Below, in pieces: positions 1 to 64,000 of a stretch of 64,000 nt of DNA. Made by a program: the position numbers and the translations under genes. Position 1 is the first letter of the stretch, and every line of letters begins with the position of its first letter. Source of the DNA: Henckelia pumila (taxonomy: Eukaryota; Streptophyta; Magnoliopsida; Lamiales; Gesneriaceae). A model generated the notes under the pieces. It did no database searches, had not been told where the DNA came from, and saw nothing but the letters and a program-made list of their open reading frames with translations. The stretch spans positions 6,820,001-6,884,000 of the forward strand of contig NW_027331831.1 in NCBI RefSeq assembly GCF_033568475.1, in the 5' to 3' direction.

Positions 1-1948
1 CAAACTTTGTGAAATTTCAAAATATTAGTAGTTGATTGAGAATCTATTTCGTTCTAAAACATAAAGAAGCCAAAATCCATACATATATAAATACCCTCTA
101 AGATATATCCTATGCCACTTAACAACAGTGAACATACCACCAAAATTTCCCTTACATGCTATATTTGTGTGTTAATATATGTGTGTGCGTTCTTTCTTTG
201 TGTGTTAATACTTGTATATATAAAAACATGTTATATGTATGATGAGGATTACACACACGATACATTACTTTTAAAATTATAAAACTATCTCAATAATTTT
301 TTTTTTAATTTCAAAGATAACGTGTATGTAACAGTGTGTAACCTACATCCACGTACGTACATACATATATATATATATGTGTGTGGGATTTATGCTAGTA
401 AAGTTATGTGCTAAGGCTATGTCTAATACATTGATTAGAGGTTTAATTATCCTTCTCACGTGCACTCATTTTACCTATCGCCATTTCATTGTGGTCTAGA
501 GATTCGACCAAAAAGCATAGTCAAATGTAAAACTTTCTATTTTATTTGGTTTTTTTTTTTTGAAATGATTTTATTTTGTTTCTCGGAACATCAAAAGGAA
601 AAAAAAAAAAAAAAAAAGAAGAAGAGGAATTATAGGAGGCCATGTTTTTGGTATCATTGTCGAAACCCATTGCACATCATATCTATTGGATAGATTCAAT
701 GTAATTTTACACTCTTTTTTTTAAAAAAAAAATTAAAATAAAAAAATCCTGCCATGTGCTCTTGAATAAAGAAGAATATTATAATTTTTATTTTGGAAGA
801 ACTAGAATTTAAGTTTGGAATGGATAGATCGTAATAACATTTTAAATATAGAAGGTGGAGTTTATTGCCTAAAGTTGTCGTTTTATGGCTTTATTTAGGG
901 GTTTTAAGCAATTTTTGATTTGAAAATATATAATAATAAAACAACCAGATACCTCTTTTTTTTTTTTGGGAAAATCACCATTTCCCTGTGAAGAAAAGAC
1001 GAATTTGACTTAAAAACATCTCTATTCAAACAAACTCACTCATTCTCTATAAACAATTTAATTTAATACTTTAAAATATCAAAATGTCCTTTCAAAAAAA
1101 ATTATTAAATTTCATGTATTATAGAAAATAATTAAACATTATACAAATCCCGTCAAAAAAATTAAACAATTTATAAATTGGTTAAGTTACTGATGCAGTG
1201 ATGCATAGATTTAAGAATATTTCTCATACAATTGATTATTAGAGGATGAATATTTTTTAAAATAAAAAATGCAAAAAGATATTAACATTGAGAGTGAGGG
1301 ATAAATACATAGCGTAGTAAGAAAATGTATTTTTTTTAAAGAAATAAAAATAAAAACATGAAAAGGTAAAATCATAGATTGTTGATTTTGATGGTCAAAA
1401 GTTGCCAATAAGGCAAGTCTCGAGGTAGTTTGTTTGTGTGACCAAAAGTCAATTTGGAAATTTTGGAGTTTATTGACAACAACAACAATAATAAATTAAT
1501 TAATTAATTTAATGTACGACAATTAAACATTTCCCCTTAATGTAATTGCGTGTGTCCTTTGACTGAGTGAAGATGACTATCCTATGAACTCTTGCTAAAA
1601 ATGCGAAACAAAATTATTTATTATTTTAAAATATAATAACTATATAATTACTAAACAAATGTTGTTTATTAGAAAAAAAAAAAACAAATTAGTCGGTGTC
1701 TATTTTTCAACTCCATAATTTCGGTCAAATTCTTTTCTTGGATTCTTTAAAGTTCAAAAACTAAATTTCTAATCAAAATTTATTTTTTAAAAAAAGAAAA
1801 TAAGTGCGGAGAATAATATCTATGTTGCTGAGGTTTACATATATAAACAAAGTCGAGAAGATCGTGAATCAAAATTTTATTAAAATACAATTTATTTTCT
1901 AAATTTCTGGTTACTTATTTGACATTACATTTCTTGTCTAAAAACTTA

Positions 1949-1951
<3 letters not shown>

Positions 1952-2006
<55 letters not shown>
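1952..2006. repeat. (TA)n microsatellite
   Basis: Perfect alternating TA run of about 55 bases. It directly adjoins the left end of a foldback MITE, and a shorter TA run lies on that MITE's other side. The element probably inserted into a pre-existing TA tract. Confidence 0.95.
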
Positions 2007-2007
<1 letters not shown>

Positions 2008-2011
<4 letters not shown>

Positions 2012-2172
2012 GTTATGATGCCCACCTCCCGTGCCAACCTCCATGCCCACATATGAGGTGACAATCATCCAATGGATGAGATGAATCATATACAAATGAT
2101 TCATCCAATGGATGAGTGCCACCTCATAGGTGGGCATGGAGGTGATCACGGGAGGTGGGCAGCATAGCAAAA
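2008..2172. mobile_element. Foldback MITE inside a TA microsatellite
   Basis: About 165 bases that fold back almost completely. The left half starts TTTTGTTATGATGCCCACC and the right half ends with its imperfect complement (GGTGGGCAGCATAGCAAAA). The inner parts repeat a CCTCCATGCCCAC block, a GAGGTG block and a CATCCAATGGATG block in inverted order. There is no coding capacity. Flanking TA repeats hide any target-site duplication, so the superfamily cannot be set. Confidence 0.75.
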
Positions 2173-4572
2173 CTCTATATATATATATATATATAAAGTT
2201 TATTTGATTTTTTTTTGTCTTACTTTCTTTTTAATGACATTAGAACCCACAACCACTACTTTTCTATGCAAATTCGATAAATCTCTAGACTAACGTAATA
2301 CTCTTCAAACCACAGTAACCAGGTAAACAATACTAGACAGTTCTTCTATGACAGACTCGTCTGACAAAGTGTTAGTAGGAGAAATTGAAATTTTGACAAC
2401 TGAAAGTGTTCACCTACTCTACCAACTCGAATATACTGAGGAGTGATGAGACTTCTTTTGGTCTCACAAGTGGTTAGGTACCAACGACAATTAGTTTTTG
2501 TCCCTAGAAGACAAATTAAACGGGTGTCACATGGAACCCAATCAATTCCACTTCATTTTAATATTTTTCCTAACTTTATTTTGGTTTATATCAAAGCAAA
2601 CGGTGGAGCAGTTAAGTAACATAGTATTTAATTTCTTAACATTTTTTATATGTTGCATTTATATCAAATATATCAGGAAATTTTTGTTCTCTGACTCAAT
2701 ATCAATTTATTATCTTTTGATTCTTAATTTGTTTGATTACAATTATAATACATGGAGTAGCAGACTTGAATTTTTTATGTAAAAAAAAGAAGTTATTTGA
2801 TGATTAATTTATAAGAAATAGTTCAATAATTTGACATTTTTATTAAGTGTGGATGTCAATATGGTAGTATTAAAAAATAGTTATTATGACATGCATTTTT
2901 TAATTAAATGATCAGTGTGGGAGTATTTTAATTCTATCCTTTTACTTGAAAGTAATCAAAATAGGAAGTACTCTAAAGAATTTCTATTTTGAGAAGAACT
3001 TGAGCTCAATATTAGACAAAGTAAAGATGAGTAATTAATCAATGTGTTATTCCTTAGGTTAAGATCATGCATTTTTGGATTTGCCTAAAATACTCTTCAT
3101 CTTATCAAACTAACTGCATGGTTTTACCATGTTATAATAACATTTGTCTTTATATTTTATTTTTCTTTCTTGTCATTTCAATTTCAAAAATTAATAAGTT
3201 TAATTTTAAATTTTTTAAATATACTTCATTATTTATTTAGTTTTAACGGAACATATGTATTGTGTTTATCACGATTCGCTATTATATATGACAAACACAA
3301 CGATTGAAAACAAGTATTTATTTAAACAAAAAAAATTCTTGTGAGACCATTTCATAGGTTAATTTTGTGAGAAAGATCTTTTGATCGATCTGATAATAAA
3401 AAAAACATTACTCTTTATGTTAAAGTATTAATTTTGACTCTGTATATGGATCGAGTCAATCCGTCCGTGTCACAGAATACCTACACATAAATAATTAATC
3501 AGTGCATGTTAATTATACTTTTTGACATATATATATACATATATATATATATATATGTCAATAATAATTTGATTGATATTCGTTGAAAAATAAAAAATAA
3601 AAGCAAGAGATGGAGTACCAAACTATTATGCATGTATTTGGATATTTATTGGGAAAAGTAAGCACCATTGAAATTAATTAATAACAAGATTAAGATGCCT
3701 CCGAATTGGGCGCACATGGCTCAACTTATATCATAATTATTATTCCCACTATAATATATATCGTTTTGAGTTTTTGCTCTTACTTGATGTGATTAAACAA
3801 ATTGTGGAGTTTGTTCTTTTGAACATGCACGCATGCATGCTACTTTAAGTTTTCTTGTATATATTAACGTCAACATTAGTTATAAGATTAATTTTATTCA
3901 GCTAAAACTAGATTTAACCATTTCCCCTCTTCATTTATTGAATTTCATTTTCAATTTAATGCATATATGAAGCTATATCATGTGTATAACAAGGGATTTT
4001 CGACTTGAAGTCGATCCTCGTTCAGAATAAAATGTGACTTAGGTGTACTGTTTGACATTGCTTCCAAAAGACACTTGTGAGTTTCTTCTTCAAAAAAAAT
4101 TTCAAAATGTAAAAAAAAGAGCTCATAAACGCTTTTTGGAAACAATAAAATTTTATGAAGGAAACACTCTTGACGCGTTTTGGAAGCAATCTCAAACATC
4201 ATCACCTTAAATTAATTAACCATCATAGTTGATTAATACAAATTTTTTACTTTCAACTCTTGGATACAAAACCCATAATCATGGAGCTATTAATTTGTTC
4301 CGATCGAATCTAGTAATTTTTCAGGATATGATTATAATTCATTGACAGGAAATGAAAGACTAGCTAGTGTGGAGATTACGTCGATTAAAAAGGTCCATGA
4401 TCACCATATGTTGTATGTGGAGCAATCATTAAAACCAATCCAAATCCTATGATTAAATCTCATGATACCACCATCATCCCATGAATGAAGCAATCATTAA
4501 TTAGTTGCAGTCCTGAAAAAAAGAGTTTATGTTATACTGGGATAATTATTCATATATATATATATATATATA

Positions 4573-4920
4573 CCCGCACCCTAGGGTGCGGGGATATTTG
4601 GTATGTACCCGTGTTTAAAATAATTCCGATTGTTTTGAAATTTTTACTGTAGAATCTTCTCGAATATGCGAATCCAATGATGTATCATATGATACCAATT
4701 TCAATCACGATGACCGAAATCGTGAAAATGACCAAAAATTACAGATTTCACCCAATTTTCGGCCATCTTCACGATTCCGGCTACCGAGATTGAAATTGGT
4801 ATCATATGATACATCGTTGGATTCGCATTTTGAAGATGATCCTACTGTGAAAATTTCAAGACAATTGAAGTTGTTTTGGGACGTGAGTGCATACGAAATA
4901 TCCCCACCCTAGGGTGCGAT
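4573..4920. mobile_element. Foldback MITE with palindromic ends
   Basis: About 348 bases with terminal inverted repeats of roughly 150 bases each. The block CGAATCCAATGATGTATCAT near 4670 reappears inverted near 4810, as do the flanking ATGATACCAATTTCAATC and GGGATATTT blocks. Both extreme ends carry the same short perfect palindrome, CACCCTAGGGTG. It has no coding capacity. The left flank is a TA repeat, so a target duplication cannot be defined. The family is not recognised. Confidence 0.75.
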
Positions 4921-5392
4921 AGATCAAGTCTCTATATATATATGATGTAGGTGCGAACATCTTATAACAAAATAAAGGATATGGGTTCATTAATAGTTTT
5001 TTGTTTTACATTGAAATATTTATGCAAACATCTTATAGAAATTCACTATGAAGTAGAACTCTCGGTGTAGCTCCCGAAAAAGCAGTTGCTGCTGCTTAAT
5101 TTCATCGAAGATTTTAGCAACTTAATTTGAAACTCATGTTCATAATTCATTTTAGTCTCGTCCAATAATTGGCTAGGAAAAATATATAATTTTATATGTC
5201 TCAGAAATGAGTGCATGCATATGGTGCTTATAATAAAGAAACATATTTGCATGTGACCATCATCAAATCATATAATTAGTCAAGGCCCTTTCTAGATTTT
5301 ATATATTTCACCATACTTTAATTTATAAAATAAAATAAATGACCAAAAAAAGAAAAATTTATTAAGGAGCTAACTCTTCCCTATATAAAGTG

Positions 5393-5399
5393 GCTCCCC
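5393..5399 (+). promoter_or_regulatory. Probable TATA box of the ERF gene
   Basis: TATATAA at 5393-5399, followed about 30 bases later by CA-rich sequence suited to transcription start. It lies about 240 bases before the ATG at 5637, implying a 5' leader of about 210 bases. No ATG in the leader opens a long overlapping frame. Confidence 0.6.
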
Positions 5400-5636
5400 A
5401 ACACAGATTCAACGAACAACCAACTGATGTTTGAATAAAAATCTATCACTATCTTTGTCTCTGTTTCATTCCTTTCTTCTTCATCACAAAATCTAACCTT
5501 TTTAAAACAACTGTTGACTCATTATTTATCATCAATATTATCAAATCAAATATATCCATACCATATTATATACATATATACTTGCTACTTGGTCTTTTTA
5601 TATAGCTACCTCTAGCTACACCTTGTTTCATTACTA

Positions 5637-6425
5637 ATGGATAAATCGAACAAGAGCAACTCGGCTTCCCCTTCCAAGATCAAACGGTCCAAGGCGAACG
5701 CCTCGGCGGATCAACCGCAAGAGTCCAACCGGTTTCTTGGCGTGAGAAGGCGGCCGTGGGGGAGGTACGCGGCGGAGATAAGAGACCCTTCGACCAAAGA
5801 GAGGCATTGGTTGGGTACTTTCGACACCGCCGAGGAGGCGGCCTTGGCGTACGACCGGGCCGCGCGATCCATGCGTGGCTCCAGGGCTCGAACCAACTTC
5901 GTCTACTCGGACATGCCTCATGGTTCGTCGGTCACCTCCATTGTCTCCCCCGACGAATCATACGGCCACCACCACCATCATCAGCAGCAACAAGATTTCG
6001 CCATCTTCGCGAATTCGCAACCGCGCCACCACCATCATCATGATGATCATCAAGAACACCACCACCAACACCAACACCACTTGCTTTTCTTTGGCGGAGA
6101 AAATGCGAATGATCACCATAACTACAACAACTATTTTCTCACTCACGGGTCTAATGCTGCTGCTTACATGGAGCAGCAGAATCATGAAAATGCCGACGAC
6201 GACGAGCTCCCGCCGTTGCCGCCAGACATTACCAGCAGCTGCTACTCCGGAGAGCCGCCGGTGGTGTTATCGGAAATGGGACACGGAGTTCTCAACGACA
6301 TGAGGTATCTTGAATTGGCGGGATCAGCTCCATACGATTTCGACGACTCCACATATACCAGCACCGCTGCTACTACTACTACTGCTGCTGCTTTCGCGTC
6401 ACCAAGCGGATATGGGTGGTTTTGA
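5637..6425 (+). CDS. LEP-like: ERF transcription factor, LEAFY PETIOLE / ERF086 type (AP2/ERF group VIIIb)
   Basis: Intronless 262-residue protein, expected to act in the nucleus as a DNA-binding regulator of lateral-organ or meristem development. A basic, serine-rich N-terminus leads to one AP2/ERF domain at about residues 33-90. The domain starts [20 protein letters not shown] and continues through [20 protein letters not shown], the ERF-type GCC-box-binding form. Directly after it come FVYSDMP and [12 protein letters not shown], and later [16 protein letters not shown]; these are marks of LEP and its close relatives. Residues about 109-152 are strongly histidine- and glutamine-rich. The C-terminus has a threonine/alanine run before GYGWF. 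The start is the first ATG after a clear leader. I am sure of the ERF family and fairly sure of the LEP subgroup. Orthology to a single Arabidopsis gene is inferred. Confidence 0.95.
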
Positions 6426-6623
6426 ATTTTGATCATTTTCACTGCACTAAATTTATTACATACATATTATATATTGTCGGATTTCAATATTTTTAAGGGT
6501 ACGTTTGTGGAGTTATATGTAGCCAGCCTTCGTCGATACGATGTATATAGGGTCCTGCTGTACGTACGATCGAGTGCTTGTCTCTGTCTTAATTCTTCTT
6601 TCCATGGTGGGAGCTAGGCCGTG

Positions 6624-6649
6624 TTCCGCCGGCGGCGGCGGAGGCGGAA
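6624..6649 (+). other. GC-rich stem-loop in the ERF 3' UTR
   Basis: TTCCGCC at 6624-6630 pairs with GGCGGAA at 6643-6649, enclosing a GGC-repeat loop. It is the only strongly GC-rich island between the ERF stop and 8940. Its role is unknown; a transcript-stability or end-processing function is only a guess. Confidence 0.5.
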
Positions 6650-7609
6650 TGTGAGAGCCGGATCATGCTTCCCCCACTCTTTGAATTATATATATGCATT
6701 TTCATCTCCTACAAATTTTATATTGTTTGGATTGTAATACTTACACCAACATATTATATATTATATTATATTTTCGAGTTTGCAATACAAAATATTGTCG
6801 TACGTGTATATCAATTAATGAAGGTTGCGGTTATTTTGTGAAACGCTTTTTATTAATTATTAATTAAGAAATCCATGAATGTGATTGTTTCGAGTTTAAG
6901 ATATATGCATGATTGAGCATTATTAATTTGATTCAGATTAAGAATTCTCGTAGATTTGGCTTTCTGTTATTTAGATCTTTCGAGTCCTTACCTTAAAAAA
7001 TTAATCTCGAGGCTTTAATTTAATTACCTTAAAAAATTGAGATCTTGTCATTTAAACTGATCATGCAAAATTTCTGTGAGAACTTTTGCCGTGTCGATTT
7101 TGTTATATGGATTTTTGAATAAACCCGACTCATATAAAATATTATTTTTAAATAAAAAAATATTTGTTGTCACTACACTATAAATGAGATCGATCTATGT
7201 CGCAGGACACTTATTAAACTGATAAATGATACTTTTCAATATTTGGACAAAATCAGCCATTGCTTAATTTTGTCCTAACTCCAAGACATATCCTTCAAAT
7301 TTCAATGGTGCATGTTTCACCAGCACTTGTTGGCTAAAGTATATTTATTTTCGAAAGGATTAAATTATGCACCCCTAGTCCCTATATAAAGTAATACATT
7401 AATTAACCTGAGTCAAAATCGGAGAATTTAATTAATGTTGTGATATTAAAATATTGTGACTTTATTGATTTATATTTCTTCGTGCTCATATTTCAGTAAA
7501 TTTTTTAAAGGAGGATTTAACACCCCACCACAAATGTCATGTGCTGATTTTATCTCTAACTAGTACCCTCGCAAGCGATACACGTATACATATTTAAAAA
7601 TATTTATGT

Positions 7610-7644
<35 letters not shown>

Positions 7645-7844
7645 TGCATTTCCGGATATTACATTAAAATTTAAATTTCAAAATGTTTTTTTATAATATA
7701 TTTTTTAGTAGATTTCCTTTGAGACAATTTTACTGATCTATATCTATAAGATGAATCAGTTCATAATTACAAAAAGTACTGTCTTTTGTCAAAAAAAGTA
7801 AAGTTCGACTCGATCTGTCCTATAAAAGATGTTTTTTTTTCATA

Positions 7845-8038
7845 ATTGCGGGTTCGATCCTCGTGTGGAGCATATTCTCTTCTGAAATATTGTGGGATAT
7901 GCTCTGGAGTTGGACAATGTTGCTCCCTCTTTCAGGTCCATGCCGCTCGTGCACATCCCTCGATTTAATTTTCGCATGAGCCAATGAACATCTGACTTAT
8001 GTGGAATGAGGCCTCTTCGAGGTCAACCCTTTTTAAAA
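7845..8038 (+). mobile_element. SINE, 5'-truncated copy
   Basis: It begins just before a tRNA-type B box (GGTTCGATCC at 7851-7860) and then matches the body of the full-length SINE at 33276-33530 nearly throughout. Shared blocks include GCTCGTGCACATCCCTCGAT, CATGAGCCAATGA and the terminal GGTCAACCCTTTTT. The A-box half of the tRNA-like head is missing, as expected for incomplete reverse transcription. Clean target duplications were not found. Confidence 0.75.
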
Positions 8039-8939
8039 ACAAATATATAATATATTTTGGCGGGAACAAATATATTTTATGTTATGTATATTATAAAAAT
8101 ATTTTAGTTTATCCCTCGTAAAATATAATTTTCCCTCCTCATAGTCATACCCCATGATACCATTATTTTTTGAATGAAACAAAATAAGATTCAATAAAAT
8201 AAAACGATCAAATATTAATTTTAAAAATTACTCGTTATATTTCACACAAAATTTATTTTATATAAACAGATGCTTTTACGTTCAAGTTTGGTGCTCGAAA
8301 TGCATGCAAACATATATAATGGTTAAACATAAAAATCCATTTACTCGGTTATTTTTATTTTCTTCTCATTAATACGAATAAAAAGGAAATATATCACGTT
8401 TACTTTGGTGGGAGCATATAAACACTATATATAATAAATATGAAAACATTTATTTTTTGTATCGTGTAAGAACCCACAACCGCTACTCTTTCAATACAAA
8501 TTGAATAAACACTCGAATTTACGCAATCACCTTCAAAGTCATGCGTCTCATGCCCTCCATGCATATAAAGCTTAACTAAATGCAAAGCATCAGAAACTGA
8601 TAATTTCCAAATTTTCAAGAACAAAAATTAAGAAATGTTTTGAATCAAATGAGCTGTTATTCGTTCTGAAGATTTTTTTGGAAATATCATTGTTGATTGT
8701 AAACTGGCATTCACCAATAAGTAACCTGTAACTCATATCTGCTCTTGCAGTTCCTCGTTTTTTGAAGGCCAAATATTATAAACTCAGAAGAAAATGCTAC
8801 AACCTTATTAGTTAACAGAATGCCATTACATGTTTGGCCCGATGCACACTAGAAAACAATATCCTAAACCATCGCCTAAACAAACTATACCCTACTTAAA
8901 TGACAATATCTACAAAGTAAGGTTACTACGGAACCACAC

Positions 8940-11900
8940 CTAGGAGTCGGGTTGCTCGGATTTCAAAGCAATGTTTCCATTCTTGAGGTAAAGGCTATTG
9001 GCAACCATGGAGTCCGTAACCAATCCAACATCCACATCAACGTTATCAAAATTAAGTGTCCCTCTGAGCTTCCGAGCTCTGAAAATTGCAAAAAAACAAG
9101 GTGTTGGGTCAAATGTGCAGAGATAAATATATTGAAGATTCAATGAAGTTTGTTCTAGTAGATTTTACCCGTTCAAATGCTTATTGATGGCAGTAAGGTC
9201 TTTTGAAGGACTCTGGTAAGCATGCGTACTTTCTCCAACACAGGCATAATAGCTTTTAGAGCTATGTGAGATTAATGCGTCCATCTGTCAACATTAATCA
9301 AGAATTTATTAGAAAAGAAACAAGTCCATTCCACTGCTTTTGAAGTGAGCGCAGAGTCTGTGGATGTTGGTGCAAAATGCAATCCTAACCAAACATCCTC
9401 TAATCTATACTACCACCGAAGCATGGAAATCCTGACCCTGTTTCTTTCGGACAGTGTAGCAACGAAGTAAGTTTAATAGGTACTTTCTACCGCATAAATT
9501 TCCACACCAGCCATGAAGTCTACCCGCACCTCAAATTAATGACCAACCGTTGGAAAAACAACATCAGCTTTCACCTAATTGAGGATGTAGGAAACTAACC
9601 TAACAAAAAAATAATGTAGCTTGACCACAATCACTGTTCACAGCCTCTACAGCCATCTCAAGCAGTTTATAAAGCAGTGACCATAATTAGTTAATTACCG
9701 AGTGTGTGCTGCTCTACCAGAAATTTTTGCCTCTTAAACAAAGAGCAGAATTAACCCAAACTGTAAGGTAGACATCTGAATTTTTTTTTTAAAAGAATAT
9801 AACATTGAAGTACCGTGCCATGCATCTCGAAAGTGTATTCTCAAATATAAACTTCAAGGAATACTTAATTAATTTACTGATATTCCAGTGCTATGACAAA
9901 TACATATGGGTGTCTGGCCAAAGCAGATCATCTTTTCTGACTTTACGAATTATAGATCCGTGGAGATTGGCAGCACATTGCTTTCTACCTTCAGTAATTT
10001 AAATCTTATATTTTGGGAACCAAATTGTTTTTTTGTTTTTGTTTTTTAAAACATGAAGACTAAAAAATTACTTAAACGATCAGTTTGTTGTTATTATAAA
10101 GGATCAACGCTTATGATAACGAACATGGACTCTGGCAATGAGGTTGACTGCTAGAGGATCAGTAGGTGGGGGGCAGGGGTCACCCTGGTTTATACTGGGA
10201 TTTTCTATTTTATTGTTGGTGTGCATTGAATAGATGGAAGAACACTTGAAAAAATTGTACATCACAAAGATGCATGCTGTACAAAAGAAGAAATGTCTCA
10301 CCACAGATTCAACAACAGCCAAGACACAATGTACATTATATAAAAAAAATTAGACATGTAATAATATTCCAGAAGTACCTGGACATTTCGCAGGAAAAAG
10401 GACATTAAATAGCAGAAGTATCTTTAATTTCACTTGAACAAAATAGCAGAAAGAAAGAATAAATATTTTCTACATCATGTACACATAAATCATGAATAGA
10501 ATAATGCAACAGAACGAATTTAAGAGGAAACTTCATACCTTTGATGATCTCAAGGGAGAGACATAAACATTATGTGCCGAGGATACTTTCCTTGGTGACA
10601 TGTCTGGTATACTTGGAAAAGAAGACGGCTTTGGCGATGCAGGACATGGACCTGGTCGGAAATAAAAATCAAGACATGTTTCAGACAAATAAAGTTCTTC
10701 TCTTATTTGTTTATTGTTTTTCTCCCCTCATGGTACCTAAAAGAACAATGGTCCAAAAAAATCCATCGAAACATAACCATTGCCCTGATGGGCCATTCAT
10801 AACCAATGAAAGAAAAACAATAACACTAACCATCGTTATTATTCCTGGTCTCTTGGCCACGGCTACTACTTTGCGCCGATCCAGTAGACGCAAACTCAAC
10901 TAAAAGAGGCTTGACAGCAGGTACAAATATTTCATTGTAAAATGTGATGATATCGATGTGATCAGGACCACTTTTCTGTTTCAGGAGAAAAAATAAAAAT
11001 GCTTAGGTTTCTTTCTGTATGATGAAAAAGACAATAAAGAAAGATTAACATACCCCATTGCGGCGCACCGCTGTCCAATCCACATAGACACTACGAAAAA
11101 CTTGTGGTTTGCATTGAGGCTGCTTTCTGTAATTGAAAATGATTTCTTTGAATGTCAAGTTCCTCTGGGAAATCTGCACATATAATAATCAGAAGTCAAG
11201 AGAACCGCAAATACATGGTGAATATCTACTCAAAATGAGTAAGGCAGACCTTAGTAACTCCATAAAAGCAACAGAGAATAATTTGGTCAATGTGTCTGTT
11301 AAAGAATAGAGATGTCCTTTGAACAAGAATCTTCTGAAAAAGACAGTAGACGGACTCCCTTAACTGCTGTGACAGCTGTAGCCTCTCAACCATGCCATTA
11401 ATTCTGACGGCAGCTAACTTTATAGTCTGAATAGAGACACCACACGTGTGAAAATATGTGAAATCACTAAACGTTAAATAAGTGCATTAAGGAACAAATC
11501 TACAATAAGACAGACCATCCAGCATTTACGAGAAAATTTTGCCACAACAAATACGGCTTATGAGATACATTCATAGACCTGATGAGAAACATAATTTTTT
11601 TTTAATAAAAAAAAGTAACTTTTAACGCAATCATCGAGCACAATTACAGCGCGGCCACAATCTATGGCGATAATGAAATGGGAAACAAATATATTAACAT
11701 AACCGGAGGTGTCCGACAAGTGCAATAACATTGAATATATTGTACCTTGCTAAAAAACACATTAACCGCTGTTTCAGCACAAGTTTCACCTCCGCCACCC
11801 GGATTTGGTCTTGTTGGACTGAAAAACAAGTATGAAGAAAACCACTTATCAAAATGCAAAATATTGAATGAGTTTCCTGTATCCTGGTCTGGTCACAAAA

Positions 11901-14900
11901 TACCTTGCAAAAGCAGACTGTAGAGCAGGTGATGGAAATTTTGACTTTGTATTATTAAGAGCCATGAGGCGATCCTTCACTGGAGAAGTGAAAGAATTCC
12001 GTTCAACTAATACACTTCGGTACTCAGAGGACGTTTTTTTTGGGGAACGGATATCTCCATTCTGACCTGAGACAATCATTTTCAAGTATGTTGGAGCACA
12101 AGAACTATATACCATTCCAAAACATAAACGAAAATTAAAGAATGACAATGCTGAATTTTAATTGGGAAGTTAGTCTTCTAGTAACATCTTAAAAATAATT
12201 ACTTTCATTCTGACATATCTTGCAGCCAAAATACAAAATCATATAAATAAGTACCATGTTTTTCATGCTTTGGCACAGCAGGAGGGATTCCACAAGACAT
12301 ATCAATGTGCATGGCAATAGCATCAAGAGATGGCATAGGCTCTGCCAACAAGCCTAGTCGACTAATTTCCGCAGAAAAGGCTGGTCTTGCAACAATCAAG
12401 GTGTTGTACATTGATGAACCTTTTTCCCACACCATACTCTCCAAGAGTCGTTCTTCTAATGAGTTTAAATGCCTTCTAAGCTCCCTAGGAAGACTTTCTT
12501 CATGCCTGATGAAACTTTCTATAACCTTGCTGAGATCAAAAGCAGTAATTCCAGTTCTCTCCAACACAGTTGGAAATAACATCGTCACAGTTTTATGCGT
12601 AGCAAGAACGAGTTCAGCTGAGCAGGCAAGCATACATCTATGAAACCTCTCATTGGTCAGCAGAGATGTTAAATTGATTGCATGCAAAATCTGGGATTCT
12701 GCTGTGCACATCGCTTGAAGAACCCTGTAGTAAAGCTTCATTGCTTCCAGTCGACGTTGTTCAGCCCATATGTTATCCATCAAACTTGCACTTTGCCCTG
12801 GTCCACTACTTGGAAAGATGGCCTCAAGTATTATGTGAGCTCTTCTAATGACATCAGCAGTCACATCCCGATCGCAAGATGACAGGAATCTCTCCAGTTC
12901 TGCTGAAGGTTTTGATGGAAGAGGAGCTACAACAGTTCGTAACCATTTAGCAGTGGTCATAGCTGTGCTGACAGGTGTAGCCACAATTCTGGACAAGCCA
13001 GCGGCAAGAATTTCGTTCGAAGGACTTAGAGGAGACGGGTGGCAAGAAAGTGGACTTGTGACCGTCTTTGTCGGGGATGATACCAAGTCGAATTTTCTCT
13101 AAGCATGAAAGAAATTAGAATTTATAGACAGAAATTTGAGGTTTATGGAAACAGCGGAATAATTAATTAGAAAGAAACCTTGGTTCCATTTCCTCTCGTA
13201 TTTATTGAATCCCCAGAAAGGCTGCCCGAACCTAGCAAGCTGTCATCTTCATTGATGATTATTCTCTCATCCAATTCACCCTTATTGAGAATCATATCAT
13301 AATCCTTTTCTAATAACATCATATTAGTAGATAAAGATGATTCATCCATCAAATCTTCAAAATAGATCAACCCATCTGCACTTGGACATAACACAATATT
13401 AAATACTAGACAGTTCAAAGGACAGAATCCTTGGAAGAAAGCTACTGAATTGCCAACTCAATAGACCAACCCGTGACAATATTTTCCAAATTTTGGGGTG
13501 TACATTCAGCAGCCAAGCAAGCCCTTTTCTTCAATATAGTAGTTATCATGTCATTTGCTTTTTCCATCATTTTCTTCAACTCATCTTCCGAGGTCTCATA
13601 CATTTTGCAAAGTGATGCAAGTATGTCAGCTTTGCCATTTGTCATAACTGTATACAAAAGAAGAAATGGAAAGATGCCTTAAGCTATAATGTGATTCCAT
13701 CACCCAGTTCTAATTTTTAGGTAGAAAAAAAGGCCAAAAAAAGACTACCAAAGCGTTCAGAGTCATAAATATCAAATTTTCTGAACTGGGCAGGTACATG
13801 TATGACCAGTAATGCCTGCAAAAAAAATTTAATATGAAGCATTGTAAAACTACCAGATTCGACAAAAAGATCATGATAAGAAGATTACACTGTCCCCGAA
13901 GGTTGGGGCCAGAGCACACAAATATTGTAATTAGCATCTACTAGTACATATTACAGTTCTTGTTTTGTATGAGTAAGCACTAACATAATTGGAATTTAGT
14001 AAAATTTCAAAAAAATAAATATTAAAATCTACCAACCACTACAGAGGCTAGACCATTGGTGTATGTTACAAGGTCCTTGAAACGACCGAGCATATGCTCA
14101 CGCAGCGCCAGGAAAAGCAACCATCCAAAGCGATAATAGTTTGAAACACAGCCAGGGTTGTTGTCGCCAGTTGAATGCTTGTCACCACTAGCATCAACTG
14201 TCAAGAAAAATTGCTGATATGCACGCTTGTAATGCCTGGAATCATAGTACAAATATTGAATCAACTCAGGGCATCTATCCGTGCTAAACGTATGATATTG
14301 TCAGTGAAAAAGAATGTTGATTTAACAAAAGAGTATAGCATCCACTCTCTATGATAATATGGTCCTAATATGCATTGTTTTACTTTTTAACTGGGTTTGG
14401 AATTTTATTCTCTTGGGAAAGGGCAGGGGTTGTGCAGGTTGAACACCAAAGCTTCCGATGTTGCTAATGATTGACAGTCAGTACCATATAAGGAAAAAAA
14501 TTTCAGCTTATTTACTTTATGCCAAACAACTAATAAGTTATGTTGCACTGCTTAAATGATATCAACTTCATTTGATAAAAATATTTGGAAGACCAATGTA
14601 AGATTCAAGTATTATAAAGGAAACAATAAGGAATACTTTTATAGAATAATGAAATCATTCTCTGAAAACACGTAGAAAAATAATTCACCGAGACAACGAA
14701 ACCTGCTGAAACTTTGAAAATTGGCATAAATGCAAAAGAAAAGAAAGATAACATACTAAACAAATACCCACTTGCTCAAAAGGATCAAGTGCACAAAGTT
14801 GGTCTGTATTTCCTTTGCCTGATACCATAAAGAAGGAATGAATCATTAAAACATAGTCCCGGATTATACGGTGATGGTGTGAAACACGCTAACAAATAGA

Positions 14901-16084
14901 ATAACTTGGTAAAAAAGGTAAGATAATCTGAGATATAAGTACCTCAATTCTCTTCTCCCAATCCCCTCCATACAAGTTGCTCAAAATTGATCCAACCTTG
15001 ATCAAGAACTGAGGAAGTTCTTTAAAAAAGTCAACAATGCTGCAGGCCCAAAAAATAAAACTCTCTTGATATCTAAAACTTCCAATTTTCCACAATACGG
15101 AAAAGATATCAAGCAAGTAGAGGAAAAATGAAAAATACTTGAGCCTGGCTTTTCTCAGTATATGGCATAAAGTAGGTCCCTTTTCTGTGGTACCACCATT
15201 ATCCATCAGTCTTCTAACCGTGAAAAGCACAAATGCAAACCAATACCGTTCTGCTTCTTCTGGCTAATAATCCAAAAACATCAATCAACAATTACTGTGT
15301 TAATCTGACAGTAAAATGGTCAATTCACGATGAGGCATTATCCATTGAGATTTCATGCAATCAGTGACTATAATGAGACAAGCAAAATGGCTAGGGTCAC
15401 CGCATACCATCCCAGTCCCAACGGCGGATATATTTGCCAACAAAATACTCTTGGTTTCGGCAAACAGCTTCATGGCTTGCTCCAAAAAAATTTCCTCGTC
15501 CAACTGTAAATCATTCTGTTTATAGGATAGGGGCATATGCTTATCAACAATTCAATTCAAAAATCGAATGCATTTATATTCAAATCTAGAACCATGTAAC
15601 ATCAAAAGTACAGAATCTGCTTTACATTGCAACAAATCACAATGAAAATCCAAAAAAATTAGCAAGAAATAAATAGACAAAACCTGAACAGAACAGCTCG
15701 TGGCATGGGGTTTTTCAAATCATGCTTCTTGAAATAATAATTATTTTCATGCAAGAGCAGATCAGCAGTATATAATAGGGTAAAATCAAAATCTTTAAAA
15801 CCGTACAAAAAATTTAATTAAATTAAAACGGAAAAAAAAGGAAGAAACAGACCAAAAGTAAGCTCCTTGTCGATAACACAAAACAATGACAGCGGCAGCG
15901 GTGTTTCAAAAGATAGGACAGCAAACGAAAACAGTGCAGCGTACCAGAAATGAGAAATTGAGCAGAAAAAGAAAAGAAAAGAAAAAGAAACAAAAAAAAG
16001 TGAAACCTTGAAAAAATTCTCGAATCGAGCTTCAATGGAGGTCTCCGCTGAATCTTCGGGACGAGAATTCTTCAGCTCGTCCAT
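8940..16084 (-). CDS. RBR1: Retinoblastoma-related protein
   Basis: Plant pRb homolog: a nuclear protein that binds E2F/DP factors and LxCxE proteins and blocks G1/S entry until CDKs phosphorylate it. Eighteen exons join in frame to 989 codons: 16084-16007, 15503-15408, 15263-15139, 15039-14943, 14818-14772, 14235-14040, 13815-13749, 13647-13471, 13375-13179, 13098-12255, 12066-11904, 11818-11746, 11426-11250, 11173-11054, 10975-10831, 10651-10539, 9284-9169, 9078-8940. The N-terminal RB domain has [12 protein letters not shown]. Pocket A (about residues 395-600) includes [16 protein letters not shown] and [20 protein letters not shown]. Pocket B (from about 720) includes [18 protein letters not shown] and [13 protein letters not shown]. 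Many SP/TP sites flank the pockets, and LNFD lies near the C-terminus. Length and exon count fit the family. The extreme N-terminus is short and poorly conserved, as usual. The gene looks intact. Confidence 0.97.
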
Positions 16085-16353
16085 ATCTTTCAGATCCCCG
16101 ATCTAACTAATCTACGGATCAGGAGAATCAAGATGGGAAGAAACCAAATCAAGAAGCTGCCAACAGTAGACGGAGACGGAATATTCCCAAAATTACACCA
16201 CCGAGAGCTGGCCGTGTCACTGCCGGTCGGCCGCTCACTCTACGGGGGGTGGGGGGCGGCTCGGTGTTTGTTTTAAAGTACAAGAATTATTAATCGGATA
16301 GGCTTTTTGATGGTTTTTGTTTTTCGTGGGAAAAATAAAACCCTCCCCTGCTT

Positions 16354-16363
16354 GCGCGGGAAA
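16354..16363 (-). promoter_or_regulatory. Consensus E2F site upstream of RBR
   Basis: On the minus strand this reads TTTCCCGCGC, matching the E2F consensus TTTSSCGC exactly. It lies about 270 bases upstream of the RBR start codon, on the promoter side. Since RBR represses E2F, an E2F site here would make a feedback loop. Occupancy is inferred, not shown. Confidence 0.6.
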
Positions 16364-16914
16364 AAACATGACCATGCCATGCCCCATCATCATACATACA
16401 TGCATCCAAACCAATTATTGTGCGCCACGTGGTCCCACAGGTCTTGCATTAGCGCCAAAATATTGCTACTTCTTTAAACCATCGATACACTTTGGCGTCG
16501 TACTTGGTATTAATAATACAAAATGGTTCGAATTCGATGCTAGGGTAAACAGATTATTCGTATTGGAGATCCGGGATTTAACATTTCACATGTTCGAATT
16601 TATTGAATTTTGATGAGCTGAATGACCCGAGTTATCAGATTTACCGTTAAAATATTACCTCGAATGAATCCGATTATGATATAATCAGTTTATCTATTCG
16701 GGCATGAAAACCATGCACGTGCAATTCAACCCCTGAATCATTGTAGATCTCACGTATTTTCATGTAGGATCCACTGATCCAAGAGTTGTAAGGTAAAATA
16801 GGATAACACAGCATTGTCACGTGTTGAAATCAATTATTTGATTAGAACTAATATGAAATACTATTACCACATGTTGTTCGGCAGAGCTCATATGGATTTA
16901 GGGCATAATATTAA

Positions 16915-17172
16915 AGAAGCGTTTGCAAAAAATCATACTTTTGTATAAGTGATTAAATTTATAGTTCATAAAAAAAGTGGAAAAAAATGATAAGAGTGAT
17001 TTTAATATTAATATTTTTTTTTGTTATAATCACTTTGGAGCAAATATAACTAATTTTTGAATTTCAATTAATCAGAGTAATTTTTTAAAATAAAATAATA
17101 ATAATCATTTTTAATATATTATTTTTGAGTGGAATCATTTTTTAATATATATTATTACAAACACTCCTTAAA
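16915..17172. mobile_element. Probable MITE remnant
   Basis: The left end has GAAGCGTTTGCAAAAAATC and the right end has TTACAAACACTCCTTAAAC, an imperfect inverted pair around an AT-rich body without coding capacity. The AAGTGATT/AATCACTT blocks inside are also inverted. The same GTGTTTGCA-type terminus appears in the small element at 63098-63192. No clean target duplication was found. Confidence 0.45.
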
Positions 17173-17677
17173 CATTTTTCCAATAAAATATAAGTTTGGT
17201 TTGTAATAATATTTCTCAGAAACGTGGTGGAAGCAATCAATGCAAAATATGTTGGTATTTTCGAGTTTTCGTCAATCGTCCATAAATATCAGAAAATTTT
17301 CATAAACGAGAAAGATTTCTCAGTTGGTTTTGCTCGATAATAAGTAAATGAGTGTGCTTACGCTTTAGCAAAAGCATCTCGTTTTTATGCTAGTCTCATA
17401 ATTTGGAGTGAATCTCCGTCTTTTATTTCATCGTATTTAAGTTTGATTTATAATAATACTATATTTGAGTGTGACTTCAAAAAAATAAATAAATAAATAA
17501 AATATAAAAAAAATTTATCCAATTGGTTGTATGTATGGGGCCACGTAGAAAAAGAAGCCCAATACTCAAACGCAGCTGCTAGCGGAGGTGCGAGTCTCGT
17601 GTATGCGGAGAGGCGGAGTGCAATCCTCGCCTCCGTAGATTATACTCCATTCCATTTCACCAGAGGTACCAACAACT

Positions 17678-20600
17678 ATGGCGAGTTGTGTGTGGAAGCC
17701 GCCGCCTCTTTATCTCCGATCGCCCAGTCGCGGCTGTCCCGTTCGTCTCAGTCAACCACATCATCTTCCCCGTTCATCACTCGCGTTTATCGATAAACTT
17801 GGTTCTGCTCGTAGACCCAGTAGATTGCGTAGCAGCTCCGACCCGAATAATGATACAGAAACTGTGGGAATTCAGCTTTACCGAGATATCGACAGGTTTG
17901 ATTTTTTTTATGTTGATGTTTTTTTTTTTTGCCATCTGATAGTGTTTTTGCTTGAATTCGATCTGATGGGTTTAGAGTTAGCCCTTGACATGTGATTGTG
18001 TTAGCACAAGTTTGATCGGGTGTTTAAGCTTATTCCATTTTTTTCTATCGAGGGATGTTATTTCTCAGCTTCATTCCTTCCCTTTCTTTTTCTGGCAGCA
18101 TAGATATGGATTATAACACACAACCTATTTTAGAATCTCCATTATTCTTCATTCGAAAATTACGTTAAATAAGCTGTTTTTCCGATAATATACAGAATAC
18201 TTACGGAGACTATGAAACAATCTCAAGGTGGCTGGGGTGCTTCAGGAGACTGGAGTGAAATTGAGGTATACACCAGTCATGCAGCTCGTCTGTCTTATGA
18301 ATTTGGCATTCTTCTATCAAGAGTTGTCAGCTTTCTTTGAGAATGGATTATATTCTGGTTTCTTTTATATTTTTTTTACTAGTCCTGTAAAGTGCTAAAA
18401 CTACTTGGTGGAGCACCTCTGTTGTTTTATAGATGAAGGGATTTCTAAAGTGCGGAGATTGCTGATAATAGTTCTATTTAACATTCAGGGAGCTTGGGTA
18501 TTGAAACCAAAAACTTCTAAAACTACATCTATTGTACATTTTGTTGGTGGTATATTTGTCGGGGCGGCTCCTCAGCTTACTTATCGCTTGTTCTTGGAAC
18601 GCCTTGCAGATAGGTGGGGATTTTTTACTTCTGAAATTTTTTACTGATTCTTTAATTCTACCTGTTCCGTTTACCTCTTTGATGGCATACCCTTGTTATA
18701 TTATGATCTAATGCTATAAATATGGAATATTTTACTACCTGCCTTTTGACTCTTCCTTATTTGTTGTTAATTGTTATCAGCTCTTTCTGAGAGAAGATGG
18801 ACCATTTTTTCAAGCTTTTTCAAAGCTCCCTCTATCTATTTAGGATTTCCTTTCTTCTTTTCCTTTTCACTATCATTTTTTGTTTTGTCTTTTGGGCTTT
18901 GGTTGGGAAGAAGAGGGAAGAATAGGATAAATAAACTTGTTGTGTCATCATTGAGAACTTGATTATAATAACTTGTGTCTTTTGGCCTGTTTGATTCAGG
19001 GGTATACTAGTTATAGCCACACCTTTTGCCAGCAGTTTCGACCACTTCCTCATAGCTGATGAGGTGCAGTTTAAATTTGAGAGGTGCCTTCGCTGTCTCC
19101 AGGAAACAGTAAGTTTTAGCTCCAAATGTGTAGAAGTAGCTTGCTTACTAAACTAGTAGTTTATTGTGGAGTTGTGTTGTCGAACAGGTGGAAGATATTC
19201 CTACTTTTGGCATTGGACATTCACTGGGATCTGTGGTTCATCTTCTCATAGGTTGACATATTATGCATCTTTTAATTACATTATAGCAGTTGTAATTTTG
19301 ACAAGAGCTGGTTCAGTTGATTTGGTTTGCTGATCATCAGGCTCAAGGTATGCTGTACAAAGGAACGGGAATATATTTATGGCATTCAACAACAAGGTAA
19401 GACAAATCAGATCATTTTATGTTTGTCTCCGAATTTGTGAAATTGAAGACTTCTTTGAGTGTCGTATTCATGGGTTTTGTGGGACCAATATACACAGAGT
19501 GAGATCAAGTTATTGTTGGCAATTCTATATTCCTTAATCCTGTAGTTCTGCCATTTTCGGACCCCAATTGCTTTTAGCCAGTTCGTAAGTTGATGTCCAT
19601 AGGTCTTAGAAGAAGAAGGGAAAGAGAACTTAGGCTTTACCTATTCATGGTCGATGATGTAAAATTTACGTACAACTTACAATTCATCCAGACTTGTGGA
19701 TTTGAAATTCATCCAACATAAATTCATGGAAGCACTCAAATGGATTAAAAATCCATTGCATCAAATCTTCCATCTAAGTGCAACCTTAAGGTAAAGTGGA
19801 AGCTTGCTTTTAAAAATTAATACCATTTGACAACTCTCTCATTTGAGGGTTTGAAAGATAATTATAACTGCTGAACGGATTTTGCAAATGACAGATTCCT
19901 TAGTACCAGAAGTACACCTCTAAATTTTTTTATTGAAATACAGTTCTTCGTTTACTTATTAGGATGCACCTTCATTAGAGGTCTTGTGATATTCCTAAAG
20001 TTGTTTATGAAGGAAGAATTAGGATGAATGGAAGAGTGAGAAATCCCATTTAATAAGGTGCACATTCATGTGTTTTGTGCAAACAGTTGCACATCACGCG
20101 TAAATTTCTTGATAGCGAGGAACATGACAATTTTCTTATGCTTTTCCACTTATATTGCTTTCACCAGTAGCAACATAAGTTAGACGTTATCCATATAATG
20201 GATAGTGGCTCAGCCTAATACAAATGCCACCCTGGAAACATTCTGCCTTGAACAGAAAAATAATCATCAATTTAAATGACAAACATTGTTGCTTGCTTAG
20301 CGGGCTTGGATTGGATACCTGTTCTTGTTTGACTAGAGCGCATTTATACAAGTATGAAAACAGCACAATTTCTCTTACTTTACAGATATCAAATACATGG
20401 TATTTTTCATATTTCGGAACAATAATCATCTAATGGTAGTGCACATAAGTTCCTCAAGTTTGACTTAAATCTATTGGTTGTCCCTTTTTGGTATGTGTTT
20501 TTTGAGTTCATAATCTGCATACTAATATATGTTTAAAGTTTAGGTGCTTTACATGTTTATTACTTTCAGGACGCAAGCCTGGCCATTCCTTTGCTTTCAC

Positions 20601-22991
20601 CTGTTCTTGTTCCAATGGCTCAAAGCATTGGGCCACTTTTGTCACAAATAGCATCATCGCCAACAATACGCTTTGGGGTGAGCTTAACTTCCATCTTATG
20701 CATTTTCAGATGTTAACGTACTAAAGTAAGCAGCTTTGTTAGCTTCACAATTTATGATGAACAAATATTCCAATCTTGGAAAATTAACTAGTTTTATGTG
20801 CTATCAATAATTGTTCCTTTATGGCTTTCTACACTTTGCAATTGAGCATCATAGGTGAAGATTTTGAACTTCTCCTACTTAACTAATCCAAGAGTATACT
20901 GTGATTGTGCGCCTCCTCTCAATACTTCTATTTTTCTGCAACCACTCAGGTGATGTTTAGTACTGTTCTTAAATATTATGGAAAATATTTCGGGAAGATG
21001 TGTTTTGGAATATTTTGCAGAATTTGATGTCTATTTGATTTTATTTTCGGAATAGGCATATTTTACCACGACTGCCATGTTATATAAGAATTTGGCACAT
21101 TAATGACATCACATTATTTAGTTATCATATTGTCGTGTTAGATATTTTAAAATTTGAACTAAAGTGTTTGAGTTAAAAATATGGTATTATAAAAAAAACT
21201 CTTTTTGGAGAATGATCGTCTTCCATCAGCCGCCAACCCATTTCTCATGGCAACTCCTTGTATTAGTGTGACCCAGCCAGTGTCAATTACCCAGTCATAT
21301 GGTCAGATGATTCGTAACAGACCTCATTTTGTTATTTGAGAAATTCAGCCCACTCTCCATCACAATTTCATTTTCTGCTATGAGAGCTATGCGATTTTAC
21401 TCTTTTTCTTCTTCACTTTCAAATGAGGCGGCTTTCCATGGAGTTCTCATCACGTTTCTTGGAGTTCCGTGGTTTGTCATAAAGCCCTGGGACCTACTTC
21501 TGTGACTATGCTATGATACTCACTGACAGTCATGACCTTGGTTGGTGTATCAGATTTTTACCAGACTATATAACAATGTGATTTGTTTCTATGTCAAAGT
21601 ATACACTCTTGGCTGCTATCCATATTTCTTTAACCTTTGAAGGATCAATGGAATCGGTTTGTTTTTCAGATAGTTGGCTCCATAGAATAGATGACCAAGC
21701 CATTACAATGGCATTCTCAGCGTCCATGCAGCATAACCCTGTGATGTCTCTGGTGTTTTATGTTTTTTCTACAATAATTTTTTCCTTGTTTTACGCAAAA
21801 TATTTGCTCCATGTTGATCCTCTCTCCATGGATGGGGCATGTAACTCTTTTTTTCATGTTAGATTTACTTTCAAAAGTTTGTGTGAGCTCTTGCTATTAT
21901 TTACTGATAAAATTTCAGACTTGTGAACTATATTTTAAACTCGCAGGCGGAGATGACCAGGAAGCAATTTGAGAACCTCAGTCCTGCCATTTTGAAGCAA
22001 GTTCTTCCTTTGGTTGAGCAGCTTCCTCCATTGTACATGGACTTGGCTAAAGGGAGGGAAAATTTCTCTCCGAAGCCAGAAGAAACTCGACGTCTGGTAA
22101 ACCAAATTTCCTGTTGGTAGAGTCAGAGTTTTCATTATTCTTTCCAATATCATATCAATAAACATTGATAATCATGAGATGGCTACCTTTCTATCATAGT
22201 TGGTGTGTTGTATTAATTTTCTTGTGCCGTGAGGGATAAATATCATTAAATCTAGTTTATGTTTTTCCTAAATTAGTTTGGGTAGGATTCTAGCTCGGTA
22301 TTGTGAAATTTGGGGAAAATCCCAAGAAAAAGTTTTCAGATAAAAATTCATTATTTGGTGAAAACTAGTACCTGGTAATCGCAATATGGTTAATGACTAC
22401 AAGTTACTTCCTTTGGTTGTGTAATTGACAGATCAGGTCTTACTATGGCATCTCAAGGAATCTACTAATAAAGTTCAAAGATGATACCATTGATGAGACT
22501 TCACTACTAGCCCAGGTTCTTAGTGCAGAATCTGCTATCAGTTCAATGCTGGACATGTCTATGCGATTGTTACCTGGGGATCACGGGCTGCCTCTGCAAC
22601 AGGTGAACCAAAAATGTTCACGATATATATGATGAGTCAGAGATGTGCTCTCTTTTATTATTTTGGTGTATACAGTATACTTTAGTTTTAGGATGGAGAT
22701 ATGTTCCCAGGTAAGATATTGAAACCAAACTCTATTTTTCGATATTCTCAATTTCAGGTTCCTTTCGATGTTCCCCCAGCAATGGCGGATGCTGTCAGCA
22801 GGAGTGGAGAGTTTCTGGCGACGTTAACTGCTGGTACACCCTGGGAGACCGTTGCCAAAGAAGTGGGCAACACATTCAGCACAGACTCGAGAATTTTCGC
22901 AGAAAATGCCAAGGAAATAGATGGGCTTGTCGATGTGATTGCAACATGGATAGCCTCCAATCCTAGTCCAACAAGGCTTTTAAGGCCGTAG
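17678..22991 (+). CDS. DUF1350 family protein, probably chloroplast-targeted
   Basis: Unknown-function family of plants and cyanobacteria with an alpha/beta-hydrolase look. Ten exons join in frame to 434 residues: 17678-17895, 18196-18265, 18489-18613, 19000-19108, 19188-19251, 19341-19396, 20570-20677, 21947-22096, 22432-22602, 22758-22991. The first 60 or so residues are rich in Ser, Arg and Pro with few acids, as in a plastid transit peptide. The DUF1350 core starts near GAWVLKPK and includes IVHFVGGIFVGAAPQLTYR, ILVIATPFASSFDHFLIADE and FGIGHSLGSVVHLLIGSRYA. GHSLGS (Ser at about 186) resembles a nucleophile elbow, but catalysis is not established. Introns 6 and 7 are each over 1.1 kb. The start is the first ATG giving this transit-like N-terminus. 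The gene is divergent from RBR and convergent with the RAD52 gene. Confidence 0.92.
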
Positions 22992-23873
22992 AATAGAAAG
23001 AAAAAAAGATATGCACAGAGAGAGCATAGACAAGAATACTATCCTGTATAGATATGTTGTGTCTATTACAAAACTGTGTAATATTTGTTGTAATTGTGTA
23101 TGAAATAAGACTAACAATTCCCAGGTAAGATGTATAAAAAAATTGCTTATGGTTTCTCTATTACAGAATCGATGGTGGTTGTTCAAATGGAAAGTTAAAC
23201 TAAAATCAACAGTTTGGTCATGGTTTGCAAAGATTTTAATCAAATTATACTCGTTTGCATCTTTAGCGGTGAAAAAAAAGGAACAACGTTGAGCAATTTA
23301 TCGAAATAGAAATTAAATACAGTCGAACTCAATAGTTGGTTATTTATCTCGGTTATGGTTTTGAAAACGAGGCAGAAAAAAGATTCCGTCCTCAAATTCC
23401 TTCGCATTACTCAATGCATTGCATCACCAAAAAAATGTGTGATTTCTATTGACCATTTGATCCAACGTCCTAAATCGAACTAACCACTAATTGGTTAGCA
23501 TGCAAAAGCATAGTCAATTTGCTAAAGTTTTGTAGAGGATTACGATGATCAAGATTATTTTTGGGTTCCGGACATTGTTTTTGTCATCTATCATGCAGCC
23601 TACACCTTAATCAATAACAAGGTTTTCTAAATTAATGGCCATGAGCCCATGATGAACCCTGAGAATTCGTTCATATCCATATTTATCCAATATCAAGTAG
23701 ATCAAACCTTGTAAAAACACAAGTTTCTACAATCAGAGTACAAAATTAGGACATAACATAAATAGCATTGATATGTACATGATATTGATAGGGAGGAAAA
23801 CCAAGTGAAAAAAATAACAGATACATGGCGTGTGAGTTCTCCCGGATCTTGCATCACCGATTAAAGTTTCTAT
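22992..23873. other. Convergent 3' ends, no gene seen
   Basis: About 880 bases between the stops of the plus-strand DUF1350 gene and the minus-strand RAD52-like gene. It should contain both 3' UTRs. No repeat, RNA gene or coding frame is supported. Confidence 0.6.
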
Positions 23874-25593
23874 CTAAACATCATGATAAAGATATAAGCC
23901 AAGTCCAAACCGAGCACAAGCTCTGCAAAAGGCTATTTCCTCCGCTTTGGCAACAGGATCTGTTGAACTGCTGTCATCATCGGCTGACACAGTCCCAGTC
24001 GATTCACGGTGTGCCTGCATCATTTTGCACATCCAACGCATTTGCTCAGTTTCCAAACATCATAAAACAGGCATAATGAAATACCGCCATGAACATACCT
24101 CTCCATCCGAACCTCGTACGGTGACACGGTAAACCACTGTCACGCTGCCATTCTCCGAAAATATAACATCGCGAATTTCTCCACACCAACCTATGGAAAG
24201 AAATATCAGTGATCAACTATTTGGCACTTGAGCTGACAAAGAGATGGTGCAAATCCAAGTGCTTGGGTAACATTTGGGATATATTCACTGGCTAAAAGTC
24301 ATCAGTAGGCAAATTTGTCACATGTTATTAGTTCTAACTTCTAACATCTAATAGCACGGAAAATGTGCTCTGGCAAGAGCATCCTACCGACTACTGATAA
24401 CTCAAATGAACTAACCGTCCCACAGCCTGCCACTGCCACCGCGAATGGTGGCTAACATTAACACAAATCGACTTAATCATCACTCTTAGCCAAACTTTTT
24501 AGTTTTTATCATTTCCCAAAAGATCTTTATTATTACACAATATTTTAATCCAGAACATACTAATCTGGAATATTATAAAATAATTTTATTCAACACTTTC
24601 TGGCACTATTTGACTTTTAAACAGTTCCATTTTTCCAAGAAAGAGGTACTTTCAAAAACCTTCACCTAACACTCCCTAAATGCAAGCATTATATTTATCG
24701 GACATGGTCATTGGTCAACAATTATATTTTGACTGTCTAACACAGTTGGGATTGTATCTTTCGGATTTTCCTATGCTACATCGATGAAATCTACTCCCGC
24801 TGCAAGCATAGCCAAATACATACCTAAGCACGTATAGCAGTTGACAGAAATAAGTCAATAATGATCAATCCCTTTAACTTCAATAAACTGTAAAGAACAA
24901 TCGTAAATTCACAAAGCACAACTCTTGAGACATTATTTTGATTCCCAAATTCAAGAAGGAAAGAGACATTCAAAAAACACCTAACACTTGGCGAAATAGT
25001 CAAGCAAGAGATTTTGGAGACAAAAAATAAGCTTTAAGCATAATTCTCCCAAAACAGTGAAACAAGAAGAAATGTGCAAACATTAAACTCCCAATTCAGG
25101 GAAACCCCATTGACAAGAAGCATAATCAAGATCAGGCAAAAGCTAGAGAGGGTGAAATCATTTAGAATAAATCACCTGGAGCATAAAAGCTGAGCATACG
25201 ATTTGCATGGTACCTGCACATAGACAGTTAGGGATTGGAAGCATTAAAAAAAAAAAAACTCGAAATTGGTTTCAAATCAGAGATTTTCTCAAGTGTAATT
25301 ACTTACCAGGGGATGAAGGTGGATTGATGATCCTGAGTGTTGATGATATTGTCGGGGATCCTCTTGTTGAGGTCACGCAGAATCTCAGCGAGGGGACGAG
25401 TGATGCAAGAAGACTTGTCCAAAGGCACCACGTAATTGGAATTCGGGGCGGGGGCGGCACTCCCCTTCTTACCGCTGCTGCTATTGCCGCCGGAGACGGC
25501 CGAAATGCGAAAACTGAGCTGGGAGGGGCCGTGGCGGAGCAGCATCGGCGGCTCCGGTGGAGGCAGAAAAAGTTTAGGGGTTTGGAGGGCCAT
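23874..25593 (-). CDS. RAD52-2: Organellar RAD52-like single-strand DNA-binding protein (RAD52-2 type)
   Basis: Plant RAD52-type protein expected to bind single-stranded DNA and help homology-directed repair in an organelle, most likely the plastid. Four exons join in frame to 185 residues: 25593-25307, 25213-25176, 24190-24099, 24014-23874. The N-terminus (about 1-50) is rich in Pro and Ser with few acids, as in a transit peptide. The conserved part starts NYVVPLDKSSCITRPLAEIL and continues with LNKRIPDNII, YHANRMLSFYAPGWCGEIRD and VTVVYRVTVRGSDGE, ending AKAEEIAFCRACARFGLGL and LYLYHDV. I chose the ATG at 25593 (MALQ) because relatives start this way; an in-frame ATG at 25674 would add 27 residues. 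Plastid rather than mitochondrial targeting is inferred. The short second exon (38 bases) is typical of this family. Confidence 0.9.
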
Positions 25594-27038
25594 CACTTGT
25601 GTTTGTTTAATGAGAGAGTGAGTGGAACGGTAGTTGGGTTGTTGAAGGCATGTGGGATTTGCTATTTGGTCCACTTCTTATATTCTCTTTTTATTTTTAT
25701 ATATATTTATTTACTCATCTAAAAACTATTATAAAAATAAAAATAAAAAAACCATAAATTCTAAAACAAATATAATTTTAATATAATCTCTATTGTCTTT
25801 TTACACAAGGCTACTTGATACAACACACACACACACGAAAGAAATGAATGTAAACACACATTCCACGGGTGAAGAGATATTAGTAATCAGAAGATCTAAA
25901 GTCACTTATTTTTTAACTAAAAAGGATCTTTTTCTATTTGTGTGTTAGATTTGTAGACTAATAAGTTACTCATAAGATTTCTCCCGTGCATACCAGAAAA
26001 AGACAACAATTACGTATAATGATCTCATATATATGTTGAGAGACGGAGTCAAGAAATTTAATTAAGGAATAAGAAAATGAGTGACGTTGATAAATCATTT
26101 AGGAAATAAAAGTATTATTGTAAATTTGAATAATATAATATTATAGATAAGACAAAGTTGAAGGATGACGAATGAAACCACGGAATCTTCAGTTAACTCC
26201 GTCTTATATGATGTTTGAACATGTATGTATTTCCTATACCTATAAATGTTTTTTAGCAACTCCAAACAACATTTATGGGAGGTTGTTAAAAAACATTTAG
26301 GTACCGCTTGTTAGATATGATTGGATAAATAATACATAGATAAGTAATATAATGTAATAAAAAAAAAATAATGATAGTGAATATAATATTTGATTTGATT
26401 GATGGATTATAATTTATTGATTCGATTGATAAAATTTTATATTAAAAATGACAAATTACCATTTTACATTTTTAACAATGAATAAAATATGAATAATATT
26501 ATTTATAAGGGGTAATATAGTAATTTAAATTAAATGATTTGATTGATGTAGGATAAATAATTGATGATTTGATTGATGTAAAATAAATAATTAATAGATA
26601 TATAAATAATATGATGAGAAGAACATGAGATTTGATAAGATAAATTATACACATATTAATAATATAGGCTACCAAATGGAGCGGTAAATGTACACTAAAC
26701 AATCTGCGCACACGAATCATGTGCCTGACATTAGGAGCTGTAATGTAATTAGATTTTTATTCAATGAAGTTGCATGATATAAAATCACTGTTTATTTAAA
26801 TTTTTTCGTTAACTTTATTAAACATATTAAAATATAAAAAAAATTGTCAAATATTTGATGAAAATCATATGCACTTGCATCGCATGTGGACTTGTATTAA
26901 TTAAAACCATGACCTCGATTAATGAGTTATATAATTTCTACTTATGTTAAACTTCCGAGGCGTAAATAAATTTTTCTTGATTATCAAAAGAATACAAGTA
27001 TAAATATTGTAATTGACATTGACACAAAATTATAATAA
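25594..27038. other. AT-rich spacer with a MITE-like segment
   Basis: No gene seen. About 26296-26690 is MITE-like: it begins near GGTACCGCTTGTT and ends near CAAATGGAGCGGTAA, an imperfect inverted pair around a body rich in short GATTTGATTGAT-type repeats. The exact ends are uncertain. The first 150 bases are the RAD52 gene's promoter and 5' UTR. Confidence 0.5.
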
Positions 27039-27041
27039 TAA

Positions 27042-27448
27042 GGCTGCGTTTACTTATGTTGATAGGATTGTGAAGATATAATTTATTAGGTAATTATTAA
27101 ACTAATTAGATATGATATAGAGTGTTATGGATAAATAATAATTTGTTTACTATGATTGATTACGATTGTGATTAGAATTGTGATTAAACAAAAATTCACA
27201 ATTTTACCCTTTAAATATAATAAAAATGATTAAAAATAAGGGTATATTGGGAGTTTTTTAACTTTCTTTCCATTTATACAAGCCATAGATTATTTATCCT
27301 TAATGAAATTGAGGATTAAAAATCATGCTCAAATCTAATTATTAACGGGCCCTTGAGTTTAGGATTTTTTGTAAATTTTTAAGTAAACATGGGATGAATT
27401 AGTATTAATAGTCTTATCACATGATAATCACCCTAAGTAAACGCAGCC
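27042..27448. mobile_element. Tourist-like MITE (PIF/Harbinger), TAA target duplication
   Basis: A 407-base non-autonomous element. It starts GGCTGCGTTTACTTA and ends TAAGTAAACGCAGCC, a perfect 15-base terminal inverted repeat. TAA stands on both sides (27039-27041 and 27449-27451), the three-base target duplication of PIF/Harbinger elements. The interior is AT-rich and non-coding. Confidence 0.85.
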
Positions 27449-27456
27449 TAAGTATA

Positions 27457-27690
27457 ATCTTCGAGGGAAAGCGAAGCGGACCTAACCTCGGTCTTCGACA
27501 TAACCGAAACCTCCTGCTTTTGCTTGTCGGAGGCCATAACGTAAATCGCTTTCTTGAGCTTGCATACCAAGTTAGGATTCCTAGGAGAAGAGAAGCCTGG
27601 AGTTGGAGGAGGCTGAATAGAAATTATTGTGGATCCCTCCTTCCCTTATGTTGTTGAAAGGCATTCTTCACGTCAAATTGAAATAAGGCC
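27457..27690 (-). pseudogene. Ty1/copia reverse-transcriptase fossil
   Basis: A short piece of a Ty1/copia polyprotein, from the reverse-transcriptase region. Residue patterns on the minus strand resemble the FDVKNAF and VCKLKKA blocks of that family. It is heavily broken and lacks LTRs, gag, integrase and RNase H. It abuts the right end of the Tourist MITE. It is probably old. Confidence 0.6.
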
Positions 27691-28105
27691 ACCTTTTAAT
27701 TATAACTTCAACAAGAAGATGATCATAAAAATTAAAATTTAAAACTAAGTTTTGAATTAAGTTATTCGAAAGGTATAATGCCAAAATTTTCATTGTTTCA
27801 TCGATAACTTTATAGTAACCAATCCTATAAACGATACCGATAGATAATACTTTTCATCATTCAATTCAATTAATTATGTAAAAATTAGATTACAACAATA
27901 ACTACAAAAATCAGAGTTAGTAAATATTTTTTTATACATATAACTAAATCTCAGTAATAACAGAAGAGTGAGATTCGAAAATATTAAAAATACCCATATT
28001 TTTTTTTTATTTTTTGAACGGAAACACTACATCAAATAACTGAATCCAAAGTTACAATGTCCTGTAACCAAGAGGGGAAATCAACAAAGCAACAAGTACT
28101 GATGT

Positions 28106-28151
<46 letters not shown>

Positions 28152-28520
28152 TAAAAATAAGATATGAAAAATGAAGATAAAAAATAAAAAGATAAAAACC
28201 ATTTTTGGTCATTCACTGAGATTTTTTTTTTTTTTTGACAAGATTCAATGAGATTTATAATTTTAGATAATCACTGAGATATTTTAGTAATTGTTTTTTT
28301 TTTTTGGAATCCGATATATTATCAAATTCCTGGATTTTAAACCGCATATTTGGTGTGTTTATGTCACATAAATACTAATTACCATTAGCCTAAAGATCAC
28401 ATATATTACATTACATGCAGATTGTTATATTGACTGAATTATAACTCTATAAAAAACGACTTAAATGGTGACAACCCACATCTCCAATTATTTACCAAAA
28501 TTATTTTCCCCACACACACA
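27691..28520. other. AT-rich spacer
   Basis: No gene seen. It contains a TA microsatellite at about 28107-28146 and several long T runs. The last 100 bases are the likely promoter remnant of the broken S-protein-homolog gene. Confidence 0.6.
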
Positions 28521-28935
28521 ATGCTAAACTCTTTAGCCAAAACATTATTATTTTTATTCCTTGTATTGGCAAGTCATCTCCAAGCCTCGGAGGCTCGTAT
28601 ATGTGTTTTCACCGATGATTATACGGTTTTCCGTAACAAATGAACTTCCTCCAAACAGTACCCACAAATTGCGAATTCATTGCGCATCGAAAAATAACGA
28701 CTTGGGTTTTCACAATTTGACTTGATTGCAGAATTTTGGTTGGAGTTTCTGCACTCGGGTTTTTGGCCGTACTTTATTCTTTTGTCATTTTTGGTGGGTA
28801 ATAAAAATGTCAGTTTCGATGCTTTTAAAGACTCGTGGGATAGAAGGTGCAGTGGTGATGAATGTTATTGGGTAGCAAAGGGTGATGGTATTTATTTATC
28901 AGGTGATAAAAAACATGAATGGAATCAAAGTTGAT
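28521..28935 (+). pseudogene. S-protein homolog (self-incompatibility S1 family), broken
   Basis: The family comprises small secreted proteins first known from poppy self-incompatibility; most other members have no known role. Here an ATG opens a convincing signal peptide (MLNSLAKTLLFLFLVLASHL). The downstream pieces still match S1 features in order: LPPNST, HCASKNNDLGFHNL, then NFGWSFCTRVFGRTLFFCHF, then SFDAFKDSWDRRC and CYWVAKGDGIYLSG. These pieces lie in different frames and at least one in-frame stop separates them, so the gene is not functional as it stands. Members are normally intronless, as here. The terminal residues typical of the family are replaced by an early end. I am confident of the family and of its broken state. 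Confidence 0.75.
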
Positions 28936-30049
28936 AGTGTGATCATTTCCCTAATAAAATTTCGAAGAACAAGTTAATGTAAATTCGACGTGATAAATTA
29001 ATTATGAGCATTATAATTTTTAAATTCTTGCAAACCAAGTTGGAAGTTATTTCATATTACTATCCCGAGGATTTGCTAATTATTCTCGTCTCATTTTTTA
29101 TTTACGTATTCTATATTTAGGGGAAATAAATGTGGTGTGCGTGTTTAAAAGTTATCGAAAAATTCTTATAAGACGGTACATGAAAAAAATTATTTTTTAT
29201 ACCAAAAAAATTATTTTTTATTATAAATATGAGTCAAATCAACCTATCTCACGGACCCATGGATAAATATTTGTGAAATTATCTCAAAGAAAACTTACTC
29301 AAAAGTCGAATTCTTGAGGATCCATAATTAGCATTTTGCGTAGATTTGTGCTAGATTTAACTTACAATTGCTCGTGTATTTTATAATGTACTTTCGAAAG
29401 TCTCTTCCGTTTCTATCTTTCCACTCTTTATTATTATTTTTAAAAAATAACATAAAATCCGTCTAAGTCGTCCATCTTGACAGTTTTTTGGAATTGGAAA
29501 AAACACTGTATTGAATTTTGGTAATCTAAAACTTTAATAATTTTTTAGGAACATATGATTCACTTTTTATCACCACTTGCAACATTTTATAAGCTCGTTT
29601 CCAATAAAAAGAGAGCTTATACAACACATAAAATGATGAAGTCCAAAAACATTTGGGATTTGTATTTTTCGCAATCTTACCATTCACTTCATAAATACAT
29701 CGTAATTTTCGAAGGTTGAATCATAAAAATGATTCAGACAATAAAAGCCGAAGTCTCCAACTCACTAGCTCACAAGAGTACTTCACAACAGCGCCTTATT
29801 TATGAAAACTACAATTTGATCGCAAATAACTCTACAAAAAAAATGAACTAGCCTATTTGCTTCATCTTAACGTAATTTCAGCAAATGATCTGCATTCTGC
29901 AACTACACCAGCATATTCATAGGATAATAATACCCCGGTAATCTCAGCAAATGATCTGCAACTACACCAGCATATTCATAGAATAATAAAACCCGGCACC
30001 TTAAATTCGAAGGCAAAAATATCAAGTTTCCGTACCTAGCATGGCCATG
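28936..30049. other. Spacer and OTU 3' UTR
   Basis: No gene seen. The end near 29877-30000 is the likely 3' UTR of the minus-strand OTU gene and carries an imperfect tandem duplication (listed separately). Confidence 0.6.
29877..30000. repeat. Imperfect tandem duplication, about 65 bp unit
   Basis: TCAGCAAATGATCTGCA and ACTACACCAGCATATTCATA occur twice in the same order. The first copy carries a 7-base internal repeat (TTCTGCA). Both lie just downstream of the OTU stop codon, probably in its 3' UTR. Confidence 0.8.
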
Positions 30050-32586
30050 CTACACCTCCTTCGGTCTTGAAACGGACAAGGCCTCCAATATATCATAATG
30101 ACCATATCCATGAAACAAAACATTGATGGGTTTTTCCTCATCTTTCTTATATTGTTCACCGTAATCTGCGATTTTGATCAAGTCTCCAGTACTTTTCTCT
30201 GCCATGAAGACTGAGATGGGCTTCCTGTAATCCAGTAAGTTTGACCGAGTATAACAGCAAATAAATGTAGAGGCCCGGGGAATGCACATTTAAAAGCAGA
30301 CAAGGTGAGTGAGTTGGAAGCCATAGCTTGAAGCATGCTGTTCATAGTCGCAGTCTTTACATGACAATATATTTACCATGCTTTGAAACGTCATAAATTT
30401 TCCCTACATCTGAGGCATATACCGTGTGACAGAACAGGGGGCAAGGCATCCTCAAGCCTTGGTGCGCCTTGCCCTCTTGATAACCAAAGTTAGTTCATAT
30501 ATAAAATCATAATAGTCAATCCATAATTGTCATGACAGATTACAATGACACGTGACAAAAGGTAGCACGATGACTATAAATATGTCATACAGATATTCTA
30601 TTGCGCTCGAATTCACACATTTAATTAATCAAATTGGAAATGAAACACGAAATAAAAGAAATGTCCACAAACTCGCAGAATTTGTATGAAGCTTCTTGTA
30701 TTTCGCGAGGAAAACTCTCATTCCTAAACTATTAAGGCTGCAATGCTTTATAGTACCAACTACCAAGAGTATAACGCATATCTCCTCTGGAGTGTTGATC
30801 ATATGAATATAGAATCCCATCATATAATTTTACTAGGGGAGGACATACCAACTTGCTGAATTCAATGGGTGTGGAACAATGCAAGGGGGCAATCCCTCTC
30901 ATTAGAAGATAATAATTTTCGCAAATTACCTGCCTATTTGACTTTGTAATGAACAAAACTCGAAAAACAGATAGCCCATCGGAACTAAGATTTATTCACT
31001 TCGAAAGAAAACTAACCTAAGAACATGTGAAGACATGAGCAACTCGGGTTCTCCACCCCACACATAAGGCTGCTGAATTCTCTTTACATACACATCAAAA
31101 TCTTCTTCAATGAACCTACACAAATAATAATGCCAATAAATACATATCTACTACAAAAACAAATTTGTCAATGTCAACGTGAATAAAACATATTTTAAAG
31201 TGAAAAATCACCATTGTACTTCTTTTCTCCTCTTTAACAGCTCTTCAACAACCTGAAAATTCTCATTTAATTCTGAATTAGGAAAATATTTACCCAAAAG
31301 GATAGTACTTTTGATTTTTTCAAAAAAGGAATCATGAAAATTTGGAAAAGATAGATTCGGTACTTGTGCTCTTAATTCATCAGCAAGCTCCGTTTGTCGA
31401 TTTTCATCCGGAATTTTTTCTCCATCTATCAAGCATGACATGTGTGCAATTGCTCTAAACAAACACCTCCCATCAGCAGCCACTCCTAGCATTTTTCCAA
31501 AAACTTTCCGTTTTTTACACATTAACATTTAGGACATAAACACGACTTGAAAATCATCCTAAAAGATTAATCATTATAATCTAATACTGGAAGTGCTTTG
31601 TAAGCTTGGACGCTAGCACGTGGAGCATATGTGGGACGTGCAATACTGTCGAAAGCTGCTACTTACGTCTGCGAACAATGGAAGTTTGGTGTCCAAAAAT
31701 CTTACTCTAGCATGAACATTAACTGCCTCATCAACATCACTGACTTGATAACAGAATTCATCTAAAAGAATAGTCTATCAGGTGCGATTACGAAAAAAAA
31801 AACTACTACTGTCTATAGCTTCAAAATCACATTTTTAAATCAGATACAGCTGTATTCAAACCATCCGAATGTGGGGTTCGTATGTACATTCAACATTATT
31901 CACCCCTTTGAATTGGCACTCAACCATAATTAGGATTCCTCAATCAAATCATAACATAAACACCACATCAGCTCTTGTGAAATAATCCTTTCCCCAATCG
32001 ATACGTATAACAAATATGCTTATCACTTCATAATAGTTCATATTTACATATAAAACCATTCAAAACAATTTATGAAAAACAAAAAATTGAGACAAGTAAC
32101 TACAATTTCACCTGTGACCCTGTAATTAGAACGCCCGCATTCAGGTGTATCAGAAACCACTAAATCATTATTTAAGTTAGCGATTGAATCTGAATCCGGG
32201 ATTGAATCCGGCGGCGGCGCTGCTAAACAGGCGCAGACGCCGAAAATGAGCCAAACCAAGTCCGGATGGTGGAGCCACCGCGCAGGCCTCGCGTCCCACG
32301 CGACGTTCCACGACCCCTCGCACCTCCTGAGAGCCTCGTTCTCGTACCCATCGAATGCCGCCGTTCTCCGCCTCCTCTGCCTCCATATAGATGGGATGAT
32401 GGCATGCCATATCGAAGAGGCGCCACAGCAATGGGCATGAGCGTTGATGGAATGATCAGTCCGATCGACGGCGGTGGCGGGGAACGGCTGAGCAGGAGTC
32501 CTATCATACGCCGAGCCGTGGGCGTATGATAAGGAGAGTGACGTCAGCTGCCAATGCCTGGGCCGCACGCAGAGTTCACTGAGCAT
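30050..32586 (-). CDS. OTU-domain cysteine protease (probable deubiquitinase)
   Basis: OTU proteases cleave ubiquitin chains. Five exons join in frame to 303 residues: 32586-32112, 31485-31364, 31252-31212, 31115-31017, 30224-30050. The catalytic block spans exon 1 to exon 2: YRVTGVAADGRCLFRAIAH, with Asp at about 163 and Cys at about 166. It continues DENRQTELADELRAQ, VVEELLKRRKEVQWFIEEDF, RIQQPYVWGGEPELLMSSHV and the His block NVLFHGYGHYDILEAL (His at about 288). The N-terminal 110 residues are poorly conserved. They include a hydrophobic stretch, WLIFGVCACLAAPP, that may be a membrane anchor or targeting piece. The only in-frame ATG before the core is at 32586, so the start is plausible but less certain than the domain. 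Intron 2 (111 bases) is open in frame. The exact OTU subclass is not assigned. Confidence 0.88.
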
Positions 32587-32964
32587 TACGTGCTGGAATT
32601 GTTCTGTGTGACTCTGTGTGTGTGTGTGTGTTTTGATGACGGCGATTGCTTTGCTTTATCACCGATCCTGCCTATTCGAATATTCCCTTCTACTATATTA
32701 CTAAATAAATTAAATTTAACTAAAAATAATAATTAATCTAATACTTATAAATTATATATGCATATATAAATTGTAATCCTTAAAACTTTTTATGCTTATT
32801 ATTATTTCTTTTAGTGACGATTCGACAGAGTACATCTCAGTACTGCAATAGTCATCAAACTATTATCTATGATAAGATTAGTAAAGTGAGAATCGAATTC
32901 ATAAAACATTAGCTAGTCGTCTTTCATCAATTCTACCGAGTTGGACATCGAACAAAACTTAGTA

Positions 32965-33175
32965 TTGTCTTCAAGGGAATGTCTTAGTTGGTGGACCAGG
33001 TCATCACTTGATCAGAGGTCAAGATTTCAATTCACCCTACCAACACTTTCTTAGATTATTTTGTCGCAGAGGATTTATCCAATGCGATTTACTTGGCTAG
33101 AGTAGTTTATTTAGTGCGTCGAAATATAGCGGCTGGTGGTCGTAACGTCATTAAGATTTTTAATAAAAAAGACTT
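32965..33175 (+). mobile_element. SINE-like element, degenerate
   Basis: It has a weak tRNA-type head: an A-box-like TTAGTTGGTGGACCAGG near 32983 and a B-box-like GAGGTCAAGATTTCAATTC near 33015. A body and a terminal run TTTTTAATAAAAAAG follow. No matching second copy is present and target duplications are unclear, so the call is tentative. Confidence 0.4.
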
Positions 33176-33275
33176 GATATTGTGAATTAATTTAAAAATA
33201 CAAATTTAGAGGCCGTAGCATGCAGTGTGAGTTGTGGGTCGTGTGATTAAATAAGTAGTGAATGGTTTGATTTAT

Positions 33276-33530
33276 TTTTTTAAAAGGGTTGACCCCGAAG
33301 ATACTCCCTTCTACATGAGTCAGAGGCTCATTGGCTCATGCGGAGGGTAAATCGAGGGATGTGCACGAGCGGCAGGGACCTGAAGGAGGGAGCACATGAC
33401 ACAATCCCCAGAGCATACCTCACAATATTTCAGCAGGAAATATGTTCCACACGAGGATCGAACCCGCAACGCTGGAGAATTTCTTTCCACGTCACCTTAG
33501 GCCTTACCAACTCACCTATACCCGTCAACA
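33276..33530 (-). mobile_element. tRNA-derived SINE, full length, with target duplications
   Basis: A 255-base element on the minus strand. The RNA polymerase III A box (TAGGTGAGTTGG, 33507-33518) and B box (GGTTCGATCC, 33455-33464) lie at the 5' end, and the 3' end is CCCTTTTA-rich. Flanking 15-base direct repeats differ at one base: AATGGTTTGATTTAT at 33261-33275 and AATAGTTTGATTTAT at 33531-33545. A 5'-truncated relative lies at 7845-8038. The family name is not known to me. Confidence 0.88.
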
Positions 33531-35627
33531 AATAGTTTGATTTATGAAAGCAGCAAGACTCGTATTCTGGTATAACAGAAAAGACAAAATAAAATGAATA
33601 AATAAAAATGGTGAAGCCCACATGGATCCCATCCAATGGGGGGCTCACGTAGCCAAGAGATCGAATCTCATAAAGATCTTCCCGTATTTTGACATTATTA
33701 TATTAATGCCAGTTTAATCAATTTGTGATTAGCTTGAACTTGGAAATATCGTAAAACACGACACCTTCGAACTATTTTTATTTTTTTTAATTTTTAAAAT
33801 GGCATGTGAGAAAATGGGATACTCTCACTACCAATCCATCTCCATTATTAATGCGAAAGCTAAATTCACATGTCTATGTTTTTAATGGGAAAAATATGGG
33901 TTAATGTACCCAACACACGATAGCTTGTGTGTCAGCCATTTCATTGCGTTACACACATTTCATTTGGATCCAACCGGAAGGAGCTGGGACATTTTATTGA
34001 GGAGACCAAATTTTATTATTGATATTTTTTAAAAATATTATTAAAATAAATATTAATAGTAAAACCATTTGTTTTTATTTTTTAATAATTGTATGATTGT
34101 ATCTGTCGATCGAGTGAAGCTTTAGTTTTTTTTTTTTTCAAAAAAATAAAATTAGATTATTAAATTAAAAAAATTAGTAACACCGTGAGACGTTTTTGTT
34201 AAATTAAAAGACGGGCAGGATGTTAAACTTATTTAAAAAATAAAAAAAATTCTTAATAAAATAAAAGTAAAACTTAGAATATGATTGATATGAAGGAATG
34301 AAATGGAAATGAAATGAACATTCTCATCTCATTCTTCATAAGTCGTATCTATGTTTGGTATGAACATCATTCTCATGGGAAACGCGATTCTCATGTTCAT
34401 TGGAATGGTCATTCCATCCATTTTGGATGAGAATGGTCATTTTCACTCTCCTTTTTTTTTGTAAGAATTTTTTTTTATATTTAATTTATTCTTATCAATC
34501 TAACCTTATATAATAATAACAATAATATTTAATAGTATATATAAAACAACAAATTATTATATACTTATTAATATTATATATAAATTATTATTATTTCGTA
34601 TATATCATTATTATTAATATGATTTATTATATATTTATCTATCGATATTATTATTTAAGAAATATTAATTTAAAAAATTAATATTTATTATTATTATTAT
34701 AATATATTATATTATTTTATTATTTAACTAATACTAATAATAATTATTATTATATTTTGAATTATTATTATTATAATAATTATTTTTTTATTATCATAAA
34801 AATATTATTATTTTAAAAAATATTCCGATTAATATATAAGATAAATGAAATAAAATAAAATAATTTTATAATATTATTAATTTAGTATTTAATAATAGTA
34901 ATAATATTAATAATAGTAATAACATATGAGTAGTTATTATTTTTTTCTTTTTGGTTGAAAATATTTGATTATTAAAATAATTTCATTCCATTCTTTTTCA
35001 TTTTTTTGTCCTTGTAGATTGGGAGGAGTTGAGGGGAACTTATAACTCACAACCACACCCCCCCTTGGCTCGGTCTCTGGATCCAACTTTTCGCATAGCA
35101 CAATTGAGTCCACATGATCCAACGGTGGTGTACTCTCTCGGTTCTATTTTTTATCTACCGTATCTCTTCATTAATCCTAGCACTGAATTCTATAACATTA
35201 CTTCCATAAGAACTTTGAAATATAAATCTCAAATCTGAATCTGTACAAGAATACTTAAATTTGAGTTGCTGGTGTTAAAGAGAAGCAAGACATGGATTTC
35301 TTGCTGGTTTTTTTTTCTCTGGAGGAAGCCCTGAACTGTAATTTTGTTTGGTACCTTTTCCTGTCACGAATGGACTAGGGCCTGATTGCTTGGCGGGCAA
35401 CGTGAGCAAAACAATGAGAAACAATGCAAAACAGATTAAAGAGAATCTTTAAAGTACCAATTTTTTCGTTTCAACTTGGAAAGCAAACATAATAACCACC
35501 CCAAGAAAAGCAATCTGTACAAGGACCGACGCCTAAACATAAGTAATGCCTAGACGGGTTACATTTATTTTCTCCATAGGCTAGAAAACCAGAAGATCAC
35601 AAGTCTTTACAGAGCAGGGCACCCACT

Positions 35628-37876
35628 TCAGCTTTTTTGAGCCTGTTCTTCAGCCTTCTGGTAAAAGAGAAGTAAACTAACTAAAATCCTCATTTTAAAA
35701 ATAAACAGCATGATAACATGGAAATCGGAAATAAGTCAACAAGGAAGCAAATTAAGTAATCAACACTCATCAGGTTCATGTGAGAACTGAGAAGAAGCAA
35801 ATCAGCAATTTTTCCTGACTGGTTTCCATAATGCAGATTAAAAAAAAAAACATCACTGCTTGTGAAACAGTGATCGATTACACAACATTTGCTCAAGCCC
35901 TTGCATCATTTCACCCTTTCAAAGTATGTTTCGATGCTATATGGTCAATAAATCTGAATCTACATGCTCCCCGTCCAGATTATATAGGTCACCTTTTCTT
36001 TTTTGTTTGTCCAAATATATAGGCTTACACTATATTTAGTAATGTTTTTTTATATTTTTTTTACTAACATATCCCTATTAACTACATCTTGAAAATTGTG
36101 CGACAATTTTTTAATACATTAAATATTTATAAAATGGGAAGTTTTTACATAATTTACTTTTCTAATGATTTTTCTTAATTTGCGTGAAAAAGGCAGGACT
36201 ATATAATCAAGACAAAGAGAGTAAAATTGTCCTTAAATTTATCATTCGTACAAGCTTATTTTACTCATAACACAACCCTCAACTCTTACTATCATGGGAA
36301 CTAGGCTTTGAACTTGCCATATTTGTATAATTTCCAGCAAATAACTAACCAACAGCCTCATTTTATCATAGAATCATTATATGATGGTTACATATTCATG
36401 ATTGGTTATACTATTTGATTAATGATGTGCATGTTTCAATGATGATTATATTTTATACTGTGATTAATAGAGTAACTATGTTTTACAAAGCTCAATAAAG
36501 ACGTAGGATTTCGTTTTTATAAATCCTGTGAATAGTGATCACATTATCTCTTTATATTCTGCAACAAAAATACTGTGTTTGGACCAGTTACTGATTCATG
36601 CATCAGTTCCTAGTCTCTCTACATGCATATATATGGTCTGGAACGCCAGTTACGAGGTAATGATGTTTCAAAGTCACAAAACCTCAACATCAAGAGGTGA
36701 TTCATGGGTTTAAAACATCATTAAATTGTCTATCCTTCCAACATCTTATTATTCTATTTCCCATATTTTTATTTTTACGATCCATAACTTCATTGAATTT
36801 GAGATTCGTAATCACGACCCAGAATTTACAAATTTATGATTTTACAAGTACAGCTTAAATCATATCCAAATTCCAAACCACGACTCAAAGGCTCTAGAAA
36901 AGTCTCAAAGACTCCACTAGAAATCACATCAACAATACTGGATCAGAAAATAGAGGCTGCGAATATCTTTGAAAAATGACAAAAAACAACAGCAGATATA
37001 CATATACCACATTTAAAAGGTTAAAATTAACAAATGTAAGGGGCGTCGATGCCATAAATGAAATTAACACGAGGATGTCCATGCCATGTTAACCTCGTTT
37101 CAAGATGAGAAGCAAACAAAAACCCAAAACTTATAGCGTTGATTCACTACCATTCCATGATCGGCGAGCTTTACCATACATTGTCAATGGAACAGAAATC
37201 ACTTTCATGTAACATATCCGAGCTCAAATTTGATCTTAAATGAGATTTCCAAAATCCAAGTGATCTCAAATCATAGAGATAGACACAAATGATCCTCAAT
37301 TCACGCGGCAAGCAATATCACATCAAAGCTACAAATCAATCTAAGGCGTAAGCAGAAATAGTCGATCAGGGAACTTGATGCATTGTGGACGAAATTAGCT
37401 AAGAAATGAAAGAAAGGTTTTTCAATACTATATACAATATTTCCACCGCCCATACAATCATCCTTATCCACAAAAAATCGGGAATAAGCTAAGAAAAGAA
37501 TCAGAAGATTGCATCTTCCACAGATAAACTCATAAATCTTTACAAAGTAAATTACCTTGGCAGCTTTCTCCTTCTCAGCTTTCTCGAGCTCAGCCTTCTT
37601 CTTCAACTTTTCCGCTCTCTCCCTCTCCATTCTCTTCACGCAAAACCCAACAAAAAGAAATGACGTTTCAAGATTCTGATACATAAACGGTGAAAAGAAA
37701 AGAAAACAAAAAATCACCTGAATGTAGACGGTTTCCTGAGCGCGTTCTTCCTCACTGAGAACACGGCCTTTGCCATCACTGAAATAACGCGGCCCCAGAG
37801 CCCATGTTCCCCTGCTGCCTTCCATTAAACCACGAACTCCGCTGCGTGTAATCACAGATCGCATCGCCATCAACAC
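35628..37876 (-). CDS. Mitochondrial F1F0-ATPase inhibitor, IF1-like
   Basis: Plant IF1-type protein, expected to inhibit ATP hydrolysis by mitochondrial F1 when the proton gradient fails. Three exons join in frame to 88 residues: 37876-37718 (53 codons), 37633-37556 (26 codons), 35657-35628 (9 codons plus stop). The N-terminus is basic and Arg/Ser-rich with no acids before GPRYFSDG, a good mitochondrial presequence. The conserved inhibitory segment GRVLSEEERAQETVYIQ leads into a charged helix, RMERERAEKLKKKAELEKAE, likely coiled-coil, ending EEQAQKS. A second Met two codons downstream could also start it. Intron 2 is 1.9 kb, very large for so small a gene. Intron 1 (84 bases) is open in frame. 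A probable Helitron lies only about 87 bases upstream of the ATG. Confidence 0.88.
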
Positions 37877-38449
37877 ACCCCACAGATTAAACCTAAGCTT
37901 ACAAATTCAGCTCAAGATCAAAAGTCAAAACCCTAACCAACAAGGATTATTATTATTATATATCCAATATATACTATTATATAAAAGCTGAAACCCATTT
38001 AAAAACTAATTTTGGTGTGTTTGATGACACCAACATAAATTTATAAATTTAACCCTCAAATATGCATTGTACTTCATATAGAGTATTGATTAAAATGGTA
38101 AAATGTAGTTACATTTCTCATTCCTACTGTCAAAAACCACCTCATTACCCACTATTTATGTCTTGCTAAAATTAAGGATTCATTCAAATCAATTTCATTA
38201 TCTACTATTTATGTCTTGCTAAAATTAAGGATTCATTCCAATCAATTTTATTATATTTCTTTAATATCAACAAATTATTTGCAAAATATTAAAATTTCAT
38301 ATTTATTATAATTATAATTAGACATTAAATTATTTATGTACACACATAGCGTGTACATCGGTTGCTAGTTATTATTATTATTATATATATATAGATTTTT
38401 TATTACATGTATTCACATAGTTACCCATGGTGGTTGCCTATATAATCAA

Positions 38450-38486
<37 letters not shown>

Positions 38487-39967
38487 CAATGAAACCGGTC
38501 GGATTTGGGAAATGGGTTGATTGAATCGGTAGCTGTAGCGGTTTTTCGAAAACTCGGGGCGGCACTCAGGTTTTTTGCCACCTACTCATTAGTCATTAGT
38601 AATGATAACATTTCTTTCGAGACAACTGTTTTACGTAACGATATAGATATATTCAAAAACTGGGAGAAAAAAAAAGGATAACGATATAAATGTATATATT
38701 TTAACCTTTTAATGATTGATTTTATTATTGCGGTTAATTTTAAAAATATGAGTGCAGTTTGAAATCCAATCCTCAAATTCTTTTTCAAATCAAATAAATC
38801 GATCATTACGCAACCAGATTATTTGATATTTTTATTTTTACACGAGAAAATAACTAATATATATCATCACTATATTGGACTTTTTAGGATAATTGGGCTT
38901 TCATTATGTGAATGAAAATTGGTTAAGCTATTGGGCTTTCATTATGTGAATGAAATTTTGGACAAGCAATTGGGCTTGTTATGTGGATGTGTAAGTGGGA
39001 AAAAAGTGAGTGTCCCTCCTTCGTGCTAGGTTTCTACAAGGTTTTCCCGTTGTATCCTGGGAGACAGACGTCCGTGTAATCCTCAAACCACACACAGGAG
39101 GGGACGAATCTGTTTTAAGAAAATTGTACTAGTTACAGGCCTCGATTTGCTTAACTGTTTCTTTACTCATTCTGTTTATACTTTACAGTAATTACATGCT
39201 CAATATAATACTGAATTGTTATACGATCTTACTTCGTTCTTAGTATATTGTTTTTGTTATATTCGCGTTTTGAGTTTACATATTTTGGATAACACGCTAT
39301 AAATCAAATTGAATTTACATATTTTGCCCTCCCATCTCAACTAAACTAATACACATATCAAGGACAAAGATGGAAAAACTAATAACTATAATATATATAA
39401 CTATAAAAAGAAAGAACTCCAATTTCTTTTCTCCTCAAATTTATGTTATTACTATATCGATTTTTTGCATATATTTGTATTTTACCTTTTAAAAAACAAA
39501 CAATACAAATACGCAAAACCTACATGGAGATCTAGTGATATTTGGATGAAATTAAGGTTTAATTTGGATATAGAAGCCGTAATTTAGCAAAACACAAATA
39601 AAATTAGTTTTTAAAGTGCTTTTATTAAAAAAACGAAAACAATTTAACGTTTGGATAAATATTAAAAAATATTTTTATTTAAATTTTTAAATACAAGTAA
39701 AAACATACACCAAAAGTTCAGAAATTATAACTTTTAAAAAAACATTTTTCAAGTTTTTTTTTTTAAACAACTTTTGTAACAAAACATAAGCTAAGCCGGG
39801 TATATTTGTTTTCGACCGAGTTTTAAATTGGAGGGACCCGAATAGAAAACGGGTTCTGTTCAATTCTCGGTTATTCTGTATCTACCCGGGCATCGCCGCT
39901 CTTCGCATCTCTGCCCCTTTTTTCAATCGAACAAACAGATCCAAATTACTCACAGTTTGCACAAATT
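37877..39967. other. Divergent spacer between IF1 and the MMTAG2-like gene
   Basis: No gene seen. It contains the probable Helitron (37963-38368), a TA microsatellite at about 38453-38483, a short direct repeat of ATTGGGCTTTCATTATGTGA near 38887 and 38932, and AT-rich MITE-like sequence at about 39540-39800. The last 150 bases are the MMTAG2-like promoter and leader. Confidence 0.6.
37963..38368 (+). mobile_element. Probable non-autonomous Helitron
   Basis: It starts TC (37963) after an A and ends CTAG (38365-38368) before a T, the A/T insertion pattern of Helitrons. About 10 bases before the end is a hairpin with stem GTACAC/GTGTAC. There are no terminal inverted repeats, coding frames or target duplication. 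A 53-base unit (ACTATTTATGTCTTGCTAAA at 38151 and 38204) is tandemly duplicated inside. The hairpin stem is short, so I hold this at moderate confidence. Confidence 0.55.
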
Positions 39968-42169
39968 ATGTATCATCCGTCAAGAGGTGGAGTTCGCGGT
40001 GGCCGTGATCGTAAGCCCTCTGTTTTTTCTCCTTTTCCCATAATTTATAGGGCTTCTGCCTTCCTTCGATGCGATTGGACTTTTAGTTGTGATTGAGAAA
40101 TCCTGATGGCTTTGTTGTGATATTTTTGTTTCTCCTGCTTATCTATTGTGTTCATCATGAATTTATTGTTTAAGATAAATTGCTATTGCTATTTCTCGCC
40201 AAATATGTTGGTAGCCTAGTACTTTGTGGGTTGTGGAGAAAAGTTTGTGAACCTGCCATATATGTTTTCTTTAACTTTCTCTCGTGGTTCTACAAATTGC
40301 TTATGTGTGTATAGTTCAAAGACTAGAGTTGATTGAATATCACACCTGTAGGGACATACCAGTATGTGATGTTGGATAAATGATTATGTTCTTATTGATA
40401 TCTTTTTAGACCTTGTTCTGGTACCCTTTACTTTTTTTTTTTAATCCTGTCTCTGTTTTGGAACGTGTATTCCCAGTTTTTGAAAAGTATGGCTATCTAT
40501 TGTGACGTACTTAAGATATCCGAAAAACTTTGTTTGCAGAATTTAGCTGGGATGATGTGAAAGTTGATAAACACCGAGAAAATTATTTAGGTCACAGCCT
40601 CAAGGCACCTGTTGGAAGATGGCAGAAAGGTAAAGTCTCTCTCTTTCTCTCTGTGCTTGTGTGATCATGCGAATGAATGCATGTTCTTTGCTCCATATTT
40701 ATCTAAGTATATACTGCATGAAAGGTTAGACTATCAGCCCAATTTGGTTTCAATGATGTGCTTTCAGACTGTTTTCCTTTTCTACCTTGTCTTTTTCTGT
40801 TGCCAACCGCACAATCTTATTGGCTGTTTTATCTTATTGATCTCTTGTCTTAACTTGTCAATGTTTTGTTAATATTGACAAAATTAAAAAAAATCAAATC
40901 ATGTATTTTCAATCTTTTTGGGAAGAATTGGTTGTTTGGAGTGATGAATTGAATTACATAGTGTTAGGAGGTCTGGAATTGAATTATATAGTGTTAGGAG
41001 GTCTGGAATATCCGAGATTCATGTTTATCCTGCATTCAGTTTTTTTTTTTTTTTTTGGTTCTCCCTTTTATGATCTCCCTGGTTCAATCTAGAATGATTT
41101 ATTTTGTTGTGGATGTGGATGGGGATGGGGTAAAGTACTGTAAGAGAACTTATTGACTGGTCTGCAGGCTCTGTTAGTTCATCGAAAGCTTCTAACAAAT
41201 AACAATAGACGCTAAAGCGTATGAGGATCATAACTTGCATCTAAAGTTTATGTTGTCTCCAAAGTCCAAACAACTGCTTTGCGACTATGGACGTTCATTA
41301 GGGGACTCTCTGTCATTTGATTTTTAATTTACTTGTCACTTTTATTAATGACGCTTGGCATCCTTTTGAAGTCTGATCTCACTAGTTTTCTGGAAGATTT
41401 GTGATCCCATGTTAATATCTCGGCAGGAAAAGACCTACATTGGTATGCTCGTGATAAAAAATCAGAAAGCTCGAATTCAGATGCTTTGAAAGAAGAGATA
41501 AGAAGAATCAAGGAGGAAGAGGAGCAGGCCATGAGAGAGGCTCTCGGTTTAGCTCCAAAGCGTGCAACAAAAGCTCTAGGCAATCGGCTAGATAAACATG
41601 AATTTTCGGAACTGGTTAAGCGAAGCTCTACAGCAGAAGATTTGGGAGGTGGCCATGCTGAGGCAGCTCAAGTTCAGGGTCTTGGTTTTTCTAGGTAAGA
41701 ATTGAAAGCTACAGATTGAAATTATGTTACCAGATAGATAGATATCCCTGATTCTTTGATTATGTGAAGTAATATTAAATGTCACTATTGCTTCTTCCAT
41801 TGCGCGGAAAAATATAATTTGTTTGGGCCGTGGTGGTTCAAGGATTGGAATTTTATCCTAACAATTTCTGGATGATGGTTCTTTTGCAGAGGGCATGGCC
41901 CTGCAGCAGAGTCGGATTTGCCATCCAATCCAAAGTCTGATGTGGTTGAAATGGTTGTCCCTCAGACGACTTCATCTTCAAAGAATGATGAAGAGTTGGA
42001 TCATCAAAGTAGTGAAAAGAAAAGAAAGCACGAGGATAACCGGGAGAAACATGGCAAGGAGAGGAACCGGGAAAAGCGTGAGGGGCGCCATAAGCAACAT
42101 TCTCGTGATTCAGACGACCATGGTAAGCATAAGAAAGGCAAGGGAAAGAGAAGGCATGACTCCTACTAA
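39968..42169 (+). CDS. MMTAG2-like nuclear protein (multiple myeloma tumor-associated protein 2 homolog)
   Basis: Conserved eukaryotic protein with the MMTAG2 (kinase-phosphorylation) domain; no firm biochemical role in plants. Four exons join in frame to 226 residues: 39968-40010, 40540-40629, 41427-41694, 41890-42169. The start [20 protein letters not shown] is the hallmark of the family. It is followed by [30 protein letters not shown], and an acidic helix with [20 protein letters not shown]. The tail from about residue 165 is Lys/Arg/Glu/His-rich ([20 protein letters not shown]), an RS/RD-like low-complexity region suited to nuclear localisation and RNA-processing complexes. The start is fixed by conservation. 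The gene is convergent with the PDR gene. Nothing is broken. Confidence 0.92.
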
Positions 42170-43211
42170 TGAATCAAAAAACACGAGAAGTGCGAGCTAC
42201 GTGTTACTGCTTATGATAATTAACATTTCAACAAAAAGGACTGGGGAGTTGCTCCAGCTTCTCTAGTATTGCATTTGCCTATGTGATGGTTAAGTGATTG
42301 CTATGTTTCTACGTCAGAAGTTGAATCTCGCTCTCTTTTTTTAGCTTGTAAGTTGTAATCGTGCGATTTGTGATTGCTACCATTAACTGCACATTTCATC
42401 AAAATTTAGTCATTTCCATGAATGTATAATTATTGATTAAATTAATATATATGAATATTTTATTTTCAGAGAAATCATGAATGTCTCCCTATAAACATTT
42501 ATGTATTAAAGTATTTAACCCAGTTTAAAAACTTAGTACTACTACTACTATTATTTTATCAATATCCATACGACCATACCGAATTCTAATTGGGATATTC
42601 ATTTCTTCTGTAAAAATATTTATGATATTTTAAATTCTTGTCAAATAGTATAGGAGAAATTTGTGAAGCATTGAACTTCTCATGAGACCAATTACGACGC
42701 TTAAAATTAAATGATTGATTTTGATCGTTCCCTAATTTTGTAGTTGTCACGTGTTTCATTTTGTCCTTTGATTTTAGTTCCGATTTTATGAAATTCATGC
42801 ATTTGATTTGATCGTCAAATTATTAAAACTACGTTCATCACTCATCAGCCAACGGAAATAAATTGTTATAATAAATATGATAATAATATAAAACCTTGAC
42901 TTATTCTCATTATATTTTTAGTATTTTCAACAATAAGTTTATTTCCAATGAAAGTCCGATTCCCAACTCTAACTAAAATAATAATTATTAATATTTAACT
43001 GGTTAATATTAATATTATTCATTATTCACGAAGAGAATGTAGAGCATCCACAGGCACAACACTTGAAACAAATAAAAGTAACAAAATATATAGATAGCCA
43101 CAGCAAAAAAAAAGATTTTCCTATTCAAAATCAAAACCACAGTAAACAAGCCAAGTATATTCAACTGTTTATATACAAGAAAAAATATCTTATACTTTCC
43201 AGTGTTCTTTT
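42170..43211. other. Convergent 3' ends, no gene seen
   Basis: About 1 kb between the stops of the MMTAG2-like gene and the minus-strand PDR gene. It is AT-rich sequence that should hold both 3' UTRs. No repeat or RNA gene is supported. Confidence 0.6.
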
Positions 43212-46200
43212 CTATCTCCTTTGGAAGTTCAAGTACTTGATCCCATAAGCAAAGGCGACACAGAAAAGGATCGTCCAGCCAACATGTGCTCCGGCAACAG
43301 CTCCAAGAAAGTCATACTTGAAGCCTAGAGAACTATCAAGATAATCCTTGACTGGAACACTAACAACAACTCCAGGTACTTCGAGTGGACTCGTCTTGTC
43401 CCCAACCTGCGACGTGATCAGACCATATATAGTCCACGCGACCGGGGAACCCCAATAATACCATCTCCACCATATAGGAATTTCCTGCATGCAAATATCA
43501 GATTTTCAGTTCCCCGTGAATTACTAAGTCCCAAGACATAAAACTGGACAATGTAGCACATATGTACTAGCCATCATTATCCAGTTTACTCACCGTTCTT
43601 GGGATAAGGAAGCCGGAGAACAAATTCCAAAAGCTGAGGAAAAATGACATGAGGATTGCAGCAATCATGTAATTTGGAGTGAGGGATACAAGCATCATCC
43701 CATATGCAGTGAAATAGACGAAGCACATGAATACGAAGAAATAGAACCAGAAGAACTTGTCAGGTGCCCATTGGAAACCAATCATGGAGTAAAGAAGAAG
43801 GCTGTAGATAAATGTTTGGATGGCAATGTAAATGGTCTCTATGGCAACCTGTAGGAGATGTATGTTAGTTTCTATAACATGAAATCAACTCGCTTCAAGC
43901 GTACGTATACTCTTCCCACCTGAGCAAATGCGTAAGGCAACGGAGAGTACATCCCAGCAGCCTTTTCACGATAGAAGACCGTCCGCTCTACTGCTACAAC
44001 CGCCTGCACTGCAGAAGTATTAGTTCCTCCCAGAAACATAACAGCCGAGTACATAGCTCCAAGCAGATTCATCAGGTCTTGTTGTTTAGACCTGCATCAA
44101 TAATGATGGAAAGGTAAGCATATTGTTCCATCAATTCTTTGTTCTAAGATTTAACAAAATGGCTTACAGTTTCTGCCCTTTGTCCCAAAATATGACTCCA
44201 AATATGATCCCAATGACAGCTGTCATAAAGAACCTGATCGAGTTATACTTTGGATTCCTCCAATATGATAAATGCTGTTTCCAGAAGCAGGCTTTGCATT
44301 GTGTTATAAATGACTGGGAGTATTGAGTCGGGAAATGTAGATCGTGCGACCCTGGAGCCGGGGTGCTGAGTTCTTTAATCAGTTCTTGATTTCTCCTGTT
44401 ACAAAGAGAGGGTGAGAAATTATCTGCAAAACGAAAATATAGCATTCATGTGTTTCAGTTACCGGTATAGTTCCGAGCTGGCATAAATTTCTGCGAAATC
44501 CACATTAAGCTGAGCCTCCATGGCAGGAGTGCTGACCTCCAGCATCCAAGTTGCAGGATTCTGAGCTTCTTTGATCTCGGGAACTCCGGGCACAGACTGG
44601 AGTAGAGGCATATTCATTTTAAATCAAAAAGGTAACAACTTTCTCGTGCCACATACTAGTAATTATTTGGAGTGTTATTGTTAAAGCATAGAAATTATTT
44701 CATTTCCGTGTATATTACAAATATAATTTATGCCCCTAGCTCTACCTACACACTGAATATTTTTCTGATTCAGAACTTACCTGAAAATGTTCTACAAGAA
44801 GGCAAGAATGACGACCGAGAGGCCCCGCGTAAGTAGCTTGTCCTCCTCTCTTAAGTAACAGTAGCTACACAGAAAGTGGCAGCAGAGTTAATAACACAGC
44901 AGTTTCCCATGAAAAAATTCAAGAAGATCCCCTGTGCAATCTTGATATTCTGTAAACTCACCTCATCAAAAGCTTCAAATATATCTATGCTAGGCTGATG
45001 AATCGTGCAAACGACGGTTCGTCCTGTATCTACAGTGTTGCGCACGGTACGCATAACTATTGCTGCAGCTCTAGCATCGAGACCTGACGTAGGCTCATCC
45101 ATGAAGATAATGGATGGGTTAGCAACCAGTTCTACTGCTATGGTAAGTCTTTTTCGCTGTTCTGTTGACAGACCATCCACCCCCGGAAGACCAACTAAAG
45201 CATCTCTCAGTGGATTCAACTCAATCAATTCCATCACTTCCTCAACGAACATCTAACAGAAAAATCGTTTAGAAACATGCTAAAATCCAAAGGAGTCGAT
45301 GCTCTCAAAGTACAATTATGTGTAACTAAGGTTGTGAGAGGAGTTGGAGCTAGATTGTAAGCCGTTCAGCTCGAAATCAATCAAGATAGTGTACCTTTCG
45401 TGCTTCCTTGCTTACATCCGGTGCAAGCCGTAACCAAGCAGAGTACACAACTGATTCATACACAGTGACAAATGGAGAATGGATGTCGGTTTGTTCGCAA
45501 TAGCCACTGATACGGGCAAAAGTTGATTGATTTTTTGGATAACCAGATATGCTAATACTTCCTTCAATGTATCCACCTGTTTTTCTTCCAGCCAACACAT
45601 CCATCAGTGTTGTCTTACCAGCACCACTTACGCCAACTAATGCAGTCAGGACCCCAGGCCTAAAAGCTCCACTGACCTCTCTCAGCAATTGAAGCCGAGT
45701 TTCCTCCACGCCTTTGATTTTCATTTCCTAAACAAAGTACAACCATTGTTGTAATCTACTCAATAGAATGTAGCATAAAGTACCCAATAAATGAAAAAGA
45801 TTTATTCATCATGAGTCAGTGGAAGATCTACTTTTGATTATGGTTTTTCAAAAATAATCTTTTCATACACATCAAACTATTCGCAGAGAGTAATATTTGC
45901 CCCTCAGAAAGAAGGGATGCATCTTATAATCTTGTGAATTTAGAATAGCAGAAAAGCCACTTACAGCAGGCATGTCAACATAGTAGTTCACGTGATCAAA
46001 CGCTAGAGATAATGGTGTGAACGGAAGCACCATTCCTCGTTTCTCTACTGCCTCCTCTGAGGATTTGTTTCCGTCGGACTTGTTCCTCGTGGGCATGTCT
46101 AGGCCTGTTAAGATTCATAATTCTTGTCACGTAAAGGAAAAACAAGAAGGAAACGGGGTTTTCAAAGGGAATGGAATTCTGCATGATGACACAACTCTCG

Positions 46201-49200
46201 ACAGAAATATATCTGAAACATCAGGCAAATGACAAATTTGGAAGATAGAGAAGTTCAAACAATTGAGAGAGAGCAGTCCACTTAAGCCATCTGTTTTTCT
46301 CAATCTCAATATGAGCAAACAAAGAAAATATTCAGGGAAATGAAATTTATGAACTGAACACTAAAATAAATATCGTCCAGTAACTTCAGCTATTGGAGCT
46401 GCAGAGGTAGTACCTTCATTGGTGGTTGAACTACTATTGGATTCAGTATTCTTCTTGTTCTTATCCTTAATTTTCTCATCAACGATGATGGATCTTGAGT
46501 CTCCGAAAGCTGTATAGTTTTGTGCAATGGTTAAGCACAAGGAAGAAATTTTAAAAGTCTCAAGCATAAAGATAAACAAGAAAACAGTGGTAGTATCTTA
46601 CGATTCAGGTATGTCAGTGCCACAACGAAGCAGATGTTGAAGAGAATAGAAAAGGCAAAGAGAGCAATGACACAAACCCAATACATATATTCCTCCGTAA
46701 ACATGCCCCGAGTTTTGAGAAGAACCTTGCCAACCGTAGGTTCAGAAAATCTTTGGTCGTTGTTCGGCTAAATAGAAAAACAAGAATGAAACTCAGGGAT
46801 CCGAATACAACTATGCAAATAATCGCACACTCAAGTTTACAATAAGAACTTACAGTGCTCCATCTCTTATCCAGAAATTCATTAATGGCTATAGCATTCT
46901 GGCCATACATCATCGGAGAAACGTAATAGCCCCAAATCATCCACGGTTTAATGTCATCTGATGTTAGTGATATTCGTTAAAACCAAAGAGAAAACAGCAT
47001 TCACAACGACGGGTAATTTGTGAATTCTAAATGCACCATTTATTAGAGACTGAGTTTGCTTTTGAAGGGAAGAGAATTAGATAATGTAGCTGACCTTTAG
47101 CGATAATAAAACCACCAAGAACAAACACCATGAGCAATGTGAAGGTACCCAAAGTGTTTGCAACAACCTGGGTTCTTCCAAGTGCAGCAATAAATCGGAA
47201 AAGGGATAAAGCCATCTGATGCAGTGCAAAAAATGCCAGTAATTGGCAGAAAAACCTGAAAGAGTCAGGTTGGAAACATTGTCACAAAAACAAATTAAAA
47301 AAACACATTGTTCATCTCTAGAGGAACATTAGAGCATACCTACTAGCAGCAGGAGCAAATCCAATAGTGTAATAAGTAAGAGCGACCCATATCAATGATT
47401 CCATGAGTGAAAGGGGAATCCTCAGAAGCCAAATGGGCAAAGAAAATGCCCAGGCAGGGTAAAACAAAGCATCCCTTTGTTTAAAGAACACAGGAAGTCT
47501 AACAATAGTCAACGCGAGCTCTGCGGTTCCATTAAACATAACGTTGATGAGGCTAAAAAACAGTGCACCATAAAATTTTCCTCCATCGGCTAACTGACCA
47601 TATTTCATCTCTGTTCTAAAGAATACCGTGAAGGCAATTATAGACATCACGGTTATCTGGAATGTCTTGAATATATACAAAAAGGCATTGCGTTTTATCA
47701 AGAGCCATTCCCTGGAAAGGCATGCCTTAAACAGTTCCATATTCGATATTCCATATCTATCAGTAACCAATGCAGCAGGATGAGCTTTAGTTTTATCGTA
47801 AGGGATAGATAGATCATCAAAAAGCTTCAGTCCAACATGGAAAGAGCTGAAGCGCTTTACAAACTCAGCCACTGAAATATATCTGTAAGGTTCATTTTTG
47901 TTAAACCAGTATTGTCCTTGATCTTTAACGGACGTAACCTCTTGTAAAAAATCTGCCACTCCTTTCCTCTCAGGGCACTTGAATCCGACACTCTCAAAAA
48001 ATTCGAGAATGTTTTCACGTGGACCTTGATAGACAATTTGTCCTTCAGAAAGCAAAATGATGTCATCAAAAAGCTCAAAAGTTTCAGGTGCAGGTTGAAG
48101 AAGAGAAATTATCATTGTCACGTCCATGATTTGAACCATCTGTCTCATGTACTTGACAATTTGAAATGTCGTGGAACTATCAAGACCAGTTGAAATCTCA
48201 TCCATGCAGTAAACTTTTGCTGGTCCAACCAACATTTCTCCTACATTCACAGCAACATTATGCAAAAGAGAGGGAAACTTGTCAAATTGGGTTCACACAA
48301 AGTAAATGGACAAGTGGAGCAACAAATTGTATTTACATATACCAGTTGTTAGCCTCTTCTTTTGTCCACCCGAGATTCCCCTTCTCATCTCGTCTCCCAC
48401 CATTATATCAGCACATATATCTAACCCAAGAATCTTTATTCGAGCAAAAAATGACACACTGTTAATTAGATGACTGCTTTGATTGGCTAGTTTAAAAGAA
48501 CATGAACTTGCTAATAGAAGAAAAATAAACCTTAAGAGCATAATCTGTTACGAGACTGGGTTCTTGACCTGGTACTGATATGGCTTTCATGAATGCATCA
48601 ATTTGAGGATCAGGTTTAATCCCTGCCTCCTTTTCTCTCCTTGACAATTCTGCTAGGAGGTCATATCTGGTTCCAACCCCTAAGCAGCGTCCCGAAAAGT
48701 TTAACGTCTCTCTAACAGTCATCTCTCCATGGTGAAGGTCATGCTGGCTAATATATGAACAAGTTCTTTGGGGAATGAATTCAGACATTTCATGACCACA
48801 ATACGAGATTCGTCCACTGACCTGTTCAAAAAGTTTCAAGTAAATCATGAATTTTGGTAATCCCAAAGAATTGAGGAGATTTATGTGAAAATGAGACCAA
48901 GAACCACACACCCTAAGATCTGTGTCTAGCTTTCCAGCAAGCGCCTTTAGTAATATGGTTTTCCCAGCTCCTGGAGGTCCAAGCAGCAGGGTCATCCTAA
49001 CAATTTTAAAATAAACATGTCCATAATTTCAATCAGCTGTGCATGCCATTTAAGTAATAAACCAACTAAATTGTTTTGGTGTGGCGAAATGAACCAAGCA
49101 TCAATGTAAAGTTGAACGCGCACTTAATAAAGAAACTCAAGATCTAGAAAACCAAACCTTGAAGGTTTTACAATCCCACTAACATCATGAAGAATCTTGA

Positions 49201-50015
49201 CAGCCCTCTTCGTAGAAGGGATAATCCTCAGCTTTTCAAAAATCCCCTGTTGGCCAAAAAGAACAATCCCTGTTTAGAAAGTGAATATCCATTTATATAC
49301 ATTCCAATATTACTATTAGATGAATTGCTTTTTAGAAGTGCATGACAAGGGACAAAAAAAAAGGACTAAATACCTCCAACACGTTCAAAGTAGAGTTCAG
49401 CAGAGTGGGAAGTGCCCTTGATCCAGCAAATGCATCACCTTCTACTGAAAGATGCTCGAACCGAACTTCTACTTTAGGAATGTCGATTCCCACCCTGATT
49501 AACAGTAAACCAGCACTTCAAAACTGAACTTGGAACTAAATGAAAATATAAATTGATACCCTCTTATTCGAGCAACAATCAACAGAGCCATAAAACTTCG
49601 ACAATTATTATCCCAACCTATCTGTTCGATCCCTTAGCCTGTGCAGAAACCTCTCATTATCTTCCACAGCTTTGAGCATGTATTCTGTGAGATGCCTCTT
49701 ATCTTGAATTCCAAGATTAGCAAAATCTACCTCCTCACGGACAACCTTTCCATCATCCAACACTTGCTCTAGAATACCTCTTCTCATACGGTCCGTTGTC
49801 GGTAGCCTCTCAATGGCAGCCCACATAAGTTCCTCATGATCATCATGATCTCTCCCACTTCTTTGAAAAGCATCCTGCCCTGCTGCAGTGAATACTTCCC
49901 TAACACTAGCAGAAGCCCAACTTCTGGTGCTGACTGAGGCGAAACTGATCCGCCTGCTGGTCGAACGTCGGCTTAGGGACCTTGCGGCTACCATGTCATC
50001 CGGAGCAAGAGCCAT
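43212..50015 (-). CDS. Full-size ABCG transporter, pleiotropic drug resistance (PDR1/TUR2/ABCG39-like)
   Basis: Plasma-membrane ABC exporter of the plant PDR family, typically moving terpenoids, hormones or other lipophilic compounds; the substrate here is unknown. Twenty exons join in frame to 1470 residues: 50015-49618, 49494-49374, 49246-49158, 48996-48912, 48821-48531, 48433-48343, 48240-47340, 47255-47095, 46957-46854, 46767-46602, 46509-46414, 46104-45965, 45727-45395, 45252-44962, 44864-44781, 44596-44463, 44395-44168, 44091-43920, 43848-43594, 43484-43212. The order is NBD1-TMD1-NBD2-TMD2. NBD1 has [11 protein letters not shown] and [16 protein letters not shown]2 has [39 protein letters not shown] and [15 protein letters not shown]. 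The end is [23 protein letters not shown] and [20 protein letters not shown] place it near PDR1/ABCG34/39 rather than ABCG36. An in-frame ATG at 50054 would add 13 residues. Confidence 0.95.
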
Positions 50016-51843
50016 TTTTTCTTCACAATGAAAACTCACCCCTTTGCTCTTCAATTCCTAGAACTACCTCTCCAAATCAAATCCTTACCCCGATTCTTCC
50101 ACACCGAAGCTGCAGAGAAACATCACCCCAAAAGCGAAAATCAGACCCACCAATTCATCAATATCAAAGATAAAAACTTTTCCCACTTAATTATTGGTTA
50201 TAATATCGTTTCTTTTACATTACAAGAAAGCTTAAAACTTCCGCAACGTAAATGTTGAAGTTACTTCTGTGCCCATCAAGAAAAATAAAATAAAATCGAG
50301 CATATTATTTACTGAACGCTCAAGCAAAGATGACACAAAAGTTCCAACAAAAAGACCACCACATGAATGATTGTTCTGTCAGAACAACGTAAAACTGAGT
50401 TCTTGATTAAACAAATCCGCAGAAACTAATATCCTTAGTACTTACATCACAAAGGGGCTGCATATTGGCTGGAATTTGGCACAATTGCATGAAAATATTC
50501 TTTAAATGGGGTGCTATACTTTTCTCGGCACAAGTGGAACACCGAGAATTATTAAAAAAAGTCCATGCACTCGGGGTGGTTGCCTAATGGAATTGTAGTT
50601 CTCTGGGACATCACAAATATTTAATTTATGACAGTATAATGGCTACAAATGTTTGACAATTGTGGGAACGCTACATGATTTAATTAGCCCACAAGTATTT
50701 GGAATTATTGAACTTATTCCATGCTTTTACATTGTTTGTGTTGAATTATATGGGATGAACATAATAAAAGTCTTTGGCAATTGGCAAAATTGTTACTTAA
50801 CCCATTGAAATTAATCTAACACAGTTGAAATTTTCAAATGTTTTATCAAAAAAAAATAATAATAATAATAATAATAATAACAATAAACTCATTCAATCGT
50901 CTTTACGGAAAATAATCTGCTGGCAAAAGTGCAGTGCCCGTCTGCCAGAATCAACGATCCCAGATGATGTGCAGATCAATTGATTTGATCTGTAGATCAA
51001 TTTGATTCATTGATCTACCCTTCGGATAGCCAACCCTAAAGGCAGCATAAATAGACTCCGTCTTTACATACTTGATGTCCGGCATATATACACCAAGGTT
51101 CAATTTTTAGTTTTCTTCATAGTATGCATAATTATCATTATCATTTCAATATAATGAACTTCTTATATCTAGCGTGCATGCTTTCAAAAAACATACTTGG
51201 TAAGTTGGAAATACAATAATGGTTTGAATTTAATCTCTAAAAACAATAAATCGTGTGTATCTGTTCAACGTAAAAAAGATAGTCTTAGGATCTCTGATCT
51301 ACAAGCAGTTCCCTCGAGCAAATCCCACTAGTAAAAATACCACTAGAATATTTCGATCGTGTGCACAAATGTGATAATGTGTATTTTGTTCATTTCTGTT
51401 TGGCAACTGTGGGTCTTGGCACATATTCAAATATTATATATCAAATGATATATTTTGAGATAAGATTTTTGATAATTCTAATACTTTAATTATGATGTAT
51501 TTAAAATATCAAATGAGTAAATGATCAAGAGAATATCCAATAATAATAAATAAAGAAAGAAAAGTAAAGAAATAGACCATCTAGAAGGCTAAACATACGA
51601 GACAACTACTCGGAATACGACGTCGTGGACTCCACATGTGAAAATGTGCATGTGAATTGTGATACGTATAAATTTCGTGTGGGCCATATTTAAATTGATA
51701 TTAATCACCACCAAATTTGACCAAATATGGAATTTCGTTCGTTTTAAATCATGTTCGAAGACCGTAGGTTCGACTTCATCCTACCGGCTACCATCAATGA
51801 TATCACATTAGCTCACTCTCAAAAAAAAAAAATTATGATATCA

Positions 51844-51888
<45 letters not shown>

Positions 51889-52729
51889 TTAGAATACATT
51901 AAGATCTAGATTCATGAGTAGATCACCGGTCGTTGTCTCACTTATGTTTACAACCGAACTAAATCGAGATGAATAGTAGTAAAAAATTGAAATTCGAGTT
52001 CGGCTTGAATTAAGTATATTTGAGTTCGAGTTCGATTCGAAATTCGAAAATTTCAAATATTTTGGTTCGAATTTGGCTCGAAATATTTGATCCTATACGT
52101 GAGCTATTATTCAAACTATTGATCGGATACTAAAGTTCAAGAAATTCGTTCGAAAGCTCAAAATGTTCGAAATGTATATATATTTATTATATCATTATAT
52201 TATATTAATAAAATATTAAAGCTCGCAAAATATTGAACTGACTCGAGTTCGATTCGAAAAAAGTTCGAAAATGTTCGGGTTCGACTCGAGTTCGATAAAT
52301 TCGAATACGGATTAAATATTTATCGAGCTGACTCGAAAAGCTCGTGAACCGACTCGATTCATTTACACCCCAAATCTCGCCTCATATAATAACCAATGAA
52401 AAATAATATTTTTGGCATAAAAATTCTACTTTTTCATAGATTAGGTTGAACAGGAGATTCGTCTTACAAAATTAACTTGTGATGTGGTTTCATAATAGTT
52501 TTTGTCTAGATTTAATGGACAATTTTGATAAGTTGTTTAACCCATTTAAGATAGTGTAAACTATAACTGATAAAAAGAAAATAGATTAATTCAATCTTGT
52601 GTGTGTGAGAAACTTCATATTGAATACAATAATTAATTTTATTTAATTTTTATATCCCAATATAAAAATTTTATAATTGCAAAAAAATAATAATTTATAT
52701 AATTAATCTATATAATTGATTACGTGAAT
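50016..52729. other. PDR promoter and repeat-rich spacer
   Basis: No gene seen. The first kilobase is the PDR promoter and leader side. AAT/ATT triplet runs lie at about 50856-50881 and 51843-51888. A fragment at about 51745-51835 (TAGGTTCGACTTCATCCTA, ending in an A run) resembles a SINE 3' part. About 51960-52377 is a degenerate repeat full of TTCGAGTTCGA-type words. It ends CGATTCATTTACACCCC, like a hAT-type MITE terminus; its left end is not clear. Confidence 0.5.
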
Positions 52730-53346
52730 TTATTATCTTTACTATTTTATAAAATATGAGAGGTACATAAAAACTATCGTGAGGACACCAACTTTATTAT
52801 TTCCCATTTTATCATTTTCTTTTGAAATTACTTTTACATTTTATATATATTACACATTCTTCTTCACGATCTCTTCCACGCTTCTCTTCCAAACTTCTGC
52901 TCGCTTCCTTTCATTTCAATCGACGGCTTTTACACTCTCATCTCATCACGTTCCAAGCAAACCGCTTTCACGTTCTTCTCTCCCCATTTCTAAATTCTAC
53001 ACTACCCACCCCACCGTTGTCTCTCTCCCGATCTTCTTCCTCTTCGCATCTAATTCCTCTTCTTACCATTGTCGGTCCTTCTTGCCGCCGTTCTACCTCC
53101 ATCGATCGCCGAAATTCGAACATAAATATACCGTTGGAAAGCTCTCGACGAGATCTATCTTTTGATTCCGATTTCGAACGGTTTTATCGCGATCTTTGAA
53201 AACCCGCCGCCGCTTCACCGTCGATTTTCATCGCTGTAAGTTGGCGGAAACTCAAAATTGATTGATGGGTTTTGTTCTTCATGTCATAAGTTTCGTTTTG
53301 ATATCAAAATTTTATAGAAAACTCACGAGATTATAGTTACGGTGAA

Positions 53347-53669
53347 GGAAAAATTGCATATATCGCCCTTGTGAAACCCCAGATTTGCTGATAACCCCCT
53401 ATAAAAAAATTTAAGCTAATAACCCCCTGTGATTCTAGATTTGTAGCAAACACACCCTTTTCAGCTAAAAATAACGAAAATACCCCTACATAAAATAAAT
53501 GATAAATTAAAGAGTTCATAAAAGTCAAGGGTATTTTCGTCATTTTTTAACCAGGAGGGGTGTGTATTCTATAAATCTAGAATCACAGGGGGTTATTAGC
53601 TTAAAAAAATTTCATAGGGGTTTATCAGCAAACTCGAGATTTCACAAGGGTGATATATGCAATTTTCCC
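53347..53669. mobile_element. Foldback MITE with 9-bp target duplication (Mutator-like), left arm only
   Basis: A 323-base element that folds back over most of its length. It starts GGAAAAATTGCATATATC and ends GATATATGCAATTTTCCC. TACGGTGAA flanks it on both sides (53338-53346 and 53670-53678). The corresponding place in the right arm (near 60015-60023) has one uninterrupted near-copy (TACTGTGAA), so that site is empty. The 9-base duplication points to the Mutator superfamily. A relative lies at 59621-59902. Confidence 0.88.
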
Positions 53670-53835
53670 TACGGTGAAATTTCAAGTGCCGCGCTGCCTT
53701 GCTGCCGCCGCCGTGGTTGATCGGAAAATATTTTGAGTTCGAATCAAAGTGGTATGAGCAAATGTGCATCCTCTTATATTTTTAACGCATTTGTAATTTA
53801 TTATATTATTATTACTTGGTCAATATTTTCTTCAG

Positions 53836-56471
53836 GAAATAACAAATGGTTCGTTGAGATGATCCTGCTGTACAAGAATCTGATGAGAGCCATTTTCTTA
53901 GCAATCTTCATCTCTTTGATGTCATCGCTGTTATAGTCAAGTATTTTTTGGTTTTGTTTCTTATCTCAACATAATTTCACACCGACTGATGTTTACATTA
54001 ATTAAACACAATTACTTTCTTCATAGGAGATTCGGATGATATTCCACAAGCATTTTGTGATTTATGTTTTATTACTGTGTAATTAATTAGTTTCAAGCTT
54101 TGACTCAAACTTCTTATTTATGATTTTGAGTTAAATTTAATTTCAGGTTTCTCGAATTGTTGTCTAAAATATATGTTTGTTAATCTTTGAAGAAGATATT
54201 GAAGAATATGATGTGTGTTAATGTATCTAAACTCACAAGTTTGAGAATGGTGAAGTATAATATATGAGAAGTTACATCTGGAGCATACTTGACTTCTAAT
54301 TGATCACATCTTCCATGGGTTTATGTTAATTTTTTAATCACATCTTCCATGGGTTTATGTTAATTTTTTCAATTATGATTTTTTTTCCAATGTCTGCTAA
54401 CTTATATGTAGTATGCTAACATTTTGAAGATTCGTGGTTTGAAATAATCTTTTTATCCTTTTCTTATTTATGTCCCTGTTTTATTAGACTATCGAGTTTC
54501 ATGAATGACATAATACTGAGTTTATATATGTTATCAAATTTATGCACAAGTTTATGTTATCAACAACTATGTCCTTTCAATTATGAGCCAAAGTACAATT
54601 ATTATTTTAGACGTTCAATCTCAGCATAATTTTATATCATAGCACACTTATTATTACACATGTTATGCTTAATATTCATGTACATCTACATATTTCTATG
54701 TTCAATAGGTAATTGGTTTTTCAATATTTTTCTGTCTACACATTTTTAGATTGGATGGGTTTTTAAATTTAAGTACTCTGATATATAGGTTGAATGAGTT
54801 TTTACATTTAATTGCTCAAATTATGTCCTTGGAAGAGGTAAAACTTGGAAATTTTGGGGAGGATGCGAAGCAATATCATGCTATGCAGACGGAACTCTGT
54901 CGAGAATTAGACAAGGTAAAGAAACTATGACTACTGAACTATTTTTTATTTTTTGGAAATTATTTTAGCATTGTTTGGAATTTCTTGCTGAATTTGCTAA
55001 ATCTCTTTGGTCTATAAATCATTAGAAAAACAGTAGGAGATGATTAAATACTACATCTTATTTTTTAAAATATAATGTTTTATATTGATTTTTTTCAAAC
55101 TTAGCATTCGTTATTATTATGTTATTTTCTTAAAATGATAATAATAGTTAATATTGTTATTATTATTGTTGTTTACTTTAAATTTCTACTTAATATGCAT
55201 ATCAAGTTTAAAATATGAAAGTTAAGAGTGAGAATCATAAAAAATCTATTCTGATTATAATTACTTATCCATCAGTTTAAATCACATCTTATTCGTACCA
55301 ATAGAATCATAATAAATCGGAACAAATCTATTCTTTTTTGTTTCAACCATTTTAAAAAAATGTTTAATGTTTTAAATTACTTCTTAAAAATATTAGACAT
55401 TTTTTAATAATAATTTTAGCTTCCCACCCAATCCGCAATTAGGAATGACAATGGGTCGGTCTAAACCCGGCCCCGCATTGAACCCGACCCGGCCAAGCGG
55501 GTTCACATGTTGGCCGGACCTGCCCCGAACCCGCCCCGTTGTCATCCCTATCCGCAATTGAAGTTTAAAATTTGAAAATTACTTCAAAATAAAAATTAGG
55601 AGAGATAATTATAAGAGTAGGAACAAATCTGAACTGATTTTTCAATCAGTTTAGATTTTAAACCATGGATATAATCTATATTTTCAAAAGAAAATATATT
55701 ATAATTTGAAAATTATTTACATTTCAAATATTTATCAGTTTGCATATTGTTTTCTCATATTTAATGACCAGAATTTGTTCTTATCTCTTGCGATTCTCAT
55801 CCGTTAATTTCAAAATTTAAACTCCATACTTATTCTCCTACATTGCTAAGCAATTCCATATTTTTACTATATTTACTATCTTATTTACTATTTACTGTTT
55901 ACTATCTTCTCCACATTCTCTCATTCCCACGCTATCCATCAAGAGTTTCTTCTCTAAATTCCCACTCAATCTCCCAATTTTCACGCTTCTGCTCGCGGCC
56001 TTCAAATCAACCAACAGTTTGTACTTAGATCCTACTTTTCTTCTTCTTAATGTTATTGTTGTTTTGATTATTCAAATGAGGTTCATGAGGTTTATTCATT
56101 GTACCAACAGTTTTGGTTCGTTTTGTTTGAACTATTTTTAAATGTGAATATGGTGGATTTTTTTTGTTCCCGTTAATTTTAAAGAAAGGCATAGCAAAAC
56201 GAAGACATATAGAAGAAACAACATTGTTCAGGTACATATGCGTTATAGTTGAAAGAAAAAAAAAATCTTGCTTATTATGGCATTATACTCTTGCATTTTT
56301 ACCCTTATTTATATATTGACAGGAAAAAAAATCAGACCTGCCAATGATATTGACATAAAAACGGTACTACATAAATTACATATTATTCTTATTGAATATT
56401 ACTTCAATGTAATAGAATAAATTCTCAGTTTATAATTGTTATTCCTGCAGTTTTACGAGCGTCGCAAATAA
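53836..56471 (+). pseudogene. Fragment of an unrecognised gene, left copy
   Basis: Short exon-like blocks with GT-AG borders lie in order in the left arm. They include ESDESHFLSNLHLFDVIAV (about 53880-53940), GDSDDIPQAFCDLCFIT (about 54029-54082), a 42-codon block at 54789-54915 (LNEFLHLIAQ to CRELDK, ending at GTAAAG), GIAKRRHIEETTLF (about 56184-56231), KKIRPANDIDIKT (56323-56363) and a terminal FYERRK plus stop (56451-56471). A leader-like stretch with a GTAAGT border near 53235 stands upstream. An in-frame stop in the first block is shared by both arms, so the source was already broken, or that block is not translated as read, before duplication. I do not recognise the protein. Confidence 0.5.
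55440..55550. mobile_element. Small hAT-type MITE, left arm only
   Basis: A 111-base element. It starts TAGGAATGACAATGGG and ends GTTGTCATCCCTA, a hAT-style terminus. The 8-base direct repeat TCCGCAAT flanks it (55432-55439 and 55551-55558). Its interior is GC-rich (CCCGACCCGGCC-type words), unlike the surroundings. The matching site in the right arm (near 57985) is uninterrupted. Confidence 0.85.
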
Positions 56472-56653
56472 GAAGACAAGTTTTGAACAATTGATTCAAA
56501 TAATTATATCTCATGTTTATGAGATATACATTTAATAGTTTTATGTCTAGCTATTATAAATATGTGAAAATTAGGGGATAAAAAATGTTGTAATGTGAAG
56601 GTGAAGATGAATATTTTTTCTTTCAATATTTTTTTAAATAATGGTAGCTATTT

Positions 56654-56694
56654 AATCTATGCAAACATAAAAAAACCAATAAATGATTTAAATT
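56654..56694. other. Spacer (loop) of the giant inverted repeat
   Basis: About 40 AT-rich bases between ATGGTAGCTATTT and AATAGCTACCAT, the innermost pairing ends. No gene or element. The symmetry axis is near 56674. Confidence 0.9.
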
Positions 56695-56869
56695 GAATAG
56701 CTACCATTATTTAAAAAAATATTGAAAGAAGAAATATTCATCTTCACCTTCACATTACAACATTTTTTATCCCCTAATTTTCATATATTTATAATAGCTA
56801 GACATAAAACTATTAAATGTATATATATCTCATAAACATGAGATATAATTATTTGAATCAATTGTTCAA

Positions 56870-59560
56870 AACTTGTCTTCTTATTTGCGACGCTCGTAAA
56901 ACTGCATGAATAACAATTATAAACTGAGAATTTATTCTATTACATTGAAGTAATATTCAGTAAGAATAATATGTAATTTATGTAGTACCGTTTTTATGTC
57001 AATATCATTGCAGGTCTGATTTTTTTTCCTGCCAATATATAAATAAGGGTAAAAATGCAAGAGTATAATGCCATAATAAGCAAGGTTATTATTTTTTTTT
57101 TCTTTCAACTATAAGCGCATATGTACCTGAACAATGTTGTTTCTTCTATCTGTCTTCGGTTTGCTATGTCTTTCTTTAAAATTAACGGGAACAAAAAAAT
57201 CTACCATATTCACATTTAAAAATAGTTCAAACAAAACGAACTAAAACTGTTGGCACAATGAATAAACCTCATGAACCTCATTTGAATAATCAAAACAACA
57301 ATAATATTGAGAAGAAGAAAATTAGGGTCTAAGTACAAACTGTTGGTTGATTTGAAGGCCGCGAGCAGAAGCGTGGAAATTGGAAGATTGAGTGAGAATT
57401 TAGAGAAGAAACTCTTGAAGGATAGCGTGGGAATGAGAGAATGTGGAGAAGGGTTACTTCAATCCTACCCCATGGGCATTACCCCATGGGGTAGGTGGAA
57501 CTCTTTTATTAGTTCAAATCATAGGGGCCCCACATCAATCATGTGGGCCCCGCATAATTTGACTATTCATGTGCTTCCACCTATCACATGGGGTAAAACT
57601 CATGTGGTAGGATGAAATTTTTCGTGGAGAAGATAGTAAACAGTAAATAGTAAATAAGATAGTAAATATAGTAAAAATATGGAATTGCTTAGCAATGTAG
57701 GAGAATAAGTATGAAGTTTAAATTTTGAAATTAACGGATGAGAATCGCAAGAGATAATAACAAATTCTAGTCATTAAATATGAGAAAACAATATGCAAAC
57801 GGATAAATATTTGAAATGTAAATAATTTTCAAATTATAATATATTTTCTTTTGAAAATATAAATTATATCCATGGTTTAAAATCTAAACTGATTGAAAAA
57901 TCAGTTTAAATTTGTTCATACTCTTATAATTCTCTCTCCTAATTTTTATTTTGATGTAATTTTTAAATTTTAAACTTCAATAACGGATTGGGTGGGAAGC
58001 TAAAATTATTATTAAAAAACATCTAATATTTTTTAAGAAGTAATTTAAAATATTAAACATTTTTTTAAAATGGTTGAAACAAAAAAGAATAGATTTGTTC
58101 CGATTTATTATGATTCTTTTGGTACGAATAAGATGTGATTTAAACTGATGGATAAATAATCATAATCAGAATATATTTTTTTATTATTTATATGATTCTC
58201 ACTCTTAACTTTCATATTTTAAACCTGATATGCATATTAAGTAGAAATTTAAAGTAAACATTAATAATAATAACAATAATAATAATAATTATCATTTTAA
58301 GAAAACAAACATAATAATAACGAATGCTAAGTTTGAAAAAAATCAATATAAAACATTATATTTTTAAAAATAAGATGTAGTATTTAATCATCTCCTACTT
58401 TTTTTATAATGATTTATATACCAAAGAGATTTAGCAAATTCAGCGAGAAATTCCAAACAGTGCTAAAATAATTTCCAAAAAATAAAAAATTGTTCAGTAG
58501 CCATAGTTTCTTTACCTTGTCTAATTCTCGACAGAGTTTCGTCTGCATAACATGATATTGCTTCGCTTCCTCCCCAAAATTTCCAAGTTTTACCTCTTCC
58601 AAGGACAGAATTTGAGCAATTAAATGTAAAAACTCATTCAACCTATATATCAGAGTACTTAAATTTAAAAACACATCCAATCTAAAAATGTGTTGACAGA
58701 AAAATATTAAAAAACCAATTACCTATCGAACATAGAAATTTGTAGATGTACATGAATATTAAGCACAATATGTGTAATAATAAGTGTGCTATGATATAAA
58801 ATTATGCTGAGATTGAAAATCTAAAATAATAATTGTACCTTGGGTCACAATTAAAAGGACATAGTTGTTGATAACATAAACTTGTGCATAAATTTGATAA
58901 CATATATAAACTCAGTATTATGTCATTCATGAAACTCGATAGTCTAATAAAACAGGGACATAAATAAGAAAAAAGATAAAAAGATTATTTCAAACCACGA
59001 ATATTCAAAATGTTAGCATACTACATATAAGTTAGCAGACCTTGGAAAAAAATCATAATTGAAAAAATTAACATAAACCCATGGAAGATGTGATCAATTA
59101 GAAGTCACGTATGCTCCAGATGTAACTTCTCACATATTATATTTCACCATTCTCAAAATTGTGAGTTTAGATACATTAACACACATCATATTCTTCAATA
59201 TCTTCTTCAAAGATTAACAAACATATATTTTAAACAATAATTCGAGAAACCTGAAATTAAATTTAACTCAAAATCATAAATAAGAAGTTTGAGTCAAAGT
59301 GTGAAACTAATTAATTACACAGTAATAAAACATAAATCACAAAATGCTTGTGGAATATCATCCGAATCTCCTATGAAGAAAGTAATTGTGTTTAATTAAT
59401 GTAAACATCAGTCGGTGTGAAATTATGTTGAGATAAGAAACAAAACCAAAAAATACTTGACTATAACAGCGATGACATCAAAGAGATGAAGATTGCTAAG
59501 AAAATGGTTCTCATCAGATTCTTGTACAACAGGATCATCTCAACGAACCATTTGTTATTT
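56870..59560 (-). pseudogene. Fragment of an unrecognised gene, right copy
   Basis: Mirror copy of the left-arm gene fragment, read on the minus strand. It keeps the same blocks: the LNEFLHLIAQ to CRELDK exon at about 58640-58514 with two or three residue changes, the KKIRPANDIDIKT block and the FYERRK plus stop block. The shared stop near its start is kept. Both copies point toward the palindrome centre. The product is unrecognised. Confidence 0.5.
57452..57623. mobile_element. 172-bp MITE with 9-bp target duplication, right arm only
   Basis: The ends are imperfect inverted repeats: one reads GGTTACTTCAATCCTACCCC and the other, inverted, AAAAATTTCATCCTACCACA. Both continue into TTACCCCATG and AGGTGGAA. 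GTGGAGAAG flanks it at 57443-57451 and 57624-57632. The left arm has a single copy of this word (inverted, 55906-55914). A 9-base duplication suggests a Mutator-like element. Confidence 0.85.
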
Positions 59561-59620
59561 CCTGAAGAAAATATTGACCAAGTAATAATAATATAATAAA
59601 TTACAAATGCGCTAAAAATA

Positions 59621-59902
59621 GGGGAAATTGCATATATCACCCTTATGAAATCTCGTGCTAGCTAATAACCCCCTGTAAAAAAATTTTAAGCTAATAACCC
59701 CCTGTGATTTTAGATTTGTAGCATACACACCCTTTCTGGCTAAAAAATAACGAAAATGCCCTCGACTTTTATGAACTATTTAATTTATCATTTATTTTAT
59801 GTAGGGGTATTTTCATCATTTTTTAGCTGAAAAGGGTGTGTATGCTACAGGGGGTTATTAGCTAACACAAAATTTCACAAGGGTGATATATGCAATTATC
59901 CC
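59621..59902. mobile_element. Foldback MITE with 9-bp target duplication (Mutator-like), right arm only
   Basis: A 282-base relative of the element at 53347-53669. It shares GAAATTGCATATATCACCCTT, TAATAACCCCCTGTGATTT and the mirrored second half. The flanks are CTAAAAATA (59612-59620) and TTAAAAATA (59903-59911). The left arm at about 53770-53780 holds a single uninterrupted copy, so that site is empty. Confidence 0.85.
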
Positions 59903-60606
59903 TTAAAAATATAAGAGGATGCACATTTGCTCATACCACTTTGATTCGAACTCAAAATATTTTCCGATCAACCACGGCGGCGGCGGCAAGGCGGCGCGGC
60001 ACCTGAAATTTCACAGTAACTATAATCTCGTGAGTTTTCTATAAAATTTTGATATCAAAACGAAACTTACGACATGAAGAACAAAACCCATCAATCAATT
60101 TTGAGTTTCCGCCAACTTACAGCGGTGAAAATAGACGGTGAAGCGGCGGCGGGTTTTCGAAGATCGCGATAAAACCGTGCGAAATTGGTATCAAAAGACA
60201 GATCTCGTCGAGAGCTTTCCAACGGTATATTTATTTTCGAATTTCGGCGACCGGTGGAGGTAGAACGGCGGCAAGAAGGACCGGCAATGGTAAGAAGAAG
60301 ATCGGGAGAAAGACAACGGTGGGGTGGGTAGTGTAGAATTTAGAAATGGGGAGAGAAGAACGTGAAAGGGGTTTGCTTGGAACGTGATAAGATGAGAGTG
60401 GATAAGCCGTGGTTGAAATGAAAGGTAGCGAGCAGAAGTTTGGAAGAGAAGCGTGGAAGAGATCGTGAAGAAGATTGCGTGATATATATAAAATGTAAAA
60501 GTAATTTCAAAAGAGAATGATAAAACGAGAAATAATAAAGTTGGTGTCCTCAAGACAGTTTTTATGTACCTCTCATTTTTTATAAAATAATAATAATAAA
60601 GATATA

Positions 60607-61285
60607 CAATTCAATTAATTAGGTTTGATTATATAAAAAAATATGTTGCAAAATATCACGAACACTTAACTTTCATTAAACATAGAAATATGATAACGAG
60701 GAAATTGAAAAAAAAAGCAAAAGCAAAGAATCATACTTTATTTTAAAATGATAATATTGTTGGCATCCAATGTAACTTTTTTTAAAAAATCACCTTTTGT
60801 ATTAAATACAAACCTCAACCCACTCATCTCGTGTTGTTTTAAAATATAATTATTTGAGTTTAAATTGATATATTTTACGATAAGACCTTTCATTAAAAAA
60901 AACATGTTTTACAATAACTTTTGGATGGGGAATAATATGGTCATTTAATTTTTTTTTTTTTTTTTAATCAATGGTCATTTAATTTAAACTTGGATAAAAT
61001 TGAGATAGTTTGATGATGTGTTGCTTTTCCACATGGGATTAATAATTTAATACTCAATAATATAGTATTGACGTATTTATTATACGTCATCCAGTGACTT
61101 AACAGTATAGTCATCGATAAATATTTTAAAATTTTGATGCAAAATAGTAGAGGTAAAATTATAAAATATCATTTTCAAACAACAAAATTATAAATTATCA
61201 GTCTCCAAATAAATATTATAAAATTATCATTCAACATTTTGAAACGATTTCAAACATATTATCGAAATTGTCAGTCACCCCTAAT
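60607..61285. other. AT-rich spacer
   Basis: No gene seen. It contains a T run of about 20 bases near 60951-60966 and a direct repeat of ATGGTCATTTAATTT around it. The end is the likely 3' UTR side of the minus-strand DUF3783-like gene. Confidence 0.6.
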
Positions 61286-64000
61286 CTAACATATATGTTT
61301 CAAATGCTCCATGAAACATGCAATGGACGCAGCCAGCCTGCCCTCTAGCTCATTTTCCTTGCAGACTACACGAGGTAATGGAACATGAATGGTTAAGGAA
61401 ACAGCGTCGATCGAGTGTTTGCTCGTTGGTTTTCGACAAGAGAACGAGGCAGTCAACTTACTAGCATTTGATGATCGCCCATGATCTCTTCGATTAGTTC
61501 TGCGACAGGCTTGTCAGCACTATTTGGAACAAGAGCTGCAAAGACTGGAAGCTCTAAACCTGCACAGGATCAAGAAATGCATTAAACAAAGCCGCCGTTT
61601 CCGTTGAGTTGCTTATGTTCACTCCTGCCAAGCAAAATGCAATCTCACAGAATGTACTCTGCTTCTCATCTCAAATTGGCAACCTTGGATGACAGACGGA
61701 TTAATCCTAAGATTATTCAGATATGATGCTTCAAAGGAGTTGATTGCATGTAATTTTTTTTTTCGGAAGCCTTTTTAGTTTCTGACCAAGGCGAAAACCA
61801 GAAGCAAACGAAGAAAACTATCTTTTTATGCATGAACTACAAATTCACTGAATAATTGGTTACCACATTCAGGGAAGGCATCAATAAACATCATCATCTC
61901 CTCCCCGGATAGACCTGATAGGAAGCAAATCCGTGGCAGTGATGCTGCAACCTACACCATTTTAAGCAGAATGTCACCATCGTCATCATGATCAAGAGCT
62001 TACATACCTTAAAGTACATCAAGGAAAGGAATAACAGAGAAGGCAAGGCAACATTGTTCAGTGACTAGATCAAATAAGTTCTACGAGGATAATTTTTTAA
62101 TCATTGAATGGAAAGAGTTCTCCCAAGGTACAACAAGCAAAATAAAGAAACCACACACATATTTTCCATTTTTCGTACCTAGTTAATCAACTTTTTATTT
62201 TGTTTTTGTATTATAAAAAGTGTGTACATCAAGTTGTCAAAACCATCATTCACAGAGTGAAAATCACAGCAAGAAGATTCAATCTCAAGTACGAGGTCGA
62301 TTGCTATTTGTTATGAGCAAACTTTTTTAATTCGTGCAGCTCTAGTTCTATATGATAAAAGAAAATACAAGGTAGTTTCAGATGTACAACCATAGATGCT
62401 TCCAGATTTGATTGTTCAGCATTCACAGCTTGCCACAACGAAAGATTAATCATGTCTTCAGTACAAAAAATAATCTGCATAGAAAATTAAACCACCATAT
62501 TTTGAGCTAATGCACCACTGGTGATAACGTTAAACTACAACATGCAGTGTGGACAATTACTTTGAGAAACTCGCCATCCAACTCTTTCAGAAGTTGTTTT
62601 ATCTGCAAAAACACAAAATGTCAAAAGCTATGACATTCATAAATAAAAAAAACGGATAACCCTATTTTACCTAAATGAAAGTTTGTGTAGTTAATGATTT
62701 GAAGATAACACAATCCTTCCTAGGAAGAGAATGAGATTCTACAGTGACGACTATCATTTGTGAAAAAATGTAGTCCTGCAAGAAACAACTCCAAGAAATG
62801 AAGAACCATGTTATGCTATGAATTCCTACCATAAGTGACGCTAGAGATTCAAAACCCAAGAAAGTTAAATGCCTACATCAGATTCAACGTGGCAGAAAAC
62901 AACTTCATCTGGATTAACCTTGATCAGATCACACAGTTCAAATCACTAGAATAAGAAGTTCCTCGGTATTCAAACTGAAACTTGTAAATTCTCTATGCCT
63001 ACATCAGATTCAACGTGGCAGAAAACAACTTTATCTGGATTAACCTTGATCAGATCACACAGTTCAAATCACTAGAATAAGCCAAGTTACTTACTTGGTG
63101 TTTGCAGCCTCTAAAAATAAGTGATTATTTTTCTTTAGAAATTTGCTAAGGAAAATTTCATAATCACTTATTTTTAAGTTTGCAAGCACTACCTTTTACA
63201 TAGGAAGCAAAGACCAGTTGACTTCCAAAAGACAACCTTAATATAAGATGTTGTTCAGCCTGTATAAAAACAAAGGAGAGAATAAATGCGAGATATATTA
63301 CCTCTGCCGACTCTTCCATCCGGAACCCCAGTAACAATAAAGCCTGAAAATTTCATAAATTTGAAACTTAATTTTCACATGTTTGAAATACCGGAAGTTT
63401 AAAATGTGCCAGGTTTACATCTGCATTTGGTTCACAAGTTTGGCTGAACTAACTGAAATGTACGGCGTCTTAAGCATGTGTTATGTATTTGCGAGGTCAA
63501 TTCCTATAATTAAAATTCCTATATCATCGGAGCCAACCACAAAAACTTAATAACGAAGATCATCAAACAATATCAAAGTTAAAAAGAAAAAATCTGAGGA
63601 CTGCCAAATTATCACAGTTTATATCGAATCAAGAACAAAGACAGATTATCACACCACAAGGCCTGGAAAGCAACATGGGCATGTTCCCGAGCTCGAAATT
63701 AGCTTGAGAGCATGAAGCCTCTTCGTAACATAACATCAAAAGTACATAAATTTCTTCACAAATCAATAACTATCGGAACCGTTGATCATTTTGACAAACA
63801 AAATTCCAGCGTGTTGACCATAACTTACAGGCGGACCATATTTTTCATCCTCAGCATTTAAGGGAACAAACTTGGAATCCTCGATCAACTCTGTGGGAAG
63901 ATCTGTGATATGACAAAGAGAAAGCCTGAATCAAATTTATGCGATAAAGAGAACTAAAGTCAAGTGATGGTAGATAGAAAATTATTTTCGACATCTCGAG
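61286..64000 (-). CDS. DUF3783-like plastid protein (seed-maturation-like), 3' part only
   Basis: Partial gene running off the right edge of the window. The exons seen, in order, are 63902-63829, 63343-63302, 62602-62561, 62474-62391, 61951-61864 and 61559-61462, with a tentative last exon 61357-61286. They join in frame as LPTELIEDSKFVPLNAEDE, YGPPALLLLGFRMEESAE, IKQLLKELDGEFLK, IIFCTEDMINLSLWQAVNAE, LPRICFLSGLSGEEMMMFID, then LELPVFAALVPNSADKPVAE and LIEEIMGDHQML. This recalls a conserved plant plastid protein with a DUF3783 region; its function is unknown. The N-terminus and any transit peptide lie outside the window. The C-terminus is uncertain. Without the last exon the frame stops two codons after the GTAAGT border; with it, 23 more residues are added. 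The family name is from memory. Confidence 0.75.
62871..63083. repeat. Direct duplication within an intron, 127-bp period
   Basis: About 86 bases starting GCCTACATCAGATTCAACGT occur at 62871 and again at 62998 with about one difference. Both lie in the intron between the exons ending at 63302 and starting at 62602 of the DUF3783-like gene. Confidence 0.9.
63098..63192. mobile_element. Tiny MITE in an intron of the DUF3783-like gene
   Basis: About 95 bases. The left end is GGTGTTTGCAGCCTCTAAAA followed by ATAAGTGATTAT. The right end is its imperfect inverse, ATAATCACTTATTTTTAAGT followed by TTGCAAGCACT. It has no coding capacity, and the target duplication is not clear. Confidence 0.65.

Follow-up and report, generated by a model that had tools for sequence, protein, structure and literature searches.

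The long palindrome at positions 52736-60602 of the DNA analysed here is a Helitron-derived inverted dimer, in which two copies of a non-autonomous element stand tail to tail and the outer edges are both Helitron 5′ termini, and comparison with related copies suggests that it arose in one transposition. The palindrome lies in a stretch of 64,000 nt from Henckelia pumila (contig NW_027331831.1, positions 6,820,001 to 6,884,000), which we refer to as the window.

Geometry and outer edges of the palindrome

Arm 1 (52736-56659, plus strand) measures 3924 nt and arm 2 (56660-60602, minus strand) 3943 nt, each being a Helitron copy with its sense pointing inward and its 3′ part missing. The earlier note had described two opposed arms of about 3.9 kb, about 97% alike in the stretch counted, and this description holds: identity is 96.5% over 3412 aligned bases when four private MITE insertions are excluded, with differences at 120 of these positions (3.5%) and 18 gap events. 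The spacer, put at 40 bases in the same note, measures 29 nt (56660-56688) and is part of the arm 2 copy. Perfect matches between the arms extend over at most 206 nt, whereas mononucleotide shuffles (n = 20) reach 12-15 nt, which places the match far above chance.

The private MITEs number two per arm. Arm 1 carries a foldback MITE (53347-53669) with the 9-bp duplication TACGGTGAA and a small MITE (55440-55550), presumably hAT-like, with the 8-bp duplication TCCGCAAT. Arm 2 carries a small MITE (57452-57623) with the 9-bp duplication GTGGAGAAG and another member of the same foldback family as in arm 1 (59621-59902), whose 9-bp duplication, (C/T)TAAAAATA, has one mismatch. Palindromes are described as difficult to sequence in PMC4057610, and a folded or chimeric contig could be proposed as the source of the structure. 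We regard such an artefact as scarcely credible given the divergence and gap events between the arms, their differing flanks, the private MITEs with a target duplication each, and a distance of more than 1 Mb between the locus and a further match in its contig (C77:8.06 Mb).

Similarity between the arms ends at a Helitron 5′ terminus (A then TC) on both outer edges. In arm 1, where flanks differ between copies, the terminus occupies 52736-52775 (plus strand; host A, then TCTTTACTATTTTATAAAATATGAGAGGTAC...), with its TC at 52736. In arm 2, sequence comparison places it at 60555-60602 (minus strand; host A, then TCTTTATTATTATTATTTTATAAAAAATGAGAGG... in the minus read), with its TC at 60602. The TC terminus is common to both arms and the copy at C2:171.10M, and a shortened form is present at C2:13.09M. 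A host A precedes the 5′ TC in both arms, as is canonical for Helitron1-type elements, and the element stands between ...TTATTA and TATACA..., the pattern expected for insertion between host A and T with no target duplication. Five weaker family rows (71-82%) start at query 90-96, equivalent to window 52729-52735 beside the arm 1 terminus, and two weak family rows (73-75%) cross the left edge of the palindrome. An empty site was sought with the right flank (query starting 8 nt into the flank), and the sole match was the locus itself.

These edges bear on the possibility of a chromosomal inverted duplication of a Helitron-bearing segment, either by break and fold-back or by gene duplication. 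For human fold-back duplications, the passages concerned in PMC3907307 give a signature of unduplicated spacer and short inverted microhomology, with 2-8 bp of microhomology in 13 junctions and sequenced spacers of 766-70,466 bp. The locus is similar in having an unduplicated spacer and 3 bp of inverted microhomology, but its loop is 29 nt and its unit is a transposon, whereas the human cases are chromosome segments. A chromosomal event should also have duplicated flanking DNA, yet similarity stops at the 5′ terminus of either arm, and BLAST of the flanks (600 nt each) gave no match at E values up to 0.01. This explanation is largely refuted, and we consider it very unlikely. The 40 nt beyond both termini are identical at 20 of 40 positions, more than the 17 that mark the 95% level for pairs drawn at random from the window; we read this as AT-rich chance.

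Kinship with dispersed Helitron copies

Genome matches place the arms in a dispersed family of Helitrons. In the 885-Mb own genome, an arm query gave at least 76 match rows, of which five fall in the window (40 candidates were scored out of 364). At 16 of 17 other copy sites (in 16 of the 20 regions examined) the sequence does not end where the palindrome has its axis but runs on for about 195 nt through a common tail towards a Helitron 3′ end, with the printed stretch reaching CTAGT at 14 of the 17, and a strict hairpin-CTAG pattern fits nine 3′ ends among the family copies. The part that the arms share with other Helitron copies, where it forms the 3′ portion, lies at 56161-56659 in arm 1 (plus strand), and its arm 2 counterpart, also recognised by matches to other copies, at 56657-57197 (minus strand). 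A Helitron_like_N (Rep) match was found upstream on the same strand in 8 of 34 other copies of this inner part, at a distance of 3308-3363 bp in seven of them and of 4217 bp in the eighth; the locus has in these the Rep-bearing relatives with the same 3′ portion that are expected of a canonical Helitron. The long-variant Helitron unit was pieced together from overlapping copies, and the region at C2:13.06-13.09 Mb plausibly holds a whole single copy into which further elements inserted later.

Taken together, the TC edges, the family, the common tail past the axis and the Rep matches show the locus to be a tail-to-tail Helitron-derived dimer that has a 5′ end on either side and lacks a 3′ end. 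The 3′ hairpin, CTRR and host T are absent from the dimer, whose axis falls short of that point by about 195 nt, and with its 3′ terminus absent the locus was filed as Helitron-derived and not as a complete Helitron. The 5′ TC and apparent A/T target at the locus resemble those of canonical non-autonomous plant Helitrons of the Helitron1 type, and sister copies have the canonical 3′ hairpin and CTAG, some with the Rep match at near-constant distance; unlike canonical Helitrons, the locus itself is an inverted dimer. Maize Heltir elements similarly combine Helitron-related sequence with inverted terminal repeats, and passages of PMC3422177 liken these repeats to Helitron 3′ termini. In our locus, by contrast, a 5′ terminus stands at either end and the repeats take up the entire remaining element. 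A transposon of the foldback or MULE type, bounded by long terminal inverted repeats, was also considered and rejected, since the further copies that we examined have one arm each and Helitron ends.

Origin of the inverted dimer

At the axis, the arm 2 copy extends about 31 nt further along the Helitron element than the arm 1 copy, and a 3-bp microhomology (56657-56659), which reads CTA on one strand and TAG on its complement, is common to both arm ends. In a single transposition, which we infer to be the most likely origin of the dimer, the transferred strand would have started at the normal 5′ TC and stopped about 195 nt before the 3′ terminus. The 3′ end of this strand (TAG) would then have folded back, paired with a CTA some 31 nt upstream and served as the primer for a complementary strand reaching to the 5′ end, and the double-length product would have integrated between host A and T. 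After integration the arms would have diverged, each gaining its two MITE insertions. As to precedent, passages of PMC4778049 report that Helraiser requires its 5′ end, but not strictly its 3′ end, and that truncated products are formed.

Over the inner part, the arms differ from each other by 2.2% and from 12 other copies by 5.4-9.1%, and are sisters in the tree with support of 0.996. In the outer part, eight informative sites join the arms versus four and one otherwise (MITEs excluded). This outer sister signal is modest, and arm 2 differs by 3.3% from the copy at C2:171.10M and by 3.6% from arm 1 (longer set of sites). No second axis junction was found besides that of the locus among the matches scored (40 of 64 candidates), which led us to set aside the dimer as a mobile unit. 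The inner sister relationship, the 8:4:1 division of outer sites and the uniqueness of the axis among scored matches favour a single event, as do the microhomology and the 29-nt loop, although a 3-bp microhomology is not rare, being reached by 9.5% of 20,000 simulated junctions. Outside the window, no inverted pair of at least 250 nt involving the family part was found at 30 loci, so recurrence of the dimer-forming process is not established.

Two independent insertions of closely related Helitrons, opposed tail to tail and followed by one central deletion, are a possible though less likely origin. The deletion would have taken both 3′ ends and any intervening host DNA, leaving a near-symmetric centre, and if joined by microhomology it would leave an identical picture. 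Helitron copies do cluster, as at C2:144.08M (L023), where three 3′ ends have the same orientation, and the weakness of the outer sister signal is in keeping with this account. In Fusarium, opposed self-insertion followed by loss of the inner termini has been proposed for Helitron2-like elements to account for reversed ORFs (passages of PMC5148889). Our locus resembles these composite elements in its opposed copies with lost inner termini; the passages concerned contain no whole-element palindrome. Against two insertions stand the need for two sister copies and for a deletion whose two ends lie no more than about 31 nt apart in element coordinates, as well as the well-supported sister relationship of the arms in the inner part.

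A literature search, with most subscription papers outside its reach, found no whole-element Helitron palindrome with two 5′ ends. If the single-transposition reading is true, the locus would be a fossil Helitron transposition intermediate whose strand ended early and folded back before integration. It would then bear on Helitron termination, and on how transposons become long hairpins that feed plant RNA silencing.

Arm content and hairpin RNA

The earlier note reported a leader-like block and exon-like blocks in each arm and raised an inverted gene duplicate, of the kind proposed to give rise to MIRNA genes. The leader-like block is present (52933-53346, resuming at 53671-53746, plus strand) but is not special to the palindrome, as it recurs in other family copies; in those of L045 and C66 it adjoins Helitron-like 5′ ends, recognised by eye. 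A search of genome matches for its host source found further copies and no host parent gene. The exon-like blocks fall within 53671-56659, where 68 stops were counted in a single frame, and seven arm fragments gave no Pfam match at E values up to 10. A 35-residue fragment compared with solved structures gave one match, to a capsid-protein fusion (E 0.025), taken as chance, and an Rfam search of the window gave 0 matches at gathering thresholds. The arms of a MIRNA gene should come from a targeted host gene, whereas these belong to a dispersed Helitron family. Together with the lack of a Pfam family for the seven fragments, this led us to reject an inverted host-gene duplication or nascent MIRNA gene. 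The arms may contain a captured host fragment.

The geometry would, as the earlier note had it, give a very long hairpin RNA if transcription crosses the axis. Perfect runs of at least 21 nt cover 2620 of about 3480 nt per arm with inserts excluded (the perfect-run, CpG and transition-context counts took the arm 2 edge 8 nt too far out), and the inner 500 nt is common, whole or partly, to at least 34 other copies, eight with a Rep match. By analogy with maize Mu killer, an inverted transposon duplication with a proposed hairpin RNA of about 4 kb (PMC3440606), transcription through the axis of the dimer could yield a hairpin longer than 3 kb. Small RNAs from that hairpin would match the 3′ portion held in common with Rep-bearing Helitrons and would act in trans to silence the family. 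We give such a 'Helitron killer' a slim chance, and it would fit a fold-back or a two-insertion origin alike; if true, an abortive transposition product would have made a silencer of its own family. The locus shares with Mu killer the inverted duplication of transposon sequence, but the transposon class is different, the seven fragments searched hold no recognisable transposase piece, and the locus is known from sequence alone.

Most likely, the palindrome today would be an inert old insertion relic and any hairpin RNA a by-product of read-through; nothing in its sequence demonstrates a regulatory role. CpG ratios and substitution contexts gave no clear signal of a long-term methylation footprint in the arms. 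CpG depletion, the absence of which argues against a silencing locus, was not seen in either arm, with observed/expected ratios of 0.98 and 0.93 compared with 0.76 for the whole window, 1.34 for the left flank and 0.66 for the right flank. Transitions between the arms affect 10 of 297 CG, 50 of 1448 CHH and 15 of 236 CHG positions, the CHG share being somewhat higher.

Arms and outer edges of the palindrome

Self-comparison of the window gave one dominant inverted pair that spans roughly 52.7 to 60.6 kb and is centred at 56.66-56.69 kb. Aligning the arms placed arm 1 at 52736-56659 (+) and arm 2 at 56660-60602 (-), with a longest perfect run of 206 nt (versus 12-15 nt in 20 shuffles). The palindrome described in the earlier note is thus upheld, though its spacer measures 29 nt in the arm alignment, not 40. 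Leaving out four insertions each private to one arm, the arms differ at 120 of 3,412 aligned positions (3.5%), with 18 gap events. Had the arms been identical at the start, this divergence would date their split to about 2.6 million years ago at a plant substitution rate of 7e-9 per site per year, or 1.4 million at 1.3e-8.

The private insertions are MITEs, two in each arm. Members of a foldback MITE family occupy 53347-53669 in arm 1 and 59621-59902 in arm 2, both with 9-bp duplications that are unlike in sequence; arm 1 further carries a small MITE with an 8-bp duplication, presumably hAT-like, and arm 2 another small MITE with a 9-bp duplication. A related copy at C2:13.09 Mb (contig and position in the same genome) lacks all four, and one at C2:171.10 Mb lacks the two inside its matched part. 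Elsewhere in the window, self-inverse stretches at 4550-4945 (78% identity) and 1985-2195 (85%) are perhaps also MITEs, and two inverted copies of a sequence about 195 nt long, at 7846-8039 and 33276-33469, share 85% identity across a distance of 25 kb.

Read inward, both arms start with TCTTTA(C/T)TAT...TTATAAAA...ATGAGAGGTAC preceded by an A, as does the C2:171.10 Mb copy, while the C2:13.09 Mb copy starts TCTTTACTATTTTA and then has a gap. Among the matches listed (40 of 152 candidates scored), these two copies are the only ones besides the window to match the 5′ region at 91-94% identity. Five weaker matches (71-82%) also start beside the terminus, at query 90-96 (window 52729-52735), and two weak ones (73 and 75%) cross it at the left edge. 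In the 40 nt outside the TC, the arms agree at 20 positions and five other pairs at 12-15, against a median of 11 and a 95% level of 17 for random window pairs; the arm-arm value is a little high, yet far below the identity just inside the terminus. The 600-nt arm flanks had no BLAST match to each other at E up to 0.01, and a 700-nt right-flank query matched only itself in the genome. As the flanks are unmatched and similarity ends at the TC, the doubled unit is the element and not a chromosome segment.

Single-arm relatives in the genome

Own-genome searches covered 884.7 Mb in 133 contigs, the window being C77:6,820,001-6,884,000. An arm 1 query (53670-56659) returned at least 76 match rows (40 of 364 candidates scored), five of them the window itself; among the matches listed, about half of the non-window rows, 34 copies, matched the inner part. 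Twenty match regions were fetched, and 17 copy sites in 16 of them were examined, the other four having no inner-end match. In these regions the other copies are single-arm, arms 1 and 2 both aligning to the same place in each. Past the window's turning point, 16 of the 17 sites continue into one common tail (L034 diverges at once), and in 14 the printed stretch reaches CTAGT, mostly behind a GCACACGC...GCGTGTGC hairpin; L026 has CTAA, and in L030 the CTAGT end is changed or not reached. Nine 3′ ends fit the strict hairpin-CTAG pattern, and the distance from the arm 2 break to CTAG is 191-196 nt at the eight sites with both positions mapped. The tail thus closes with the canonical Helitron 3′ terminus set out in portions of PMC13286980 and PMC4778049. 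At L023 (C2:144,077,500-144,086,000), three same-orientation Helitron 3′ ends with nearly identical following bases form a head-to-tail array.

Helitron_like_N (PF14214) has at least 156 matches in the genome, and some of these lie in open frames longer than 1100 residues. Among the matches listed, it lies upstream on the same strand in 8 of the 34 other inner-part copies, at 3308-3363 bp in seven and 4217 bp in one, and no upstream match was seen for the other 26. The copies at C1:81.47 and C3:88.20 Mb, both among the eight, agree in spacing and in the pieces matched; one may be a duplicate of the other. The arms' 3′ portion is therefore common to Rep-bearing Helitrons, and by their sequence the arms look like a non-autonomous variant.

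The leader-like block noted earlier is present (52933-53346 and 53671-53746) and recurs at C3:30.06, C4:31.96 and C1:106.74 Mb and on C66, where this part of the Helitron 5′ region stands three times in tandem at intervals of about 874 bp (C66:292,391-294,421); read by eye, Helitron-like 5′ ends adjoin the C3 and C66 copies. Its source may have been a captured promoter together with a first exon. As for the proposed exon-like blocks, seven arm fragments matched no Pfam family.

Axis junction and origin of the dimer

Among the matches listed for a 311-nt query over the centre (junction at query 138-140; 40 of 64 candidates scored), the axis is spanned at the window only; other matches are one-sided, ending at query 109-149 on the arm 1 side or starting at 138-177 on the arm 2 side. 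In the break-region alignment, arm 2 covers some 31 nt of the element beyond the point where arm 1 stops. The last bases of arm 1 are CTA, which copy L033 has too, and the complement of arm 2 starts there with CTA. This 3-bp inverted microhomology closes a 29-nt loop; since at least 3 bp arose in 9.5% of simulated junctions, it is compatible with fold-back priming without proving it.

In the inner part, the arms differ by 2.2% from each other and by 5.4-9.1% from 12 other copies, and are sisters in the tree (support 0.996). In the outer part, with two long relatives, eight sites group the arms and four and one the alternatives, and arm 2 differs from the C2:171.10 Mb copy by 3.3% and from arm 1 by 3.6%. 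These distances place the arms' split at about the time this Helitron variant was spreading, which fits a dimer made during transposition. Two near-identical copies inserted in opposite orientation, with later loss of the centre by deletion, could also yield such a structure. Both deletion breakpoints would then have to fall no more than about 31 nt apart in element coordinates, and we regard this origin as the less likely of the two. The palindrome probably arose as a fold-back dimer, in which an early-ended strand copied itself. The folding strand would be the transferred one, since transposition draws on a single strand of the donor, even though a double-stranded donor is required (excerpts of PMC5876387).

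In the sections available of PMC4778049, the 5′ end of Helraiser is essential and its 3′ end not strictly so, with truncated or read-through 3′ ends arising and 39 of 395 bat copies counted with de novo ends. Maize Heltir elements present the mirror situation, with inverted repeats said in part of PMC3422177 to resemble Helitron 3′ ends, where the window has two 5′ ends. Within the partial texts of the literature searched, no earlier report of a two-5′-end Helitron palindrome was found. In all, the palindrome is real, its kind is explained and its form is unusual.

Present state and neighbouring genes

The hairpin geometry suggested earlier holds, as the arms point inward and perfect matches 21 nt or longer make up 2,620 of about 3,480 nt per arm, a layout suited to a predicted long hairpin transcript. 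The closest working parallel for such a locus is maize Mu killer (as outlined in part of PMC3440606). CpG depletion is absent from the arms (0.98 and 0.93, versus 0.76 for the whole window), and the share of sites with an arm-arm transition is no greater for CG (10/297) than for CHH (50/1448), and somewhat higher for CHG (15/236). Given the undepleted CpG and the lack of CG excess over CHH, the present palindrome is most likely an inert relic.

ABC transporter frames (-) lie at 47318-50057, with ABC2_membrane at 47318-48292. The most upstream listed frame starts at 50057, which leaves about 2.7 kb to the left edge of the palindrome (52736), and the dimer may fall within the gene's 5′ neighbourhood. 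Ordinary plant genes in the window include a retinoblastoma-A domain frame at 12205-13098 (-; E 1.1e-65) and an AP2 domain frame at 5616-6425 (+).
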